From NCBI RefSeq assembly GCF_008831545.1, contig NZ_CP044523.1:2418001-2482000 (forward strand): DNA of 64,000 nt, in the 5' to 3' direction. The DNA comes from Halorussus halophilus (GTDB lineage: Archaea > Halobacteriota > Halobacteria > Halobacteriales > Haladaptataceae). This document shows, piece after piece, positions 1 to 64,000 of this stretch (positions are counted from its first letter, which is position 1; the number at the start of each line of letters is the position of its first letter). A model generated the notes under the pieces. The model was not told the origin of the DNA, did no database searches, and saw only the letters and a program-made list of their open reading frames with translations. The translations under genes and the position numbers were made by a program.

Positions 1-809
1 GCCTCCGCAAGTTCGTCCACGTCTTCGATGTCGGCCGCGTCGCGGCGAATGTCTCGCAGTCCGAACGCCGACCAGCCAGCACGACGTAAGATAACGGCGT
101 CCTCGCGCACCGAGAACCCCTCGAAGTCGTCCCACGACTGGAGGTTCTTGTGGACTCGCTGGTCGGTGAGGAACCCGGCGTCGGTGACGGCGAAGGTCTT
201 CGTCGTCGTCGCACCGAGCAGTCCACCTGAAATCGGAAGCAAGAGGTAGAGATCCTCTCCGAGTTCGAAGTCGGCGACGACCGAGGCGACCATCCCGGCG
301 AGGCCGACGACCACGAACACGGCGATACTCCACATCACCAACCGCCGGTCACGCTTCGGCGCACTCGCCGTGAACCGGACGTACTCCTCGCTCCCGCTGA
401 GCGTCGCCCTCGCGTAGCGGTTCTGCGCGGCTACTGCGAACCCCATGCCCGTAATCATGCCCGCTATCATCCCGGCCATCGAGACGCCGACGGCCGCGCC
501 GCGGAGTCCGGCGGCGATGACGACGAACATCAGCACGCCGTAACCGAACGGCGCGACGACTGCGAGCCAAATCCACTTCGTGCGGCCGAGTCGAACCGCG
601 ACCGACTCTTGGCGGGCTTGCCACCCGACGAATCCCGCGAAGACGATAACCGACCCCAAGAAGCTAAAGAAAAGCGTGGCAGGATTCTCGGAGACGCCGA
701 CAGCCGCGAGAATCGTCACTGCTGGCGCGAGCACCGCGGCGGCGTAGACGCCCGCAATGAAGCCGAACACTGAGTCCGTCTCAGTTCCCGTCTCGTCGGA
801 CTGCTTCAT
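1..809 (-). CDS. Multi-pass membrane protein, C-terminus cut by window edge
   Basis: It reads leftward from an ATG at 809 and runs off the window, so only 269 codons are visible and the C-terminus is missing. About six hydrophobic stretches fill the first ~190 residues. They are followed by a soluble region (TDAGFLTDQRVHKNLQSW and onward) that looks like a small beta-rich domain. I recognise no catalytic motif or named family. It lies 44 bp downstream of the CPBP protease gene in the same direction, so the two may be cotranscribed. Confidence 0.75.
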   Translation of the reverse strand, partial: MKQSDETGTETDSVFGFIAGVYAAAVLAPAVTILAAVGVSENPATLFFSFLGSVIVFAGFVGWQARQESVAVRLGRTKWIWLAVVAPFGYGVLMFVVIAAGLRGAAVGVSMAGMIAGMITGMGFAVAAQNRYARATLSGSEEYVRFTASAPKRDRRLVMWSIAVFVVVGLAGMVASVVADFELGEDLYLLLPISGGLLGATTTKTFAVTDAGFLTDQRVHKNLQSWDDFEGFSVREDAVILRRAGWSAFGLRDIRRDAADIEDVDELAE

Positions 810-853
810 TGTCCACTACTCTGATTTGTGCCCGAGAAAGTGTTTCGGTCGCG

Positions 854-1771
854 CTACTTTCCTGCGGCGCTCTCGCTACCGTCTCGACCCCACTCGACGC
901 CCAATCCCTCGTGGACGACGAACTCCAGCGCGTTGACGAGGTAGTGAGCCACCACGACGACCAGCAGACTTTCCGTGACGATGAACACCGCCGCCAGCAC
1001 GAACCCGAGCAGGCCCGTCACTGCGATTCCGGCCGGTCCCTGCGCGCCGTGGCCGAGCGCGAACGCGAGTGTCGAGACGACCGCGAGCAACCACGGCGAG
1101 ACACCGAGACCAGCGGAGAACACGCCGACCAGTGCCGCGCGAAAGAGCAGTTCCTCGAAGGCCGCGATGATGGGCAGAACGACCGCGAGCAGGAGAACCC
1201 AGCCACCGACACTGTCTGGGGCCAGTTGCTCGCGCAGGTCCTCGGCGTACTCGATGCCCCACTCGTCGGCGACGTTCGCGCTCAGTTCGTTGGCGGCGTA
1301 GAGCGCCAGGCCTACGACGACACCGAGCGCGAGCGCTGGGAGGCCAGTACTCGCGGGAGTTCCGAATTCCACCCCGAACGCGACGGGCGGGATGTTGGCC
1401 AACCACGCTGCACCGAGCAGGACCGCGCCGAAGAAGCCCTGACTCACTGCGACGTTGACGAGCAGGGTCTTCGTGGAGTGGTCCGCAGACTCCGTTTGGG
1501 GCTGCTGGGCTTCAGCGCGCGACCGCTGGGTCTCCGTCTCGGCCTCGTTCTCGCCCCACGGATTCAACCGCGCGTGCTGTTCGAGTCGTGCCGCTCCGGT
1601 CGCCGGTAGTCCCTCGGCCTGCTCGTGAGCCTGGAGTGCCGTGGTGGTGTCCCCCGAAGGCTCCTCACTTGGTTCGACCAGCATCGCCTGCGACGCACGG
1701 GCCAACAGCATGAGCAACCCGAGGACCAACAGCGTGACGACAGCGAACGACCCGTACATCGGCGACGGCAT
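854..1771 (-). CDS. CPBP-family intramembrane metalloprotease
   Basis: The 305-residue protein starts with one membrane segment (residues 5-29), then a hydrophilic Glu/Gln-rich linker (30-105), then a bundle of membrane helices. The CPBP (CAAX protease and bacteriocin-processing) motifs are all present in order: E206-E207-x3-R211 in EELLFR, H241 in FALGHG, and H276/N280 in HYLVN. Family members are glutamate/metal-dependent peptidases acting inside the membrane; the substrate here is unknown. The long N-terminal linker is additional to the minimal family core. The promoter region upstream holds a dispersed repeat copy. Confidence 0.88.
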   Translation of the reverse strand: MPSPMYGSFAVVTLLVLGLLMLLARASQAMLVEPSEEPSGDTTTALQAHEQAEGLPATGAARLEQHARLNPWGENEAETETQRSRAEAQQPQTESADHSTKTLLVNVAVSQGFFGAVLLGAAWLANIPPVAFGVEFGTPASTGLPALALGVVVGLALYAANELSANVADEWGIEYAEDLREQLAPDSVGGWVLLLAVVLPIIAAFEELLFRAALVGVFSAGLGVSPWLLAVVSTLAFALGHGAQGPAGIAVTGLLGFVLAAVFIVTESLLVVVVAHYLVNALEFVVHEGLGVEWGRDGSESAAGK

Positions 1772-2139
1772 TACGATGTGGTTGGTGTTCGAGTGTGAAA
1801 AGTCGGTGGGGCGCGACGAGTAACGACTGCGGTTGACAGAATCGTTACGATGTGACTGCTAGCTGTTGGCGGTTACGAGAACAGCACTATCGCCGATACC
1901 AATGAGAAACCGCACCGCACAGCACCGCGACCACCGTCGGACAAACCGCGTCCGACGAGGTCACACTCACTTCGTTCACGTGACTGCCACACACCTCCCC
2001 ACCCGACTGCGGTCCTCAGGTTCGGAAGCCACGACCACGTTGGGTCGTGGCTTCCGCGTTGTGGTCCTCATCCCTCGCGCGAGAGTTGACGAGACACGGG
2101 GTCTCGTCAGCGCGCGCCATGGTCGAAAAGTCGTATCTG
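1772..2139. other. Intergenic region largely filled by a structured repeat
   Basis: This 368 bp gap lies between the start of the CPBP gene and the end of the SppA-like gene (both leftward). From 1858 to 2119 it is occupied by repeat copy R1. The remaining 86 bp next to the CPBP gene must hold that gene's promoter. I see no coding sequence. Confidence 0.7.
1858..2119 (+). repeat. Structured intergenic repeat, copy R1 (hairpin-rich)
   Basis: The copy begins GCTAGCTG, runs through ACCGCACCGCACAGCACCGC, and ends CGCGCGCCA. It contains three hairpins. H0 has 8 bp (CGTCGGAC 1935-1942 with 1950-1957). H1 has a perfect 14 bp stem (2023-2036 with 2043-2056) and a 6-nt loop. H2 has 9 bp (2087-2095 with 2101-2109). 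An 8-base direct repeat, GGTCCTCA, sits on both sides of H1. R5 at 37.8 kb has the same plan, with compensated changes in the stems. Confidence 0.85.
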
Positions 2140-3159
2140 CTACCGCAGTTTAAATTCGAAGCCGTCCATGTCCCCACCTCGCTCGCCCGCCAGCGCGCTC
2201 GCCACGCCAGCACCGAATGAGTACGCTACTGACGAGGCCCCGCCGCGGAGTCGCTCCATCACGCCGCGCTGGATTTCGAATTCTTGGACGGTGACCTCCT
2301 CGACGCCCAGTTCGCTTGCGATGTGGTCTTCCACGTCGTCTCGCGTGCCCAGTTCGTCCACGAGACCGATACTCTGGGCGTCGTCACCGAGGTACACCTT
2401 CGCTTCGGTGTCCCGGACTTGTTCGTCGGTGAGGTCCCGGCCGTCGGTCACGCGGTCCACGAAGTCCTCGTAGTAGCCGTCGATGAGGCCTTGCAGGTAC
2501 TCGCGTTCGTCGTCGGACATCTCCTTCAGCGAGTTTCCGGCGTCCTTGTAGTCGCCCGCGGCGAGTCGTTCGTACTCCAGTCCGACCTTGTCCGCGAGAT
2601 CCGACGCGTTCACCCGTGACCCGATGACACCGATGCTCCCGACGATACTCCCCTCGCGGGCGTAGATGGCGTCACAACCGCTGGCTATCCAGTAGCCGCC
2701 ACTGGCGCAGGTGTCGGTCGCGTAGGCAATCGTCGGCCCGTCGAACTGCTGGGCCGCGAGTCGGATGTCGTCGCTTGGGACGACCTGTCCGCCGGGCGTG
2801 TTCAGACGAACGATGAGCGCCTGTGCCCCCGCGTCGTAGTCGGCACGTTCGATTTGTTCTACTACGTCGTCCGCGGCCGCGCCCCCGGGTCTGGCAGGGA
2901 GTCCACCACCGCCGCCGTCGCGGGTAATCGGTCCCTCGACTGCGACTTCCGCAACCTGGTAGCTCGGGAATCGGCTCGAAGCGACGCGGCCCGCGATTCG
3001 AGCACCGAAGACGACCGTCGCGAGTAGGAGAAGCATACCGAACAGGTCCGCGAGGTCGTCGGAGCGTTCGAGGAACAGATACCAACCGACCGCGAGCGCG
3101 ACGACGACGCCCACGACTACTATCAACAGCCGCTGGAGACGGTACTGGCTATCGGCCAC
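2140..3159 (-). CDS. sppA: Signal peptide peptidase SppA-like serine protease (S49)
   Basis: A membrane-anchored protease of the S49 family, which cleaves leftover signal peptides or membrane proteins. Two hydrophobic segments (about 11-30 and 37-60) precede the protease domain. The nucleophile Ser153 is in CASGGYWIAS and the general-base Lys205 is in GDYKDAGNS, the expected S49 Ser-Lys dyad. LNTPGG at 119-124 is the usual strand before the oxyanion hole. At 339 residues it is the single-domain form found in archaea and in B. subtilis rather than the double-length E. coli form. It ends 21 bp from repeat R1. Confidence 0.92.
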   Translation of the reverse strand: MADSQYRLQRLLIVVVGVVVALAVGWYLFLERSDDLADLFGMLLLLATVVFGARIAGRVASSRFPSYQVAEVAVEGPITRDGGGGGLPARPGGAAADDVVEQIERADYDAGAQALIVRLNTPGGQVVPSDDIRLAAQQFDGPTIAYATDTCASGGYWIASGCDAIYAREGSIVGSIGVIGSRVNASDLADKVGLEYERLAAGDYKDAGNSLKEMSDDEREYLQGLIDGYYEDFVDRVTDGRDLTDEQVRDTEAKVYLGDDAQSIGLVDELGTRDDVEDHIASELGVEEVTVQEFEIQRGVMERLRGGASSVAYSFGAGVASALAGERGGDMDGFEFKLR

Positions 3160-3276
3160 GGCTGACCACTCCGTTGTCTATAGGAATATCCACTCCGCTG
3201 TGCATACCAGCGACTGCGAGCGCACAGGTCGTTAACTTTCGGGAAGTAGAGAAAAGATGCCGCTATATCGCCGCGA

Positions 3277-4140
3277 TTAGAGCAGCCCCGTCTTCTGGAG
3301 CTTCATCAGGTCCTCGGTGTCGAGGGTCTCGCCTTCCTTGAACTGCTGGTAGATCTCCTCGGCTTCCTCTTTGGCCTCTTCGCGCTCTTGGGCCTTCTCA
3401 GACTTGCGCTCTTTCTCTTCCTTCTTGTCGAGTTCGCGCAGTCGCTTCTGGACGCGGACGAAGTCCTCGTGGTGCTGGTCGGCCGACTCTTGAGCTTCGA
3501 CGAAGCTCTCGTGCATCTCGTCGGCTTCGTCACGAATCTCGTCGGCTTCGCGGTAGGCCTCGATCATCTGGTTGTGATGCTCTTGGGCCTTGTCCGCGAG
3601 TTCCGTCACTTTCTCGTGGTGGCGGCTGGCTTCGGCACGAACTTCCTCGGCCTCTTCGACGAGCCCTTCGAGGTCCTCGCTGTCGTTGAGCTTGTCCTTG
3701 CGCTGCTGGTACTCTTCGCGCTTCTCCTCGATCTTCTCGATGAGTTCGCGCTCGTCTTCCGTCGAGAGAACCTCGGTCTGCTGCTTGAACTCGAGCTGTT
3801 CAATCTCGTCTTCGAGCTCTTCGAGGTCTTTTCCCTCGTCGAGTTCGAGGTCTGACTTCTTCTGCTCGACTTCGTCGAACAGTTCGTTGGCCTTCGCGTT
3901 GAGCTCGTTGCGGCTCTCTTTGTGTTCCTGAACCTGCTCGTTCAGTTCGTCGCGCTTCTCGCGGTGTTCCTGTGCCTCATCGACCTTCTCTCGGGTCTTG
4001 GCGTTCAGGTCGTCGCGTTTGGACGCGCGCTTGCTGGCCTTCTGGTTCAGCTCGTTTCGTCGGTCGCGGAGCTGTCCTGCAAGTTTGATTAGTTCGCCTT
4101 TCGACTTGTTCTGAAGTTCCTCTTCTGTTACGCTTACCAT
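3277..4140 (-). CDS. Conserved archaeal coiled-coil protein (COG1340-like)
   Basis: The 287-residue protein is almost wholly charged, with continuous heptad-like Glu/Lys/Arg/Leu spacing and no membrane segment, so it is a long coiled coil. Homologues in haloarchaea are sometimes mislabelled phosphoserine phosphatase; no HAD motif is present here. The start is supported by GGAGGT about 10 bases before the ATG. A TATA-like ATATTTAAA about 215 bases upstream suggests a long leader. Its function is unknown; a structural or nucleoid/ribosome-associated role would be a guess. Confidence 0.82.
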   Translation of the reverse strand: MVSVTEEELQNKSKGELIKLAGQLRDRRNELNQKASKRASKRDDLNAKTREKVDEAQEHREKRDELNEQVQEHKESRNELNAKANELFDEVEQKKSDLELDEGKDLEELEDEIEQLEFKQQTEVLSTEDERELIEKIEEKREEYQQRKDKLNDSEDLEGLVEEAEEVRAEASRHHEKVTELADKAQEHHNQMIEAYREADEIRDEADEMHESFVEAQESADQHHEDFVRVQKRLRELDKKEEKERKSEKAQEREEAKEEAEEIYQQFKEGETLDTEDLMKLQKTGLL

Positions 4141-4442
4141 TCTTAGTTAAACCTCCGATTCCATACCCGCCAAGACGTCCGAAGCAGCGAGCGCGAGACG
4201 CGACCGTCGTTGGAGTAGTTCCAACGAATCGAGCGTCGATACGCCACGCTCGCGGCGACTCGCAATCGACCGGTGACAATAGTTCCCTGTCATTTGTCGC
4301 GCGATGCTGTCGAACGCCGGTGGCGTTCTGGTAACTGCAAATATAGCCTGCGGATATTTAAACCTTCCCCCTATGGAAACCGTGGAAACGGTTCACACGG
4401 CCGCGAGAGGCAGTGTAATGGCTTGGCACACTTCTCGGCAGG
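4141..4442. promoter_or_regulatory. Likely promoter and long 5' leader of the coiled-coil gene
   Basis: This is a gap between two leftward genes. A symmetrical ATATTTAAA at about 4354-4363 can act as TATA box on either strand. On the minus strand it would give a leader of roughly 190 bases ending in GGAGGTTTAACTAAGA before the ATG at 4140. A Shine-Dalgarno element with a long leader contrasts with the leaderless genes elsewhere in the window. I could not assign a riboswitch class. Confidence 0.45.
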
Positions 4443-6308
4443 TTATAAAGGATAGGCGTTCGTCGCCGTCCCGTCACCGAGCGAGAGCGACAACTCGACG
4501 GCGTCCGCGTCGTCGGGAACCCGCAGCGTACCCGCGCTCGCGCGCTGGAAAGGCTCGACTGCCACGTCCGTACCGCCGCTCCGGTTGCCCGCCTCCCACG
4601 CGACGGTCCCCTCGACACGCTCGTGGGTGTCGTTGAGGACCGTCAGTTCCCGACTGTCGCCGCTCTCGGGGTAGGCATCGAGGACGACTTGCACCGGTTC
4701 GAGCGAGTCGGCCATCGCGGCGTACCCTGCCTTCTCCGTGCCGTCGGCGGCCAGCACGCCCATGCCTGCGGCCGCATCCGTATCGCGCAGTGCGGCAGTC
4801 GCCAGCACGCCCGTCCCGCGCCGTCGGAGCGTCTCGGTCGCCGACTTGAGAACTTTCGCCTGATAGAACTGTGATTGCTCGACGCCACCGGAGACGTAGG
4901 CGTCGTGGAGGTCTGCGTCGAAGCCAGCGACACCTCCGGCGTCTTTTCTCTCGATTGCACCCTCAGAGGCGAGTGCGCCTGCCCCGAACGCGCCGACTAC
5001 GTCGCCGCAGTCGTACTTGTCGAGGAGCCAATCGAGGTCCGAGACGTCCCCGTACTGCCACCCCGGAAACACCTGCACTGCGTCGGGGTCGATGCCAGGC
5101 GCACCCGAGACGGGGAACGTCGGTGCGCCGTCGAACGTCTCGGCCACTTCGTCGTCGGCACTCGCGTCGTAGTCCGCGCGCCACGCGCGCCAGCGAACTT
5201 TGTACTTGGAGAGTCGCGACGGCCCGACCCCCGAAAGATGGTCGCTCGGTTCGTCGTGGACGCCGAACGCGGCCACACACGGGTGTCGCTCGACGCTCGC
5301 GGCGAGCGTTTCGGCGAGGTTGTTCGCGCGCTCCGTGTCGTAGCTGTCTGCACCAGCGAGCGGCAGGTCCTGCCAGACGAGCAAGCCAGCGTCGGCACAC
5401 GCTTCGTAGAACTCGGCGGGCGGCACGTGGGCGCGCGGACGAACCAGATTCGCGTTCGCGTTGGCGGCCCGCTCTACGTCCCACGTCGGCTCGCCGGTCG
5501 GGAGCAGGCCGAACCCGCGGGCGGGCACGTGCTGGCCGTTTACGACGAGTCCGTCGTCGTACGTAATCTCGCAGAGGCCCGTCTTGCGAACGCGCTCGGA
5601 GTCGCCGAGGCGCGCTCGGACTGCGTACTGGTGTTGCGGGCCGAATCCGATGGGCCACCAGTAAGCGGGGTCGCGCAGGTGGAGTTCCTTCTCCACGACG
5701 ACTCGCTCGCCCGCCTCGGCTTCGACCTGTGCGCGCTCCATGACGCCGCCGCCGCGGAAGCCCTGCGGGCGCACCGACAGCGAGATTCGGTCGTCCACGT
5801 CCGCGCCTGCTTCGACGGCCATCCGGGCGTCGATGACGGTTCCCTCCTCGGTTCGACGCGGCGTCAGCGTCAGGTCGTCGATGAACGTCTCGGGATGCGT
5901 TTCGAGGTCGGCCGCCCACCAGATGCCGGGCACCGCGTTCTCCGCGGGTACGTCGTCGGTGGCGTAGACGCCGCCGAATCGGTCGGGAGCGCGGCAGACG
6001 ACCACGAGTTCGTTCTCGGCATCGAGGTCGAGGGGGTACCGGGCGGGCACGAAGTACGTGTCGTGTTCGCCGAGCAGTTCGCCGTTCAGCCAGATGCGGG
6101 CGTGGGCGAAGCACCCGCGAAGTTCGAGCGTCGCTCGTTCGCCACCCTCGGTCGGGTCGGAAAACCGGGTTCGGTAGGCCACGGCGTCCTCCTCGGCGAA
6201 CCGCTCGGGGCGACCTGGCACCGTCACTGGGTGCCACTCCTCGGGAGATGGTGGCGCGTCCCCCGCGGACGCTTCGACCGCCGCGCCCGTCCACTCGTTC
6301 AGAGACAT
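4443..6308 (-). CDS. GH2-like protein, probably catalytically inactive
   Basis: The 621-residue protein has the architecture of glycoside hydrolase family 2: an N-terminal jelly-roll sugar-binding domain (about 20-150), an immunoglobulin-like domain (about 160-255), a TIM barrel (about 260-480) and a C-terminal beta domain. Barrel landmarks are clear (VVNGQHVPARGFG, LVWQDLP). The acid/base position is HDE (Glu353) where the family has Asn-Glu. The nucleophile motif S-E-F-G appears as G-A-F-G, with Ala440 in place of Glu. If this alignment is right, retaining hydrolysis is impossible. The start at 6308 was chosen because the domain fold begins just after it; a longer in-frame extension is low in complexity. 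Confidence 0.8.
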   Translation of the reverse strand: MSLNEWTGAAVEASAGDAPPSPEEWHPVTVPGRPERFAEEDAVAYRTRFSDPTEGGERATLELRGCFAHARIWLNGELLGEHDTYFVPARYPLDLDAENELVVVCRAPDRFGGVYATDDVPAENAVPGIWWAADLETHPETFIDDLTLTPRRTEEGTVIDARMAVEAGADVDDRISLSVRPQGFRGGGVMERAQVEAEAGERVVVEKELHLRDPAYWWPIGFGPQHQYAVRARLGDSERVRKTGLCEITYDDGLVVNGQHVPARGFGLLPTGEPTWDVERAANANANLVRPRAHVPPAEFYEACADAGLLVWQDLPLAGADSYDTERANNLAETLAASVERHPCVAAFGVHDEPSDHLSGVGPSRLSKYKVRWRAWRADYDASADDEVAETFDGAPTFPVSGAPGIDPDAVQVFPGWQYGDVSDLDWLLDKYDCGDVVGAFGAGALASEGAIERKDAGGVAGFDADLHDAYVSGGVEQSQFYQAKVLKSATETLRRRGTGVLATAALRDTDAAAGMGVLAADGTEKAGYAAMADSLEPVQVVLDAYPESGDSRELTVLNDTHERVEGTVAWEAGNRSGGTDVAVEPFQRASAGTLRVPDDADAVELSLSLGDGTATNAYPL

Positions 6309-6384
6309 ACAGGTGGAACTAAACCCCTCCCTGATAGCTCTTGCGTCCACCAGTTGACCACTTTCACTTTCACTCCGCCCTTCC

Positions 6385-6398
6385 CTCAATTTAAGTAG
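6385..6398. promoter_or_regulatory. Shared divergent TATA element
   Basis: CTCAATTTAAGTAG holds a TATA-like TTTAAG (6390-6395) about 26 bases before the rightward ATG at 6421, the spacing of a leaderless haloarchaeal promoter. Read on the other strand, CTTAAATTGAG is a TATA-like element about 80 bases before the leftward GH2-like gene. Confidence 0.45.
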
Positions 6399-6420
6399 GA
6401 TGGCGGGACCACCTACTGGT

Positions 6421-6573
6421 ATGCTCGACAACCTACAGGCGGTCTGTGACGGTTCGAACTGCGAGCGCACCCTCCGCGAAGCGGACTGCCAACTCGTGAT
6501 GGTGACGGCAGGGGGCGAACGCCGCGCCTACGAGTGTGCCTGCGGCGCGGTGACGGTAACTGTCGCGCGCTGA
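6421..6573 (+). CDS. Small zinc-finger-like protein (50 aa)
   Basis: The ORF encodes 50 residues with two cysteine pairs, C9-x4-C14 and C39-x-C41, plus C22, suggesting a small metal-binding or zinc-ribbon protein of the kind common in haloarchaea. A TATA-like TTTAAG about 26 bases before the ATG fits a leaderless transcript, and codon use matches the genome. Function is unknown. It is divergent from the GH2-like gene and followed 91 bp later by the DUF371 gene. Confidence 0.6.
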   Translation: MLDNLQAVCDGSNCERTLREADCQLVMVTAGGERRAYECACGAVTVTVAR

Positions 6574-6664
6574 ACTCGACGGCGACGAAGAACGACGACA
6601 GCGACGACCCGCGCGCCGAGCGAAGTTGGAGACCCTGAAGTACTCTCCGCGAGAACTGCCCTGC

Positions 6665-7087
6665 ATGAAGGAGACGATTCGCGCACACGGCCACGAACAC
6701 GTCTCGGCCGAACACGCCAGCACGTTCGAAGTAACGACCGACGACTTTCTGACGCCCGCGGGCGACTGCATCCTCGCAATCGAAGCCGACCAAGCACCCG
6801 CAGACTTCGATTCGGAGTTCGTCGCGGCTTGCCAGCACGAAGACGCTACGATTACGGCGACGTTCGAGGCTGGCGGCTACACGGAGCGCGTGACGGGTCG
6901 CGGCGACCCCGAGTTGACCTTCCAAAGCGACCGAAGCATGGTCGGCCGCACCAGCGACTACGTAGACGACCGGACGTTCGTGCTCGGGGCGGACTTTGCA
7001 GCGGAGGGCTTCGATAGGGACTTGGTGGCGGCGCTGGCGGATGGCGCAGAGTTGACCGTGACGGTGGAAGTCGAGCGGGAGGAGTAA
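6665..7087 (+). CDS. DUF371 family protein
   Basis: The 140-residue protein matches the archaeal DUF371 pattern: an opening GH-x-H-V-x-A-x-H (GHEHVSAEH), then LTPAGDCILAIEAD, then GRGDPELTFQSDRSMV. The start at 6665 (MKET) aligns with that opening. A longer in-frame start at 6626 would add residues unlike the family. Its function is not established; the family is nearly universal in Euryarchaeota. It is followed 24 bp later by endonuclease III. Confidence 0.85.
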   Translation: MKETIRAHGHEHVSAEHASTFEVTTDDFLTPAGDCILAIEADQAPADFDSEFVAACQHEDATITATFEAGGYTERVTGRGDPELTFQSDRSMVGRTSDYVDDRTFVLGADFAAEGFDRDLVAALADGAELTVTVEVEREE

Positions 7088-7111
7088 GTCGATAGCCACC
7101 TCAGTCCCTCT

Positions 7112-7924
7112 ATGAACGACGAACCCGCCGAGAACATCAGCGGTGGCGACCCCGAGACGAGTTCGTTCGCCACGTTCACTTCGGGGGAGGCCGCGACTCG
7201 CGCCGAGGAAGTCATCGACCGTCTCGGCGAACTGTACTGGCAGAAGACCTACGGCGGACAGGACGCCTTCGAGTGTCTGGTGCGCACGGTTCTGAGTCAG
7301 AACACCAGCGACAAAGCCAGTCAACCGGCCCACGACGCGCTCCTGGAAAAGTATGGAACTCAGGACCATGTAGGCCTCGCGTCGGCGCTCGCCGACGCGA
7401 GTCACGACGAACTCGCCGACACGATTCGCTCTGCCGGACTCTACAACCAGAAAGCCGAGGTCCTTCGCGGAGTCGCCGAGCGCGTGCTGGACGAGTATGG
7501 GAGCGCCGCCGAGTTCGACGAATTCGTCAGAGAGGGGGAGCCTTCGGAAGTTCGAGAGGCCCTCCTCGACTTCTCGGGAGTCGGTCCGAAGACCGCGGAC
7601 TGCGTTCTGCTGTTCGCCGGTGGCCAGACCGGCGTCTTCCCGGTCGATACGCACGTCCACCGCATCTACCGGCGACTCGGCATCGCGCCGCCCGACGCCG
7701 ACCACGAGGCGGTTCGGGCGGTGTTAGAGCAGGAGGTACCAGCGGAGAAATGTGGGTTCGGGCACACGGCCTCGATTCAGTTCGGCCGCGAGTACTGCTC
7801 GGCGCGCAAGCCCGCCTGTCTGGACGGCCCGGAGGCGTGCCCGCTGTACGACATCTGCGAGCGGGTTGGTGTGATTCCGGAGACGGGGGAAGTGGTTGAC
7901 CCCGCCGAGACAGCGAGGGATTGA
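7112..7924 (+). CDS. nth: Endonuclease III (DNA glycosylase/AP lyase)
   Basis: A base-excision repair enzyme that removes oxidised pyrimidines and nicks abasic sites. The HhH-GPD fold is complete. The helix-hairpin-helix GVGPKTADC carries the catalytic lysine (about residue 160), VDTHVHRI carries the catalytic aspartate (about residue 178), and a C-terminal four-cysteine cluster (C-x6-C-x6-C-x5-C) would hold the 4Fe-4S cluster. At 270 residues it is slightly longer than the bacterial enzyme because of an N-terminal extension of about 30 acidic residues. Confidence 0.93.
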   Translation: MNDEPAENISGGDPETSSFATFTSGEAATRAEEVIDRLGELYWQKTYGGQDAFECLVRTVLSQNTSDKASQPAHDALLEKYGTQDHVGLASALADASHDELADTIRSAGLYNQKAEVLRGVAERVLDEYGSAAEFDEFVREGEPSEVREALLDFSGVGPKTADCVLLFAGGQTGVFPVDTHVHRIYRRLGIAPPDADHEAVRAVLEQEVPAEKCGFGHTASIQFGREYCSARKPACLDGPEACPLYDICERVGVIPETGEVVDPAETARD

Positions 7925-7928
7925 CGGT

Positions 7929-8195
7929 CTACTTCTCCGTAATCTCAGTAATCGGCCGTGCCTCGTTTACGTCGGAACTGCTCGGTTCGGTCACGACTCG
8001 GATGAAGAAATTCACCAGCAGACAGGGGAGCGCAATTGCCAGCACTACCACTGGCACGAAGAGGCCGACGAGTTCCCCGGTCGCCAGATAGTACGACCCG
8101 CCAGCGGCGAGGACCAGCGGAAATACGGCACCTGCGCGGGTGCCCAGCCACCACGTCGATTCCCGTATCCGCTCGATTGTCGTTTCGGAGGGCAT
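7929..8195 (-). CDS. Small two-helix membrane protein, unknown
   Basis: The 88-residue protein has two hydrophobic helices (about 20-40 and 42-66) and an acidic C-terminus. It is convergent with nth, with only 4 bp between the stops. I recognise no family. Hydrophobic pattern and codon use support a real gene, but no function can be given. Confidence 0.65.
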   Translation of the reverse strand: MPSETTIERIRESTWWLGTRAGAVFPLVLAAGGSYYLATGELVGLFVPVVVLAIALPCLLVNFFIRVVTEPSSSDVNEARPITEITEK

Positions 8196-8332
8196 ACTCG
8201 AAACGTCACATTCATACAGGGTAAGTTTTCTGCCGCGCGAGCAGGTCAGACACGAATACGGACGATTGGTTACACCCCTCCGAGACGCTCGGTGACACCT
8301 TCCACCGAGAACGCTCGACTAATCAATCGACG

Positions 8333-8444
8333 GGTGGGACTGAAAGGGGTCGGCCGCTCGGCAAAGGCGGACGAAGTAAGCACCGCAGGCAGAGGCGAGG
8401 AGCGCAGCGAGGCCCCCGAGTCGAGCGGCCGAGGGCTTTCGAAG
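8333..8444 (+). repeat. Second repeat family, long copy S1
   Basis: It begins GGTGGGACTGAAAGGGG (8333-8349) and ends GGGCTTTCGAAG. Between these lies an 11 bp inverted repeat, TCGGCCGCTCG (8350-8360) with CGAGCGGCCGA (8422-8432), enclosing about 60 bases rich in GAGGCGAGGAGCGCAGCGAG-like sequence. A compact copy with the same ends is at 54087-54119. Confidence 0.6.
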
Positions 8445-8503
8445 TAGCCGAAACCACGATAACTGCTATAACTTCTAACGAGCAGTACCACCGCGAAGGA
8501 GAG

Positions 8504-8512
8504 ATATTTAAC
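8504..8512 (+). promoter_or_regulatory. TATA box of DUF373 gene
   Basis: ATATTTAAC lies about 30-38 bases before the ATG at 8542 and is preceded by a purine-rich GAAGGAGAG that could serve as the TFB recognition element. The spacing predicts a very short or absent leader. Confidence 0.5.
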
Positions 8513-8541
8513 CCCCGCCCGTCTGGATTCAACCACGCGAC

Positions 8542-9684
8542 ATGAGTACGCTGGTGGTGTGCGTCGATAGGGACGACGACATCGGAACGAAGACGGGCTT
8601 AGAGACGCCGGTCTCCGGTTGGGAAGCGGTCCGGTCGCTGGTCACGGAAGTCGGTCTCGCCGACCCCGAAGACTCCAGCGTGAACTGTTTGCTCGAAGCC
8701 CTGCGAGTCGCTCGCGACCTGCGCGACGACGACGAAGACGTCTCCATCGCGGTCATCTCCGGCGCGGCCGAGACGATGGTCGGTCGCGACCGGGCCGTCG
8801 CCGAACAGACCGACCAACTCATCACCGACCACGACCCCGACTCGGCCATCGTCGTCATCGACAGTGCCCAAGACGAGCGACTGGTGCCCATCATCGAGAG
8901 TCGGATTCAAGTCGATGCGGTGGACCGAGTGGTCGTCCGGCAGGCCCGCGACATCGAGTCTACGTACTACCTGCTCAAGCAGTTCCTCGCCGACGAGGAG
9001 CTACGCCAGACCGTCCTCGTCCCCGTCGGACTGGTGATGCTGGCGTTCCCGATTCTGCTGATGATATTCGGGCCCGCCATCGCAGTGGCGTCCATCACGG
9101 CCGTCATCGGCCTGTTCGTCCTCTACAAGGGAATCGGCGTGGACGACTACCTCGCGGACCTCCCCGGCGAAGTCAGGGACGCGCTGTACTCCGGGCGAGT
9201 CTCCATCGTCACGTACGTCGTGGCGGCCGGACTCTCGCTCGTCGGTCTGTTCGCTGGCGCGCTCCACGTCTCCGACCCTTCGACGCCCTCCCAAGGTATC
9301 TTGCTCCCGGCGATGGCCTTCGCGTTCGCCAGCGTCCCGTGGCTCGCCGGGGCGGCGCTCGCGGCCTCGACCGGTCGCCTGCTGGACGAGGCCATCCGTA
9401 ACGAGAAGGTGCGAAACTCGTATCTCAACCTTCCGTTCGGCGTCCTCGCTGTCGGACTCGTCGTACGCGGGTTCTCGGCGTACTTCCTTCAACGCGAGGG
9501 GTACATCGACCCCGTCGTGATTCCGCACATCGAAGTCGGCAATCTCTCGGTCCAAGAACTCACGCTCCTGCCCGGCACGCGCCTCGCGCTGTTCGTCGTG
9601 AGCGGCGTCGTGCTGAGTCTCGTCGGCGTGCGAATCTCGTCGTACGTGACTGGGACCTCGCTGGAAGAGGAGTTAGTCGAATAG
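8542..9684 (+). CDS. DUF373 family membrane protein
   Basis: The 380-residue protein belongs to DUF373, an archaeal family of unknown function. The soluble N-terminal part (1-150) opens LVVCVDRDDDIG and resembles a Rossmann-like domain. Five hydrophobic segments follow (about 155-195, 217-240, 252-278, 295-313 and 345-370). A TATA box about 30 bases upstream supports the ATG at 8542. It is followed 78 bp later by the Dph6-like ligase in the same direction. Confidence 0.88.
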   Translation: MSTLVVCVDRDDDIGTKTGLETPVSGWEAVRSLVTEVGLADPEDSSVNCLLEALRVARDLRDDDEDVSIAVISGAAETMVGRDRAVAEQTDQLITDHDPDSAIVVIDSAQDERLVPIIESRIQVDAVDRVVVRQARDIESTYYLLKQFLADEELRQTVLVPVGLVMLAFPILLMIFGPAIAVASITAVIGLFVLYKGIGVDDYLADLPGEVRDALYSGRVSIVTYVVAAGLSLVGLFAGALHVSDPSTPSQGILLPAMAFAFASVPWLAGAALAASTGRLLDEAIRNEKVRNSYLNLPFGVLAVGLVVRGFSAYFLQREGYIDPVVIPHIEVGNLSVQELTLLPGTRLALFVVSGVVLSLVGVRISSYVTGTSLEEELVE

Positions 9685-9762
9685 GAGCGAGACTCTCGAC
9701 CTGCCGAGCGGTATTCCGGCGAAACCGCGAGGCATTTAGCCGCTCGTTCCCGACTCGACCAC

Positions 9763-10485
9763 ATGAGCGACGGCCACTGGCTCTCTCTGTTCTCCGGCGG
9801 GAAGGACTCCTCGTGGGCGCTCTATCGCGCCTTGGAAGAAGGCTTAGACGTGTCGCGACTGGTCACGGTCCACCCGGAGGGTGACTCGTACATGTACCAC
9901 GTTCCGGCGACTCGATTGGCGAGTCTCGCCGCCGAGAGCCTCGACATCGAACTCGTGGAGGTCGAACCTGACGACTTCGAAGCCGACTCGGCAGGCGACT
10001 CCGGAACGCAGGGCGACGCGGAACTCGAACCCCTCGAAGCCGCCATCTCGCAACTCGATAGCGAACTTGACAGCGGCGTCGCGGGCGTCACCGCGGGTGC
10101 AATCGAGAGCGAGTACCAGACCAGTCGCATCGAAGGGATGTGCGAGCGACTCGACATCGAACTGTTCGCGCCGCTCTGGCAGCGCGACCCCCGCGAACTC
10201 GCTGACGAGATGCTAGACGCTGGCTTCGAAATCACCATCATCCGCGCGGCGGCCTACGGACTGGACGAATCGTGGCTCGGTCGGACGCTGGACGAGGAAG
10301 CGATTGCCGAACTCGAAGAACTCCACGAGGAGTACGGCGTCCACATCCTCGGCGAAGGCGGCGAGTTCGAGACGCTGGTGACCGACGGCCCGCACATGGA
10401 GCGGCCTATCGAACTGGAGTACGAGACCGAATGGGAGGAGTCGCGCGGCACGTTGCAGATTACGGACGCGCGGTTGAGTGAGTAA
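9763..10485 (+). CDS. Dph6-like ATP-dependent diphthine-ammonia ligase
   Basis: Catalyses the ATP-dependent amidation of diphthine on elongation factor 2, the last step of diphthamide synthesis, if it is orthologous to Dph6. The PP-loop SGGKDSSWAL (8-17) marks the N-type ATP pyrophosphatase fold. The C-terminal half carries the family signatures GEGGEFETLV and DGPHM. Archaeal EF2 carries diphthamide, so the assignment fits. An Asp/Glu-rich insertion near residues 65-90 is a haloarchaeal elaboration. Confidence 0.85.
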   Translation: MSDGHWLSLFSGGKDSSWALYRALEEGLDVSRLVTVHPEGDSYMYHVPATRLASLAAESLDIELVEVEPDDFEADSAGDSGTQGDAELEPLEAAISQLDSELDSGVAGVTAGAIESEYQTSRIEGMCERLDIELFAPLWQRDPRELADEMLDAGFEITIIRAAAYGLDESWLGRTLDEEAIAELEELHEEYGVHILGEGGEFETLVTDGPHMERPIELEYETEWEESRGTLQITDARLSE

Positions 10486-10486
10486 G

Positions 10487-10502
10487 AAAACTGGAGAGTT
10501 TT
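10487..10502. terminator. Small A/T-stem hairpin between convergent genes
   Basis: AAAACT-GGAG-AGTTTT forms a 6 bp stem just after the stop of the ligase gene and before the end of the convergent nucleotidyltransferase gene. The run of T after the stem could act as an archaeal termination signal for the rightward gene. Confidence 0.3.
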
Positions 10503-10519
10503 GAAGGTGGGTTGGCGCG

Positions 10520-11488
10520 CTACTCCCCGTTCGTCAGTTGGGTGTGCGCACCGATGAGCGCGCCCGCGAGGTCCATGTTCTCGACGTGAGTCTTCTCGTC
10601 GATGATGGAGTTGCGAATGTCGCAGTCGTGAATCGTCGTTTGCGGGAAGACGATGGTGTTGTTCAGACTGGAGTTGACGAGTTCCGCGCCTTCCATGACG
10701 TGGACGTTCTCGCCGATAGTCGTGTTATCGACGCTCGCGTTCTCTGCGATGTGGTTCTGACCGTCGAGTTTCCACGAGACTGCTTCGAGGTAGCTCTCGG
10801 GCGTGCCGATGTCGTACCACGCGCCGTCGAACGTGAACGCGTAGACCGGATGGCGGTCGTGAAGCCACTGGATGAGCCACCCGGGTTCGTCCGGGTTGTT
10901 CCCGTCTTCCAGATACTCGTCCAACAGCGGAATGGTATCCTCGGTAAAGGCGTAACAGGCGATGGAGACGAGCGTACTCTTGGGGTCTTCGGGCTTCTCT
11001 TGGAAGTCAACGACTTCGTCGCCGTCGAGTTCGACTAGTCCGTACGACTTCGCGCGTTCTCGACTGCCAACGTCGTAGGCGGCCAGCGTGGTCGAGTCTT
11101 TCGCTTGGAAGTAGTCGATGAACTCGGCCACGTCGAAGCTGATGAGGTTGTCGCCCGCGATGACGATGGTGTCGTCGGTGACGTCCTCGCGGTCGAACAG
11201 TTGCGCGAGCGCGCCGATGACGCCGAACTTCTCGTCCTCTTCGGTCGTGTCCTCGACGGTGAGCGTCGGCTTCTCGAACCTACTGTTCTCCAAGTGGTCG
11301 CGAAAACTGTCGGCGAAGCGTTCGTTCGTCGAGACGAACACTTCGTCCACGCGCTCGTCGGCCTCCAACTCGGCGAATATCTGGTCGATGACGGTCGAGT
11401 CGCCGACTGGGAGGAACATCTTCGGCCGATGCTTCGTAATCGGCCAGAGGCGGGTCGCGTAACCACCGGCAAGAACGACGGCTTTCAT
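10520..11488 (-). CDS. Sugar nucleotidyltransferase with left-handed helix domain
   Basis: Forms nucleotide sugars from a sugar 1-phosphate and an NTP, most like glucose-1-phosphate thymidylyltransferase or GlmU-type enzymes. The signature LAGGYATRLWPIT...RPKMFLPV is at residues 5-28; the usual GG-x-GTRL glycine is Ala here. AGDN (about 108) and GAWYDIGTPESY (about 218) are conserved active-site blocks. Residues 235-320 have the hexapeptide-like periodicity of a left-handed beta helix. The start at 11488 (MKAVVLAGG) fits the fold; a further upstream start would add 13 residues. The product sugar is not predictable. Confidence 0.88.
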   Translation of the reverse strand: MKAVVLAGGYATRLWPITKHRPKMFLPVGDSTVIDQIFAELEADERVDEVFVSTNERFADSFRDHLENSRFEKPTLTVEDTTEEDEKFGVIGALAQLFDREDVTDDTIVIAGDNLISFDVAEFIDYFQAKDSTTLAAYDVGSRERAKSYGLVELDGDEVVDFQEKPEDPKSTLVSIACYAFTEDTIPLLDEYLEDGNNPDEPGWLIQWLHDRHPVYAFTFDGAWYDIGTPESYLEAVSWKLDGQNHIAENASVDNTTIGENVHVMEGAELVNSSLNNTIVFPQTTIHDCDIRNSIIDEKTHVENMDLAGALIGAHTQLTNGE

Positions 11489-11701
11489 ATCTCGGGCGAC
11501 GGCGGCCCGGCGTAAGTCCTTTTTCATTCACCGAGTCAGTCGTAGGAGAGACCCTCGTTTCGACCGCTCGCACATCCACCGACGCGGGTTGAACGAGTAA
11601 AGACTAACAGAAGCAGTTGGAGTATCACAGAAGCAGTCGGAGTATCACTGAAACACTCGGTGCGTCGGGTCGCGTGTCGCTGGAACCTGTCAGAGAAGTC
11701 G

Positions 11702-12085
11702 TTATTCGTGGTCGATAGCCAGTTCGAGCCACTGTTCGGTGACGGCGTCACCGCGATAGCGTGCGGTCTCGCTCCGTGCGTCGTACTCGACGAGACCAGC
11801 GTCGGCGAGTTTCGGCAAGTGACGGTGATGGAGACTCGTTGCGACGCGCTCGCGGCTACCGTTCGGGCCACGAGACGTTGCGAGGACTCGGTCGATGAGT
11901 TCGGAGAACGTCGCGACGCCGTCGTCTGCTTCGACGAGTTGTTCGAGGATGCAACGGCGTTGCTGGTCCGCGAGTGCTTCGAGTAGCACGTCGATTTCCG
12001 GTGTCTCAAGCGAATCGTGTTCCGATACGGACGAGACACCGTTCGTCGCTTCCCCCTGCCTCTCTGGTTTACTTTTGTCGCTCAT
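11702..12085 (-). CDS. Haloarchaeal winged-helix regulator (DUF7344-like)
   Basis: The 127-residue protein has an N-terminal polar tail, then a winged-helix pattern: LLEALADQQRRCILEQLV, FSELIDRVL, then the recognition segment ATSLHHRHLPKLADAGLV and a wing (VEYDARSETARYRG). The H-x2-HLPKL-x-D-x-G-L signature is typical of the DUF7344 group of haloarchaeal HTH proteins; a second member is at 60861-61397. Target genes are unknown. Confidence 0.75.
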   Translation of the reverse strand: MSDKSKPERQGEATNGVSSVSEHDSLETPEIDVLLEALADQQRRCILEQLVEADDGVATFSELIDRVLATSRGPNGSRERVATSLHHRHLPKLADAGLVEYDARSETARYRGDAVTEQWLELAIDHE

Positions 12086-12150
12086 TGTTCCGACGCGTCG
12101 GAGGAGTATAACGCGCCTACGACAAAGAACAGTGGGCCTAAACAGCTAGG

Positions 12151-13899
12151 TTACTCCGCGAAGAACGCACTCAGGAGTTCTCGGTGGGCTTTTCGGAGGT
12201 GTTGGTGGAGCGTCGGCGAAGAGATACCGAGCGAGTCGGCGACTTCTTCGGCCGTGCTGTCCCGCGGCCACTCGTAGTAGCCCGCGAAGTACGACGAGCG
12301 GAGCGCGCGACGCTGGGCGTCGGTCAGTTGGTCGCTCAACTGCCGTCAGAACTCGCGGGCAGTGTGGACTTCGCGCTCTCGTTCGCGCTTGGCGACCAAC
12401 TCGGCGCTGGGGTACTCCTCTCGGACCTGTTCGACCACCTCTCGAACGTCGGTGTCGGGAGGGAGTTCGGCGACGACGCGCGCCGTTCCGCGTTCGGTTA
12501 TCGCTTCGCTCGTCTTCGCGCCGTACTCAGAGAGCGTGAGGACGAACGACGACCCCGAGACGGTGAATTCGAGGAGGTACTCGTCTTCGTGCTGGCTGAC
12601 CAGTCGCACGCTCTCGACGGTGTCCCACTCGGCGGCGAGGGCGATGAGTTCCTCGGGGTCCGCGCCCCACATCGTGTCGTAGAATACGAGCGACCCGTCC
12701 GGTCCGGTCGCCATCCCCTCCAACCGGAGCGAACAGCCGAGTTGTTCAGAGAGCGCGACGTAGACGGAGTTCGGGTCGTCGAGTTCGAACTCCAGTTCGA
12801 CGACGGTGTCCGACAGCGCCAGTCGGCGGTTCATCACCGCGTTGATGGCGAACCCGATGAGTTCGCCCAACACGTCGAACGCGTCGGCCTCACGGTCACT
12901 GAACGCGGACGGACGGGTCGATTCGACGGCGAGGACGCCGTAGGTCGTGTCCCCGTACCGAATGGGGACGGCGATGCCCGAGCGGTCGCTCTGGTCCACG
13001 ATGCTGTCTTGTCGGAGGTCGCTCGCCGCGGACCACGCCTCGTCGCCGAATCTGGCGACGACTTGCGTCTCGCCCGTGTGGTAGGCTTTCGCTACCGCTT
13101 CGTCGCTGTCCTCGCTCACGTCGATGCCGTCTACGAGGCTTCGAATCGAGTCGTCTATCCCCGCGCCGACGAGTCCACGAATCTCACCCGTCGCGGCGTT
13201 CGGCTGGCCGACCCACGCGACCTCGTAGAGGTCCGATTCCACGATGCGGTCACAGACTGCTTGCTCTATCTCTTCACGGTTCGCCTCACCGATGAGGACG
13301 CTGATTACCGCCCGCACGACTTCGTTGATTCGGTTCAGCGTGGCGAGGGCGTTGCGTTGGCTTTCGAGGGTCTGGTCTCGAACCTTCCGCTCGGTCACGT
13401 CTTTGCAGATGGCGAACGTCCCCGCGAGTTCACCGTCTGGGTCGTAGTACGGCGACGCTCGGTTCTCGAAGACGCGTTCGTCGCCGTCTTCGCCGGGCAG
13501 GGTCACCTCGAACGTCCGGTCCGTCTCGGTCTCCATTACCGCTTTCTCGTAGCGTCGAATCTCGCGGCCCGGTTCGCCGAACAACTCCGGGTCGGTCGAA
13601 CCGACGATGTCGGACTTCGGGAGACCGACGTAGTCGGCGGCCGCGTCGTTGACGAACTGGTAGCGACCCGCTAAGTCTTTGAGGACGATAGGGTCTGAGC
13701 TACTGTCAACGATAGCTTCGAGTCGTTTGGCGTGCTGGGTGAGACTCTCGTAGGAACGACCGGCAGGTGCCTGCCCGCCACCACGTTGCTCGATGCGCTC
13801 GGCGTCTACGTCCTGTTCCCCGCACTCCTCGTCGCTATCGTCGCTCGGAAGGCCGTCTGCGTTCGTCACAGACTCTTCCCGGAAGTCGGGGTCACTCAT
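12151..13899 (-). pseudogene. Bacterio-opsin-activator-like regulator interrupted by an in-frame stop
   Basis: The reading frame spans 583 codons: N-terminal tail, PAS domain (about 60-165), GAF domain (about 185-340), a bacterio-opsin-activator HTH-associated domain (about 350-510), then the HTH_10 DNA-binding domain. A TGA at 12346-12348 splits it after residue 517 (ending VHTAREF). The next codons in the same frame read RQLSDQLTDAQRRALR and continue through a complete HTH_10 domain (YFAGYYEWPRDS...SSPTLHQHLR). Relatives have F-R-R-x-L at this point, so a single CGA-to-TGA change explains the break. A TTG three codons after the stop could restart translation of a 62-residue HTH. Confidence 0.85.
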
Positions 13900-13987
13900 C
13901 TCCGTGTCGGCTTAATTATACGAGTCCCTATACAAAACCCTACCGCCGGGAGAAAGGTTTTGGTCGTCGGGGTCCCGACGGCCGGAT

Positions 13988-14278
13988 ATGCGCGAGGCCG
14001 ACGCGACGACCCGCGAACGAATCGCCGCCCACCTGCGAGAGCGCAGTGCCGCCCCGAGTGTGCTGGCCAACGAGTTCGACATCACCGCTCCGTCCGCCGT
14101 AGACCACGTCCGGCACGTCGCCCGGTCACTGGACGACGGCGACGAACAACTGCTGGTCGCACCGCCGACCTGTCGAGACTGCGGCTTCGACGCCTTCGAC
14201 GACCCAGCGAATCGCCCCTCGCGGTGCCCCGACTGCAAGAGCGAGGCGATTTCGGAACCAGAGTACAAAATCGCCTGA
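13988..14278 (+). CDS. HTH plus zinc-ribbon transcriptional regulator (COG3357-like)
   Basis: The 96-residue protein has an N-terminal helix-turn-helix (ERIAAHLRERSAAPSVLANEF, ending in AVDHVRHVARSL) and a C-terminal zinc ribbon with two CxxC pairs, C-R-D-C at about 59-62 and C-P-D-C at about 78-81. This matches archaeal predicted regulators with an HTH fused to a zinc ribbon. It is divergent from the broken PAS/GAF gene and ends 3 bp before the convergent Rieske gene. Confidence 0.82.
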   Translation: MREADATTRERIAAHLRERSAAPSVLANEFDITAPSAVDHVRHVARSLDDGDEQLLVAPPTCRDCGFDAFDDPANRPSRCPDCKSEAISEPEYKIA

Positions 14279-14281
14279 AAT

Positions 14282-14755
14282 TCAGAACTCGATGTTCGAC
14301 TTCGAGGTGAGGTCGAAGTCGTCTTTCTCCTCGGGGCCAAGACCAACGAACTCGTAGTCCTCGTCCGCGAGGTACACGTCGCCGTCTTCGACAGTGACTT
14401 CGACTTCGTTGAGATACGCGCCCTCACAGGGACCGAACGAGCAGTAGCCAGTGTTGGATTCGAACCACGCGCCGTGGTTCGCACAGATTACTTCGCCGTC
14501 GCGCATCGGCGCGCCCTCGCCCTTGTCGAGTTTGATGTGGGTGAAGTGCTGGCAGTAGTTGAACCACCCGACTATCTCCTCGCCGCCGTCGGTCTGTTTG
14601 TCGTCGGCCTCGTCGCCCTCGGATGACTCCTCGCCGCCGAGACGTAGGAGAATCACTTCCTTCTGCTCGTCGGTCTCCGAATTTCGGACTCGGAAGAGGA
14701 ACGTGCTGTCGTCGGGGACCTCATCGACGCTCGTAATTCGACGGTCCGTACTCAC
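14282..14755 (-). CDS. Rieske [2Fe-2S] domain protein
   Basis: A small soluble Rieske ferredoxin-like protein. The cluster ligands are visible as C-Q-H in WFNYCQHFTH and C-A-N-H in EVICANHGAWF, with GYCSFGPCEG after them. An acidic Glu/Asp-rich insertion (about 45-65) precedes the cluster site. The GTG start at 14755 (MSTDRR) was chosen because an AATTTGAA TATA-like element lies 24-31 bases upstream; the frame is open further upstream, but that sequence is not protein-like. Its redox partner is unknown. Confidence 0.8.
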   Translation of the reverse strand: MSTDRRITSVDEVPDDSTFLFRVRNSETDEQKEVILLRLGGEESSEGDEADDKQTDGGEEIVGWFNYCQHFTHIKLDKGEGAPMRDGEVICANHGAWFESNTGYCSFGPCEGAYLNEVEVTVEDGDVYLADEDYEFVGLGPEEKDDFDLTSKSNIEF

Positions 14756-14778
14756 GACCTCGCGTAGGGGGAGCGTGA

Positions 14779-14786
14779 ATTTGAAG
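14779..14786 (-). promoter_or_regulatory. TATA-like element before the Rieske gene
   Basis: TTCAAATT on the minus strand lies 24-31 bases before the GTG at 14755. It is the main evidence for that start, as it implies a leaderless transcript. Confidence 0.4.
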
Positions 14787-14880
14787 ATTGCGCACTCATT
14801 CAAATTCCGGTGCCGTCTCGGATACTGTCTCGAAACCCCGCACTCGGTACGAATCGTGGGAGTTAGCGTGACTGTGGCCA

Positions 14881-14897
14881 CTTCGAAAGTCCCACCA
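14881..14897 (-). repeat. Second repeat family, collapsed copy S3
   Basis: On the minus strand this reads TGGTGGGACTTTCGAAG. It has the two ends of the S1/S2 repeat joined directly, without the middle GAAAGGGG...GC part. It may be an empty or excised site, or a chance resemblance. Confidence 0.35.
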
Positions 14898-15063
14898 GGC
14901 GGTTGGTCGGCGGGCGGGCGTCATCGGTGGAACGTGTCATCGAGCGTTTCGAGGTCGAGAGTCCGCAGTCGTCGATGGCAGTCGGGTCTGGCTCTTTTCT
15001 GACCACTTCCCGTTCCGAGATGGCAAGCTACTAACTCGCTCGTCCGGTCGTCTGGATCAACGG

Positions 15064-16449
15064 ATGAGCACCAGTCCCGAGATGGAGATTTACGACGACC
15101 GACTCGCCGCGCAACTGGACCGCGACGACTACGCGCTCGCCGTCGTCACCGCGACCAAGCCCGACTTCTACAAGCAAGCGCCGCTGGTCGCCGCCGCGGA
15201 CTCGCGCGACGTGCCCTGCTTCGTCCTCCACACTGGCCAGCACTACGACGACGTACTCGGCCACGGACTCGCGGAGTACGGCGTCGAGGACCGAGTCGCC
15301 GCAGACCTCCGCGTCCGGGGCGACCTCTCGGAGAAGACCGCCCAACTGATGCGGAAGGTCAAACGGTTCGCCCAGCACGTCGAGGAACACTACCCCGACA
15401 CGACCGTCCTGCCAATCGTCCACGGCGACACGCTCGCGGCGGGCATCGTCCCGCAGGCGTGGATGTTCGCTACGAACCAGTTCGTCGCGCACAACGAGGC
15501 CGGACTGCGCGGGATGGCCCCCGAAGAATTCGACCCGACTGCCGACCCCGCAGAAGTCGTCCGCCAGCAGTGGGAGGGCGAGTGGGTGCGCAATCGCACC
15601 GAACCGTTCCCCGAGCAGTACGACACCTTCGTCGGGTCTGCCGGGTCCATCTACCAGTTCGCGCCGGTCGAACTGAACCGCGACCACCTCGAACGCGAGG
15701 GCTATCCGACCGAAGTCGAGGGGAGCGACCGAATGCCGGTCGTCGGCAACTCAGTCGTGGACGCCATCGAGGCCAAGAAAGACGCCAACCTCGACCAGAG
15801 CGTCTTCGACGTGTACCCCGCGTTGGAAGCCCGCGACGACTGGATTCGAGTGGACGTCCACCGACGCGCGAATCTGCTCCCCGAGCGGTTCGAAGCTATC
15901 GTGGAGGGCGTAATCGGCCTCGTCGAGTCGGGCTACAACGTCAACTTCGTGGAACTGAACGCGACCGAGCGCGCGCTCCGGGAGTACGGTCTGCGGGAGA
16001 AACTGACCCGACTGGCCGACGAGCGCGAGAACTTCCTCTTTACCGGTCTCTGGAAGAAGCACGCCCACGTCTACGAGTTCCTCGAATCCGGACAGTGCCT
16101 CGCGGAACTGACGGACTCCGGTAGCATGCAGGAGGAACTGAACTACATCGACGGCCCGGTCTGTCTCACCGCGCGGTTCAACACCGACCGACCGGAGACG
16201 GTGTTCGAGGCGAACACGAACCTGCTCGTACCGCCCGTCTCCGGGAAGTTCGTCCGCGAGACGGTCGAACACGTCGCCGAGTCCGACCTTCGCGACCAGA
16301 TGAGTTCGGGGCCGAACCTCTACGGGGGTGACGTGGCGGGCACCATCGTGGAGTTCCTCGCCGAGAAACGCGACGAGCATCCCTTCGAGTGGGCACACGA
16401 ACGGCAGGGCTTCGGCACCGAGGCAGGTCGCGAGTTCGACTATCTGTAG
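15064..16449 (+). CDS. UDP-GlcNAc 2-epimerase-like protein (WecB family)
   Basis: Likely interconverts UDP-GlcNAc and UDP-ManNAc, or a related UDP-sugar, for surface glycan synthesis. WecB-type landmarks are present: LHTGQHYDD (about 58-66), VHGDT near 120, HNEAGLRG (about 140) and DVHRRAN (about 262), plus the late TDSGSMQEE block. At 461 residues it is about 80 longer than bacterial WecB, with insertions around 150-200 and a C-terminal tail. The next gene is convergent. Confidence 0.8.
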   Translation: MSTSPEMEIYDDRLAAQLDRDDYALAVVTATKPDFYKQAPLVAAADSRDVPCFVLHTGQHYDDVLGHGLAEYGVEDRVAADLRVRGDLSEKTAQLMRKVKRFAQHVEEHYPDTTVLPIVHGDTLAAGIVPQAWMFATNQFVAHNEAGLRGMAPEEFDPTADPAEVVRQQWEGEWVRNRTEPFPEQYDTFVGSAGSIYQFAPVELNRDHLEREGYPTEVEGSDRMPVVGNSVVDAIEAKKDANLDQSVFDVYPALEARDDWIRVDVHRRANLLPERFEAIVEGVIGLVESGYNVNFVELNATERALREYGLREKLTRLADERENFLFTGLWKKHAHVYEFLESGQCLAELTDSGSMQEELNYIDGPVCLTARFNTDRPETVFEANTNLLVPPVSGKFVRETVEHVAESDLRDQMSSGPNLYGGDVAGTIVEFLAEKRDEHPFEWAHERQGFGTEAGREFDYL

Positions 16450-16479
16450 ACCGATCGCCACTCGTCGCAGACGAGCGGC

Positions 16480-17349
16480 TCACTCGTAGCAGTCGCATTC
16501 GACGCGCGCGTCGAACGCCCCAGCGAGCGCCTCTATTACTGGCCCCCTGCCGAGTTCTCTTCCATCGACGCTCCCAATCGGCCGCAGTTCCCACGTCGAG
16601 TTTGTGAGAAAGGCTTCGTCCGCGTCTCGCAACTCGTCGGGACTGTAGGTCCCTTCTTCGACCGAGAGTCCCAACCCACCGGCGAGTTCGAAGACGACTT
16701 GCCGAGTGATGCCGGGGAGAATCGGCCCGTCGAGACCCGGTGTTTTGATGGTCCTGTCGGCGACGAAAAAGAGGTTGCTCGTCGCGGCCTCCGCGAGATT
16801 GCCGTGACTGTCGAGCATGATGGCGGTATCTGTGTCCTGAGCGAGTTCCAGTTTCGCCAGAATTCCGTTCAGATAGTTGTGGGTCTTCGCGCTCGCTGGC
16901 AGTGCGGCGTCGGGCACGCGCCGGGTCTCGACTATCTCCGCTCTGGCTGGGTCGTCCCAAACTGGGTCGCTACCCTTGCCGCCACGAGGGAGTTCCGAGA
17001 CGTACACGACGACCGTGGCGTCTTCGACTGGTTGGGGCGTCAGTTTGCCGGGTTGCACGCCCCGCGAGATGGAGAGTTTGACGTAGGCATCCTCGAAGTC
17101 GTTCGCGTCGAGCGTGGCGTCGATTCGCTCCCGGAGGTCCTCTTTCGTGAGTCCGTGGTCGATGCTGAGGGTCTCGCAAGTCTTACGCAAGCGTTCGGCG
17201 TGGGCGTCCCACTCGAAAATCTCGCCGCCGTAGGCACGCATCGTCTCGAACGCCGCGTCACCGTACATGAATCCGCGGTCGCGGACCGAAACTGTCGCTT
17301 CGTCGGCCGGGACGACGTCGCCGTCTACGTGGTAGTACAGTTCAGTCAT
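16480..17349 (-). CDS. pabC: Aminotransferase class IV, probable aminodeoxychorismate lyase
   Basis: A PLP enzyme of fold type IV (289 residues), the family that includes branched-chain aminotransferase and 4-amino-4-deoxychorismate lyase. The core reads RDRGFMYGDAAFETMRAYGG, K in ASAKTHNYLNGI (the PLP lysine, about residue 155), and NLAEAATSNLFFV. Branched-chain aminotransferases share these motifs, so family alone is not decisive. The gene overlaps pabA by 8 bp, and pabB is upstream in the same direction, which favours the p-aminobenzoate role. Confidence 0.8.
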   Translation of the reverse strand: MTELYYHVDGDVVPADEATVSVRDRGFMYGDAAFETMRAYGGEIFEWDAHAERLRKTCETLSIDHGLTKEDLRERIDATLDANDFEDAYVKLSISRGVQPGKLTPQPVEDATVVVYVSELPRGGKGSDPVWDDPARAEIVETRRVPDAALPASAKTHNYLNGILAKLELAQDTDTAIMLDSHGNLAEAATSNLFFVADRTIKTPGLDGPILPGITRQVVFELAGGLGLSVEEGTYSPDELRDADEAFLTNSTWELRPIGSVDGRELGRGPVIEALAGAFDARVECDCYE

Positions 17350-17989
17350 CGGTACAGGAGTCACAGAAGTTGCTGACGAGTGCTTGCCCGCTCTCGGTGA
17401 GGATGCTCTCGGGGTGGAACTGCACGCCGACGTGGGGCTTCTCGCGGTGGCGCACGGCCATCAAGACACCGTGGTCTGCACCGTCTTCGTCGCCGTCGTC
17501 CTCGACAGTCCACGCAGACGCTTCGAGCGCGGCGGGGAGGTCCTCACGCTCGACGGACAGCGAGTGGTAGCGCCCGACCTCGAAGGTGTCTGGCAGGCCC
17601 GCGAAGACGCCCCGGCCGTCGTGGCGAATCTCGGAAGGCTTGCCGTGGACGACCTCGGGCGCGTGCCCGACCGGCGACCCGTGGGCCGCACAGAGCGACT
17701 GGTGGCCCAGACAGACCCCGAGAGTGGGGTAGTCGGTTTCGGCGAAGATATCGATAGAGATGCCCGCCTCGGCGGGCGTACCGGGACCCGGCGAGACGAC
17801 GATTCCATCCGGCGCGAGATCGTGGAGTTCTTCGAGGGTGATGGCGTCGTTTCGGCGGACGACGACTTCGGACGCGGGCGTGTCGTCCGCGGCGTCGAAG
17901 TCGTCAGAGTTCGATGTGACTGCTGCGCCGACGTACTGGACGAGGTTGTAGGCGAACGAGTCGTAGTTGTCGATGACGAGAATGGACAT
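17342..17989 (-). CDS. pabA: Glutamine amidotransferase subunit, PabA/TrpG type
   Basis: Supplies ammonia from glutamine to the chorismate-aminating partner. It is a class I glutamine amidotransferase of 215 residues: ILVIDNYDSFAYNLVQYVG at the N-terminus, SPGPGTP at about 70, the nucleophilic Cys in GVCLGHQSLC (about 95) and the His-x-Glu pair in GVQFHPESI (about 195). It overlaps pabC by 8 bp. The gap back to pabB is 392 bp and contains repeat R2. Confidence 0.88.
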   Translation of the reverse strand: MSILVIDNYDSFAYNLVQYVGAAVTSNSDDFDAADDTPASEVVVRRNDAITLEELHDLAPDGIVVSPGPGTPAEAGISIDIFAETDYPTLGVCLGHQSLCAAHGSPVGHAPEVVHGKPSEIRHDGRGVFAGLPDTFEVGRYHSLSVEREDLPAALEASAWTVEDDGDEDGADHGVLMAVRHREKPHVGVQFHPESILTESGQALVSNFCDSCTDD

Positions 17990-18381
17990 TTTCGGGTGTG
18001 TGACTCGGTGTTATGTGGTGGTTTGTGTGGACGGGGCTAAACGCTCTCGGTTCTGTGTGTTCGTGGAATGGTCGTGAGAAGAGTGGTTTGTGTAATGAGT
18101 GCGACGAGAGCAGTCGATAGAGCGAACTCGGCAAACGGAATTGGACGAGTGAAGACCACTACTCACACGAAACATAGAACACCGCAACCACACGCCTCCC
18201 CATCCGACTGCGTTTCTCGGATTCGGAAGACGCGACCACATCGGGTCGCGTCTTTCGCGCTGTGATACTCATCCCTCGCGCGAGTCGCTCCTACCGTCGC
18301 TCCCGCGCGCCGGTTAGTCTGTGAAAATCCGAGACATAGTGACTCAGTAATCGCGCGGCCACTCAGACGAAACCCTCGTTT
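17990..18381. other. 392 bp gap inside the pab cluster, holding repeat R2
   Basis: It separates pabB from pabA, genes normally adjacent or fused. The middle is repeat R2 (18158-18312). The part next to pabA (17990-18150) is less GC-rich than the genes and contains GTGTG/CACAC-rich sequence that may carry a new promoter for pabA-pabC. No gene seen. Confidence 0.65.
18158..18312 (+). repeat. Structured intergenic repeat, copy R2 (short form)
   Basis: This copy has ACCGCAACCACACGCCTCCC, then hairpin H1 with a 14 bp stem (18224-18237 with 18244-18257, one G-T wobble) and a 6-nt loop, then CTCATCCCTCGCGCGAG and the CGCGCGCC end. It lacks hairpin H0 of R1 and R5. The H1 stem sequence differs from R1, and the differences are paired on both arms. 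Confidence 0.78.
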
Positions 18382-20049
18382 TCACTCCGAACCCTCACCT
18401 TCCACCGCCAACTCCTTCCCCTCACCCAGCGCCTCGTCCACCGCAGTAATCAGCGCCCGGCCCTTCGCCAGCGTCTCCTCGTATTCGGCCTCCGGCACGG
18501 AATCGTGGACGATACCGGCCCCGACGCGCAGATGGTACTCCTGTTCCCACCGAACCAGCGTCCGAATCACGATGTTCAGCGTCCCCCGGCCGTCGAAGCC
18601 CATCACGCCGATGCTCCCGGTGTACGGCCCGCGACGCGTCCCCTCCAACTCGTCGATTATCTCCATCGTGCGGGGTTTGGGCGCGCCCGTGATGGTGCCG
18701 CCGGGGAACACCGCGGCGATGGCATCTGCAATCGTCGTCCCGTCTCGGAGCCGTCCCTCCACCTCTGAAACGAGGTGCATCACCTCCGAGTACCGGTCCA
18801 CTCTGCGGTAGTCAGACACCTCGACGCTTCCATACTCGCAAACTTTCCCCAAGTCGTTGCGCTCCAAATCGACCAGCATGGCGTGTTCGGCGCGCTCCTT
18901 CTCGTCACCGAGTAGGTCGGTCTCCAGTTCGACGTCTTCCGCGGCAGTCTCCCCGCGAGGTCGCGTTCCCGCAATCGGTTCCGTCACTGCACGATTGCCT
19001 TCGACTTCCAACAGTAGTTCCGGACTGGCGCTCACGAGGTCGATGCCGGGAAATTCGAGCAGGCCGGAGTAGGGCGCGGGGTTCACCTGCCGAAGCGCCT
19101 CGAACGCTTCGACGGGATGCACGGCCGCAGGCGCAGTGAGTCGCTGGGAGACGTTCGCCTGAAACGTGTCGCCGTCGCGGACGTACGATTTGACGCGCCT
19201 GACCCGTTCGGCGTAGGCGTCCCGGCCGCAGTCGCTCTCGAACTCCGCCGTGTCTGCTTCGACCGGGGGCGTGCCAACATCCGGGTCACCCGAAGTCGCG
19301 CGGTCGGCGAGGTCCAGTGCCTGCGCCCGACCGCGGTCGTACGCGGCGTCGATGGAGGCGTCAGATGCAGTGTCGGAGATACGCGGGCAGGCGGTGACGT
19401 GGAGCGTCGTCTTCTCGCTCCCCCCTCGCGGCTTCGCCGCTCGGTCTCCGAGGGCTTCGCTTTGCTCACCCCTCGCGGCTCGCGGCTCGCGGGTCGTTCC
19501 TCCCCGCTCGGCATTCCGAGACTCTCGCTCACTGCATTCGCTCGCGTCTCGCGGCTCTTCCCACGCCGCCACGCAATCGTACAACCCGAACTGTGACTGG
19601 GGAAGCCCCCGGTCGTCCACCGCCTTCTCCGGCAAGTTCTCCAACTCCCGAACGAGGTCGTAGGAGAGCCAGCCGAACAGTCCACAGGGATACGGAACGT
19701 CGCAGTCGCCCCGGACCAGTCGCTCGTCGTCCAACAGACCAGCGAGCGCGGCGAGACTCGGTCCGCAATCGGCGCTCCCTTCGTCGTCGCACTCACTATC
19801 GTCGAGTGCCGTCGCGTCCCCGCGAGTCTGCACTCGCTCGGCAGGTTCCACACCGAAGTAGCCCCAGCCGGACTGCCCACCAGTCGTAGCGAGGTAGAAC
19901 CCGCCAGTGCCGTCGCGCGCCCGCCGGTAGGCGTCGAAGGGGTCGGCCACGTGAACCTGTACTTCCACGGGGACGCGCGCGCCGTCCGGTGCGTCGCGCG
20001 CCGCTCGTCGGAACGCGTTGCGGTCGGTCACGACGGTCCGGTCGCTCAT
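18382..20049 (-). CDS. pabB: Aminodeoxychorismate/anthranilate synthase component I
   Basis: A chorismate-binding enzyme that aminates chorismate. The C-terminal catalytic domain is complete: [46 protein letters not shown] and VGAGIVHDS. The PIAGT motif has Ala where E. coli PabB has its active-site Lys; this alone does not separate PabB from TrpE. Linkage to pabA and a class IV aminotransferase supports PabB. Residues about 163-210 are an Arg/Glu/Ala-rich, low-complexity insertion encoded by 19420-19560, a stretch of GCGAAGCGAG-like palindromes. It is 42 bp downstream of the HhH protein gene. Confidence 0.87.
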
Positions 20050-20090
20050 CAGTCGGGAAAACGCAGGAAGTGCCTAACCGTGTTGCGGTT

Positions 20091-20888
20091 CTACCGCGCC
20101 TGAGCGCGGTCTATCCAGCCCTGAATCCGCTTGGCCGACAGGTCGGTCTCGTCGGCGAGTTCGTCTGCGTCCGCCGTCGCCAGTGCCGCGATATCCGGAA
20201 CGCCCGCGTCTTCCAGTCGCTCGGCGTACGCCGGGCCGATACCTTTGATATCGTCCAGCGGTTCGCCCGCGCCAGCGGGTTCTTCGTCCTCGTCCACTTC
20301 TGTCTCCGCTTCGGGCGTCGGCTCGGGTTCCGTGTCTTCGGTCTGGGCTGGCTGTGCCGCCTCCTCGTCGGGCGACGTCGCCTCGGCCGGTTCGGCGGCG
20401 ACTTCGGTCTCCGATTCGTCGCCCTCGGCTTCAGGCGGTTCCTCGGTCACGTCTTCGGTGGTGATGCCCGTCTCCGCTTCCGTCTCCTCGATTTCTGGTT
20501 CTTCGGCTTCCTCGACCGCTGTCTCTGCTTCTTCGTCGGTCTCTTCGGCTTCGTCGGCTTCGGCAGACTCCGCAGAATTTTCGGGGGCTTCCGCAGGCTC
20601 TTCCGCCTCTTCGATGGCATCTTCTACGTCCGGCGTTGCCTCGGGTTCGGTCGTTTCGGTCTGTTCTGGCTGTGCGTCCGCCTCGCCCGGTTTGGCTGCT
20701 TCGGTCGCTGCTTCGGGAGTCGTTTCGGTGTCCGTATCGACGCCTTTGACGGCACTCTCGGTTTCCGTGTCCGGCTCCGGCGACTCACCAGGTTTCCGCT
20801 CGATGGTGACGCCGGAGTCAGTCCGGCGGACCTGCGACTTGTCTTCGTCGAGTCCGAGCAACGACTTCAGCTTGGTGAGAAGTCCCAT
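20091..20888 (-). CDS. Acidic helix-hairpin-helix domain protein
   Basis: The 265-residue protein has a short basic N-terminus (MGLLTKLKSLLG), about 150 residues of Glu/Ala/Thr/Pro low-complexity sequence, and a C-terminal HhH domain (LDDIKGIGPAYAERLEDAGV, then LAKRIQG-like helix DLSAKRIQGWI). HhH domains of this kind bind DNA backbones or act as protein adaptors. The start at 20888 is preferred to one nine residues upstream because MGLLTKLKSLLG begins the ordered part. No enzymatic domain is visible. Confidence 0.8.
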   Translation of the reverse strand: MGLLTKLKSLLGLDEDKSQVRRTDSGVTIERKPGESPEPDTETESAVKGVDTDTETTPEAATEAAKPGEADAQPEQTETTEPEATPDVEDAIEEAEEPAEAPENSAESAEADEAEETDEEAETAVEEAEEPEIEETEAETGITTEDVTEEPPEAEGDESETEVAAEPAEATSPDEEAAQPAQTEDTEPEPTPEAETEVDEDEEPAGAGEPLDDIKGIGPAYAERLEDAGVPDIAALATADADELADETDLSAKRIQGWIDRAQAR

Positions 20889-20915
20889 TTGCGTGGCAGT
20901 AATCCCCGGTGGCAC

Positions 20916-21746
20916 TTAAAGCCGTGCCCGAAGGGATTCGTTCATTCTTCCAACTGGTGCATCCCGACCGGTCCACCGCTCGAACGCCTCGACACCTTGA
21001 TACAACAGCATCCACGCGCCGTCGATGGTCGTCGCGCCACACTCGCGCGCTTCGCTGAGGAGTCGCGTTTCGAGCGGGCGATACACGGCGTCGAGTACCG
21101 CGAGGTCTCCGTGGAGTGCTGCCTTCGGAACCGGCGAACGGTCTTCTTCCATGCCGACGCTGGTGGCGTTGACGAGAACCGTCGCGTCGGAGACCCGCGT
21201 TTCGAGCGCCTCGAGGCCGCCAGCGGTCACTCCGTCGCTCAGTTGGTCGCCGACGCTGTCACTCACGTCCGCCGCAAGTCGCTCGGCGCGCGACTTGGTT
21301 CGATTGGCGACGTGAATCGAGTTCGCGTTCGCGTCGGCGAGCGCGAAGGCCGCCGCGCGCGCAGCGCCCCCGGCACCGACTACGACGGCGTCTTGCTCCG
21401 CGAGCGCGACGTCGTGGTGGGCGAACGCGCGCCGGACCCCTGCAACGTCGGTGTTGTGGCCGGTCGGCGTCTCCCCCGAGAAGTCGATTGTGTTGACCGC
21501 GCCGACACGGGTCGCCATTTCGTCCGGTTCCACGAAGTCGAGCGCCTCCTCCTTGAACGGAATGGTGACGTTCAGTCCGGCGACGCCGAGGGCGTCCGCG
21601 CCGTCGATAGCGGCCCCGAGTTCGTCGGTGGCTGGTTCGAAGGTGACGTAGCGAGCGTCCATCCCGAATTCGTCGTATGCCGCCTCGTGCATCGGCGGCG
21701 AGAGCGAGTGCCCGACCGGGTTGCCGAGCAGTCCGAACACGTCCAT
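20916..21746 (-). CDS. aroE: Shikimate dehydrogenase
   Basis: Reduces 3-dehydroshikimate to shikimate with NADPH in the route to chorismate. The substrate domain has [16 protein letters not shown] (8-23) and [11 protein letters not shown], with the catalytic Lys at about 66 and Asp at about 102 in GHNTDVAGV. The NADP domain has [15 protein letters not shown] and [13 protein letters not shown]. The length (276) is typical. It is first in a leftward series aroE-HhH-pabB-pabA-pabC, placing chorismate formation and use together. Confidence 0.93.
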
Positions 21747-21868
21747 GTCTGGCGACTCGGTGGGGGTCGGGTTAACTGCTGGGTTCGAGAGCGTGGTCCT
21801 CGTTATCAGGATATATAATAAACGAAGTACTTATCGCACTGCTCTATTTGGGACAGGAGTAGAGAACA

Positions 21869-22846
21869 ATGATACCACTGCAATCGACAGGAGAGTTACT
21901 CTTCTCGGCCGACGTGCTGTACCTCGTCGGCGGGATACTGCTTCTCTATCTGGGTGCGGAGTTGCTGGTGGACAGCGCCTCGTCGCTCGCCATCGGCTAC
22001 GGCATCGCCCCCGCGACGGTCGGCGTGACTATCGTCGCCTTCTCCACGACTGCGCCGGAACTGTTCGTCAGCCTCATCGGCGGCATCGGCATCTCCGACG
22101 ACATCGGCTTGGGGAACATCATCGGGTCGAACATCGCGAACATCGGCCTCGTCCTCGGAGCCTCGGCGGTCGTCCAACCGCTCTCGGTCGATTCGAAGTT
22201 GCTCTGGCGACACGGACCGTTCATGCTCGCCGCCGCGGTGTTGCTCGTCGTCCTCGGGAGCGACGGCACGCTCGGCCCCGTGGACGGCGGTGCGATGCTC
22301 CTCCTGCTGGCAGTGTTCACCGGCTACATGCTGTACGAGTCCCGCTCGCCGGAAGACGGCGTGGTGCCCGAAGAACTGCAGGTCGAAGCCGAGGACGACG
22401 ACATCACCCTGCGAGAAATCGGTCTGCTACTCGGTGCGGGCGTCTGTTTGCTGGGCGGTTCTATCGGACTGGTGCAAGGCGGCACAGGACTCCTGCGGTC
22501 GTTCGGCTTCAGCGACCTCGTCATCGGTATCACCATCATCGCGTTCGGCACGTCGCTTCCCGAGCTAGCGACCTCGCTGATTGGCTCTATCCGCGACGAA
22601 GCCGAGTTCAGCATCGGAAACGTCATCGGGTCGAACATCTACAACGTCCTCGCGGTCATCGGCCTGCTCGCGCTGGTCAACCCGCTCTCGGTGACCTCCA
22701 GCGTCCAGACGTTCCACTTCCCGGTGATGATAGCGTTCACGGTCTGTGCGATGGCACTGATGGCCTACGGTCGCCACCTCTCGCGCTGGAGCGGCATCGC
22801 GCTCATCGGCGGCTACGCCGGATTCGTCTACGTGCTGTTCCCCTGA
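21869..22846 (+). CDS. Na+/Ca2+ antiporter family protein (CaCA)
   Basis: A cation/Ca2+ exchanger with the two alpha-repeats of the family: GNIIGSNIANIGLVLG (about 87-102) and GNVIGSNIYNVLAVIG (about 252-267), each preceded by an acidic transport motif (STTAPELFVS and GTSLPELATS). About ten membrane helices in 325 residues, with a hydrophilic loop (about 155-185) between the halves. An AT-rich region (ATATATAATAAAC) upstream is a likely promoter. A second exchanger-like gene follows 116 bp downstream. Confidence 0.9.
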   Translation: MIPLQSTGELLFSADVLYLVGGILLLYLGAELLVDSASSLAIGYGIAPATVGVTIVAFSTTAPELFVSLIGGIGISDDIGLGNIIGSNIANIGLVLGASAVVQPLSVDSKLLWRHGPFMLAAAVLLVVLGSDGTLGPVDGGAMLLLLAVFTGYMLYESRSPEDGVVPEELQVEAEDDDITLREIGLLLGAGVCLLGGSIGLVQGGTGLLRSFGFSDLVIGITIIAFGTSLPELATSLIGSIRDEAEFSIGNVIGSNIYNVLAVIGLLALVNPLSVTSSVQTFHFPVMIAFTVCAMALMAYGRHLSRWSGIALIGGYAGFVYVLFP

Positions 22847-22962
22847 AGGGGACGTTTCACAGTCAAGGACGTCGTATTCTGTCCTCCACGTGACCGAACA
22901 ATTACAGCTAGCGAGATAGCGCAAGACCTACTTTTGGGGGGAGGTAATCCCCGGTCGTATCA

Positions 22963-24303
22963 ATGAGCCGGTTACGACATCCTCTATTCGCAGTCATACT
23001 CACGACGTTGCTCACGGTACCGTGGGTGTTCGTCTGGGCCACGGGGCAGGCACACTCGCTGAGTGACCTTCAGACGGTTGCGGTCTCCGGTGTCGCCGTC
23101 CTCGGCGCATCGTTCATGCTCGCGTGGGCGGCCGAAACGGCGGAGAAAGACGTGCCACGTGCGTTCGCGCTGGCGGTCTTGGCCGTCCTCGCCGTCGCGC
23201 CAGAGTACGCAGTTGACGCACTGTACGCGTGGACTGCGGGTGCGAACGTCGGGACCGCACGTGGCGCGGAAGCCGCGAACCTCGCCGTTGCGAACATGAC
23301 CGGCGCGAACCGAATCCTCATCGGTCTCGGCTGGTCCGGTATCGCACTGTTCACCATCTATCGGTCGGGCAGTTCCTCGGACTCCGCCGTCAGCGAACAG
23401 TCGGGCATCTGGGCCGACCGCATCGAACTGGACCGCGACATTGCGACGGAAATTACCTTCTTGCTCGCGGCGACCGCCTACGCGTTCTTCGTGCCGTTCA
23501 TGGGCGGTATCGGCATGACCGACACTATCATCCTCGTCGGCCTGTACCTCGCTTACATCGCCATCATCATCCGGGGCGAGGTAGACGAACACGAAGAGCA
23601 GGTCGGCGTTCCGGCGTACTTCCAATCGTGGAGCAAAGGCCCCCGAATCGCGGCCGTTCTCGGACTGTTCTTCTACTCCGGGTTCATGATTTACACGGCA
23701 GTCCACCCGTTCGCGTCCGGGCTGGAACACCTCGGGGAAGCGCTCGGCATCCCCTCGTTCTTCATGATTCAGTGGATTGCGCCGCTGGCCAGCGAGAGTC
23801 CGGAACTCATCGTCGTCGCCTACCTCGTGAACAAGGCGCGCTCGACGGCCGGATTCAACGCGCTCATCTCCTCGAAACTCAACCAGTGGACGCTCCTCAT
23901 CGGGACGCTCGCGGTGGTCTACAGTATCGCCCTCGGACAGATAGGAACGCTTCCGTTCGACGAGAAGCAGGCGGCCGAAATCTGGATTACCGCCGCACAG
24001 AGCTTCTTCGCCATCGCACTGTTGACCAACTTCAAGATAAGCGTGCGAGAGGCCATCGGCCTGCTCGTCCTCTTCGTCACCCAAATCGTCGCGGAGTTCT
24101 ACATCATCCAGAGGATGCCAGAAGCGGAGGCGACGGCACTGAGCATCGACATCCTCTACGCGTACACGGTCATCTACATGCTGCTTGGCGTGGCGCTGCT
24201 AGCCATGCGCCGTGACGAACTTCGGTGGCTCCTCGACCGGACGGCTTCCAACGCCCGCGAGGCGATTGGCGGTCAGTCGAGCCAACCCGAACACGCGGAC
24301 TGA
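22963..24303 (+). CDS. Sodium/calcium exchanger-like membrane protein
   Basis: The 446-residue protein has about eleven membrane helices. Alpha-repeat-like segments are diverged: APEYAVDALYAW...ANLAVANMTGANRILIGLGW in the first half, and ASESPELIVVAYLVNKARST...NALISSKLNQWTLLIGTL in the second. This matches the archaeal sodium:calcium antiporter group distantly related to CaCA proteins. Being next to a canonical CaCA gene on the same strand suggests a linked cation-homeostasis role; the ion is not proven. Confidence 0.8.
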   Translation: MSRLRHPLFAVILTTLLTVPWVFVWATGQAHSLSDLQTVAVSGVAVLGASFMLAWAAETAEKDVPRAFALAVLAVLAVAPEYAVDALYAWTAGANVGTARGAEAANLAVANMTGANRILIGLGWSGIALFTIYRSGSSSDSAVSEQSGIWADRIELDRDIATEITFLLAATAYAFFVPFMGGIGMTDTIILVGLYLAYIAIIIRGEVDEHEEQVGVPAYFQSWSKGPRIAAVLGLFFYSGFMIYTAVHPFASGLEHLGEALGIPSFFMIQWIAPLASESPELIVVAYLVNKARSTAGFNALISSKLNQWTLLIGTLAVVYSIALGQIGTLPFDEKQAAEIWITAAQSFFAIALLTNFKISVREAIGLLVLFVTQIVAEFYIIQRMPEAEATALSIDILYAYTVIYMLLGVALLAMRRDELRWLLDRTASNAREAIGGQSSQPEHAD

Positions 24304-24372
24304 CCGACCTCGTCAGCGGTTCTCTCTCCTCATCCGACGCGCTTTTCGTCCCCACGCAACCTACCTTCGCCC

Positions 24373-25764
24373 GTGATAGCTATCGTCGTCAGCCGAGCGG
24401 ATTCGGCGTCGGTCCACATCGGCGACCACCTGCTGGACCTCGTCGACTGGGAGCGACAGGAGGACGAGACGCGACCCGACGCCGACGGCGGCGGGACCGT
24501 CTACCGCCACGGCGCGTTCGAACTCAGGGAGTTCGACGCGCTACACCTCGACATGGAGAACGCGGCGGACGCGTTCGGCGAGGTTCGGAGCACCTCGGAA
24601 CGTGCGAGCGCGGAGCGAAGCGACGCGGGAGCGGCCGCAGAATCGCCCGACTTGCTCGTCTTCGCTTCCCGGCATTCCGGCGACACCGGCCCGTTGCTCA
24701 CCGCGCACTTCACTGGCAACTTCGGTCCCGCGAAGTACGGCGGTACCGACGGCGGACTCGCGGAAGCCTGTCCGAACGCGCACGAACGCTTACTCTCGGC
24801 CTTCGCCGAGTACGCGCCCGACGAGTACGAGGTCGGCATGGAGTGTACGCACCACGGCCCGTCTTCGGTCGGGGTGCCCTCGATGTTCGCCGAGTTGGGA
24901 AGCGACGACCCACAGTGGGAGGACGAAGACGCGGCGCGCGCCGCGGCGCGCGCTATCCTCGACCTGGAGGGTGCGGAGCCACACAAATCGCGCCAACTCG
25001 TCGGCTTCGGCGGCAACCACTACGCACCTCGGTTCACGCGCATCGCGCGCGAGACGGACTGGGCCGTCGGGCACGTCGCGGCCGACTGGTGTCTCGACGC
25101 GATGGGCGCACCCGCGGAAAATACGGACGTGCTTCGGCGCGCTTTCGAGCAGAGTCGCGCGGAGTATGCGGTCATCGACGGCGACCGACCGGAACTCGAA
25201 TCGGTAATCGAGGAATTGGGCTACCGCGTCGTGAGCGAGACGTGGGTCCGAGAGACGGCGGGCATCTCACTCGATTTGGTAGCCGACCTCGAAGCCGAGT
25301 TGGGAGACGTAGACTCTGGACTGCGCTTCGGTGAACTTGCGGTGACGGATATCGACGACTCCTACGAGTGCATCGACTTGCCTACCGACCTCCTCGCGGA
25401 AGCACAGGGCATCGACGCCGACGCCGCGCGCGAGGCGGTCGAGGCGAACTCGCTCGCGTTCCAGACCGAGCAGAGCGGAACTCGCGCGACAGGGCAGGCC
25501 GCGATTCGCTCTCCAGCAGACCGCGATCGACTGGTCTCCGCGCTCGCTGACGTACTGGCACGGAAGTACGATTCGGTCGAGCGCGAGGACGGCGCGGTCG
25601 TCGCGCGCGAAGTCGCGTTCGATCCGGCGAAAGCAAACGAGTTGGGCGTTCCGGAAGGGCCAAAGTTCGGAAAATTGTCTGCTGGACGAACTGTCACCGT
25701 CGATGGCGAGGAAATCGCGCCCGAGCAAGTTCGGAGCCGACGGGTCCGCAAGTTCCCCGTCTGA
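24373..25764 (+). CDS. dtdA: D-aminoacyl-tRNA deacylase, archaeal type
   Basis: Removes D-amino acids wrongly attached to tRNA. It begins with GTG ([10 protein letters not shown]). Family blocks are clear: [36 protein letters not shown] and [15 protein letters not shown], which hold the conserved His residues of the DtdA fold (residues about 97-225). At 463 residues it is longer than the ~270-residue core because of a C-terminal domain (about 300-463) that is usual in haloarchaea. Residues about 72-90 ([16 protein letters not shown]) look like a small low-complexity insertion. Confidence 0.9.
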
Positions 25765-25845
25765 GTCGGTTCGAGGCTCGTTTTCGCCGTTCTGCGCCCC
25801 GCAAATGTCAACTAATGTCAGACATACGTCCGACAGAGAGGGGAA

Positions 25846-25857
25846 AGATAATTAAGC
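25846..25857 (+). promoter_or_regulatory. TATA box of ftsZ1
   Basis: AGATAATTAAGC lies 24-35 bases before the ATG at 25881, with purine-rich GAGGGGAA before it. The position implies a nearly leaderless ftsZ1 mRNA and is the main reason to start the protein at 25881 and not at the upstream ATG at 25815, which precedes the TATA box. Confidence 0.55.
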
Positions 25858-25880
25858 TCCATTCTCAAGGCAACTTCAGC

Positions 25881-27020
25881 ATGGACTCGTTAGTCGATAA
25901 CGCAATCGAGGAGGCCGAGGGCCAACAGACCTCCGGCCAGCCCGCATCGGGGGGTGGCGCGCAGGACGTGAATCCGTCGGGGACGATGACCGACGAAGAG
26001 CTGAAAGACGTACTTCAGGACCTTCAGACCGACATCACGGTCGTCGGCTGTGGTGGGGCCGGTGGGAACACTGTCAACCGCATGGCCGAGGAAGGAATTC
26101 ACGGCGCGAAGCTCGTCGCCGCGAACACCGACGTGCAACACCTCGTCGAGATAGAGGCCGACACCAAGATTCTGATGGGCGAGCAGAAGACCCAAGGACG
26201 AGGTGCTGGCTCGCTCCCGCAGGTCGGCGAGGAATCCGCACTCGAAAGTCAAGAAGAGATTTACGACGCGATTCAGGGGTCGGACATGGTGTTCGTCACC
26301 GCCGGACTCGGTGGCGGCACCGGGACCGGTTCCGCGCCCGTCGTCGCCAAGGCCGCCCGCGAGTCGGGCGCGCTGACTATCTCTATCGTCACGACGCCGT
26401 TCACGGCGGAGGGCGAGGTTCGGCGCACCAACGCCGAAGCAGGTCTGGAGCGACTGCGAGACGTCTCTGACACCGTCATCGTCGTCCCGAACGACCGTCT
26501 ACTCGATTCGGTGGGTAAACTGCCGGTCCGACAGGCGTTCAAGGTTGCCGACGAGGTGCTGATGCGCTCTGTCAAGGGTATCACCGAACTCATCACCAAA
26601 CCCGGACTCGTCAATCTAGACTTCGCCGACGTTCGCACGGTCATGGAGAAAGGTGGTGTCGCCATGATCGGACTCGGAGAGAGCGACTCGGACGCCAAAG
26701 CGCAGGACTCGGTCAAGTCCGCTATGCGCTCGCCGTTGCTCGACGTGGACATTTCGAACGCGAACTCCGCGCTCGTCAACGTCACCGGTGGCAACGACAT
26801 GTCCATCGAAGAGGCGGAAGGCGTCGTCGAGGAAATCTACGACCGCATCGACCCCGACGCACGCATCATCTGGGGGACCTCCATCGACGAAGAGTTGGAG
26901 GGCGAGATGCGCACGATGATAGTCGTCACTGGCGTCGAGTCGCCCCAGATTTACGGGCGCAACGAGGCCCAGCAGGCGAAGGCGAACAAGCAACTCCAAG
27001 ACATCGACTACGTCGAGTAG
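25881..27020 (+). CDS. ftsZ1: Cell division protein FtsZ1
   Basis: A tubulin-like GTPase that polymerises at the division site. After an N-terminal tail of about 40 residues come [22 protein letters not shown], the tubulin signature [13 protein letters not shown] (about 140-152), NAEAG and the T7 region [11 protein letters not shown]. The opening [14 protein letters not shown] is the usual haloarchaeal FtsZ1 start. The C-terminus is short and lacks a long linker. Its position before secE and spt5 matches the conserved haloarchaeal order. Confidence 0.95.
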
Positions 27021-27175
27021 TCCGTCTGTCGCGGTTCGGTGTGCCTCGCACATTCACGATTCGTGGTGGTGTGCCGAAACACCGCTCTCGTTCTCGACTA
27101 GCTACTGCGTTCGCTGGGGCCACAGCGGACGGTCATCAATAGATAGAAAAAGCCCCACGACGAAACCACGGTAAC

Positions 27176-27343
27176 ATGGATGTCAAGTTCGAACTCTCGT
27201 CGTACGTTCGCGTGCTGAAACTCGCGAGCACGCCCTCGTTCGACGAATTCTCGAAGATTTCGACAATCGCCGGCGCAGGAATCGCCCTCATCGGCGTCCT
27301 CGGATTCATCATCGCGGCGATCATGAGTTTCATCCCAACGTGA
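27176..27343 (+). CDS. secE: Preprotein translocase SecE (Sec61 gamma)
   Basis: The 55-residue protein has an amphipathic N-terminal helix ([19 protein letters not shown]) followed by one membrane helix (about 32-52), the standard plan for archaeal SecE, which clamps SecY in the membrane. It begins ATGGATGTC at 27176 and ends 10 bp before spt5, between ftsZ1 and spt5. Confidence 0.93.
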
Positions 27344-27353
27344 GGTAGTCGCC

Positions 27354-27791
27354 ATGGGAATATACGCAGTCAAGACGACCGCAAGTCAGGAACGCACCGT
27401 CGCGGACATGATCATGAACCGCGAGGAGTCGGAGGTCCACGCCGCCCTCGCACCGGATTCGCTCACGAGCTACGTGATGGTCGAGGCCGACAACAGCGCG
27501 GTACTGAACCGCGTCCTCGAAGAGATTCCGCACGCTCGCAACATCGTCCCCGGCGAGAGCAGCATCTCTGAAGTCGAGCACTTCCTCTCGCCGACCCCCG
27601 ACGTGGAGGGTATCGCCGAGGGCGACATCGTGGAACTCATCGCTGGCCCGTTCAAGGGCGAGAAGGCGCAGGTCCAACGCATCGACGAAGGCAAGGACCA
27701 AGTGACGGTCGAACTGTACGAAGCGACCGTTCCGATTCCGGTCACGGTCCGCGGCGACCAGATTCGCGTGCTGGATAGCGAGGAACGGTAG
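27354..27791 (+). CDS. spt5: Transcription elongation factor Spt5 (NusG family)
   Basis: An RNA polymerase processivity factor. The NGN domain (1-88) begins [20 protein letters not shown] and the KOW domain (about 90-145) reads [22 protein letters not shown]. The 145-residue length is typical of archaeal Spt5. GAGGT shortly before the ATG, overlapping the secE stop region, could be a ribosome binding site and suggests translational coupling. Confidence 0.95.
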
Positions 27792-27833
27792 TTCCTCGGA
27801 CCACGCGAACGGCGAAGCCGTGAGCGGACTCCG

Positions 27834-27853
27834 AAGAGCGCTGACGCGCTCTT
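27834..27853 (+). terminator. Hairpin after spt5
   Basis: AAGAGCGC-TGAC-GCGCTCTT is a perfect 8 bp stem with a 4-nt loop, 43 bp after the spt5 stop, followed by GGTATTTTCG. It lies before the convergent zinc-finger gene and could end the ftsZ1-secE-spt5 transcript. Confidence 0.45.
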
Positions 27854-27911
27854 GGTATTTTCGTCTACTTCGTTGGAGTAGCAGCAGAATAGCGTTCAGA
27901 GAGTCGATTGG

Positions 27912-28220
27912 TTAGGGAGAGCCACCCTGCACTTCGTCTATCTTGTTGACGACGTGCTGGAGGTCGGCCTCCTCTTCGATAGCGTCGCGGACGCGCTCGC
28001 GTCGGCGCACCTCGCTCGCGCTCGCACCGTACGAGCGGACGTACTCAGCCCGCGAGTGTTCGTCGAAGGCGTGGCGGATGGCGAAGTAGCCGTCGGGGAC
28101 GACCGAGCCACAGACTTTGCACTCGCGTCGTTTGTGGTCGGTCGTCTGGTGGACGATGGCCTTCTCGACCTCCTCGAACGTCTCACCGCACCCGTCGATG
28201 CCGCACTCCCAGTCAGTCAT
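27912..28220 (-). CDS. Haloarchaeal zinc-finger protein, C2H2-like
   Basis: The 102-residue protein opens with a finger C5-x5-C11-x12-H-x4-H (CGIDGCGETF...VHQTTDH). A second set is CKVCG...FAIRHAFDEHSRAEY. The C-terminal half is a charged helix. This looks like a small haloarchaeal DUF7565-type protein. DNA or protein binding is likely; no target is known. Confidence 0.75.
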   Translation of the reverse strand: MTDWECGIDGCGETFEEVEKAIVHQTTDHKRRECKVCGSVVPDGYFAIRHAFDEHSRAEYVRSYGASASEVRRRERVRDAIEEEADLQHVVNKIDEVQGGSP

Positions 28221-28281
28221 GTGCGTGGATGGTTAGAGGAGCGTAATAAATCCATCCACCACCAACTCCCTGGGACCAGAC

Positions 28282-28923
28282 TCACTCCAGGACGCCCGGT
28301 ACGTCACGAATCGACGTAATCGTCGCGTCTGCGCGTTCTGCGCGGTTTTCTGGTTCTCCGTCGGCGAGATAGACGCCCGTAAAACCAACCTCCTGAGCGG
28401 GCAGCACGTCGCGTTCGAGGTCGTCTGCGACGAAGACGTGTTCGTCCGCAGAGAGCGACTCTCTTGCAGTCTCGAAAATTGCCGCGTCTGGTTTCGCCGC
28501 GCCGACCCCGCCCGAGACGACGACACTGTCGAAGTACTCCGCAATATTTCCGGCTTCGAGTTTCGCGCTCTGGGTCCGCTCCGCGCCGTTGGTCAGCACG
28601 CCGAGCGGCGCGTCGAGTTGGTCGAGCGTTTCGCGCACACCGGCCCGAACGTCGGTCGCCGCGACTTCCTGCTCGCAGTAGCGCTCTGCGAGTTGCGCAC
28701 CCGTCGGGTCGAGGTCGAACGATTCTCGGAGTTCGGTCATACCAGCACGATACGGTTCGGGGTGGCAGTCGCCGAAGTACTCGAAGAAGGACTCCGTGTA
28801 GCACTCGTGCTGTTCGTCCGTGGCTTCGATATCGTAGGCGGCCAGTGCGCGGTCGAAGAGCGCGCGATAGTCGTCGGGGAGGGCGACGAGCGTCCCGTCC
28901 AAATCGAAGTGAATCGCTTGCAT
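28282..28923 (-). CDS. HAD-family hydrolase (phosphatase)
   Basis: HAD motif I is FDLDGTLV (6-13, nucleophile Asp7), motif II is LTNGAE (about 110-116), motif III is the Lys near AKLEAG or AAKPD (about 145), and motif IV is FVADDLERD (about 168-176). The cap between residues 15 and 95 is helical, as in phosphoglycolate-phosphatase-like enzymes. The substrate is not predictable. It is 33 bp downstream of the acyl-CoA dehydrogenase gene on the same strand. Confidence 0.88.
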   Translation of the reverse strand: MQAIHFDLDGTLVALPDDYRALFDRALAAYDIEATDEQHECYTESFFEYFGDCHPEPYRAGMTELRESFDLDPTGAQLAERYCEQEVAATDVRAGVRETLDQLDAPLGVLTNGAERTQSAKLEAGNIAEYFDSVVVSGGVGAAKPDAAIFETARESLSADEHVFVADDLERDVLPAQEVGFTGVYLADGEPENRAERADATITSIRDVPGVLE

Positions 28924-28956
28924 GCGGTGAGGATTCGCAGGAGGGGAGAAAAAGCG

Positions 28957-30111
28957 TCAGGATTGGCGATAGACGAGGTTGCGCTGAATCTCGTTCGCTC
29001 CCTCGTAGACCACGGGAATCCGAACGTCGCGATAGACTCGTGCAATCCTGCGGTCGGTCAGAATCGAGCGCCCGCCGTGGAACTGCATGCTCTGCTCGGC
29101 GCAGTCGGTAGCGGTCTCGGTCGATTTGACTTTGGCCATCGCGGCCCAGAGGCCTGCATCGTCGCCGTCACGAACCTTCTCTGCGGCGCGGTAGTTCAGC
29201 GCCCGGGCGGCCTCGAACTCGGTGCGCATGTCGGCGAGTCCGTGCTGGACTGCTTGGAAGTCCGCAATCGTGCGGCCGAACTCCTCGCGGTCGTGGACGA
29301 AACTCCACGCCTCCTCGATTGCGGCCGCGGCGAGTCCGAGTCCGTGGCCCCCGACGACGATGCGACCGAAGTTGAAGAACTCTGCCAGTAACATGAAGCC
29401 CGCGCCCTCGTAGCCGATGATGTTCTCCTCAGGGATTCGGCAGTCCTCGAAGACGACGTGTGCCTGCTTGCTCGCGCGCATCCCCATCTTCTCCGGGATG
29501 TGCTCGGCGTGGTAGCCCTCTGCGTCGGTGGGCACGATAAAGAGTGAGTGATTCCCGTAACGATTGTCTGGGTCGTCTCCGGTGCGGGCGTAGACCGTTA
29601 TCCAGTCGGCCTCGACGCCGTTTCCTATCCAGTACTTCTCGCCGTTCAGGACCCACTCCGAATTGTCTTCGTCTAATTCGGCTGTGGTCTGCATGCCAGA
29701 CAGGTCGCTCCCCGTGTCGGGTTCCGAGACAGCGAGACCTGTAATCTGGTCGCACTCCGCGACTGGCCGGAGGAACTGTTCGCGCTGTTCGTCGGTGCCG
29801 TGGGCCTCCACGATTTCCGCACCGAAACTCGCCAACTGAAGTGTCAGCGCGATACCCGCGTCGGCGCGGAAGAACTCCTCGGCGACGGCGAGCATCTGCA
29901 CCACGTCGAGGCCCCGGCCGCCCCACTCCTCGCCGATGTCTTGAGCGACCAGTCCGGCGTCTTGGCCTGCTTCGAGGATGTCGTGGGGGTACTCGGCCTC
30001 GCGGAAGCACTCTTCGGCGTTGGGGGCGATGTGTTCGTCTGCGAACTCGCGGGCTTCCTGCTTTACTTCGCGGGCGTACTCGGGAACGAGGTCCTCGGAC
30101 AGGAGTTCCAT
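28957..30111 (-). CDS. Acyl-CoA dehydrogenase
   Basis: A flavoenzyme of fatty-acid beta-oxidation that introduces the 2,3 double bond into an acyl-CoA. The 384 residues show LAVSEPDTGSDL (about 134-146), WVLNGEKYWIGNG (about 155), and the catalytic Glu in VYEGANEIQRN (about residue 370). The next gene upstream is an acyl-CoA ligase on the same strand, separated by 415 bp that include repeat R3, so activation and first oxidation are encoded side by side. Confidence 0.92.
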   Translation of the reverse strand: MELLSEDLVPEYAREVKQEAREFADEHIAPNAEECFREAEYPHDILEAGQDAGLVAQDIGEEWGGRGLDVVQMLAVAEEFFRADAGIALTLQLASFGAEIVEAHGTDEQREQFLRPVAECDQITGLAVSEPDTGSDLSGMQTTAELDEDNSEWVLNGEKYWIGNGVEADWITVYARTGDDPDNRYGNHSLFIVPTDAEGYHAEHIPEKMGMRASKQAHVVFEDCRIPEENIIGYEGAGFMLLAEFFNFGRIVVGGHGLGLAAAAIEEAWSFVHDREEFGRTIADFQAVQHGLADMRTEFEAARALNYRAAEKVRDGDDAGLWAAMAKVKSTETATDCAEQSMQFHGGRSILTDRRIARVYRDVRIPVVYEGANEIQRNLVYRQS

Positions 30112-30237
30112 AGGGTTTGGAAGGGCTGAGTGGGCAAAAAGGCGGGGTTGGTAACTGGGCGGTGTTGGTGTCTGGGCGGGGTCCGATTTTTGAATTCCGA
30201 CCTGCCTGTAATCGGTGACTAACCTCCGGCGCGCGCT

Positions 30238-30269
30238 GGTGGGACCCCCAGAAGGTGGGACTTTCGGGA
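30238..30269 (+). repeat. Second repeat family, partial copies S4
   Basis: GGTGGGAC occurs twice (30238-30245 and 30254-30261), the second continuing TTTCGGG. It resembles the collapsed S3 form (GGTGGGACTTTCGAAG) but the end differs. Confidence 0.3.
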
Positions 30270-30320
30270 TGGATACGTCGGTCGTGCTGGTTGCTACGTA
30301 GTAACGACGAAATCAGACAA

Positions 30321-30473
30321 GCTAGCTACTCCCGATACCGAGAAGACCGCACCGCTCCGCACCGCGAGGGCCACACCCTCCCCAACCGATTCCTCATCCG
30401 CTCGCTATCGCTCGCTCCTTCGGACATCCCTCGCACGGAGTGGGCGCGAACTGAACTCTTGCCACCGCGCGAC
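30321..30473 (+). repeat. Structured intergenic repeat, copy R3
   Basis: It starts with GCTAGCTACTCCCGATACCG, followed by AGAAGACCGCACCGC, CACCCTCCCCAACCGATTCC, CATCCCTCGCACGGAGT and the end CCGCGCGAC. The middle is short and I see no H1-type 14 bp hairpin. A near-palindrome GTTGCTACGTAGTAAC lies 15 bases before the start; R6 has a closely related one at the same place. Confidence 0.78.
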
Positions 30474-30526
30474 GAGGCAGATGAGCGAAAATTAGTTGCT
30501 GTTCGACTCTCGACTCTCCCGCCTAC

Positions 30527-32179
30527 CTACTCATCCGGAGCCGCGTCTTCAGGCACCGCGCCCTCGACCAGCGATTGGTCGTCGTACTCCTCCCGGAGCA
30601 CCTTCTTGTCGAACTTGCCGGTGGCCGTCTTCGGCACTTCGTCGATGAACACCACTTCGTCGGGTGCCCACCAGCGTGGATACTCCTCGCGGATGGACGC
30701 CAGAACCCCCTCGCGCAGTTCATCTTCGTCGGTGCCCTCGACTGGCACCACGAACGCGACGGGGCGTTCTTGCCAGCGTTCGTGGGGGACGCCGACGACA
30801 GTCGCCTCGGCCACATCGTCGTGGGCCATCAAGGCGTTCTCCAGTTCGAGCGAGGAGATCCACTCGCCGCCGCTCTTGATGACGTCCTTCGCGCGATCCA
30901 CGATTTGGACGTAGCCCTCTTCGTCCACGGTCACCACGTCGCCCGTCTTGAGCCACTCGCCTTCGAAGTCGGCCTCGTTGGCCTCCGGGCGCTCGAAGTA
31001 CTCCTGTGTCACCCACGGCCCTTTGATGTACATCTCGCCGAAGTCCTCACCGTTCCACGGGACCTCACCGCCGTCGTCGCCGACGACCTTGAACTCCAGG
31101 CCGGGCGCAATCAGGCCTTGCTTGCCGCGCTTCTCGTACTGTCGGTCGGCGTCCCAGTCGTCCATCTTCGACTTGAGGTGGCTCACCGTGCCGATTGGCG
31201 ACGTTTCGGTCATGCCCCACGCGTGGAGGACTTCCACGTCGTACTTCTCGTCGAACTGCCGGATGACCGCCTCCGGTGCGGCACTGCCGCCGATGACGAT
31301 GCGTTCGAGTGAGGAGAGGTCGGCGTCGTTCTCTTCCAGATACTCCAGCAGTCCGAGCCAGACGGTCGGCACACCGGCCGTAAACGTCACGCCCTCCTCT
31401 TCGATGAGTTTGGCGAGGTCCGCGGGTTCAGGTGCCGGACCCGGATACACGTGTTTGGCTCCGGCCGCCGTCGCGGAGTAGGGCATCCCCCACGCGTTGA
31501 CGTGGAACATCGGGACGACTGGCATGATGACGTCCGACTCGTCGAATTCGAGTCCTTGGGGGGTGAGCGTCGCCATCGTGTGGCCCCAGAGCATCGACTG
31601 GGTGTACTCGACGCCCTTCGGCTTGCCCGTCGTGCCGGAGGTGTAGCACATCCCGGCAGGTGTGTCGTCCTCCAGACTCGGCCAGTCGTACTCCGTGTCG
31701 TGGCCCTCCACGAACGACTCGTAGTCGGTCACTGGGTCCAGATTTGTTTCCGGTACCGCATCGCCCATGACGACGTACTGCTCGACGCTCGAAAGCGACG
31801 GCGAGTCCGCGACGGCCTCGATTTTCTCGATGAGCGAGGCGTCCACGAACAGCAGTTTGTCCTCGGCGTTCTCGACGATGTACTCGACGTGGTGGTCAGG
31901 CAGTAGTGGATTGATAGTGTGCAGTTGCGCGCCGTAACTCGGCACGCCGAAGTACGTCTCGAAGTGCCAGTGATGATTCCAGCAGACGGTCGCCACGCGG
32001 TCGCCCGAGTCGATTCCGGCGTCTGCGAGGGCGTTCGCCAACTGGCCCACCCGGCGTTCGTACCCCTCGTAGTCGTATCGTTCGATGCCCCGGCCAGTCC
32101 GAGAGACGATTTCGGTGTCAGAGTGGAGTTTGGCCGCGCGCCACAAGAACGGTCGAAGCGTCTGGGCAGTGCCTCCCAT
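30527..32179 (-). CDS. Long-chain fatty-acid/acyl-CoA ligase
   Basis: An adenylate-forming enzyme that activates a carboxylic acid to its CoA thioester. Core motifs are YTSGTTGKPKGVEY (about 180-193, AMP/phosphate loop), HAWGMTETSP (about 315), GEWLKTGDVV (about 405), and the C-terminal catalytic Lys in KTATGKFDKK (about 523). The 550-residue length and motif set fit medium/long-chain ligases; the exact acid is unknown. The last residues are acidic (EDAAPDE). Confidence 0.92.
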   Translation of the reverse strand: MGGTAQTLRPFLWRAAKLHSDTEIVSRTGRGIERYDYEGYERRVGQLANALADAGIDSGDRVATVCWNHHWHFETYFGVPSYGAQLHTINPLLPDHHVEYIVENAEDKLLFVDASLIEKIEAVADSPSLSSVEQYVVMGDAVPETNLDPVTDYESFVEGHDTEYDWPSLEDDTPAGMCYTSGTTGKPKGVEYTQSMLWGHTMATLTPQGLEFDESDVIMPVVPMFHVNAWGMPYSATAAGAKHVYPGPAPEPADLAKLIEEEGVTFTAGVPTVWLGLLEYLEENDADLSSLERIVIGGSAAPEAVIRQFDEKYDVEVLHAWGMTETSPIGTVSHLKSKMDDWDADRQYEKRGKQGLIAPGLEFKVVGDDGGEVPWNGEDFGEMYIKGPWVTQEYFERPEANEADFEGEWLKTGDVVTVDEEGYVQIVDRAKDVIKSGGEWISSLELENALMAHDDVAEATVVGVPHERWQERPVAFVVPVEGTDEDELREGVLASIREEYPRWWAPDEVVFIDEVPKTATGKFDKKVLREEYDDQSLVEGAVPEDAAPDE

Positions 32180-32280
32180 ACTCGTGTCTCGTAGCCCCGA
32201 GGCTTATTGTTTGCTACCATCCGTCATGGGCTCCTCTCGAATCAGAACGATTAACATCAGTCTCTGGGAAGTCCCCTGAC

Positions 32281-33030
32281 GTGACAGCGTCTCGGGTGGA
32301 CCTCCACGTGAAGATACTCGACGAGAACGTCGTCGAGCGCGCGAAATCGCAGGGCGTAGACGTGCTCGTCTACGCGCCACACTTCGTCCGCCTGCCGGAC
32401 ATCCGCGAGCGCGCCGCCCGCTTTTCGGACGACGAACTCCTCGTCGTCCCCGCCAGAGAGGTGTTCACCGGCAGTTGGAAGCACCGCCGACACGTTCTGG
32501 CGGTCGGTTTGAAAGAGCCAGTTCCGGACTTCATCCCCCTCGAAGCGGCGATGCGGGAGTTCGACCGACAAGGCGCGGCCGCGCTGGTTCCGCACCCCGA
32601 GTTCCTGAACGTCGGCCTGTCGGGCGACGACATCTATCGGTTCCGAGACCGCATCGACGCCGTCGAAGTGTGGAATCCGAAACACTGGCCCCACCACAAC
32701 TCGCGAGCGAGAGAAATCACAGACGAAGCCGACCTCCCGGCGTTCACGTCCTCGTACGCCCACATCAGAACTTCGGTCGGCGAGGCGTGGACGACGTTCG
32801 AGACGGCTATCGACTCTGCCAGCGACCTCGTTTCGGCGTTGAAAGACGAAGTGCCGCGCAAAGTCGTCCACGAGTCGGGCGTCGGCCACAAACTCCGCTG
32901 TGCCGCAGAGTTCGCACATCTCGGCTGGGAGAACTCCTACGGGAAGATAGACCGCTTACTGTTATCCGGGATGGAACCGACCCACCCCGACCACATCGCT
33001 TACGAAGACCGCTTCGACGGCGTGTACTGA
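32281..33030 (+). CDS. PHP domain metal-dependent hydrolase
   Basis: The 249-residue protein starts at GTG (32281). The PHP metal-binding pattern is visible: DLHVKI near the N-terminus (D-x-H), HFVRLPDI, VPAREVFTG (Glu), HRRHVLAVGL, LVPHPEF and VEVWNPKH. PHP enzymes are phosphoesterases or amidohydrolase-like; in archaea the physiological substrate of this branch is unknown. It is divergent from the acyl-CoA ligase and convergent with the next gene. Confidence 0.82.
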   Translation: MTASRVDLHVKILDENVVERAKSQGVDVLVYAPHFVRLPDIRERAARFSDDELLVVPAREVFTGSWKHRRHVLAVGLKEPVPDFIPLEAAMREFDRQGAAALVPHPEFLNVGLSGDDIYRFRDRIDAVEVWNPKHWPHHNSRAREITDEADLPAFTSSYAHIRTSVGEAWTTFETAIDSASDLVSALKDEVPRKVVHESGVGHKLRCAAEFAHLGWENSYGKIDRLLLSGMEPTHPDHIAYEDRFDGVY

Positions 33031-33060
33031 ATCAGAGTCGAGCGCGAACGCGCCGACGAA

Positions 33061-33546
33061 TCAGAGTCCGAGAGCGCCAGCCACCGTCGTCAAATCCTGT
33101 ACTGGCAGGTCGAGATGGACGATTAGCGCGACGACCGCGACTTCGAAGAACGTCACGGCGACGGTCACGGCAGTCGCCCACTTGCTACTCACGGCGACAC
33201 CGACCGGGAGACTGTACTCCTTCTCGAAGGGGTAGAACAGCGCGATACCGCGCTTGCTCCCCAGCAGGTCCAGCACGTAGTGAGTCAAGACGCCAATCCA
33301 GACGTAGTGGAGATTACCGAAGTAGACCGGATAGGCGTAGACGACCGCTAGCAGTGGGAGATTGTGCAGCGTCTTTCGATGCTTGCCGAACGCCGTGTCT
33401 ACGTCCGGAAAAAGTGCGCCCAGGACGATTGGCACCGAAATCTCGGCGATCATCGCGAACGTCGGAACGTCGCCTGCCGGTTCGAAGACGTACCCCAACC
33501 CGATACTCAGCAGCACCGCGTTCAGCACGTGTCCTTCTTTGTTCAT
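33061..33546 (-). CDS. Membrane-bound metal-dependent hydrolase (DUF457/YdjM-like)
   Basis: The 161-residue protein has about four membrane helices with the family's polar motifs: GHVLNAV at the N-terminus, LGALFPDVDTAFGKHRKTLHN (Pro-Asp-x-Asp and His cluster, about 42-62) and LTHYVLDLL (about 87). These are the conserved ligands of the LexA-binding/inner-membrane hydrolase family. Substrate unknown. Confidence 0.82.
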   Translation of the reverse strand: MNKEGHVLNAVLLSIGLGYVFEPAGDVPTFAMIAEISVPIVLGALFPDVDTAFGKHRKTLHNLPLLAVVYAYPVYFGNLHYVWIGVLTHYVLDLLGSKRGIALFYPFEKEYSLPVGVAVSSKWATAVTVAVTFFEVAVVALIVHLDLPVQDLTTVAGALGL

Positions 33547-33640
33547 ACGACTTCCTCGGTCACGACCGAGTCCTCTCTCGGCGACGACTCAAGGTTTTCC
33601 CTCCAGTGTCTGACGCCCGTCTTGCGGTTTCGGCGAGAAG

Positions 33641-34150
33641 CTACGACTGGCCCACAGCCTCCAACACGTCTTCGAGTGCTTGCAGTGCGATTTGTTCTTT
33701 TACCTCTCCGCGAGTGCCGTCGAATTCGTAGCGCGAGACGTTCGCGTAGGAGTCGCCGGTGCCCCAGTCGGCGGCGTACGCGACCCCAATGAAGACGGTG
33801 CCGACGGGCTTCTCCTCGGTGCCGCCGGAGGGGCCAGCGATGCCCGTGGTTGCGACTCCCCAAGTCGTCTCGGCAACGTCGCGGACGCCGCGAGCCATCT
33901 GGCGTGCGACCGGTTCGCTGACTGCGCCGCGTCGGTCCAAGTCCTCCCGAGAGACGCCGAGATGCTGAAGCTTCGCGTCGTAGGAGTAGGTGACGAGTCC
34001 ACGGTCGAAGTAGTCGCTCGAACCGGGGACGTCGGTCAGCAGTGACCCGATGAGACCACCGGTACACGACTCGGCGACAGCGATGGTCTGGTCGCGCTCG
34101 CGCAGTGCATCTCCGAGTCGCTCTTCGATGGGGTCGGCGTCGTCGTGCAT
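33641..34150 (-). CDS. CinA-type nicotinamide-nucleotide amidase
   Basis: Single-domain CinA C-terminal protein (169 residues) that hydrolyses NMN amide in the pyridine nucleotide cycle in bacteria. Diagnostic residues are AESCTGGLIGSLLTDVPGSS (about 24-43), YSYDAK, GAVSEPVARQMA and TTGIAGPSGGTEEKPVGTV. The start at 34150 was preferred to a longer one at 34201, whose extra 17 residues are unlike the family. Confidence 0.9.
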   Translation of the reverse strand: MHDDADPIEERLGDALRERDQTIAVAESCTGGLIGSLLTDVPGSSDYFDRGLVTYSYDAKLQHLGVSREDLDRRGAVSEPVARQMARGVRDVAETTWGVATTGIAGPSGGTEEKPVGTVFIGVAYAADWGTGDSYANVSRYEFDGTRGEVKEQIALQALEDVLEAVGQS

Positions 34151-34228
34151 GATTTTGCGTTGGAGTGCGAGCGGTATGTAGCTACTCACGCGGGGCGACA
34201 TCTGCCGCGCGTGCGGTCTGCCTCCGAC

Positions 34229-34585
34229 CTACACCTCGTCGCGGTCGGTGTAGGTCCACCGCTTGACGATACGCCCGTCTTCGTCGAACTGGTGGAAGTC
34301 CGCGAATCCAAACGTGACTTCCTCGCCGTCCTGCTTCCCGATGAACTGACCACGAACAGCCACGGTGTCGCCGTCGGCGAGCAACTGGTCGATTTCGTGG
34401 CGGCCGTCGGTGAGAGAGCGCGTATCGAGGTAGAACTCGCGGAACTGTTCGATGCCGCTGAGCGTGCTCTGGCCGGGACGTTCGTAGGTCACGTCGTCGG
34501 CGAACAGCGAGAGTACTGTGTCGTAGTCCTCAGCATCGACGGCGTCGTAGTAGTCCCGGACTGCGGCGAGGTCTGCGCGTGCCAT
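34229..34585 (-). CDS. SnoaL-like NTF2-fold protein
   Basis: The 118-residue protein has the NTF2-fold plan: an N-terminal helix (AVRDYYDAVDAEDYDTVLSLF), then ADDVTYERPGQ, a helix (IEQFREFYLDTR), then beta strands ending FGFADFHQFDEDGRIVKRW. Such proteins are small isomerases, hydrolases or ligand binders; the reaction is unknown. The start at 34585 matches the first helix. Confidence 0.82.
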   Translation of the reverse strand: MARADLAAVRDYYDAVDAEDYDTVLSLFADDVTYERPGQSTLSGIEQFREFYLDTRSLTDGRHEIDQLLADGDTVAVRGQFIGKQDGEEVTFGFADFHQFDEDGRIVKRWTYTDRDEV

Positions 34586-34685
34586 CAGTATCACTCGAAC
34601 TGTCGTAACCGACTGGGTTGGACTTTTCGGCAACGACGATATCGGCCGTCGAAAGAAACTCCTACCCTCGCCTGAGAGTGGAGGT

Positions 34686-35786
34686 ATGGACTACGAGACG
34701 CCGTTATTCTTTCACGTGATGCAGTACGCCGCGGAGGCAGACCGGGACGTGGTGGACATGGTGAGCGGGAACCCCGACTGGGGGTCGCCCGACGCTATCG
34801 GCGAGGGATTACACGAATACGCCGACTTGGGAGGTGCTGACTTCCAGTATCCGCCGAGCGAAGGATTGGCCGAACTGCGCGAGGAAATCGCACAGCGACG
34901 GAACGTCGATAGCTCGCAGGTCGTCGTGACTAATGGCGGCGGCGAGGCGAACTACCTCGCCATGGCCCGCGCGCTGGAACGCGAGCGTGGGTCGGAGTTC
35001 GTGCTGACGGACCCCGTGTACCCGTACTATCCGGGCAAGACGAAGATGCTCGGCGCGACGGCACGCTACGTGGCCACGGCCCCAGATGGCTCACTCGACC
35101 CCGCAGACGTGCGTGACGCGGCGAGCGAGGAGACGGCGGCTATCGTCGTGAACTCGCCGAACAACCCGACCGGCGCGGTCTATGGGGAAGAGACGATGGG
35201 AGAACTCGTGGCCATCGCCGAAGACAACGACGCCCTGCTCGTCAGCGACGAGGTGTACGACCACTTCGACTTCTCCGGGAACTTTACCTCGGCGCTCGAA
35301 TTCGATTCGGAACATCGAATCGTCACGAACTCCTACTCGAAGACGTTCGCCATCACGGGCTTCCGCGTGGGCTACGCCATCTTCCCCGACTCGCTGGTGG
35401 ACGTGGCGAAGACCCGCCACATGCTGACCAACGTCGCCACTACGCGACCCGGCCAGTACGCGGTCCTGCACGCGCTCCGGGAGACTGACCTCGACTACTA
35501 CGAGCGCAATCGGCAGTTGTTGGAGGAGCGCGTCGAGACGTTTACGTCGGCGTTGGATGCAGCGGATGCTGACTACTCCTCGCCCGACGGCGCGTTCTAC
35601 GTGATGGCGCGGTTCCCCGACTTCCCCGGCACGCTGGCGAACGTCGAGCGACTGGTGGACGAGGCTGGCGTCGCGGGCATGCCCGGCGAGGCGTTCGGCG
35701 AGTCGCGCGACGACTGGCTTCGGTTTGCCTTGGTGTCGCCTCGGGTCGAAGAGGCGGCCGAGCGACTGGCGGAGTACTTCGCGTAG
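34686..35786 (+). CDS. PLP-dependent aminotransferase, class I/II
   Basis: Fold type I aminotransferase of 366 residues. The PLP lysine is K219 in NSYSKTFAITGFRVGY; NSPNNPTGAVY (about 157) and SDEVYDHFDF hold cofactor contacts, and the C-terminal Arg is in DDWLRFALVSP. This is the aspartate/aromatic-like family; amino acid specificity is not predictable. The start gives the usual short N-terminal helix before DMVSGNPDWG. Confidence 0.9.
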   Translation: MDYETPLFFHVMQYAAEADRDVVDMVSGNPDWGSPDAIGEGLHEYADLGGADFQYPPSEGLAELREEIAQRRNVDSSQVVVTNGGGEANYLAMARALERERGSEFVLTDPVYPYYPGKTKMLGATARYVATAPDGSLDPADVRDAASEETAAIVVNSPNNPTGAVYGEETMGELVAIAEDNDALLVSDEVYDHFDFSGNFTSALEFDSEHRIVTNSYSKTFAITGFRVGYAIFPDSLVDVAKTRHMLTNVATTRPGQYAVLHALRETDLDYYERNRQLLEERVETFTSALDAADADYSSPDGAFYVMARFPDFPGTLANVERLVDEAGVAGMPGEAFGESRDDWLRFALVSPRVEEAAERLAEYFA

Positions 35787-35968
35787 ACGTAGCTTTTAGG
35801 GTTGTTTTGGTGGCTCAGCCCTCTCGGGTTAGTCGGACTGGTGGTCACGATTTGGTGATTCGTGACCGAGAGCGTCCGGGACGAATTGGCCTCGGTTTGG
35901 TATTTGAAGGTTCGTGGTATGGAGAGTGTAGATGAAGTTTTGGACGGTCGTGTGAACGAAGAGTTGAG

Positions 35969-36176
35969 GCTAACTACTCCCGAAACCGAGGAGAAACCGC
36001 ACCGCAACCGCGAGGGCCACACGCCTCCCCAACCGATTCCCGCCGCTCCCTGCGGTCGCTTCGGTCATCCACCGGAAGACTGCGCTTCGCTTGTCTTCCG
36101 AGCCTTCAGTCGCTACGCTCCTGAAGACCTCGCACGGGGTTTGGCGTGACCCAAGTGGTCACGCCAGCGCGCGCCA
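35969..36176 (+). repeat. Structured intergenic repeat, copy R4
   Basis: Start GCTAACTACTCCCGAAACCG, end GCGCGCGCCA. Internal hairpins are CGGAAGAC (36073-36080) with GTCTTCCG (36093-36100), CTTCAG (36104-36109) with CTGAAG (36121-36126), and TGGCGTGACC (36142-36151) with GGTCACGCCA (36157-36166). R6 has the first hairpin almost unchanged and the second with different but still complementary arms. Confidence 0.82.
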
Positions 36177-36212
36177 AGGTGGTGATCCCTTTTCGAATTT
36201 CCACCTTCCAAC

Positions 36213-36342
36213 TGGCGCGTGCGGTCGCGGCCCCGTGCCGCGACCTGTCCGTGCGAGGGACGAGCGAAGCGAGTCGGCTGGGGAGGGTGTGGCTGTCGCG
36301 GTGCTGTTCGGTGCGGTCTTCTCGGCACCGGGAGTAGCTAGC
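36213..36342 (-). repeat. Structured intergenic repeat, copy R4' (reverse)
   Basis: On the minus strand it starts GCTAGCTACTCCCGGTGCCG, runs through ACCGCACCGAACAGCACCGC, and ends with hairpin GGTCGCGG/CCGCGACC (arms at 36238-36245 and 36223-36230) and GCACGCGCCA. The central H1 region is missing. Confidence 0.8.
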
Positions 36343-36492
36343 TCCGACTTACCCGCGACTCATCTTCCACTGCTCACCTTGACGTGCCAGGAAAAGCAGA
36401 CACAAGTATTCGACTTCACTTCCCGACAAACAGAGCCATCCGAGACACTCCTTCTCCAACCCACCAATTTCCCGAACAACTAAGCACCCCGA

Positions 36493-36984
36493 ATGGACGC
36501 TACAGAACAAGCAATGAGCAACACGACGGACGAACTCGCCGGGGTGGTGGACCTCTTCGACGCGCTGACCCACGAAGAACTGGAGCAAGCACTCGTGGAA
36601 CTCGCTTTCAAGCAGGGCAAAGACGTAGACCGCGACGCCTTCGCCGCCGTCATCGAGCGCGCTGTCGAGCAGTTCCACCTCGTAGAGGTCGAACGTGGAG
36701 AGGGAGAGGAAATGCTCTTGCTCGCCGGACCGGCCGCGTTTCCAACCGTCCCGGAGAACGGCACCGACTTGCCACACATCATGGACGTGCCCGAGCGGGA
36801 CATCGACCGCGAAGGTCTCGGCGAGCAGGTAGCCGAGCGACTCCGCGAGGAGAGCAGGGTCGTCGCCGCCAGCGGCGACGCCGAGCGCGCCGAGGAGCTG
36901 ATGGACGTGAGCTACGACCTCGAAGCGTGGGCACCCGTCGAGACCGACGACGTGCGGGCGAATCTGGACCGTGCGTTCGACTGA
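36493..36984 (+). CDS. Conserved haloarchaeal protein (DUF7109-like)
   Basis: The 163-residue soluble protein reads TDELAGVVDLFDALTHEELEQALVELAFKQG... and ends in a charged helix. It has the pattern of a haloarchaeal family of unknown function; I recognise no catalytic motif. An internal ATG at 36514 (MSNTTDEL) is a credible alternative start. It is followed 73 bp later by a Nudix gene. Confidence 0.75.
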   Translation: MDATEQAMSNTTDELAGVVDLFDALTHEELEQALVELAFKQGKDVDRDAFAAVIERAVEQFHLVEVERGEGEEMLLLAGPAAFPTVPENGTDLPHIMDVPERDIDREGLGEQVAERLREESRVVAASGDAERAEELMDVSYDLEAWAPVETDDVRANLDRAFD

Positions 36985-37057
36985 TTCGACACTCGACCGC
37001 CTCCGACTGAGTTGTGTCTAACGCACGAATTAAGACGCCCGAGTCCGACCATCTGGT

Positions 37058-37660
37058 ATGAACTTGGGTCGCGTCGCAGCGCACACTCCCCGGCAGGTGA
37101 CCGACGAGCGCCGCGACGCCGCGGTTCTCGCCCCGGTCGTCGAACGAGACGGGGACCCCTGTTTGCTGTTCACCAAGCGCGCGGACCACCTTGGCGAACA
37201 CGCCGGGCAGATGAGTTTCCCCGGCGGTGGCCGCGAACCGAGCGACGGCGACCTGCGCGACACGGCACTCCGCGAGGCCGAGGAGGAAATCGGCCTCCGT
37301 GCCGAGGAGGTCGAGTTCGTCGGCCAGTTGGACGACATTCGAACGACGACGAGTTACGCCGTCACGCCCTACGTTGCCGAGATTCCCGACCGTAAATACA
37401 CGCCCGACGAGCGAGAGGTCGCGGAGATTGCAGTGTTGCCAGTCGCAGGCTTTCTCGACCCCGAAAACTACGAATGCGAGCATCGAGAGCATCCCCGCTA
37501 CGGCGAGGCCGTCGTCCACTTCTTCCACGTCGGCGGCTACACGGTGTGGGGCGCGACTGGGAGGATTGTGGTCCAGTTGCTTGAGTTGACGACGGACTGG
37601 CGCGCGCCGGAGAAAATCGATAGGGTGCTGGACCCCGACGCGGACGTACGGAGTGGGTGA
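37058..37660 (+). CDS. Nudix hydrolase, CoA-pyrophosphatase-like
   Basis: A Nudix enzyme of 200 residues. The Nudix box is GREPSDGDLRDTALREAEEEIGL in layout (G-x5-E replaced in part, then REAEEEIGL, about 55-77), preceded by MSFPGGGRE, and followed by LDDIRTTTSYAVTPYVAEI, a block typical of CoA diphosphatases (YeaB/NudL). The likely reaction is cleavage of CoA to phosphopantetheine and ADP; substrate by family inference only. Confidence 0.85.
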   Translation: MNLGRVAAHTPRQVTDERRDAAVLAPVVERDGDPCLLFTKRADHLGEHAGQMSFPGGGREPSDGDLRDTALREAEEEIGLRAEEVEFVGQLDDIRTTTSYAVTPYVAEIPDRKYTPDEREVAEIAVLPVAGFLDPENYECEHREHPRYGEAVVHFFHVGGYTVWGATGRIVVQLLELTTDWRAPEKIDRVLDPDADVRSG

Positions 37661-38218
37661 GGTTTCAGGAGTGTTTCGGTAGTTGCTACAGTTATCGCTG
37701 GATTCTCGAAGGTTGCTGCATCGAAGCTAGCAATCGCTGTCAGTTGTTCTGTTGCAGCTTTTTCAGAAGAGATGATTCCTGCGTCGAAGCTAGCTATTGC
37801 CGGTGCTTCGGAGAGACCGCACCGCACAGCACCGCATGAGCCACACGCTCGCGGCTTCGCCGCTCGCAATCCGAGGCCCGCTCTCCGCACCACCGGAGGA
37901 CAAACCGCGTCCGCCGAGGCCACCCTCGCATTCGCTCGCGTGACCGCCCGCGCGCCTCGCGTTCCTCCCCACCCGACTGCGGTCCTCAGTTTCGGACGAC
38001 GCGACCCGACATGGTCGCGTCGTCCGCGTTGTGGTCCTCGTCCCTCGCGCGGAGTTTGGTCGCGGTCTGCCGCCCGCGACCACCGCGCGCCAGGTTGGAA
38101 GACGAATCAATCGAAATTCTCCAAAACGTTCCATCGAAACCCACTCCCAAATCTCGCGCTGGTAAGAATCCCCCAACGCCGACACGCTTTTGCCAGTGCC
38201 GACAGTACCGTTGGCTAC
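37661..38218. other. Intergenic region filled by repeat R5
   Basis: 558 bp between the Nudix gene and a small candidate ORF. R5 covers 37789-38092. Upstream of R5, CTGCATCGAAGCTAGCAAT (near 37716) and CTGCGTCGAAGCTAGCTAT (near 37779) form an imperfect direct repeat about 62 bp apart, the second overlapping the R5 start. The last 100 bp hold a TATA-like GACACGCTTTTGCC. Confidence 0.6.
37789..38092 (+). repeat. Structured intergenic repeat, copy R5 (longest)
   Basis: Start GCTAGCTATTGCCGG, then ACCGCACCGCACAGCACCGC as in R1. It has hairpin H0 (GGAGGAC...GTCCGCC), H1 with a perfect 14 bp stem (37993-38006 with 38013-38026) and 6-nt loop, and H2 with 9 bp (38057-38065 with 38074-38082), ending CGCGCGCCA. 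H1 differs from R1 at three stem positions, all compensated on the other arm. An extra CTCGCGGCTTCGCCGCTCG palindrome is inserted near 37850. Confidence 0.85.
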
Positions 38219-38260
38219 ATGGTCGCACAGACGATGGATCGCGTTCCGCACGAATCGTAG
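38219..38260 (+). CDS. Candidate 13-codon leader ORF upstream of DUF7388-like gene
   Basis: ATG at 38219 encodes MVAQTMDRVPHES then TAG. A TATA-like CGCTTTTGCC lies about 27 bases before this ATG, so the peptide could be the leaderless first product of the transcript. The main gene follows 33 bases later behind a strong ribosome binding site. Too short to prove by sequence alone. Confidence 0.35.
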   Translation: MVAQTMDRVPHES

Positions 38261-38279
38261 CCGACTACCCCTGATTACT

Positions 38280-38286
38280 GGAGGTG
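38280..38286 (+). promoter_or_regulatory. Strong Shine-Dalgarno before DUF7388-like gene
   Basis: GGAGGTG sits 7 bases before the ATG at 38294. It fixes this start, and contrasts with the leaderless pattern of many other genes here; it is expected if translation of the small upstream ORF comes first. Confidence 0.6.
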
Positions 38287-38293
38287 TTCACAC

Positions 38294-39088
38294 ATGCTGA
38301 AGACTGGTAAGACTCTCGCGCAGACCGGACTGGACGCCGCCGCGCTCAAGCCCGCCGAATGCGACGTGGGCCGCGCGGCCGAACTACCCCTCGACACGGT
38401 GACTATCGACTACGAGGGCCGGGAACACCTCCCCGAAACGGAGTTGCTCGCCGACCTCGCCGCGGAGAAAGAGGTCAGAATCACCGCGCCCGTCAGAGCC
38501 GACGGCTTCGACCCCCTCGGCGACGACGCACTGTACGACGAACTTCCCGCGGACGTGGGACTCGTCGCGGTGGCCGGACACGCCGCCTACCTCACGCCCG
38601 AGGAACGAGAGAAGGCAGTCGCGCCCCGACTCAAGGCCGCCGTCGAACGAGGCACGAAAGACGACGCTGGCGGCGTATGGGTGGGCACCGAGAGCGTCGA
38701 GCGCCTCGCGCTCGCCACGGGAGCAACCCAGTTCGAACTGCTCTCTCGAACTACCGAGCGTGACCTGCGCGCGCTCCGAGCCGCTGGATTCGACGGCGAA
38801 ATCGCTGTCTACGCGCCCACGGTACTCACCGACGACGAGGACGAGGTACTCGACGCGGTGGGTGGCTACGCCGCCCGCAGAGGTCCCGTCCAATCGGCAC
38901 TTCCCGACGGTGCCAAAACAGACGCCACCGCCACGGGACGTGCCCGGGAAGTCCTCTCGGCCGCCACCCGTGACTACGCGCTGGTCGGCACCAGAGAACG
39001 TGTCGGCGAGCGCGTCACCACGCTGAGAGACGCCGGGGCCGACACCGTAGTCGGCTACCCCGCACGCGGTATCGAGGAGTTCCTGTAA
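38294..39088 (+). CDS. DUF7388-like protein (luciferase-like C-terminus)
   Basis: The 264-residue soluble protein is conserved in haloarchaea but uncharacterised. The C-terminal part (YALVGTRERVGERVTTLRDAGADTVVGYP) resembles the end of luciferase-like flavin oxidoreductases, and the overall alternation of strands and helices suggests a TIM-barrel-like fold. No cofactor-binding residues can be assigned. A GGAGGTG site 7 bases upstream fixes the start. Confidence 0.7.
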   Translation: MLKTGKTLAQTGLDAAALKPAECDVGRAAELPLDTVTIDYEGREHLPETELLADLAAEKEVRITAPVRADGFDPLGDDALYDELPADVGLVAVAGHAAYLTPEEREKAVAPRLKAAVERGTKDDAGGVWVGTESVERLALATGATQFELLSRTTERDLRALRAAGFDGEIAVYAPTVLTDDEDEVLDAVGGYAARRGPVQSALPDGAKTDATATGRAREVLSAATRDYALVGTRERVGERVTTLRDAGADTVVGYPARGIEEFL

Positions 39089-39180
39089 CGTCTCCTCGTT
39101 CACCTACTGTTCGTTTCCCAATCTTCGTTCCGCCACTCCTCGTTCCGGGGGGCCTAAGTTCTCGACTACGAAGTGAGGGT

Positions 39181-39963
39181 ATGCGTCGCACTCACTTGCA
39201 CGAACACACCACGACGACGGCGGCCGACGCCCTGGCGGACGCCGAAGTCGCACTGCTACCGACGGGGAGCGTCGAACAACACGGCCCGGCGCTCCCGCTC
39301 GGGACCGACTTCCTCGCGGCCGAGGCGACCGTCGAGCGGTTCGCCAACGAGAACGGCGAGGACCACGACACAGTCGTTCTCCCCACCGTCCCGGTCGGCG
39401 TGAGCGCACACCACCGGCAGTTCGATGGAAGCCTCTGGACCGACCCCGACACCTTCGCCGACTACGTGGCCGACATCGCCGCCAGCGTCGCCAGCCACGG
39501 CGTCCGAAAGGTCGTCGTCGTGAACGGCCACGGGGGCAATTCTGACGCGCTCCGCAGAGCGGCGCGTAAATTGCGAGACGAACAAATCGCGTTCGTCGCG
39601 CCGTGGAACTGGTGGGACAATCTCGGCACGCTCATCGAGGAATTACTCGACACCTCGCTCGGCCACGCCGACGCAGTGGAGACCAGCGCGATGCTCGCCG
39701 CCGCGCCAGCGTTGGTTCGCGAGGCCGCGCTGGAAGAGGCAGAGCAGAACGGACCCGACTCGTGGGGCAAGTCGGTACAGGGCGCGTCGGTCGGTTTCGA
39801 CGCCATCGACTTTACTGACAGTGGTGCGGTCGGCGAACCGACCAACGGCACTGCCGAGATAGGCAACGAACTACTCGACCGAGCGGGCGAGGACCTCGCG
39901 GCGCTCGTGGAGTGGCTGGCAGAACAGGAGCAAGCGGACCTCTGGCCGCGGGGGCACAAGTGA
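39181..39963 (+). CDS. Creatininase-family amidohydrolase
   Basis: A metal-dependent amidase of the creatininase/MftE family (260 residues). Metal ligands are visible in LLPTGSVEQHGPALPLGTDF (Glu, His, Asp; about 25-44), VNGHGGNSDAL (His, about 115) and ADAVETSAML (Glu, about 165). In other organisms the family opens creatinine, cleaves FAPy derivatives, or trims mycofactocin; nothing here settles the substrate. The stop is 2 bp before the next ATG, an FAD oxidoreductase, so the two are cotranslated. Confidence 0.87.
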   Translation: MRRTHLHEHTTTTAADALADAEVALLPTGSVEQHGPALPLGTDFLAAEATVERFANENGEDHDTVVLPTVPVGVSAHHRQFDGSLWTDPDTFADYVADIAASVASHGVRKVVVVNGHGGNSDALRRAARKLRDEQIAFVAPWNWWDNLGTLIEELLDTSLGHADAVETSAMLAAAPALVREAALEEAEQNGPDSWGKSVQGASVGFDAIDFTDSGAVGEPTNGTAEIGNELLDRAGEDLAALVEWLAEQEQADLWPRGHK

Positions 39964-39965
39964 AC

Positions 39966-41099
39966 ATGAAGGTAGCCGTTATCGGCGGCGGTGCAATCGG
40001 CGTCACGGCGGCCTACGACCTCGCGTGCCGCGACGCGGATGTGACACTCTTCGAGAAGGGCGAGATTGCAGGCGAATCGACCGGGCGAGCGGCGGGCGTC
40101 CTCTACGACGCCTTCGCCGCGCCGGAGGATGCTCGGGTCGGCGAACGTTCCATCGAGCGGTTTCGGGAGTTCTCCGGCGAGGGCGACTTCGAGTTCCACG
40201 AGACGCCGTACGTCTGGTTCGCCCGCGAGGGCGACGAGAAGCGCGCAGAGGCGATTCGTGAACAGGTGCCTCGAATGCAAGAGCAGGGCCGAGACGTGGC
40301 GTTCGCCGACGCCGCCGACCTCGAAGCACGCTTCCCCGCGGTCGATTGGTCAGACGTAGCAGTCGCCGCCGTCGCGGAGAACACCGGCCGGACGATTCCC
40401 GCGACGTACGCCGAACTGCTGGCGACGAAGGCGAGCGAAGAAGGCGCGACCGTCCGGACTGGCGTCGAAGCGGCCATCGAACTCGACCCGCCGCGCGTCG
40501 TCGCGGGAGATGACGAAGCGAGCGAAAAACAGGCGTTCGACGCGATACTCGTCGCCGCCGGAGCGCACACGAAGCGACTGCTCGCGGACGCTGGCGTCTC
40601 GATTCCGCTGAAGCCCTACCGCGTGCAGGCGGTGACTGCCGAGTTCGGAGACGGCGAGAATCTGCCGATGCTGTACGACGCGACGGAGGGGTACTACGCG
40701 CGACCGCATCCCGAAGGCCTACTGGCGGGCGACGGCACCGAGGAGTTCGAGAGCGACCCCGACGAGTGGCGGCGGGACGCCGACGAATCGTTCTGCAAGG
40801 CGATGGCCGAGCGACTCGACGCGCGACTGTGGGAGTTCGACGACTCTCCGGACGACTTCGAGCGAGCGTGGGCGGGCCTCTGCGTGGCGACGCCGGACTA
40901 CGACCCACTTCTCGGCGAACTGCGCGACGGCCTGTTCCTCGCGGCTGGCTGGCAGGGCCACGGCTTCATGCGCGCTCCGGGACTGGCCGAGGCGGCCGCT
41001 GAGGCGGTACTGGACGAGAATCCACTGCCGGAGTTCGACCCGACGCGTTTCGACGGCGACGAAGAGTTCGACATCGTGGAAGGGATGGCCGTCGAGTAG
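39966..41099 (+). CDS. FAD-dependent oxidoreductase (DAO family)
   Basis: The 377-residue amine/amino-acid oxidase-like flavoprotein has the dinucleotide-binding start VAVIGGGAIGVTAAYDLA, the second FAD block ESTGRAAGVLY (about 36-46), and the C-terminal GLFLAAGWQGHGFMRAPG (about 318-335) typical of the glycine/sarcosine oxidase family. Starting at 39966 puts the FAD motif at residue 3; an upstream ATG would lie inside the creatininase gene. The likely substrate is a secondary or cyclic amino acid. Confidence 0.88.
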   Translation: MKVAVIGGGAIGVTAAYDLACRDADVTLFEKGEIAGESTGRAAGVLYDAFAAPEDARVGERSIERFREFSGEGDFEFHETPYVWFAREGDEKRAEAIREQVPRMQEQGRDVAFADAADLEARFPAVDWSDVAVAAVAENTGRTIPATYAELLATKASEEGATVRTGVEAAIELDPPRVVAGDDEASEKQAFDAILVAAGAHTKRLLADAGVSIPLKPYRVQAVTAEFGDGENLPMLYDATEGYYARPHPEGLLAGDGTEEFESDPDEWRRDADESFCKAMAERLDARLWEFDDSPDDFERAWAGLCVATPDYDPLLGELRDGLFLAAGWQGHGFMRAPGLAEAAAEAVLDENPLPEFDPTRFDGDEEFDIVEGMAVE

Positions 41100-41109
41100 C
41101 GAGACGAAG

Positions 41110-41538
41110 CTAGTTGTCTACCGTTTCGGTCGGTCCCGACTCGGAGGGGGAGTCGGACCCCGAGTCTTCTTTCGGGACGTGAACTTGCAGGGTGCCGTCT
41201 TCGGTCAGCGTCGCAGTCGCCGACTCGGCGTTGACCATGGCGTCGCTCGGGAGGTCGGCGCGGCCGTCGAGAGAGAGGCCGCGACCGGGGAACAGCATCT
41301 CGAAGCCGTCGTGGAAGTCGCGGAAGCGGTCGATGCGCACGAGAACCGCCCCGTCGGCGTACCGGACCTGCACGTCGCTGCCGGTCGCACCTGGCGCGTC
41401 GAAGACGACGAGATAGGCGTCGTCGCTCTCCAGCAGGTCCACGGGGAGCGGTTTCGACTCCTGCACTTTGCTCGCGGCGCGGCCGACCCGTTGGAGGACG
41501 GCGTTGCCGACCGACCGGCCGATGTCTCTGAGCGTCAT
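41110..41538 (-). CDS. Hsp20/alpha-crystallin-like small heat-shock protein
   Basis: The 142-residue protein has an alpha-crystallin-like beta sandwich (about 38-120): YLVVFDAPGATGSDVQVRY, ADGAVLVRIDRF, GRGLSLDGRADLP and ATLTEDGTLQVHVPK, the last being the G-x-L-x-V/I pattern of Hsp20. The C-terminus is Ser/Asp-rich and lacks a clear I-x-I anchor. Its ATG overlaps the stop of the small zinc-ribbon gene by 4 bp, so the two form an operon. Confidence 0.82.
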   Translation of the reverse strand: MTLRDIGRSVGNAVLQRVGRAASKVQESKPLPVDLLESDDAYLVVFDAPGATGSDVQVRYADGAVLVRIDRFRDFHDGFEMLFPGRGLSLDGRADLPSDAMVNAESATATLTEDGTLQVHVPKEDSGSDSPSESGPTETVDN

Positions 41539-41693
41539 AGTTCGATTTCTTGCAGCGTCTCGGTTTCACGACAGTACGGGCACTGGAAGTCAGCGACCCC
41601 TACGTCGTCCGGCATGTCGTACGTGTAATGCATCTCGAACATGTCGAGTTCGCAGTCCTCGCTCGTACACTTCACTTCCAGCGTGGCGGGCAT
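41535..41693 (-). CDS. Small zinc-ribbon protein (52 aa)
   Basis: The 52-residue protein has two cysteine sets, CTSEDC (9-14) and CPYC (about 39-42), consistent with one zinc ribbon. It starts at 41693 (MPATLEVKCTSEDC) and overlaps the Hsp20-like gene by ATGA. An in-frame start 11 codons upstream is less likely. Possible role as a chaperone or RNA-binding accessory is only inference from the neighbour. Confidence 0.75.
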   Translation of the reverse strand: MPATLEVKCTSEDCELDMFEMHYTYDMPDDVGVADFQCPYCRETETLQEIEL

Positions 41694-41765
41694 AGGGAAA
41701 ACTAACGCCTGCGTGACTATAAGCACGCGGGCTTCGGCGGATACTGACTAGTCGTCTTCGGCCGA

Positions 41766-42093
41766 CTAGTCGTCGTGACCTCGGCCGTGGTTCTTCTCGT
41801 GGCCTTTCCCGCGACCTTTGTCGTGACCCTTGCCCTTCCCTTTCTGGTGGCCCTTCCCTCGGCCCTTCTCGTGGCCCTTGCTCTTTCCATTTCCGTGCCC
41901 GTCCTTCCGACCACGGTCGGATTCGTCGTCGGTGTCGTCGGTGGCTGCTTTCTCCTCGTGCTTGTCGTCGTCTTCGTGGTCGTCTTCGTCTCGCTCACCT
42001 TCGCTGTCTCGGTCGTCTTCGTCTCGCTCACCGTCGCCGTCTTGGTCGTCTTCGTCTCGCTCACCGTCGCCGTCTTGGTCGTCTTCGTCACGT
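41766..42093 (-). repeat. Tandem coding repeats in the secreted protein tail
   Basis: 33-base units encoding DEDDQDGDGER lie within about 41985-42093 (two nearly identical, two diverged). About 24-base units encoding KGHxKGxG lie within 41766-41890. Such near-identical units are prone to slippage, so tail length may vary between strains. Confidence 0.7.
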
Positions 42094-43202
42094 CCTCGTG
42101 GAACTAACCGAACGTCTGCGCAGCCGGTGACTTGCCGATCCTCGTCGGTCTTCGCAGTGAACTTCAGCTGGTCGGTGTCCCAATCCACCCCCGTCTCGGG
42201 AATGCGGAAGTGCAGGAGCACGTCCGCGAGGTCGTCGCCGTCAACGTCGGGTTCCTCGACGTGCTCGACGCGCGCTCCGCCCGGTCCGAATCTCGCCGTG
42301 CTGGCGTCGAGGTTCCCCGCCGCGAACGTCTCGGTCGAGAAGAGCGCGAGTTGCAGACGACCGTTGCTACGCGGATTGATGCGGTCCTGCACGATTCTCA
42401 CTGTCGCATCAACTGGACCCGAGCCTTTGGCGTTCGAGTCGTCACTCTCGTCTGAGCCACCTGTTCCACCCGAACCGCACGCACCCGCTCGAATCGTAAT
42501 CGGTTCGTCCATCGCAAGCGAGACTCGCTCTGGGTCACTCCGGTCGCCGGAGAGGACCCGCCAGTCGGTAATCTCGCCCTCGTAGTGGTCGCCGTACAGT
42601 TCGGCTGCCTCGTTGAACGCGGGGCGAATCGTGACTTCGAACGCCTCGCCGAGCGGGCTGTAGACCCCGCCGTCCGACCGGCCGCTGGTCCACGTCCAAT
42701 CGACCTGCCAACCGGAGTCTGTCTCAGTAAACTGGTCGTAATTGCTCGGCGCGTCGTAGATGTCGTCGCCGACGACCCACTCGCCGCCGGTCAGGTTCTC
42801 GAACTCGAAGGTGACCGACCCGCCGCTGGTTCCGTCGTTCAGCTTGTCGTGGAGGACGACGAGACTCAGCCCCTCCGGTCCGTCGTAGAGGAACAGTAGA
42901 CTCGTCTCGGGTCGCTGGAGGTCGGTCGTTCCGTAGGAGCTGTACGCCGACCCTGACGGGTCCGAAAAGGGCGTCCGGTAGTCGTAGAACTCCGACACTG
43001 GTTCGTCGCCGGAGAGTGCGGCGAGCGGGACACAGCGGTCGCCCTGCTCGACGACGTAGTTCGACGCTGTGGTGGTCGCGTTCGCACCGGACAGTGACCC
43101 GCGAGCAAGTGGGGCGAAACCGCTGACACCGAGACCGATTGCAGCGGCCGAGAGGAACTGGCGTCGCTCGACACCGTCAGCGGAGGGAGGTCGTTCGGGC
43201 AT
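41766..43202 (-). CDS. Secreted protein with acidic and Lys/His-rich repeat tail
   Basis: The 478-residue protein begins with a twin-arginine-type signal (VERRQFLSAAAIGLGVSG). Residues about 45-245 form an unrecognised extracellular beta-rich region. Residues about 265-370 match a widespread secreted domain (VQDRINPRSNGRLQLALFST, ARFGPGGA, DVDGDDLADVLLHFR). The tail has four tandem 11-residue acidic repeats (DEDDQDGDGER type), then a basic stretch of 8-residue units (KGHEKGRG, KGHQKGKG, KGHDKGRG) ending RGHDD. Ligand and partner are unknown; the tail could bind metal, DNA, polyphosphate or glycans. Confidence 0.78.
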   Translation of the reverse strand: MPERPPSADGVERRQFLSAAAIGLGVSGFAPLARGSLSGANATTTASNYVVEQGDRCVPLAALSGDEPVSEFYDYRTPFSDPSGSAYSSYGTTDLQRPETSLLFLYDGPEGLSLVVLHDKLNDGTSGGSVTFEFENLTGGEWVVGDDIYDAPSNYDQFTETDSGWQVDWTWTSGRSDGGVYSPLGEAFEVTIRPAFNEAAELYGDHYEGEITDWRVLSGDRSDPERVSLAMDEPITIRAGACGSGGTGGSDESDDSNAKGSGPVDATVRIVQDRINPRSNGRLQLALFSTETFAAGNLDASTARFGPGGARVEHVEEPDVDGDDLADVLLHFRIPETGVDWDTDQLKFTAKTDEDRQVTGCADVRLVPRGRDEDDQDGDGERDEDDQDGDGERDEDDRDSEGERDEDDHEDDDKHEEKAATDDTDDESDRGRKDGHGNGKSKGHEKGRGKGHQKGKGKGHDKGRGKGHEKNHGRGHDD

Positions 43203-43478
43203 CTGAAAGCACCGACTGTGAATCGAGTCGATTCGACCATTGTTCTGCGCCGCTTACTTTCGTGCGAGTAACAACTCTCGAAAGTGGCACGAACGACGGC
43301 TACGTCACCAGTCGCTCGAACGCAGATGAACGATTCGAACGGTCGCTTTAGGTGGCGTAGAACGCGTCTGAGTCGGGTGGTTCTGGCGACGACGACGCTT
43401 CCTGTGGCGGCAATGCAGAACGTCGCGGGACGGCCATGGCGCGAGGTAGTCACCGTTTTACCCGTCGAGTCGCAACGA

Positions 43479-45212
43479 ATGCCTATGACTGACCTCGCGG
43501 CCCTCGACGTGACCTTGGTGGACGGCTACGTCGATGAACCGGCACACTTCGGCGTGCCACCGTACATCTCGACGTATCCCCGATACACCGCGGGGGCAAT
43601 CGTGGACGCGGGCGTCCCCGAGGAGAACGTCACTTACCACACCATCGACGAACTCCGCGAGGACGTGCACAAATGGCAGGACGTAGAGGACGCCGACCTG
43701 TTCGTTTACCTCGGCGGCATGACCGTCCCCGGCAAGTACGTCGGCGGCACGCCTGCGGAACCCGACGAGGTGCGGAAGATGGCGTGGACCGCCAAAGGAA
43801 CGAGTCTGATGGGCGGTCCCGTCAAGTTCGGCGTCGGCGACGAGAACGCGGGCGGCACCGAAACCGAGCGCGACGACTTGGACTTCGACTTCGTGGCGAA
43901 AGGCGACGTGGAAGCCGCGGCCTACGACCTGCTCGACAGTGGCTTGGAAGGCTTCGGCAACCGGATGCGGGACAACGAAGAAATCGACCGGTGGGCCGAG
44001 AACGGTGCCTTCGTGGTCGAACAGCACCCGAACCACCCCGAATATCTCATCTGCGAGATGGAGACCAGCAGAGGCTGTCCGTACCGATGCTCGTTCTGCA
44101 CGGAGCCCCTATACGGAAACCCATCCTTCCGTCAACCTCGCTCCGTAATCGAAGAAGTCGAAGGCCTCTACGAGCGCGGCGCGCGACACTTCAGGTTGGG
44201 CCGACAGGCCGACATTCTGGCCTACGGTGGTGACGGCGAGAAGCCGAAGCCCGAGGCGCTACGCGAGTTGTACGGCGGGATTCGAGAGGTCGCACCGGAC
44301 CTCGGCACGCTCCACCTCGACAACATGAACCCGATTACGGTCGTGGAGTGGCCCGAACTGGCCAGAGAAGGGATTCGGATCATCGCCGAACACAATACGC
44401 CGGGCGACACCGCCGCGTTCGGCTTGGAGTCCGCTGACCCGCTCGTCCAAGACGAGAACAATCTGAACGTCACCGCCGACGAGTGTTTCGAGGCAGTGAA
44501 AATCGTCAACGAGGAGGCCGGATGGCGACCCGGCGAAAATTCAGAAGACGCCCCAACTCATGGCAAATCCGCCGCGAACCGACTCCCCAAGCTTCTGCCC
44601 GGCATCAACCTCCTGCACGGTCTCAAAGGCGAGCGCACGGAGACGTTCGACCACAACAAGGAGTTCCTCAATCGAGTGTACGACGCGGGCCTGATGCTCC
44701 GTCGGGTCAACATCCGACAGGTGATGGCGTTCGACGGCACCGAGATGAGCGACGTGGGCGCGGACATCGCCAAGGACCACAAGAAACTGTTCAAGCAGTA
44801 CAAGACCGAAGTCCGGGAGAGCATCGACAATCCGATGCTCCAGCGACTCGCGCCCGCAGGAACCGTGCTGCCCAACGTCCACCTCGAATACCATCAGGAT
44901 GGCAAGACGTTCGGGAGACAGTTGGGCACCTACCCCCTGCTCGTCGGGATTCCGGGCGAACGAGAACTCGACCGCACCATCGACGTGGCGGTCGTAGACC
45001 ACGGCTATCGCTCCGTGACTGGCGTACCGTACCCGCTGGACCTGAACAACGCGAGCATGGACGAACTCACCGCGATTCCGGGGCTCGGCAAACAGCGCGC
45101 CGGAAACGTGGTCGTTAATCGGCCCTACGAATCGCCCGACGACGTAGGCGCAGATCTAGGGGTAGACCTCGCGTCGTTCACGACGGCGGAGAAACCGGAA
45201 GGCGCAGATTGA
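43479..45212 (+). CDS. Radical SAM protein with C-terminal helix-hairpin-helix (COG1031-like)
   Basis: The 577-residue protein has the radical SAM cysteine motif C-P-Y-R-C-S-F-C (in SRGCPYRCSFCTEP, about 200). A cobalamin-binding-like region precedes it, and a C-terminal HhH (LNNASMDELTAIPGLGKQR, about 525-543) follows. This is the archaeal radical SAM plus HhH family; its reaction is not known to me. The start at 43479 or 43485 (MPMTDL) is chosen for a TATA-like CGTTTTACC about 20-25 bases upstream; the frame is open further left but not protein-like. Confidence 0.87.
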   Translation: MPMTDLAALDVTLVDGYVDEPAHFGVPPYISTYPRYTAGAIVDAGVPEENVTYHTIDELREDVHKWQDVEDADLFVYLGGMTVPGKYVGGTPAEPDEVRKMAWTAKGTSLMGGPVKFGVGDENAGGTETERDDLDFDFVAKGDVEAAAYDLLDSGLEGFGNRMRDNEEIDRWAENGAFVVEQHPNHPEYLICEMETSRGCPYRCSFCTEPLYGNPSFRQPRSVIEEVEGLYERGARHFRLGRQADILAYGGDGEKPKPEALRELYGGIREVAPDLGTLHLDNMNPITVVEWPELAREGIRIIAEHNTPGDTAAFGLESADPLVQDENNLNVTADECFEAVKIVNEEAGWRPGENSEDAPTHGKSAANRLPKLLPGINLLHGLKGERTETFDHNKEFLNRVYDAGLMLRRVNIRQVMAFDGTEMSDVGADIAKDHKKLFKQYKTEVRESIDNPMLQRLAPAGTVLPNVHLEYHQDGKTFGRQLGTYPLLVGIPGERELDRTIDVAVVDHGYRSVTGVPYPLDLNNASMDELTAIPGLGKQRAGNVVVNRPYESPDDVGADLGVDLASFTTAEKPEGAD

Positions 45213-45231
45213 GCGAAAAACAGCGAGTCGA

Positions 45232-45852
45232 TTAGGCGAAGCGAGCGACTACTTTTCGGGTGACCATCCCAGTCGAGAGCGAACAGCCGATGTACCACGC
45301 GAGCCAGACCTTGATTGGCCCGACGAGCGACGCCGTCCACGCGATTTGGCCGACGATGGGGAGTGCGAACGCGGCGGGTGCGATGGCAACGCTCGGTGCG
45401 AGGAACACCCAGCGAAGCCAGAGGAACGCCGGAATCGAGACCAGCATACTCCACGCCATCGGTCGCAACTGCCCTTTCATGACGCCGAGCATGTCGCCCA
45501 TCATCTCCTGCTGTTCGACCTGTAGCTCCTCGATGGCCTCCTCGTCGTCGCGCTCTCGCGCGTCCGAGAGACGCTCCTGAACGTCGTTCATGCGCTCTTG
45601 GAGGTCTTCCATCCCCTGTTGGCTCCGCAGTTTCACGCTGAGGACCGCCGAGGAGAGCCCGGTCGTCCCCGCGAGCAGGAGTATCAGGAGCGAGAACGGA
45701 AGGAACGTGGCGGCAGGTGCGAGCAGTGCTTGCATCGCAGTGCCGACGCCTTGCTGAATCGGTTGCACGTAGTAACCAGTCATCAGCAACAAAGCAACGA
45801 CGCCAGCGAGTTTGTCCGCTGGTCGCCAGCGATTCGCCGATTGGTCACTCAT
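45232..45852 (-). CDS. DUF106 membrane protein (EMC3/YidC-like insertase relative)
   Basis: The 206-residue membrane protein has three or four helices (about 13-33, 45-70, 128-150 and 155-185) and a charged coiled coil (about 78-122: LQERMNDVQERLSDARERDDEE) between them, the plan of archaeal DUF106 proteins of the Oxa1/EMC3/TMCO1 group, which insert membrane proteins. KGQLRPMAWSMLV is a family block. Convergent with the radical SAM gene. Confidence 0.85.
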   Translation of the reverse strand: MSDQSANRWRPADKLAGVVALLLMTGYYVQPIQQGVGTAMQALLAPAATFLPFSLLILLLAGTTGLSSAVLSVKLRSQQGMEDLQERMNDVQERLSDARERDDEEAIEELQVEQQEMMGDMLGVMKGQLRPMAWSMLVSIPAFLWLRWVFLAPSVAIAPAAFALPIVGQIAWTASLVGPIKVWLAWYIGCSLSTGMVTRKVVARFA

Positions 45853-45980
45853 ATTTCACCCTTCATACTGTGTTCATATCAATCTTCTTCACGTTGACAG
45901 GACCTGCACGTTTGCATAAACTTGTGACCGGCCGCTACGTTTATAGATAATTCGTGAGAATTTACCAGTAACTCGCGCCA

Positions 45981-46712
45981 ATGACCTTTCCTCACGTCGG
46001 TGGCCAGCAGGCGACGACGACCGAGTCGGTACCGGATGGACTCACGCTCTCGGCGTTCAACACTGATTGCTCGGACGCTGCGCTCGACACGCTCGCTGGG
46101 ACGCTCGCGCAGTATCTCGACATCGAGGACGTGACGACCGGTTCGACGGTGACCGACGCCCAACCGGACGAGTTTCTCACCCTCCACAACGGCGTCCTCA
46201 TCGACGGGACGCTCGTCCACTCCGAGCGAGAGCAGGAGGACATCGAGGCAACCGCGTCGATGTTCAAGCCGACAGACACTATCTTCTTCTCGGGGTATCA
46301 CGACCACGAGCGACTGCGCGCCCTCTCCCAGCGCGTGGAGAAACGGGCGTGGCAGGCGGGTGCTGGCAACCTCTACACCGTCGGTCAACAACGACTCTCC
46401 ACGATGGACGACCACTGGGGCCTCTACGCGAGCATCGCCGGGCAAGGCACCGAGGTCCACGTCTACGAAGACGAATCGTACGTGCCGGGCGACACCGATC
46501 AGTTTACCATCCACCAAGAGACCGACGGCCTCGCAGGCACGTGGTTAGTCGCCTTCGACGGCGACGGTAACGACGCCGCGAAGGGCCTGCTCCTCGTGGA
46601 AGAACGGGACCCGGACCAGTACTTCGGCGTCTGGACCGTCGAACCAGACCTCGTAGACGAAGTGCTCTCGCAGGCGGTCGGCCACTCAGACGTGGCCGAC
46701 CCGACGGAGTAG
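45981..46712 (+). CDS. DICT sensory domain protein
   Basis: The 243-residue soluble protein shows a DICT domain pattern (TLSAFNTDCSDAALDTLAGTL near 21-41, LTLHNGVLIDGTLVHSERE, then TIFFSGYHDHERLRALSQRV). DICT domains are predicted ligand sensors found with signalling proteins; here there is no attached output domain. The C-terminus ends with an acidic tail. Regulation and ligand are unknown. Confidence 0.75.
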   Translation: MTFPHVGGQQATTTESVPDGLTLSAFNTDCSDAALDTLAGTLAQYLDIEDVTTGSTVTDAQPDEFLTLHNGVLIDGTLVHSEREQEDIEATASMFKPTDTIFFSGYHDHERLRALSQRVEKRAWQAGAGNLYTVGQQRLSTMDDHWGLYASIAGQGTEVHVYEDESYVPGDTDQFTIHQETDGLAGTWLVAFDGDGNDAAKGLLLVEERDPDQYFGVWTVEPDLVDEVLSQAVGHSDVADPTE

Positions 46713-46835
46713 CGACGACCGTTGCTGTTACGCGCCGGTCAAATTTCCATCAGAAAGTAAACTGAGAAGAGGTCAGGCGGTAGTCGCCTACGTTCTTCAC
46801 CGGGAGTGGGGTGACGCCCGCCTTTTTCATCGACG

Positions 46836-46877
46836 CTTTTATCGAGCGTTCGCGGTGCGAACGCTCGCAATAAAAAG
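46836..46877. terminator. Bidirectional hairpin terminator
   Basis: CGAGCGTTCGC (46843-46853), loop GGT, GCGAACGCTCG (46857-46867) is a perfect 11 bp stem flanked by CTTTTAT and ATAAAAAG, which extends the pairing after a 2-base bulge. It lies between the convergent DICT and TRAM genes and gives a T-run in both directions. Confidence 0.65.
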
Positions 46878-46882
46878 GTCGT

Positions 46883-47317
46883 TTAGAACTCCTCGTCGAT
46901 TATTTCGCCCACTGCGAAGTTCGACTTGACCTCGGTTATTTCGACTTTGACGCGCTCGCCGATTTCGGCGTCCGGGACGATGATGACGTAGCCGCGCTCG
47001 ACGCGAGCGATGCCGTCGCCCTGTTTGCCGATATCCTCGACTTCGACGTAGCGAATTTCGCCCTCCTCGACGGGGGGTTGCGGTTCCGAAGGCGCGCCAC
47101 CGCTCGAACTACTCTCGGGAGTCGTCGCGGATTTCGACGGACTGCTCTCGTCGGCCTCGTCGTCGGCCTCGCTCGAAATGAGCGCGACACGGTAGGTCTC
47201 GCCGGGGTCGATAGACCCGGTGTCGATTTCTTGGCGCGGTACTTCGACGACGTACTTGTCGTCTTCGATAGTCACATCAGCACTGAACAGACACAGGAGT
47301 TTGTCAGAGATCTCCAA
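46883..47317 (-). CDS. TRAM domain protein
   Basis: The 144-residue protein has an N-terminal beta-rich region (1-55, MEISDKLLCLFSADV), a Ser/Pro/Glu linker (56-83), and a TRAM domain (about 85-144: VEDIGKQGDGIARVERGYVIIVPDAEIGERVKVEITEV), an RNA-binding fold. The start codon is TTG (47317-47315), supported by GGAGG 9 bases before it and by a TATA-like CTTTATT upstream. Archaeal TRAM proteins act as RNA chaperones. Confidence 0.85.
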   Translation of the reverse strand: MEISDKLLCLFSADVTIEDDKYVVEVPRQEIDTGSIDPGETYRVALISSEADDEADESSPSKSATTPESSSSGGAPSEPQPPVEEGEIRYVEVEDIGKQGDGIARVERGYVIIVPDAEIGERVKVEITEVKSNFAVGEIIDEEF

Positions 47318-47697
47318 GCTAATACGCCTCCATGCGAATGCAAGTAGTCATCCAATAAAGAACTTTATCAACGGCCTTTTTAACGGGGTAGTTTCTGGCG
47401 CGACCGCGCGGCGAAACACCTGCTCTCGAACGAGACAGTTGACAACTCTGCGCGGCCCGTGTGCTCCTCGCTCCGTCTTCACGCTGCTGCGCTTCTCGCA
47501 CGCACCGGGCGGAGATTTATCACCGAAGCCGAGACCAACTCGCTTCGTGACCTGATCACTGCCGCGAATCGGTTCGCGGGTGTACGGCACCCCGATTCGC
47601 GCGACAATCGTCTCGCGGACGAACGCCCGCTCGACGGTTTCGAGGCCATCGCTCACTGACGTGTTCCGGTCTCGCTCGTGCCGTCTGTTCGCCTTCG
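47318..47697. other. 380 bp gap; TRAM promoter and a doubtful ORF
   Basis: Next to the TRAM gene lies a TTTTTAAC/CTTTATT AT-rich promoter. A leftward ORF (47348-47656, 102 codons, MSDGLETVERAFVRETIV...) has genome-like codons only in its first ~45 residues and then runs through the TRAM promoter; I do not count it as a secure gene. It may be a small or decayed gene. Confidence 0.4.
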
Positions 47698-48348
47698 CTA
47701 CTCGTACCGAGAGCCATCTGGTCGCTTCGCCCCCTCAGAGTCGTGGACAACCACACCCGTCTCGGGGTCGGCGGGCGCGTAGTTGTCCCGGACGGCGATA
47801 GCTTCCTCTAACTCGCGAATGGCGCGCTCCTTGAGCGCCGCGGCGAGCTCTTCGGCGTGGTCGCGGTCGATATCGCGTCCGAGACCCTCACACTCGTGCG
47901 CGCGGACCATCCCCGCTTCGTCAACAGCTTCGCCCATCGGTTGGCTGGTGCCTCCCAGAGCTACGCTGAAGGGGTACGTCTCGCAGATGAGCGGCCGGTC
48001 GTCGTGGACCGAACAGGCCCCGGTGCCGTCGTCGGCTTCCTGGTAGAACGCGCAGTCTCCGCAGGCGTCGGTCTGGAGTGCCCATTCGAAGGTCTCGCCA
48101 GCGCCGTCTTCGATTCCGTAGGGCATCGGCCGAGCGACGTCTCTCCAGTCGTAGTCGCTAGTGTCCCGTAACTCGCGCACTTCGTCGGGGAAGACGGTGG
48201 CGGTGTGTGGGTCGCCGGATTCACCATCTGCTCCCTTACAACACGCCCCACACCGCGTACACTCGAAGCCGATGGACTCGATAGCGTCTGCTAACTCCTC
48301 GGGGTCCAACTCGCGGGCGCGTTCCAGTTCGGCTTCGAGACTCTGCAC
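47698..48348 (-). CDS. YkgJ-type cysteine-cluster protein
   Basis: The 216-residue protein has the YkgJ/Fe-S cysteine pattern: FECTRCGACCKG (about 29-40), then TDACGDCAFY (about 95), CSVHDDRPLICETYPF (about 113-128) and HECEG. The eight or more cysteines would hold a zinc or iron-sulphur cluster. No reaction is assigned for the family. It lies 34 bp downstream of the MBL gene. Confidence 0.85.
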   Translation of the reverse strand: MQSLEAELERARELDPEELADAIESIGFECTRCGACCKGADGESGDPHTATVFPDEVRELRDTSDYDWRDVARPMPYGIEDGAGETFEWALQTDACGDCAFYQEADDGTGACSVHDDRPLICETYPFSVALGGTSQPMGEAVDEAGMVRAHECEGLGRDIDRDHAEELAAALKERAIRELEEAIAVRDNYAPADPETGVVVHDSEGAKRPDGSRYE

Positions 48349-48382
48349 GCGTAGAGGTTCGTCTGAAGAAGCAAAAGCACCG

Positions 48383-49147
48383 CTATCGCGTTTCGGCCAC
48401 CGACCCGTCCCACGCGACTTTCTGCTCGACCGCCAACTTTTCGAGGTGCGCCGCGACCGTACTGCAGGCGAGTTCCCGGACCCCAGTCAGGTCCTTCTCG
48501 TAGGCGGCGTCGAGAATCTCGTCTAGCGTGGTCGCTCCCCCTCGGACTGCCGCGAGAACCTTCGCCTCCCGCGCGAGACGGTGGCGAATCAGTCGCTCGA
48601 CGGTCGCTCGTGAGTCGTCGATTTCGGGACCGTGACCGGGGTAGAGTCGGTCGGGATTCCGAGCGTAGAGTCGCCGGAGCGACGTGAGATAGGCCCGCAC
48701 GTCTCCTTCGTCTGCACCGACGACGACGCTCCCCTCCGCGACGACGAGGTCACCAGTCACGATGCCCGAATCGAAAACTAGGGCGACGTGGTCCGGAGCG
48801 TGACCGGGCGTCTCCATCACTGTCGCGTCACCAATCGTCGTCCCCTCGCGGAACGTCCGGTCTGGGACGACGTTCGTCGCGGCTTCGAAGCGGTCTTCGC
48901 GGCCCGCTCGCGACCAGACCGTCGCGTCGTACCGTTGTGCGTAGTGAGCGACTGCGCCGACGTGGTCGGGGTGGCTGTGGGTCACGAGAACGTGGTCGAT
49001 TCCACGACTGTCTGCGAGTTCGTCTAGCTCGTCGGTGCGCGCAGCGGGGTCTACGAGAAGCGACTCGTCGCCGTCCAGTAGGTAGGCGTTGGTTGTTCCA
49101 CCGGGTGCGAACGTCTCTACTGGCACTGCAATCCGGCGAATCTCCAT
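48383..49147 (-). CDS. Metallo-beta-lactamase-fold hydrolase
   Basis: The 254-residue MBL-fold protein has T-H-S-H-P-D-H-V (about 56-63) for the two metal ions, METPGHAPDHVAL (about 110-122), the Asp in VTGDLVVAEG, and YPGHGPEI (about 163) with the last His. The C-terminal 80 residues form a helical domain (RLIRHRLAREAKVLAAVRGG) like LACTB2/hydrolase relatives that act on nucleic acids or thioesters. Confidence 0.88.
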   Translation of the reverse strand: MEIRRIAVPVETFAPGGTTNAYLLDGDESLLVDPAARTDELDELADSRGIDHVLVTHSHPDHVGAVAHYAQRYDATVWSRAGREDRFEAATNVVPDRTFREGTTIGDATVMETPGHAPDHVALVFDSGIVTGDLVVAEGSVVVGADEGDVRAYLTSLRRLYARNPDRLYPGHGPEIDDSRATVERLIRHRLAREAKVLAAVRGGATTLDEILDAAYEKDLTGVRELACSTVAAHLEKLAVEQKVAWDGSVAETR

Positions 49148-49192
49148 ACGGTGATGGAGATGCTTGGGGGAGAAAAGCGTGGCCGAACTCCC

Positions 49193-49462
49193 TCAGCGTT
49201 CGAGGAAGTAGACCTGTTTGCGGGCGTCCTGGAAGCTGTAGCGCGAATCGACGAGGTCCTGCTCTTCGAGACGGTTCAGCGCGTAGCGAACCGTCCGGTC
49301 GGGCAGCAGCGACTCCTCGGCGAGTTGTCCCTGCGAGAGCGGCGCGTCCATCTCCAGCACCTTGGCGACCAACTTGGCGCTGGGCGGCAGTTCGCGCAGT
49401 CGTTCGCGGTAGTCTTCGGCCGCCTGTTCGGCTACGGGTGGCTTGTCCGTGGTGGTACTCAT
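49193..49462 (-). CDS. MarR/TrmB-like winged-helix regulator
   Basis: The 89-residue single-domain winged helix reads PPSAKLVAKVLEMDAPLSQGQLAEESLLPDRTVRYALNRLEEQDLVDSRYSFQDARKQVYFL in layout. The recognition helix is LPDRTVRYALNRLEE and the wing is SRYSFQDARKQVYFL. It is conserved in haloarchaea as a MarR-like DNA-binding protein; the target is not known. It is divergent from the PPOX gene. Confidence 0.8.
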   Translation of the reverse strand: MSTTTDKPPVAEQAAEDYRERLRELPPSAKLVAKVLEMDAPLSQGQLAEESLLPDRTVRYALNRLEEQDLVDSRYSFQDARKQVYFLER

Positions 49463-49579
49463 GCTCGAATCAATTCGGAAGTCGTTGGTAAACCTTGGCT
49501 ATATGGGGGTCTGAACAATTTAAACACCTTTAGGCAATATATATATGTTCCTTAAAGTCATCAAGATACTGACAAAGCG

Positions 49580-49590
49580 GCAAAAATTAC
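49580..49590 (+). promoter_or_regulatory. TATA-like element before the PPOX gene
   Basis: GCAAAAATTAC lies 25-35 bases before the ATG at 49615. A second AT-rich run (CAATATATATATG, near 49535-49548) in the same spacer may serve the divergent winged-helix gene. Confidence 0.4.
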
Positions 49591-49614
49591 GTGCGTGGCG
49601 TGCGTGAGTGGCGT

Positions 49615-50019
49615 ATGGAATCGATTCCCGAATCTTTCCACGACTTGTTCGAGCGCAAGACGTTCGCCACCTTCGCCACGCTGATGCCTGAAGGGACGCC
49701 GCAGTTGACGCCCGTCTGGATAGACGTAGACGAAGAGGGGTATCTACTCGTCAACACTGCGCGTGGCCGTCAGAAAGAGAAGAACGTCGAGCGGGACCCG
49801 AAGGTCGGCGTCTGCGTGATAGATCCCGACGATCCGTATCGGTACGTCTCCGTTCGGGGTGAAGTCGAGGAAGTAACCGAAGACGGTGCAATCGAACACA
49901 TCGACAAACTTGCCCAGCGGTACATGGATGTCGAGGAGTATCCGAACCACGGCGAAGAGTCCGGGGCGCGGGTCATCGTCCGTATACGACCCGACCGCGT
50001 GACGACGACCGGCGAGTAG
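49615..50019 (+). CDS. PPOX-class F420-dependent oxidoreductase
   Basis: The 134-residue split-barrel flavin/F420 protein opens IPESFHDLFERKTFATFATLMPEGTPQLTPVWIDVDEEGYLLVNT, the typical PPOX class start, then ARGRQKEKNVERDPKVGVCVID and YVSVRGEVEEV. Members use F420H2 to reduce small substrates or bind the cofactor. The start at 49615 follows from a TATA-like element about 30 bases upstream. Confidence 0.87.
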   Translation: MESIPESFHDLFERKTFATFATLMPEGTPQLTPVWIDVDEEGYLLVNTARGRQKEKNVERDPKVGVCVIDPDDPYRYVSVRGEVEEVTEDGAIEHIDKLAQRYMDVEEYPNHGEESGARVIVRIRPDRVTTTGE

Positions 50020-50048
50020 TGAGCGCAGAGAATACAGAAAGTGAGTCG

Positions 50049-50210
50049 CTACGCCTCTCTGTTGTCCGTTTTCGGGTCGTCGCCGTGGCGGTTGTACTGG
50101 CCGAGTAAGCACTTACACTCTGGACAGTGAACGACCACGAGTCGCCCTCGCTCGTGGCGAACGAGGTCTTCGGCGTCGAGCGTCCGGCCGCAGTGTTTGC
50201 ACGTCGTCAT
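50049..50210 (-). CDS. Small zinc-finger protein (53 aa)
   Basis: The 53-residue protein has two CxxC pairs, C-K-H-C (4-7) and C-P-E-C (29-32), plus C34, enough for one zinc site. MTTCKHCGRTLDAEDLVRHE, then VVVHCPECKCLLGQYNRHG. This is a typical haloarchaeal micro-zinc-finger, not enclosed by any larger gene; its 53-codon frame has GC-rich third positions. Function unknown. Confidence 0.72.
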   Translation of the reverse strand: MTTCKHCGRTLDAEDLVRHERGRLVVVHCPECKCLLGQYNRHGDDPKTDNREA

Positions 50211-50313
50211 CGAATCCCCGAGCGGGGTACGGCGGCGAGGGCCAAAGCCGTTGGGTCCGAGACGTATCCAGTACCGTTTTAGTCCCCCGGCGGCCTACGA
50301 TGGGGTGAGAAGT

Positions 50314-51021
50314 GTGAAAGGAGAGGAGTGGTACCAGGCTGACGAAGTCGCCGAGGAGTACGACGAAAAGCGATTCTCCCGCGGTGGACGGCTCATCGAC
50401 CGCCGGGAGAAGCAGGCCGTCCTCGACGCGCTCGGCCCGCTGGAAGACCAACGGGTTCTCGAAATCGCCTGCGGGACCGGCCGGTTCACGGTGATGCTCG
50501 CCGAACGCGGCGCGGACATCGTCGGGTTAGACATCTCTGCGGCGATGCTCCAACAGGGTCGCAAGAAAGCGCAAGCCGCTGGCGTCTCGGACCATCTAGA
50601 GTTCATGCGCGGCGACGCCGCACGACTGCCGTTCCCGGACGACCACTTCGATACGGTGTTCGCCATGCGCTTTTTCCACCTCGCGGATACGCCCGCGGCC
50701 TTCCTATCGGAGATGCGGCGAGTCGCCAAAGAGCAGGTCATCTTCGACACGTTCAACGCGACCAGTACGCGGAGCATCTACAACTGGTTGCTCCCGATGG
50801 GCTCACGTCTCTACTCCCGAACCGAGGTGGAGAAACTGCTCGCCGAGGCGGACCTCGAACTCGCGGAGGAGGACCACGACTGGATACTGCCGTACGGTTT
50901 CTATCGGAAGATTCCCGGCTCTATCGCCGGTCCAATTCGGGAGTTCGACGAGTCGGTCGGCGAGTCGGTGGTCGGCGATTCACTCGCGTCCGTCTCGTAC
51001 TGGGCCGCGAGCGTGGAGTGA
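50314..51021 (+). CDS. Class I SAM-dependent methyltransferase
   Basis: The 235-residue methyltransferase has VLEIACGTGRFTVMLAERGADIVGLDIS (motif I, about 48-75) and LEFMRGDAARLPFPDDHFDTVFAM. The substrate is unknown. The start is GTG at 50314 or 50305; a TATA-like CGTTTTAG about 30-37 bases upstream suits either. The longer frame upstream overlaps the zinc-finger promoter and is not family-like. Confidence 0.85.
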   Translation: MKGEEWYQADEVAEEYDEKRFSRGGRLIDRREKQAVLDALGPLEDQRVLEIACGTGRFTVMLAERGADIVGLDISAAMLQQGRKKAQAAGVSDHLEFMRGDAARLPFPDDHFDTVFAMRFFHLADTPAAFLSEMRRVAKEQVIFDTFNATSTRSIYNWLLPMGSRLYSRTEVEKLLAEADLELAEEDHDWILPYGFYRKIPGSIAGPIREFDESVGESVVGDSLASVSYWAASVE

Positions 51022-51175
51022 GAAAACGTATCGAAATAATTTACGTTCCAGCAGACACCCCTTGTCTTTGCCGCACAATTCTTGCCGACTGTCCAGAAAA
51101 TTCGACGGAAAAGTACGATACTTTCGATAGCGCAGGCCGAACCGCTTTTACGTCTCGGGTGGGTGATTCGGGGGT

Positions 51176-52123
51176 ATGAAGCTGTCCGTGGTGGTGCCGA
51201 CGCTCAACGGGCGGGAGCGGCTAGCCTCGTCTCTGGACGCGCTGGCCGCTCACGCGCCCGACGCGGAGGTCGTCGTCGTCAACGGCCCCTCCGCCGACGG
51301 GACCACCGGGATGGTGCAGGCGCGCGACGACGTGGACGTGTTGCTCGAAGTGTCCGACAGAACGTTGAACGTCGCGCGTAACGCCGGTATCGCGGCCGCG
51401 AGCGGTGACGCCATCGCGCTCGTCGGCCACGACACGGCCGTCGAACCCTCGTGGGCAGACGCGGTTCGTAAACGATTGGGCGACGACGAGTCGGCGGCGG
51501 TCACGGGACCGATTCATCGGTCGGTTCGAGCAGGCATGACGACCGAGAGCGAAGAGTCAAGAACCATCGACGGCGTCGAGGTAACGTACTTCGACGGGAC
51601 GAACGTCGCGTTCACCCGCGAGGCCATCGAAGCAGTCGATGGCTTCGACGAGTATCTCCGCACGGGCGGTGCGAGAGACTGTGCGCACCGACTCGCCAAC
51701 GCCGGATACGAAGTTTCGTGGCGCTCGTCGGTCTGCGTGAGCAAACACGACGGCGAGGAAGACGAGAACGGGTCGAACGGAGCGGCCGAGACCGAGAACC
51801 GCGACTGGGGCTGGAAGTACCGCGCGCTGGCGTACCGACTGGTCAAGAACTACGGGCCACGACCCGGCGTCTTCCGGCGGACCGGTCGAGACGCTGTGAA
51901 AGACGCCGCTGGAACCGCCTATCGAGTCCTTCGCGGCGAGGGCACGCCCTCCGAGTGGATGGGCAGCGGTAAGCAAGTGGTGACGAACACTATCGTCGGC
52001 TGTAAAGACGGACTGGTCGCGCGCCTGAGAGACAGGACCGAGTCGCGCAATCCGCGCGGACTCTCCTCGCGCGCCGACCGCGTCGTCGAACGCTACGACT
52101 GGCGGGAACGCGAGAAGGAGTAG
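51176..52123 (+). CDS. Glycosyltransferase family 2
   Basis: The 315-residue GT-A protein begins LSVVVPTLNGRERLASSLDAL, with VVVVNGPSADGTTGMV and the metal-binding region GHDTAVEPSWADAV (about 82-95). NVAFTREAIEAVDGFDEYL and WGWKYRALAYRLVKNYG follow. It has no membrane anchor that I can see. Likely acts on surface or protein glycans; donor and acceptor unknown. Confidence 0.88.
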   Translation: MKLSVVVPTLNGRERLASSLDALAAHAPDAEVVVVNGPSADGTTGMVQARDDVDVLLEVSDRTLNVARNAGIAAASGDAIALVGHDTAVEPSWADAVRKRLGDDESAAVTGPIHRSVRAGMTTESEESRTIDGVEVTYFDGTNVAFTREAIEAVDGFDEYLRTGGARDCAHRLANAGYEVSWRSSVCVSKHDGEEDENGSNGAAETENRDWGWKYRALAYRLVKNYGPRPGVFRRTGRDAVKDAAGTAYRVLRGEGTPSEWMGSGKQVVTNTIVGCKDGLVARLRDRTESRNPRGLSSRADRVVERYDWREREKE

Positions 52124-52138
52124 GCTTCGCGCGGGTTC

Positions 52139-52816
52139 TTACTCCTCGTTCTCTTCTGACTCGTCCGTCTCCGGTTCTACGAAGATAGTCGCCCGAGCGA
52201 GTGCTTCGGTCGCTCTGCGAACCCGCTCTGAGACCGCTTGGCGCGAGACGCCGAGTCGCTCGGCGATGTCTTCGAGTTCGGCCCGGCGTGGCACTTCGAA
52301 GTAGCCCATCTCGGTGGCCAACTGGAGCGTCTCGGCCTGTCTGTCGGTCAACCCGAACGACGCCGAGTCGCGGCCGCCCGCGTCGTACAATTGCCGGAGG
52401 TCGAATTTGAGGCCCTTCTCCTCGCAGAACTCCGCGTACTGTCGCAGGCTCTCGCGGTCCGGGAACCGGATTCTGACGTGCCACCCGGCGTCCATCCGTT
52501 CCGAGGAGACGAAGACGCCGCCGACGTCGGCCCAACTGTGGTACGTGATGAGTTCGTCGCCCTGCTCGGTCAACTCGACTTGGTAGAGTCGCTGGCTGTC
52601 TATCGACGCCAACACTTCCGGGTTCGTGACCGTCGGGTCGTCGTCGATTGCGTCCTCGAACGCGCCGAAGTCGCCACCCTCCGCCCAGAACGTGATTGCG
52701 ACCGGTTTCGACTGCTGGGAGGTGTGTTGCTCGACGGCAATCTGCATGTCGGGGACCGCTTCGAGCGTCGCGGCGAGGACCGGCGTCTCCAGATAAAAGT
52801 CCGCGATGAGGGTCAT
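52139..52816 (-). CDS. HTH_10 bacterio-opsin-activator-type regulator
   Basis: The 225-residue regulator has an N-terminal sensory/oligomerising region (1-155) and an HTH_10 DNA-binding domain (about 158-215: FGLTDRQAETLQLATEMGYFEVPRRAELEDIAERLGVSRQAVSERVRRA). The same output domain is detached by a stop codon in the 12.2 kb gene. Target genes unknown. The last residues are acidic. Confidence 0.87.
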   Translation of the reverse strand: MTLIADFYLETPVLAATLEAVPDMQIAVEQHTSQQSKPVAITFWAEGGDFGAFEDAIDDDPTVTNPEVLASIDSQRLYQVELTEQGDELITYHSWADVGGVFVSSERMDAGWHVRIRFPDRESLRQYAEFCEEKGLKFDLRQLYDAGGRDSASFGLTDRQAETLQLATEMGYFEVPRRAELEDIAERLGVSRQAVSERVRRATEALARATIFVEPETDESEENEE

Positions 52817-52877
52817 AGTCCGGTTACGACGCCGGGAGATAAAATCTGCCCGGCCGTAGCGGTCGAATCTGTTCGGA

Positions 52878-53699
52878 TTAGCGGCCGTCCCGCGAGAGAG
52901 CGGGAATGACGCGGCAAGGGTTCTTGTCGAAGACCTTCCGCATGGCGTCTTCGGGCACGTCGAGGGTCAGAATCTCCATGACCGCGACGTTCGGGTGGGC
53001 ACTGGGTGCGCCACTGCCGAACAGCACTCGGTCGGGGTGTTCCATGACCGCGCGTTCCAGCAGGTCCCGATACCGGACGTAACTGGTGTCGAGGTAGCAC
53101 TCGTCGTGGCGTTCGAGGAGGTCCACCGCCTCGCTCATCAAGTCGCGGTCGAGCGGGTGGCCGCCGAAGTGGGCGAGAATCACGGGGAACGACCGCGTGA
53201 GGAGGGTGTCTGCGACCTCGCTCGGCGGGTAGCCAACTCCGGCGTGGACGAGGACCGGCAGGCCGACTTCTTCCAACTGGTCGAGGACCGGTTCGTCCGG
53301 AAGTCCGTCTTCGACGGGATGGAGCTTGAACCCGTGGAATCGGTCGTCGTAGGCGTACTGCTCGATGTCCTCCGGCGTGGTGTGGTACTCCTTGCGGCGC
53401 GCGGTGAGGTTGCGCAGTCGAGACGCGCCGCCACCGGGGTCTCGTGGACCGTTGATGCGAGCGAACGCCAGAAACGGTCGTTCGACGCTCCGGCGCGCGA
53501 CGGCGTTGTTCGCGCTCACGTAGCTATCTTCGCCTCGCGGGCCGGGGAACACCACCGTCCGGACGACCCCCGCTTGATGCATCTCCCGTTCGAGTCTGTC
53601 GGGACTGATGGCCCGGCCGCGAGTCTGTACGCCGCCTGCGTCGGCGTTGAACCGCGCGTGTACGTCCACCACCCTGAAACGATGCTCCAACTCCAGCAT
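52878..53699 (-). CDS. Amidohydrolase-family metal-dependent hydrolase
   Basis: The 273-residue TIM-barrel protein of the amidohydrolase type has VVDVHARFN (one of the usual two His kept), FHGFKLHP (about 125-132), LPVLVHAGVG (about 147) and AHFGGHPLDR (about 177), then YLDTSYVRYR and RVLFGSGAPSAHPN. The opening D-x-H-x-R in place of H-x-H is a deviation in the metal site. Substrate unknown. Its 5' side faces a long repeat-rich gap. Confidence 0.83.
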   Translation of the reverse strand: MLELEHRFRVVDVHARFNADAGGVQTRGRAISPDRLEREMHQAGVVRTVVFPGPRGEDSYVSANNAVARRSVERPFLAFARINGPRDPGGGASRLRNLTARRKEYHTTPEDIEQYAYDDRFHGFKLHPVEDGLPDEPVLDQLEEVGLPVLVHAGVGYPPSEVADTLLTRSFPVILAHFGGHPLDRDLMSEAVDLLERHDECYLDTSYVRYRDLLERAVMEHPDRVLFGSGAPSAHPNVAVMEILTLDVPEDAMRKVFDKNPCRVIPALSRDGR

Positions 53700-53839
53700 C
53701 AGACACGACTTCCTGAGACCAGTATTTTATTGTATCGGTTGTGTGGTCCGAAAGTTGCCAGAGTAACTGGTTTGTGGGATTGTGGTGTTGCTATCACTAC
53801 CTCGAAATCCCTCGCAGGTCGGACGAACGGCGTTCTTCC

Positions 53840-54038
53840 GGCGCGCGGTGGAGCGAGTTCATCTCGCGCCAAGTTCGCGCGAGGTCTTGGCGAACGAATG
53901 TGAGCCAAGGCTCGGAAGACAAGCTAAGCGCAGTCTTCCGGTGGATGAGCGAACGAACGTGAGCGAATCGGTTGGGGAGGTGAGTGGCTGATGCGGTTGC
54001 GGTGCGGAGCGGTCTTCTCGGTTTCGGGAGTAGCTAGC
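53840..54038 (-). repeat. Structured intergenic repeat, copy R6
   Basis: On the minus strand it starts GCTAGCTACTCCCGAAACCG, then AGAAGACCGCTCCGC, and ends CCGCGCGCC. Hairpins are CGGAAGAC (53913-53920) with GTCTTCCG (53933-53940), CTTGGC (53886-53891) with GCCAAG (53904-53909), and TGGAGCGAG (53849-53857) with CTCGCGCCA (53863-53871, one mismatch). The second stem is a different sequence from R4 but still paired. Confidence 0.8.
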
Positions 54039-54086
54039 ATCACCGCGTTCGTCGTTACGTAGTAACCAGTACGACCGCAGTTTCTT

Positions 54087-54119
54087 CTTCGAAAGCGCAC
54101 GGCCCCTTTCAGTCCCACC
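54087..54119 (-). repeat. Second repeat family, compact copy S2
   Basis: On the minus strand it reads GGTGGGACTGAAAGGGGC, CGTGC, GCTTTCGAAG, with GAAAG and CTTTC complementary. It shares both ends with S1 at 8.3 kb. Confidence 0.6.
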
Positions 54120-54277
54120 GTCGGTTGTGTCACCGGGCGTTTCCGGTGGATTGTGTCACCGGGTGTTTTCGCTGGCAGGTGACCCCGAGCGTTCCGGCGT
54201 TCGGGGGTTCTCAGTCGCTACTGTGAGCAAATTCCCCAACTTTCAGCACCTGTGCCACCCAAATTCAGTGACGCGTG

Positions 54278-54305
54278 TTCGCAAACTGCGAGAAATCTTT
54301 TTATA
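54278..54305 (+). promoter_or_regulatory. Thermosome promoter with inverted repeat operator-like element
   Basis: TTTTTATA (54298-54305) is a TATA box 33-40 bases before the ATG at 54338. Directly upstream, TTCGCAAACTGCGAGAA (54278-54294) is an imperfect inverted repeat overlapping the TFB-binding position, where a heat-shock regulator could act. The regulator is inference only. Confidence 0.5.
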
Positions 54306-54337
54306 GAATATCAAACATACTTACTGTGGGGATACAC

Positions 54338-55930
54338 ATGTCAGAATCACAAATGGGACAGCGACGCATGGGCGGCCGACCGATGTTCATCCTCTCGGAG
54401 GACACACAGCGGTCGCACGGCAGAGACGCCCAAACGTCCAACATTGCGGCAGGCAAGGCAGTCAGCGGCGCGGTACGCACGACACTCGGCCCGCGCGGGA
54501 TGGACAAGATGCTCGTCACCGACACGGGCGACGTGACCATCACGAACGACGGCGCGACCATCCTGAACACGATGGACATCGAGCACCCCGCCGCCCAGAT
54601 GATAGTCGAAGTCGCAGACGCCCAAGAGGAGGAAGTCGGCGACGGAACGACCACGGCGGCGGTGTTGGCGGGTGAACTACTGGCGAAAGCCGAGAACCTA
54701 CTCGACGACGAAGTACACCCGACGACCATCGTGGAAGGCTACGCGATGGCCCGCGACATCGCTCTCGAAGCCATCGACGACCGCGTACTCGACGACGAAC
54801 TGAACGACGAACTGCTCCGGCAGGTCGCCGAATCGAGCATGACTGGCAAGGGAACCGGCGACATCACGACCGAACGCCTCGCCGAGGCAGTCGTGAACGC
54901 CATCCGCCACGTCGAGAACGAGGACGGGGTGAACCGTGACAACGTTCGCATCCACACCCAGACCGGTTCCTCCTCGTCGGCCACGGAACTCGTCGAGGGC
55001 ATCATCAGCGACGCCGAACCGGCCCACGACGACATGCCCTTCGAAGTCACCGACGCGACGATTGCAGTCGTGGACGAGAAACTGGGCGTGCGCGAGACCG
55101 AAATCGACGCCGAGTACAACGTCGAGAGCGTCGAGCAACTGACCGCCGCGATGGACGCCGAAGAGCGCGGTCTCCGGAAGTACGCCGAAAATCTGGCCGA
55201 CGCGGGCGTCGAAGTCGTCTTCGCCACGGACTCCATCGAGGACCGCGTTGCGGCCTACCTCGCAAAAGAGGGCATCCTCGCGTTCGAAGACGTGAGCGAC
55301 GACGAGGCACGCGCCATCGCCTCCGCGACCGGCGCGAGTCGGACCGGCAAGGTCGAAGACATCGAAGACGCCGACTTGGGACGCGCCGACGAGATTCGCG
55401 TGCGACGGTTCGGCGAGAACGACCTCGCGTTCGTGGAAGGCGGTGCGGCCGCAGAGTCCGTCACCCTGCTCGTCCGGGGCGGCACCGAACACGTCGTGGA
55501 CGAACTCGAACGCGCGATTCACGATGCGCTCGACGTGGTGACTGCAGCACTCGACGCAGGTGGCGTCGTCCCCGGCGCGGGCGCGACCGAAATCGCCGTC
55601 GCCGACCGCGTGCGCGAGCAGGCCGCGAGCATCGAAGGCCGCAAGCAACTCGCCGTGGAAGCGTTCGCCGACGCCGTGGACGTGCTTCCGCGCACGCTCG
55701 CGGAGAACACCGGCATGGACCCAATCGACGGCCTCGTGGACCTTCGGGCCGCGAACGACAAAGAAGAGGGCCATGCGGGCATCATCGCCACCGGCCAGCA
55801 CGGCGAAATCGGCGACCCAATCGAGGCGGGTGTGCTGGACCCCGCGGCAGTCAAGCGCGAGGCCTTCGAATCCGCGACGGAGGCCTCGACGATGATTGCC
55901 CGCATCGACGACGTGATTTCGGCGGAGTAG
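54338..55930 (+). CDS. Thermosome subunit (group II chaperonin)
   Basis: An ATP-dependent protein-folding chaperonin subunit of 530 residues. Signatures: [12 protein letters not shown] (about 47-58), [28 protein letters not shown] (about 96-110) and the C-terminal [13 protein letters not shown]. The start at 54338 ([13 protein letters not shown]) follows the TATA box by 33 bases; an upstream in-frame ATG lies before the TATA box. The tail lacks the long GGM repeats of some haloarchaeal subunits, and ends DDVISAE. Confidence 0.93.
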
Positions 55931-55948
55931 AACGCCCCAGTTTTCTTT

Positions 55949-56752
55949 TTATCTGAGTTCTGCGCCTGCCGTCGAAATCTCCGTCCGATTGTCCAGTACG
56001 CCCTCGACGCCAACCGCGAAGACCGTCTCGCCGACCATCGCCATGCTGGCGGTGCCGCCCGCCGATTCGACGTCATCGACAGTTTCCTCCACCTCTTTCG
56101 TCGGGAGGCCGGTTTTCCGGGCGAAGTTCCAGCCTTCGACGGTCAGTTCCCTCGGCGTCGGTTCCGCAGGGAGCGACGCAAGTGCCGTCCGGCCTACTTT
56201 CTCGATGCGTGCCAGCAAGTCGTCGTCGCTCAGCACTTCGCTGGTGTCGATGCCGCCGTAGCTCTCGTACTCGATGGTCGCTTCGGGGTCGTACCGTTCG
56301 ACGCCGGTGTTGTTGCCGACCAGCAGGCCGCCCTGATTCTGGATGAATACGTCGCCGAGTCCGGTGCCTGCTTCGACTTCCGCGCGGTGGGAGAGTTGAA
56401 CCAGTTCTTCGCGGGAGTAGTCGAGGTCGAACTCCGCGTCGGCGGCGAGTGCGGTGGCGAGTGTGGCGGCTCCGCTCGCACCGAAACCACGACCGATTGG
56501 TATCTCGGCGTCGAGTTCGACGCGGGCGGAGACGTCGAGTTCGTCGAGCGCGAGTTCCACGGGTTCGAAGTCAGTGGGGGAGCCATCGACTGTGACGATG
56601 CCCGCTTCGTCCCCGAGTCCGTCCCCGCCGTCCGCGGGACCCACGTCCGCGACGACGCCGTCGGCGATGGCGAAACTCGCGCCGAGCGACTCGTCGGGGT
56701 GGTCGGCAGGGGCGAAGATGGCAGTGACGCTTCCGGGGGCGAAGGCGCTCAT
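55949..56752 (-). CDS. Pantoate kinase (GHMP family, archaeal CoA pathway)
   Basis: Phosphorylates pantoate on the archaeal route to CoA. The 267-residue GHMP kinase has MSAFAPGSVTAIFAP at the N-terminus, the ATP loop PIGRGFGASGAATLATALA (about 91-109), and GTGLGDVFIQNQGG (about 132). The start at 56752 is the family's first residue; the frame continues left into the neighbouring lipase-like gene on the same strand but only as overlap. Convergent with the thermosome gene, with a T-rich spacer (55933-55948). Confidence 0.9.
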   Translation of the reverse strand: MSAFAPGSVTAIFAPADHPDESLGASFAIADGVVADVGPADGGDGLGDEAGIVTVDGSPTDFEPVELALDELDVSARVELDAEIPIGRGFGASGAATLATALAADAEFDLDYSREELVQLSHRAEVEAGTGLGDVFIQNQGGLLVGNNTGVERYDPEATIEYESYGGIDTSEVLSDDDLLARIEKVGRTALASLPAEPTPRELTVEGWNFARKTGLPTKEVEETVDDVESAGGTASMAMVGETVFAVGVEGVLDNRTEISTAGAELR

Positions 56753-56826
56753 GGTCTGTGTTGGAGTAGAAAGGGGCTTCAAGCCTTGGATGACAGCAAG
56801 TCTGGTTGTCGAAGCTGTTCGCGGCG

Positions 56827-57735
56827 TTAGACGTACGCCGAGGTGTTCTCCATGTGGTAAACGACCTCGTCGGAGACGTTCGAGAGGTAGCCCGAGTGGT
56901 CGTCGCCGACTTGGGAAGTCACGTCGAGTTCGTGGTGGTTCGGCGCGGGCGTATTGCCGTCCTCGTAACCCGTTTCGCCGAGTGCTTGGTCGAACTCGAT
57001 GGTGTTGTACACCCACTGCAGCACGTCGTCTTCGTGGTTGTGGTAGTTGAACTGGCTGGTCACCTCGTTGGTGACGGCGTTGTAGGTGTCCATCCACTCT
57101 TGGGTGGGCGCTTCGTTGTCCTGTGCCGCGCCGAGCAGGTGCGTCGAGTACACTTCGTGGCCTTGGTCGTCCCACCACGAAGTCACGTCGAGCGAGCGGA
57201 GCGAACTGAGAAGCACCTGCGCACCGAGCGAGTGACTGGCGAAGCGGAGGCTGACGTTCGGACAGTAGTACTTGAGGTCTACGGCGAACTGCGCGAGTTT
57301 GAGCCCGTTGTTCTGGGCGGCCGTCTGTGCCTCGCCCCACCCGTAGTCCGCGCCGCCGCCGACGTCGTTGTCCCACGTGTAGCCGACGACAGTGCCGTCG
57401 TAGCCCGAACCGGTCAGTTCCGTCTCGGCCTGCTGAATCTTGTCACGTGCGTCCTGTTCGGCGTCCGAGGAGCTACTGCTCTTCTTGTCCCAACCGTGGA
57501 TGAAGACTGTCAGGTCCGAGACACAGCTGGTGTCGATTCCGGGGACGAGTCCGTTCGTCTCGTAGCTGTACTGAGAGACGCCGGACTTCAGCGAGCCGTC
57601 GTCGCTGCAGTGGCCGCGCGTCGAGACGAGCGGCACGTCGTAGGCGGCGGCCGTGCCCGAGGCACCGACGAGCGTCGTCGCACCGACCGTTGCAACTGCA
57701 CTCCGCTTGAGGAACTGCCGTCGATTGGCGTTCAT
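56827..57735 (-). CDS. Secreted alpha/beta-hydrolase, lipase-like (Tat signal)
   Basis: The 302-residue protein has a twin-arginine signal (NANRRQFLKRSAVATVGATT), so it is exported folded. The alpha/beta-hydrolase core shows VFIHGWD (oxyanion loop, about 83-89) and the nucleophile elbow SHSLGAQVLL (about 165-174), with S-H-S-L-G in place of G-x-S-x-G. His and Asp partners near LLGAAQDNEAP and NYHNHEDDV are plausible. The substrate may be a lipid or ester in the medium. Confidence 0.83.
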   Translation of the reverse strand: MNANRRQFLKRSAVATVGATTLVGASGTAAAYDVPLVSTRGHCSDDGSLKSGVSQYSYETNGLVPGIDTSCVSDLTVFIHGWDKKSSSSSDAEQDARDKIQQAETELTGSGYDGTVVGYTWDNDVGGGADYGWGEAQTAAQNNGLKLAQFAVDLKYYCPNVSLRFASHSLGAQVLLSSLRSLDVTSWWDDQGHEVYSTHLLGAAQDNEAPTQEWMDTYNAVTNEVTSQFNYHNHEDDVLQWVYNTIEFDQALGETGYEDGNTPAPNHHELDVTSQVGDDHSGYLSNVSDEVVYHMENTSAYV

Positions 57736-58054
57736 GTTCGAATCGACGTGTTTCGCGTTTTTACTTAAACTTTTCTGCGTAGAAATAAATATGTGAACAA
57801 AGCATCTGCTATCGAACTCACCGACGAACTCACTTCTGCGAAGAAATTCGCGTGACGGCGGCAGTTTCTAAAATCAGGTCGTGTGGTTCGTTCACGGGTT
57901 CTCACAATCTGACTGGTTCCGTCGGCGTGGCCCCGAGTAGCGACGAACAAGTGTCGAACGCCGCGTTTCCGTCCGAGAGGGCGTACCACGGCCCCGTCCC
58001 GAACCAAACGGGTTTTAAGCCCCGCGCCGTAACCTCACGGCAAGGTCGATATCT
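57736..58054. other. 319 bp divergent gap; promoters only
   Basis: Between the lipase-like gene (leftward) and the L44e operon (rightward). The left part is AT-rich (GTTTTTACTTAAACTTTTCTG, positions about 57749-57770) and likely holds the hydrolase promoter; the right end has GGGTTTTAAGCCCC for L44e. The middle holds no convincing gene or RNA that I can recognise. Confidence 0.55.
58010..58022 (+). promoter_or_regulatory. TATA box of the L44e operon
   Basis: GGGTTTTAAGCCC contains TTTTAAG about 36-43 bases before the L44e ATG at 58055, and forms a GGG/CCC-flanked palindrome. It would give a short leader and drive L44e-S27e-aIF2a-Nop10-PAC2. Confidence 0.5.
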
Positions 58055-58336
58055 ATGGAGATGCCACGACGCTTCAACACGTACTGTCCCCACTGCCGCG
58101 CCCACGAACAACACGAAGTCGAGAAGGTCCGAACGGGCCGCTCGACCGGTCTGAAGTGGGACGAGCGCAAGCAGCGCGAAGGCAGCAAGGGTATCGGGAA
58201 CCGCGGCCGGTTCTCGAAGGTGCCCGGTGGAGACAAACCGACGAAGAAGACCGACCTCAAGTACCGATGCAGTGAGTGTGGCAAGGCCCACCTCCGCGAA
58301 GGATGGCGCGCTGGCCGACTCACGTTCCAGGAGTAA
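58055..58336 (+). CDS. rpl44e: Large ribosomal subunit protein L44e
   Basis: 93-residue ribosomal protein with the zinc-ribbon cysteines C-P-H-C (11-14) and C-S-E-C (about 72-75). [23 protein letters not shown] and the basic middle ([22 protein letters not shown]) are typical. First gene of the translation operon; S27e follows 4 bp later. Confidence 0.95.
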
Positions 58337-58340
58337 ATCT

Positions 58341-58514
58341 ATGGCAGGTAATTTCTTCACCGTTCAGTGCCCCGACTGTGACAACGAACAGACCGTCTTC
58401 GAGAAGGCGGCGACGGAAGTCGCCTGCGCCGTCTGCGGCGCGACGCTCGCTCGCCCGACCGGCGGCAAGGCCGACATCGAAGGCGAAGTCAAAGAGACTG
58501 TAGAGGCCCGATGA
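58341..58514 (+). CDS. rps27e: Small ribosomal subunit protein S27e
   Basis: 57-residue zinc-ribbon ribosomal protein with C-P-D-C (10-13) and C-A-V-C (29-32): [20 protein letters not shown], then [22 protein letters not shown] overlap with the aIF2-alpha start (58511-58514) indicates translational coupling. Confidence 0.95.
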
Positions 58515-59311
58515 AGTACAGCGGCTGGCCCGAGACCGGCGAACTCGTCGTCGGAAAAGTCGAGGAAATCGAGGACTTCGGCGTCTTCGTGGACCTCGAA
58601 GAGTACGAGGACAAGCGCGGTCTCATCCACGTCAGCGAGGTCGCCAGCGGATGGATCAAGAACGTCCGCGACCACGTGAGCGAGGGCCAGACGGTGGTCT
58701 GCAAGGTGCTGGAAGTGGACGAGGACGCCCAGCAGATCGACCTCTCCTACAAGGACGTCAACGACCACCAACGCTCCGAGAAGATTCAGGAGTGGAAAAA
58801 CGAGCAGAAGGCCGACAACTGGATGACGCTCGCGTTCGGCGAGGACATCAGCGACGAGCAGTATGCCTCGGTCGCAAACGAACTCATCGCCGAGTTCGGG
58901 AGCCTCTACGACGGCTTCGAGCAAGCCGCCATCCACGGTCCGGAAGCGCTCGACAGCACCGACCTCGACGACGACGAGGTCGAGCAACTCGTCCAGACGG
59001 CCCGCGAGAACGTCTCGGTGCCGTACGTCACGGTGACCGGCTACGTCAACCTCGAAAGTGCCGCCGAACATGGCGTGGACGACATCAAGGAAGCACTACA
59101 GGCCGCCGAAGGCAACGGCGACATCCCCGAAGAGGTCGAACTCGACGTGACCTACGTCGGTGCCCCAGAGTACCGCATTCGGGTGAAAGCGCCGAACTAC
59201 AAGACGGCCGAGTCCCAGCTCGAAGAGAGTGCGGCCCGCGCCGAATCCGAAATCGAGAGTCTCGGCGGCACGGGGTCGTTCCACCGCGAGCGCCAGACCG
59301 AAGAAGAGTAG
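58511..59311 (+). CDS. Translation initiation factor aIF2 subunit alpha
   Basis: 266-residue subunit of the trimeric factor that brings initiator tRNA to the ribosome. Residues about 8-85 are the S1/OB domain ([20 protein letters not shown], then [20 protein letters not shown]), then a helical domain (about 90-175) and the C-terminal alpha-beta domain (about 176-250), ending in an acidic tail. Nop10 starts 3 bp after the stop. Confidence 0.95.
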
Positions 59312-59314
59312 CGG

Positions 59315-59497
59315 ATGAAATCCGACATTTTGGTCTGTTCGGCGTGGCGCGAACGACACTCGCGGCCGGTGTACACCCTTTCTGCGGAGTGCCCCGAATG
59401 CGGAGCCGACGCTGTCAACAGCGCGCCCGCGCCGTTCAACCCCGAGGACCCCTACAGCGAGTACCGACGGGCACTTAAGGAGCGCGCCCGCGAGTAA
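59315..59497 (+). CDS. nop10: H/ACA RNP protein Nop10
   Basis: 60-residue component of the pseudouridylation ribonucleoprotein with Cbf5, Gar1 and L7Ae. MKSDILVCSAWRERHSRPVYTLS and CPECGADAVNSAPAPFNPED, with only C-P-E-C and one more Cys kept from the zinc site, and the C-terminal helix YSEYRRALKERARE. It sits between aIF2-alpha and the PAC2 gene, the standard archaeal order. Confidence 0.94.
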   Translation: MKSDILVCSAWRERHSRPVYTLSAECPECGADAVNSAPAPFNPEDPYSEYRRALKERARE

Positions 59498-59503
59498 CAC
59501 CAC

Positions 59504-60259
59504 ATGGACGAACTGGACATCGAGGTCGTCGCCGACCCGGAGCTACGCGACCCCGTGCTGGTCGAGGGACTACCGGGTGTCGGCCACGTCGGAAAGCTCG
59601 CGGCCGAGCAGTTGCTCGAAGAGAAAGACAGCGAGTTAGTGCGTCGAGTGTACTCGGAGTTCTTCCCACCGCAGGTCAGCGTCGAAGACGACGGCACCAC
59701 GGAACTGGTGTGTGCGGAGATTCACGCCGTCGAACTCGAAGACCGGGACCTGCTCGTGCTGACGGGCGACCACCAAGCCAGCGACAACACCGGTCACTAC
59801 CGACTGACGAACGCCTTCCTCGACATCTGCGAGGAGTTCGGCGTCGAGTCTATCTACGCGCTCGGTGGCGTTCCGACCGGTGAACTGCTGGACGAGTACG
59901 CCGTCCTCGGTGCCGCGACGGACACCGAGTTCGTCGAGGAACTACAAGACGTGGGCGTCGAGTTCCGCGAGGACGAACCCGCTGGCGGCATCGTCGGCAC
60001 TAGCGGTCTCCTCTTGGGTCTCGGCGAACGCCGCGGCGTACGCGCGTCGTGTCTGATGGGTGAGACCAGCGGCTACATCGTGGACCCCAAGAGCGCCCGC
60101 GCGGTGCTGGAAATTCTCCAAGACCAACTCGGCTTCGAGGTCAACTTCGACTCGCTCGAAGAACGCGCCGACGAGATGGAGGACGTGGTCGGCAAGATTC
60201 AGGAGATGGAGTCCCAGCAGGGGATGCCCAGCGAAGAGGACCTACGGTACATCGGTTGA
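59504..60259 (+). CDS. Proteasome assembly chaperone family protein (PAC2)
   Basis: 251-residue PAC2-domain protein: VLVEGLPGVGHVGKLAAEQL (about 18-37), YALGGVPTGELLDEY and GTSGLLLGLGERRGVRASCLMGETSGYIVDP, which is the ATP-grasp-associated PAC2 core. In eukaryotes PAC2 helps assemble the 20S proteasome; the archaeal role is suspected rather than shown. Last gene of the translation operon. Confidence 0.9.
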   Translation: MDELDIEVVADPELRDPVLVEGLPGVGHVGKLAAEQLLEEKDSELVRRVYSEFFPPQVSVEDDGTTELVCAEIHAVELEDRDLLVLTGDHQASDNTGHYRLTNAFLDICEEFGVESIYALGGVPTGELLDEYAVLGAATDTEFVEELQDVGVEFREDEPAGGIVGTSGLLLGLGERRGVRASCLMGETSGYIVDPKSARAVLEILQDQLGFEVNFDSLEERADEMEDVVGKIQEMESQQGMPSEEDLRYIG

Positions 60260-60343
60260 GCGGTCGTATCGGATTTTCTGCGGTCTCGTCGGAATCTCAG
60301 TGGTTGCTGAGAGGAATCACCGTGGGACTGTAGTGTGTCTTCC

Positions 60344-60769
60344 TCAGTCCCCATTCTCACGGTAGCGGTCGTGTTGTCGATAGACGAACCAAAGAAACGC
60401 TGGTATCGGAAACACCCAGATGGCGTGACTGTTGGTGAAGTGGGGAGAGAGACGCACAGCGAGCGGCCAAGAGACCAAAAACAGCGTCCACCAAATCAGT
60501 GCCCAGCCCCAGGTTCGTCGCCTCAGTTGCCATAGTCCAACGAGAACTGCGGCGCTGACACTGGCAAAAAGGAGCGGGAGTCGAGTTATGGGGCCGCTTG
60601 GTGTCGTTGCGGTCGTCCCATAAGCGAAGAGCGTGAATGCACCCCAGTAGGTAGCCATGAGACCGATAACGACCCGAACACGAGCTGGCGGTTGCGTAGC
60701 ACAATCACGACAGTAGGCACCATCTCGTCGCGTGCTCGCTCCACACCGCTCGCAGGTCATGATACGCAT
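60344..60769 (-). CDS. Zinc-ribbon membrane protein, unknown
   Basis: The 141-residue protein starts MRIMTCERCGASTRRDGAYCRDC, a four-cysteine zinc ribbon (C6, C9, C20 and C23), followed by about four membrane helices (about 31-50, 63-80, 87-105 and 115-131). An internal start at 60760 (MTCERCGA) is possible. No function known. Confidence 0.72.
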   Translation of the reverse strand: MRIMTCERCGASTRRDGAYCRDCATQPPARVRVVIGLMATYWGAFTLFAYGTTATTPSGPITRLPLLFASVSAAVLVGLWQLRRRTWGWALIWWTLFLVSWPLAVRLSPHFTNSHAIWVFPIPAFLWFVYRQHDRYRENGD

Positions 60770-60860
60770 GCACCATGCTATTGCTATTGAGAGTTTCGAC
60801 GCCGCTACCGCGTTCGCGCTTGGCAGTGACGAGATTCAGACGGAGTCCCAGCAGAACGTA

Positions 60861-61397
60861 CTACTCCAAAACCCGCTGACTTCGCTCGCTGTAGGCGTGG
60901 TACAGCGCCGACAGACCGAAAAGCACGAGGAAGTACCAGGACCAGAATTCGATGCCGAACGAGGAGATGAAAAGGAGACCGAACTTCGCCGAGAGGAGCG
61001 TGACGACGCCGAGCAGACTGATGCCGAGGTAGTACGTCGCCCACGAGATGTCCCCCTTCGGCACGACTTCCATGTACACCTCGACTTCTTGGGCGCGGTC
61101 TAAGAGTTCGATTTCCTGAGAGCGCTGGTCGTAGTCGATGATATCGAGTTCGTCAAGTTTCGGGAGATGTGTCTGGTGGAGTGAGACGTAGACGCTCTTG
61201 CGAACGTTTCGCGGCGGGGGCGACTCACCGGTCTCGATGGCCGCAATGTGTTCCGCGAGCGTATCGACCGAAATCACGCCCTCGGTGTCTCGCAGGTGCT
61301 TCAGCGTGTGCCGACGGCGGTCGTTCCGGAGTACGTTGTGTATCTCACTCGGCTCTAGCTCCGCGTCGTAGTCCGAGCTTGGGTCTTGTACTGTCAT
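60861..61397 (-). CDS. DUF7344-like HTH protein with membrane helices
   Basis: The 178-residue protein has a winged helix (about 15-105: EIHNVLRNDRRRHTLKHLRD, YVSLHQTHLPKLDELDIIDYD) and two membrane helices (about 122-142 and 148-168). It shares the H-x2-HLPKL signature with the 11.7 kb regulator. A membrane-tethered transcription regulator is inferred. It lies 91 bp upstream of the zinc-ribbon membrane gene on the same strand. Confidence 0.78.
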   Translation of the reverse strand: MTVQDPSSDYDAELEPSEIHNVLRNDRRRHTLKHLRDTEGVISVDTLAEHIAAIETGESPPPRNVRKSVYVSLHQTHLPKLDELDIIDYDQRSQEIELLDRAQEVEVYMEVVPKGDISWATYYLGISLLGVVTLLSAKFGLLFISSFGIEFWSWYFLVLFGLSALYHAYSERSQRVLE

Positions 61398-61542
61398 TTC
61401 TCGGAGTGACGATTCAGAGCTGACATTTACTGTTCACTACATCCCACCGACCGACCATGAATGTTACCATTAATTCACTTCACAAACTATTACAATTATC
61501 GTCGGCGAGAGATTCTTTACCACGGGGTTCCTACCCCAGAAC

Positions 61543-62118
61543 GTGCTGCCGGAATGGCTGGTGGTCGGGTTGTGGCTGTCCGCCGCAGTCGGCGTCCTCA
61601 TCGGGGTGATTTTCGTCGCAGGGTCGCGGCTCTACCCGACGGTGTCTCGGTCGGGACCACGTACCTCGGGGCAGGGTCGCCGCCGCGTCGAGATTCGAGA
61701 GTACCTCTCGGCAATCGGCGAGGAGTTCGCGGAGGACCACTTCGTAGAGGGCCAGCACGTCGCGTTCTACCTGCCTAAGCGAGACGTTGCAATCACCTTC
61801 GACGCGCGGGCGTACTTCCGCATCGAGCGCTCGCCGACCTTTGCAGTGCTGGTCGAACACGAGATGCCGGGCATCCATCTGGGCGACCGACTTCCCTTCG
61901 AGACGCCCGACGTGGAAGACGACGAGGAGGAGAATACCATCGACCCCGCGAAGGCCGCCTTCGCAGTGTTGGGGGTCCCACAGAATTCCAGCGTCGCTGA
62001 GATACGACGCGCCTACCGCGAGAAGGTCAAGGAAGTGCATCCGGACCACGGCGGCGACCGCGAGGACTTCCAGCAAGTTCGAGAAGCGTACACGGCGGCG
62101 AAGAAGCGCGCCAGTTAA
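61543..62118 (+). CDS. J-domain protein with N-terminal membrane anchor
   Basis: The 191-residue protein begins with a membrane helix (6-28), has a central globular region (about 45-125) of unknown type, an acidic linker (VEDDEEENT), and a C-terminal J domain (about 134-191) with the H-P-D motif in VKEVHPDHGGDREDFQQVREAY. A J domain stimulates DnaK ATPase. GTG start at 61543; GATTCTTTACC about 25-33 bases upstream may be its TATA box. Confidence 0.82.
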   Translation: MLPEWLVVGLWLSAAVGVLIGVIFVAGSRLYPTVSRSGPRTSGQGRRRVEIREYLSAIGEEFAEDHFVEGQHVAFYLPKRDVAITFDARAYFRIERSPTFAVLVEHEMPGIHLGDRLPFETPDVEDDEEENTIDPAKAAFAVLGVPQNSSVAEIRRAYREKVKEVHPDHGGDREDFQQVREAYTAAKKRAS

Positions 62119-62133
62119 TCGGTTAGCTCGATT

Positions 62134-62916
62134 TTAGCTCAAATCGGTCACTTCGTAGGTGACGTCACCTTCACGCAAGGCATCAGTAACCCGCCCGACG
62201 CCATCCGCAGTAGCAACCACGACGACGCGCAAGCCGCGACTTGCGGCGGCCGCGGCGACTTCGCCCGCCGCGAACGTCGTCGCGGGGTCGTGGCCGACTT
62301 GCCGAAGCGCGACGACAGCCTCGACGCCAGTCGCGCCGACGAAATCGGCGTCGTCGCAGGCGGACGCCAGTGCTTGCTCGTCTACGGCGCGACTCCCACC
62401 TGAGCGAACCGGCGGCACCTGATAGACGGTGACGCTTCCGGGGTCAATGTCGATGATACCCTCGAAACCAGTGACCCCGACATCCTCGCCCGCGTCGGCG
62501 TCGGTCGTGGTAACGCCCGTCGCCGGACCCTCCTCGCCGGGCGTGGCGTGAAGCAGTCCATCACGCAGCGAGAGCGTCACCGAGTCGCCTTCTGATACGT
62601 CGTCGGTGGCGATAGCGGCGTCTTCTTGCTGGCTTCCGAGCACGTCTTCGGTGACGTGGTCGGCGTAGCGGCGTACGTCCGTCGCCTCCTGCAACAGCCA
62701 ATCGACGCCTTCCTTGGTGACGCTGTACTGGGAGCGACCCGCCTTCTCGACCAGTCCGTCCTCGACGAGCGCGCGGATGTACTCGCTGACGGCTTGGCTG
62801 GTGACCCCCACCGCCTCCGCGATTTCCCCTTGGCTCACCGCCGGTTGGCGCTCGGCGATCTCCGTGAGGATGCGAAAGCGCGTCGCGGCACGCTTGTTCT
62901 CCAGAACGTCGGCCAT
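62134..62916 (-). CDS. MarR-type winged-helix regulator with C-terminal domain
   Basis: The 260-residue protein opens with a winged helix (about 3-70: RAATRFRILTEIAERQPAVS, EIAEAVGVTSQAVSEYIRALVEDGLVEK), then a 190-residue acidic domain ending in two Rossmann-like segments (ASACDDADFVGATGVEAVVAL, LRVVVVATADGVGRVTDAL). The conserved haloarchaeal family has no assigned ligand. The start at 62916 (MADVLENKRAATRF) is preferred; a longer start adds 19 residues unlike the family. Confidence 0.8.
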   Translation of the reverse strand: MADVLENKRAATRFRILTEIAERQPAVSQGEIAEAVGVTSQAVSEYIRALVEDGLVEKAGRSQYSVTKEGVDWLLQEATDVRRYADHVTEDVLGSQQEDAAIATDDVSEGDSVTLSLRDGLLHATPGEEGPATGVTTTDADAGEDVGVTGFEGIIDIDPGSVTVYQVPPVRSGGSRAVDEQALASACDDADFVGATGVEAVVALRQVGHDPATTFAAGEVAAAAASRGLRVVVVATADGVGRVTDALREGDVTYEVTDLS

Positions 62917-63005
62917 GAGCGGAACTGTCGGGGCCGAGCAACAAAACCTCCGCGGTGTGACCGAGCGAACCACGTTCGGCGCTGTCGCCTCGGTTCGATG
63001 CCCGA

Positions 63006-63013
63006 ATTTTATA
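63006..63013 (+). promoter_or_regulatory. TATA box before the PIN gene
   Basis: ATTTTATA lies 22-29 bases before the GTG at 63035. It points to that GTG as the leaderless start of the PIN gene, which is out of frame in this sequence. Confidence 0.5.
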
Positions 63014-63034
63014 CCGAGCAGTCCGTACTCGGGC

Positions 63035-63515
63035 GTGAGCCATCACAAGTACGACCTCGACTACGACCGCGGATTCCGACCCGAAGACGGTCGTCTACGA
63101 CACGAACGTCCTCGTCGCGGAACTGGCGTTTCCGGAAGAGCGAGCGGTTTGCTTGGAACTCGTTGAGTCAGCGGTCGTAGAGTTGGTCGTCTCGGACGCG
63201 ACGCTCCGAGAGTTTGCCGCCGTGCTTCGGTACGACCACCTGCCGTTGCCGAGCGAACGACGAGCGACTGCCGTCGAGCGAGTGGTACGAGCGGCGCGCG
63301 TCGTCTCCCCTGCGATAGAACTCGCAGTCGCCGCCGACCCCGACGACGACGCGATTCTGGAGGCGGCACTGACGGCTGGGGGTAACTGTGTCGTGAGCGA
63401 CGACGCCCACCTCCGGGACGTGAGCGGCGTCTGTGGCATCGACGTGGTTCCACGCGAGGCGTTTCTGCTCGAATACCAAAACTCGGAAGACGACCGGAAC
63501 CATCTCGGCGGGTGA
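63035..63515 (+). pseudogene. PIN-domain nuclease gene, apparently +1 frameshifted at codon 3
   Basis: The PIN domain reads TVVYDTNVLVAELAF (first Asp), SDATLREFAAVLRY, DPDDDAILEAALTAGG and CVVSDDAHLRDV, the four acidic sites of a PIN RNase, in an ORF covering 63039-63515. No ATG, GTG or TTG lies in that frame before the first catalytic Asp. The TATA-supported GTG at 63035 is one base off: deleting one C of GCC (63040-63041) would give MSITSTTSTTTADSDPKTVVYDTN. Either the gene is recently broken, or the sequence has a one-base error. It overlaps the next ATG by TGATG. Confidence 0.7.
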
Positions 63516-64000
63516 TGTACGGACAGTTCCGCGACCGCGCGCTCTACCTGCCCCAGCGCGACGCGCTCGTCGTCGCCGACCTCCACGTCGGCCGCGACGC
63601 GACGTCGCCGGTAGAACTGTCGCTGGGCGAACGAGCGGACCTGACCGAGAGGCTCTCGGTGCTTCTGGAGGCGTTCGACCCCGAGACGGTCGTCTTCGCT
63701 GGCGACGTGCTGCACGCGTTCGACCGCGTTCCGGCGGGCGTCGAGGAGACGCTTCGAGGCCTTCGCGCGGTCGTGGAAGAGAGCGGTGCTGAACTGGTCG
63801 TCGTCGAAGGCAACCACGATTCGATGCTGGATGGCGTCGGTATCACTGCGCGCGAGTCGTGTTCCCTAGGCGGCGGGACTGTCGTCGTCCACGGCCACGA
63901 ACGAGTGGAGATGGAGGCAGACTGCTACGTCGTCGGCCACGACCACCCGACGATCGAAATCGAGGGGACGCGGCGACCCTGCCTACTGTACGGGCCGGGC
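63515..64000 (+). CDS. Metallophosphoesterase, 3' end cut by window edge
   Basis: 162 visible codons of a calcineurin-like phosphoesterase: D-L-H in VVADLHVGRDA (about 19-29), GDVLH (about 69), G-N-H-D in VVEGNHDSML (about 106) and VVHGHE, then VVGHDHPTIEIEG; the two-metal site is complete. The pattern fits the archaeal ICC/COG1407-like branch often found near helicase genes. The ATG overlaps the PIN gene stop, so they share a transcript. Confidence 0.88.
   Translation, partial: MYGQFRDRALYLPQRDALVVADLHVGRDATSPVELSLGERADLTERLSVLLEAFDPETVVFAGDVLHAFDRVPAGVEETLRGLRAVVEESGAELVVVEGNHDSMLDGVGITARESCSLGGGTVVVHGHERVEMEADCYVVGHDHPTIEIEGTRRPCLLYGPG

Follow-up and report, generated by a model that had tools for sequence, protein, structure and literature searches.

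A Halorussus genome carries, between its genes, a family of palindromic repeats whose complete form joins two inverted arms, R and R', across a short core. The copy studied here is a 374-bp element in the window, i.e. the 64-kb stretch of DNA that was analysed (C1:2418001-2482000 of a 4.45-Mb Halorussus genome; Haladaptataceae). We found the head-on pair with its core of about 40 bp to be a regular, complete form of the repeat and a standing architecture. R ranks with the most frequent features between the genes here. In the interpretation we favour, at roughly even confidence, this is an old, non-coding, non-autonomous, BIME/foldback-like palindromic family with nested movable modules, and the 374 bp represent one complete copy. 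The label was chosen because R is patchy, high-copy, intergenic and structure-conserving and carries movable modules. The unit is a single asymmetric arm R, and Haladaptataceae regularly have two of them head-on around the fixed core as one foldback element. In this model, the outward strand of each arm might fold as DNA, either while single-stranded at the replication fork or in a cruciform. Arms and modules would owe their spread to a trans-acting enzyme with specificity for folded DNA, which leaves no target duplication, and the pair would be stably inherited at many sites while being lost or replaced at others.

Architecture of the element and its family

The element occupies the gap between an aminotransferase gene (end 35786) and a small gene (start 36493), both on the plus strand. 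GCTAACTACTCCCG at one outer end (35969-35982) is repeated in inverted form as CGGGAGTAGCTAGC at the other (36329-36342), and the whole element folds into a single branched hairpin (DNA MFE -142.2 vs -78.8 +/- 4.8 in shuffles; z = -13.2; 0/100 shuffles). The inverted 374-bp element proposed in a preliminary description is therefore real, while the 36-bp gap given there between the two repeats has to be corrected to a core of 38 bp (Table 1). The halves are unequal, with a left arm of 207 bp and a right arm of 129 bp, mainly because a 58-bp two-hairpin module of the left arm has no counterpart in the right one. Outward from the middle, an arm consists of GGCGCGCG..., helix P1 enclosing hairpin P2, the optional two-hairpin module, P3, GAATCGGTTGGGGAGG-GTGTGG, a G/T-rich tail and the outer end. 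Further R copies or fragments lie in the window at 1887-2123, 18188-18284, 30321-30430, 37783-38101 and 53876-54052, some of them variants with other hairpins.

Table 1. Parts of the 374-bp element (window coordinates; the strand of an arm is its structured, outward strand)
Feature	Positions	Strand	Remarks
Complete two-armed element R-core-R'	35969..36342	.	ends are inverted copies; z of -13.2 for the DNA fold; among the 31 head-on pairs
Left arm R	35969..36175	-	structured (outward) strand is minus; reads GGCGCGCGC...GGGAGTAGTTAGC
Core, 38 bp, AAGGTGGTGATCCCTTTTCGAATTTCCACCTTCCAACT	36176..36213	.	centred family motif cAGTTTCGCGnAT; cores ~40 bp in the family
Right arm R'	36214..36342	+	reads GGCGCGTGC...GGGAGTAGCTAGC
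Left head, helix P1 around hairpin P2	36128..36175	-	P2 at 36142-36166
Movable module H1-H2, two hairpins	36071..36128	-	H1 36102-36128, H2 36073-36100; right arm without module
Deeply conserved block GAATCGGTTGGGGAGGCGTGTGG, left arm	36017..36039	-	
Outer end, left, CGGGAGTAGTTAGC	35969..35982	-	
Right head, P1 around P2	36214..36258	+	P2 at 36223-36245
Short hairpin P3 GACGAGCGAAGCGAGTC, right arm	36259..36275	+	
Deeply conserved block GAGTCGGCTGGGGAGGGTGTGG, right arm	36271..36292	+	
Outer end, right, CGGGAGTAGCTAGC	36329..36342	+	

Own-genome loci were collected through BLAST of the element and an end-pattern search, yielding 100 loci, so that the counts are lower bounds. The end-pattern search returned 174 matches at up to two mismatches (47 in a reversed control), and a tail profile identified at least 127 R arms on the 100 loci. 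Arms measure about 130-250 bp and comprise P1 with P2, a tail bearing the conserved GGGGAGG block and the outer end GTAGCTAGC; in every copy folded, the outward strand folded better than the opposite one. Single arms, as discrete units, are the other common form. A search for further head-on or tandem pairs, as suggested in the preliminary description, returned 33 R neighbours within 700 bp, among them 31 head-on, one tail-to-tail and one tandem (binomial p 6.6e-17). Facing GCGCGCC/GGCGCG ends are separated by 38-42 bp in nearly all cases. Core sequences vary between own-genome pairs; their shared motif holds 11.0 bits of information, compared with at most 6.9 in shuffled cores, and sits centrally (mean offset from the core centre -0.05, sd 2.5).

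These figures bear on how the two arms came to face each other. It is barely credible that they are unrelated R insertions facing by chance: the arms of a pair do differ in P2 and module content, but the 31/33 orientation bias and the fixed core length refute chance as a general account. Neither is the geometry that of a joint made during transposition, as had been proposed, since the head-on form is regular, its core is fixed, it recurs at orthologous sites, and paired arms are no more alike than others (identity 0.787 within pairs vs 0.800 between pairs). From this last comparison it also follows that neither arm of an element serves to correct the other.

Based on simple codon-usage gene calls, none of 96 elements overlapped a predicted gene; the nearest genes were at least 61 bp away, and at least 72 bp for pairs. 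Gaps holding pairs were divergent in 13 cases and convergent in two (p 0.007), a preference that may merely be a product of gap length, and own-genome elements showed no fixed direction of R relative to genes. Beyond the terminal GCTAGC, flanks start with TTC and their outward strand is C-rich and G-poor, and the outer ends of pairs keep a fairly constant distance of 72-200 bp from both neighbouring genes, 3' gene ends included. The element may extend past GCTAGC. Roughly one copy in four, as judged by eye, continues into a second structured element, X. This intergenic element consists of GGTGGRACTGAAAGGGGCCG, a long stem and then CGGGGGCTTTCGA (e.g. L101:4330-4500 in Halorussus aquaticus; L162, L164, L165), and stands alone or fused to R, in a relative orientation that depends on the genus; it adjoins R in many own copies.

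Upkeep of pairing in the hairpins

The helices of the arms retain their pairing while their sequence changes. In the P2 pairs of 28 heads, we counted two-sided changes in 52 cells and one-sided changes in 3, whereas the only changes in P1 of these heads were to G-U (16 cells, zero A-C; 36 vs 2 in a second count). Among 115 distinct P2 hairpins there were 1072 Watson-Crick, 11 G-T, 7 A-C and 30 other pairs, and two other anchored hairpin sets had 98 and 239 Watson-Crick pairs, with one G-T and one A-C. A tolerance of G-U far above that of A-C was thus seen in P1, but not in P2, H2 or H4. RNA helices usually hold far more G-U than A-C pairs. The near-perfect pairing, with G-T close to A-C, therefore points to P2-type hairpins being maintained at the DNA level, for which intrastrand template switching over short loops would be the simplest route; in our model, it is what would keep the short hairpins perfect. 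Either single-stranded DNA or RNA would be compatible with P1 and with the fixed tandem G-A motifs of H1. R offers a natural test case for how hairpin DNA keeps its pairing while its sequence changes.

On the other hand, each arm might be an outward-transcribed structured RNA or part of an mRNA, making the pair two divergent RNA genes, which we regard as unlikely. Compensatory changes in P2, the better folding of the outward strand, the admission of G-U but hardly any A-C in P1 and the G-A motifs of H1 all agree with it. It is opposed by the near absence of G-U from P2 and the other hairpins (G-T vs A-C 11 vs 7 and 1 vs 1) and by the lack of a fixed orientation to genes, and Rfam scans of the window and five loci returned nothing meaningful. 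We also considered the core as a divergent promoter and rejected this, as no TATA-like element was visible by eye in own-genome or Haladaptatus cores.

Local copying and relation to known mobile elements

The preliminary description had taken the head-on geometry as a sign that the repeats move. The geometry is no such sign, but the repeats are dispersed, high-copy, non-coding and patchy between species, and blocks have been copied between loci. The loci L038 (C1:747300) and L059 (C1:2525604) share a 126-bp nested hairpin module that is 99% identical, although the copies are otherwise only ~78% alike, and this shared module is a recent local copying event. A second copied block (172 bp at 96%) covers nearly an entire arm. 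The H1-H2 module occupies one exact site, filled in 30 copies and empty in 65, and in a few copies it lies inside other hairpins. Mobility is thereby supported for the R family, not for the pair at 35969-36342 as a unit. Pairs as recently copied units were rejected, as the two arms within a pair show no particular likeness and cores differ.

A classical MITE, i.e. a DDE transposon derivative that is bounded by long terminal inverted repeats and not autonomous, is very unlikely. R resembles MITEs and foldback elements in being inverted-repeat, non-coding and dispersed, and copies are short (about 250-570 bp), numerous, without coding capacity and bounded by terminal inverted repeats as in MITEs. 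However, we found no target duplication, the flanks of the 15 pairs with both ends complete being about as similar as expected by chance whatever the offset, and it is for this reason that we do not classify R as a MITE in the strict sense, as had been suggested. Nor was an autonomous partner found: where facing R ends lie 3-5 kb apart, the predicted genes found between them are housekeeping genes and no transposase was found (some of these intervals being partly read), and a long autonomous form R-transposase-R' was rejected accordingly. Besides, single arms are common discrete units and the arms within a copy evolve independently, unlike in MITEs and foldback elements.

Bacterial REP/BIME repeats (PMC2817692, PMC3733652) are likewise high-copy intergenic palindromic units, often in opposite orientation. 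R shares this alternating orientation but not the size of the unit, REPs being 20-40 bp palindromes with a GTAG or CGTC tag (PMC2817692, PMC3733652), while R is archaeal, 130-250 bp long, has several hairpins and a fixed 40-bp core, and comes with no RAYT-type Y1 transposase seen on the chromosome; the only two Y1 transposase genes of the genome are both on contig C3. Among haloarchaeal repeats, the small mobile repeats (SMRs) of Haloquadratum also have inverted ends and lack a target duplication, and the nested hairpin modules of R recall the insertion of SMRs into palindromes (PMC3119063). SMRs are, however, 80-110 bp long, near identical and demonstrated by strain-specific insertions (PMC3119063), whereas R copies are larger and ~80% alike, which sets R apart in size and homogeneity. 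The PATEs of Haloquadratum are, like R, non-coding and palindrome-containing and without target duplication, yet they lack terminal inverted repeats and share their ends with IS605-type transposons (PMC3119063); the complete R element is bounded by an inverted repeat, and nothing seen here links it to IS605. Searches of the open literature, with the repeat's own sequence among the queries, found no description of the R family. A family that spans several haloarchaeal family-level groups is thus without a description in the literature searched or in Rfam.

Persistence and turnover among relatives

A 20-nt block of R matched 73 times in its own genome and 0-43 times in five other Halorussus genomes sampled, and it occurred in 64 of 292 genomes of the class, from 21 of 77 genera, with a control near zero; this pattern misses a variant abundant in G003. 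One genome, G009, seems to be without the family. Haladaptatus has the same head-on architecture with related cores, while 24 loci outside Haladaptataceae, from four genomes that represent three further family-level groups, showed single arms only. The head-on form is therefore a Haladaptataceae architecture, and R is probably the older unit from which the pair derives. Phage records gave no match to R; haloarchaeal plasmids gave three.

We compared the aminotransferase-small gene gap among syntenic congeners, which are species-level relatives. Where our genome has the pair, G002, G006, G008, G010 and G011 have one R-like arm, oriented like the right arm; G003, G004 and G017 have element X; and G012, G014, G015 and G016 have neither. 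Relatives thus differ at this site, as opposed to the uniform presence of the pair that the preliminary description had named as speaking for fixed sequence; where R is missing, the flanks cannot be matched nucleotide by nucleotide, and neither a clean empty site nor an insertion limited to one strain was seen among these species-level relatives. Four species share the pair at the nth locus (our genome, G006, G011, G013), and G016 lacks it. The hisA locus has a pair in two species and one arm in a third, other species have single arms at purM, and the four compared at the 1595855 locus have none. R sites outlast speciation, yet they turn over. Orthologous pairs keep the core motif and the arms, ~80% alike, even though their flanks are unalignable. 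As orthologous tails are overall no closer than paralogous ones (0.79 vs 0.80), vertical inheritance of R rests on position, not on sequence.

This persistence also fits selection for function, and the chief alternative to the mobile-element reading is that the core serves the host. R-core-R' might be a functional chromosomal DNA site, in which a protein sits on the centred motif, the arms around it work as cruciforms or insulators and selection acts on structure rather than sequence; we consider this doubtful, though a serious possibility. It would account for the fixed core length and central motif, for pairs retained in up to four species and for a placement that is always intergenic. It would not account for copy numbers that range from 0 to dozens among congeneric species, for complete sister species without pairs at given sites, or for the restriction to single arms outside Haladaptataceae. 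Rather doubtful, too, is a haloarchaeal site class defined by DNA shape and not by sequence, with a fixed, protein-bound 40-bp core, arm hairpins free to adopt almost any sequence provided that pairing stays perfect, renewal by hairpin-templated repair and retention at orthologous intergenic sites in the service of a chromosome-level role. The favoured account of a palindromic, module-bearing family, for its part, gives the 40-bp core motif no role, and the G-U tolerance of P1 is what would be expected of a functional single strand, be it RNA or single-stranded DNA. With the R family it can be asked whether palindromic repeats in archaea are selfish or useful to the chromosome, and the two-armed element with its fixed core is a practical bait with which to identify the protein concerned.

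Two tandem repeats were observed in passing. In the nth gap of Halorussus salilacus (G006; L278), a ~33-bp unit, GAAGCTAGCTGGCTCCGAAAGGTGATCCACCGA, is repeated about six times in tandem immediately beyond the R outer end. Within the window, a 33-bp tandem repeat at 41953-42117 belongs to the Asp/Glu-rich C-terminal part of ORF 41766-43202 (minus strand).
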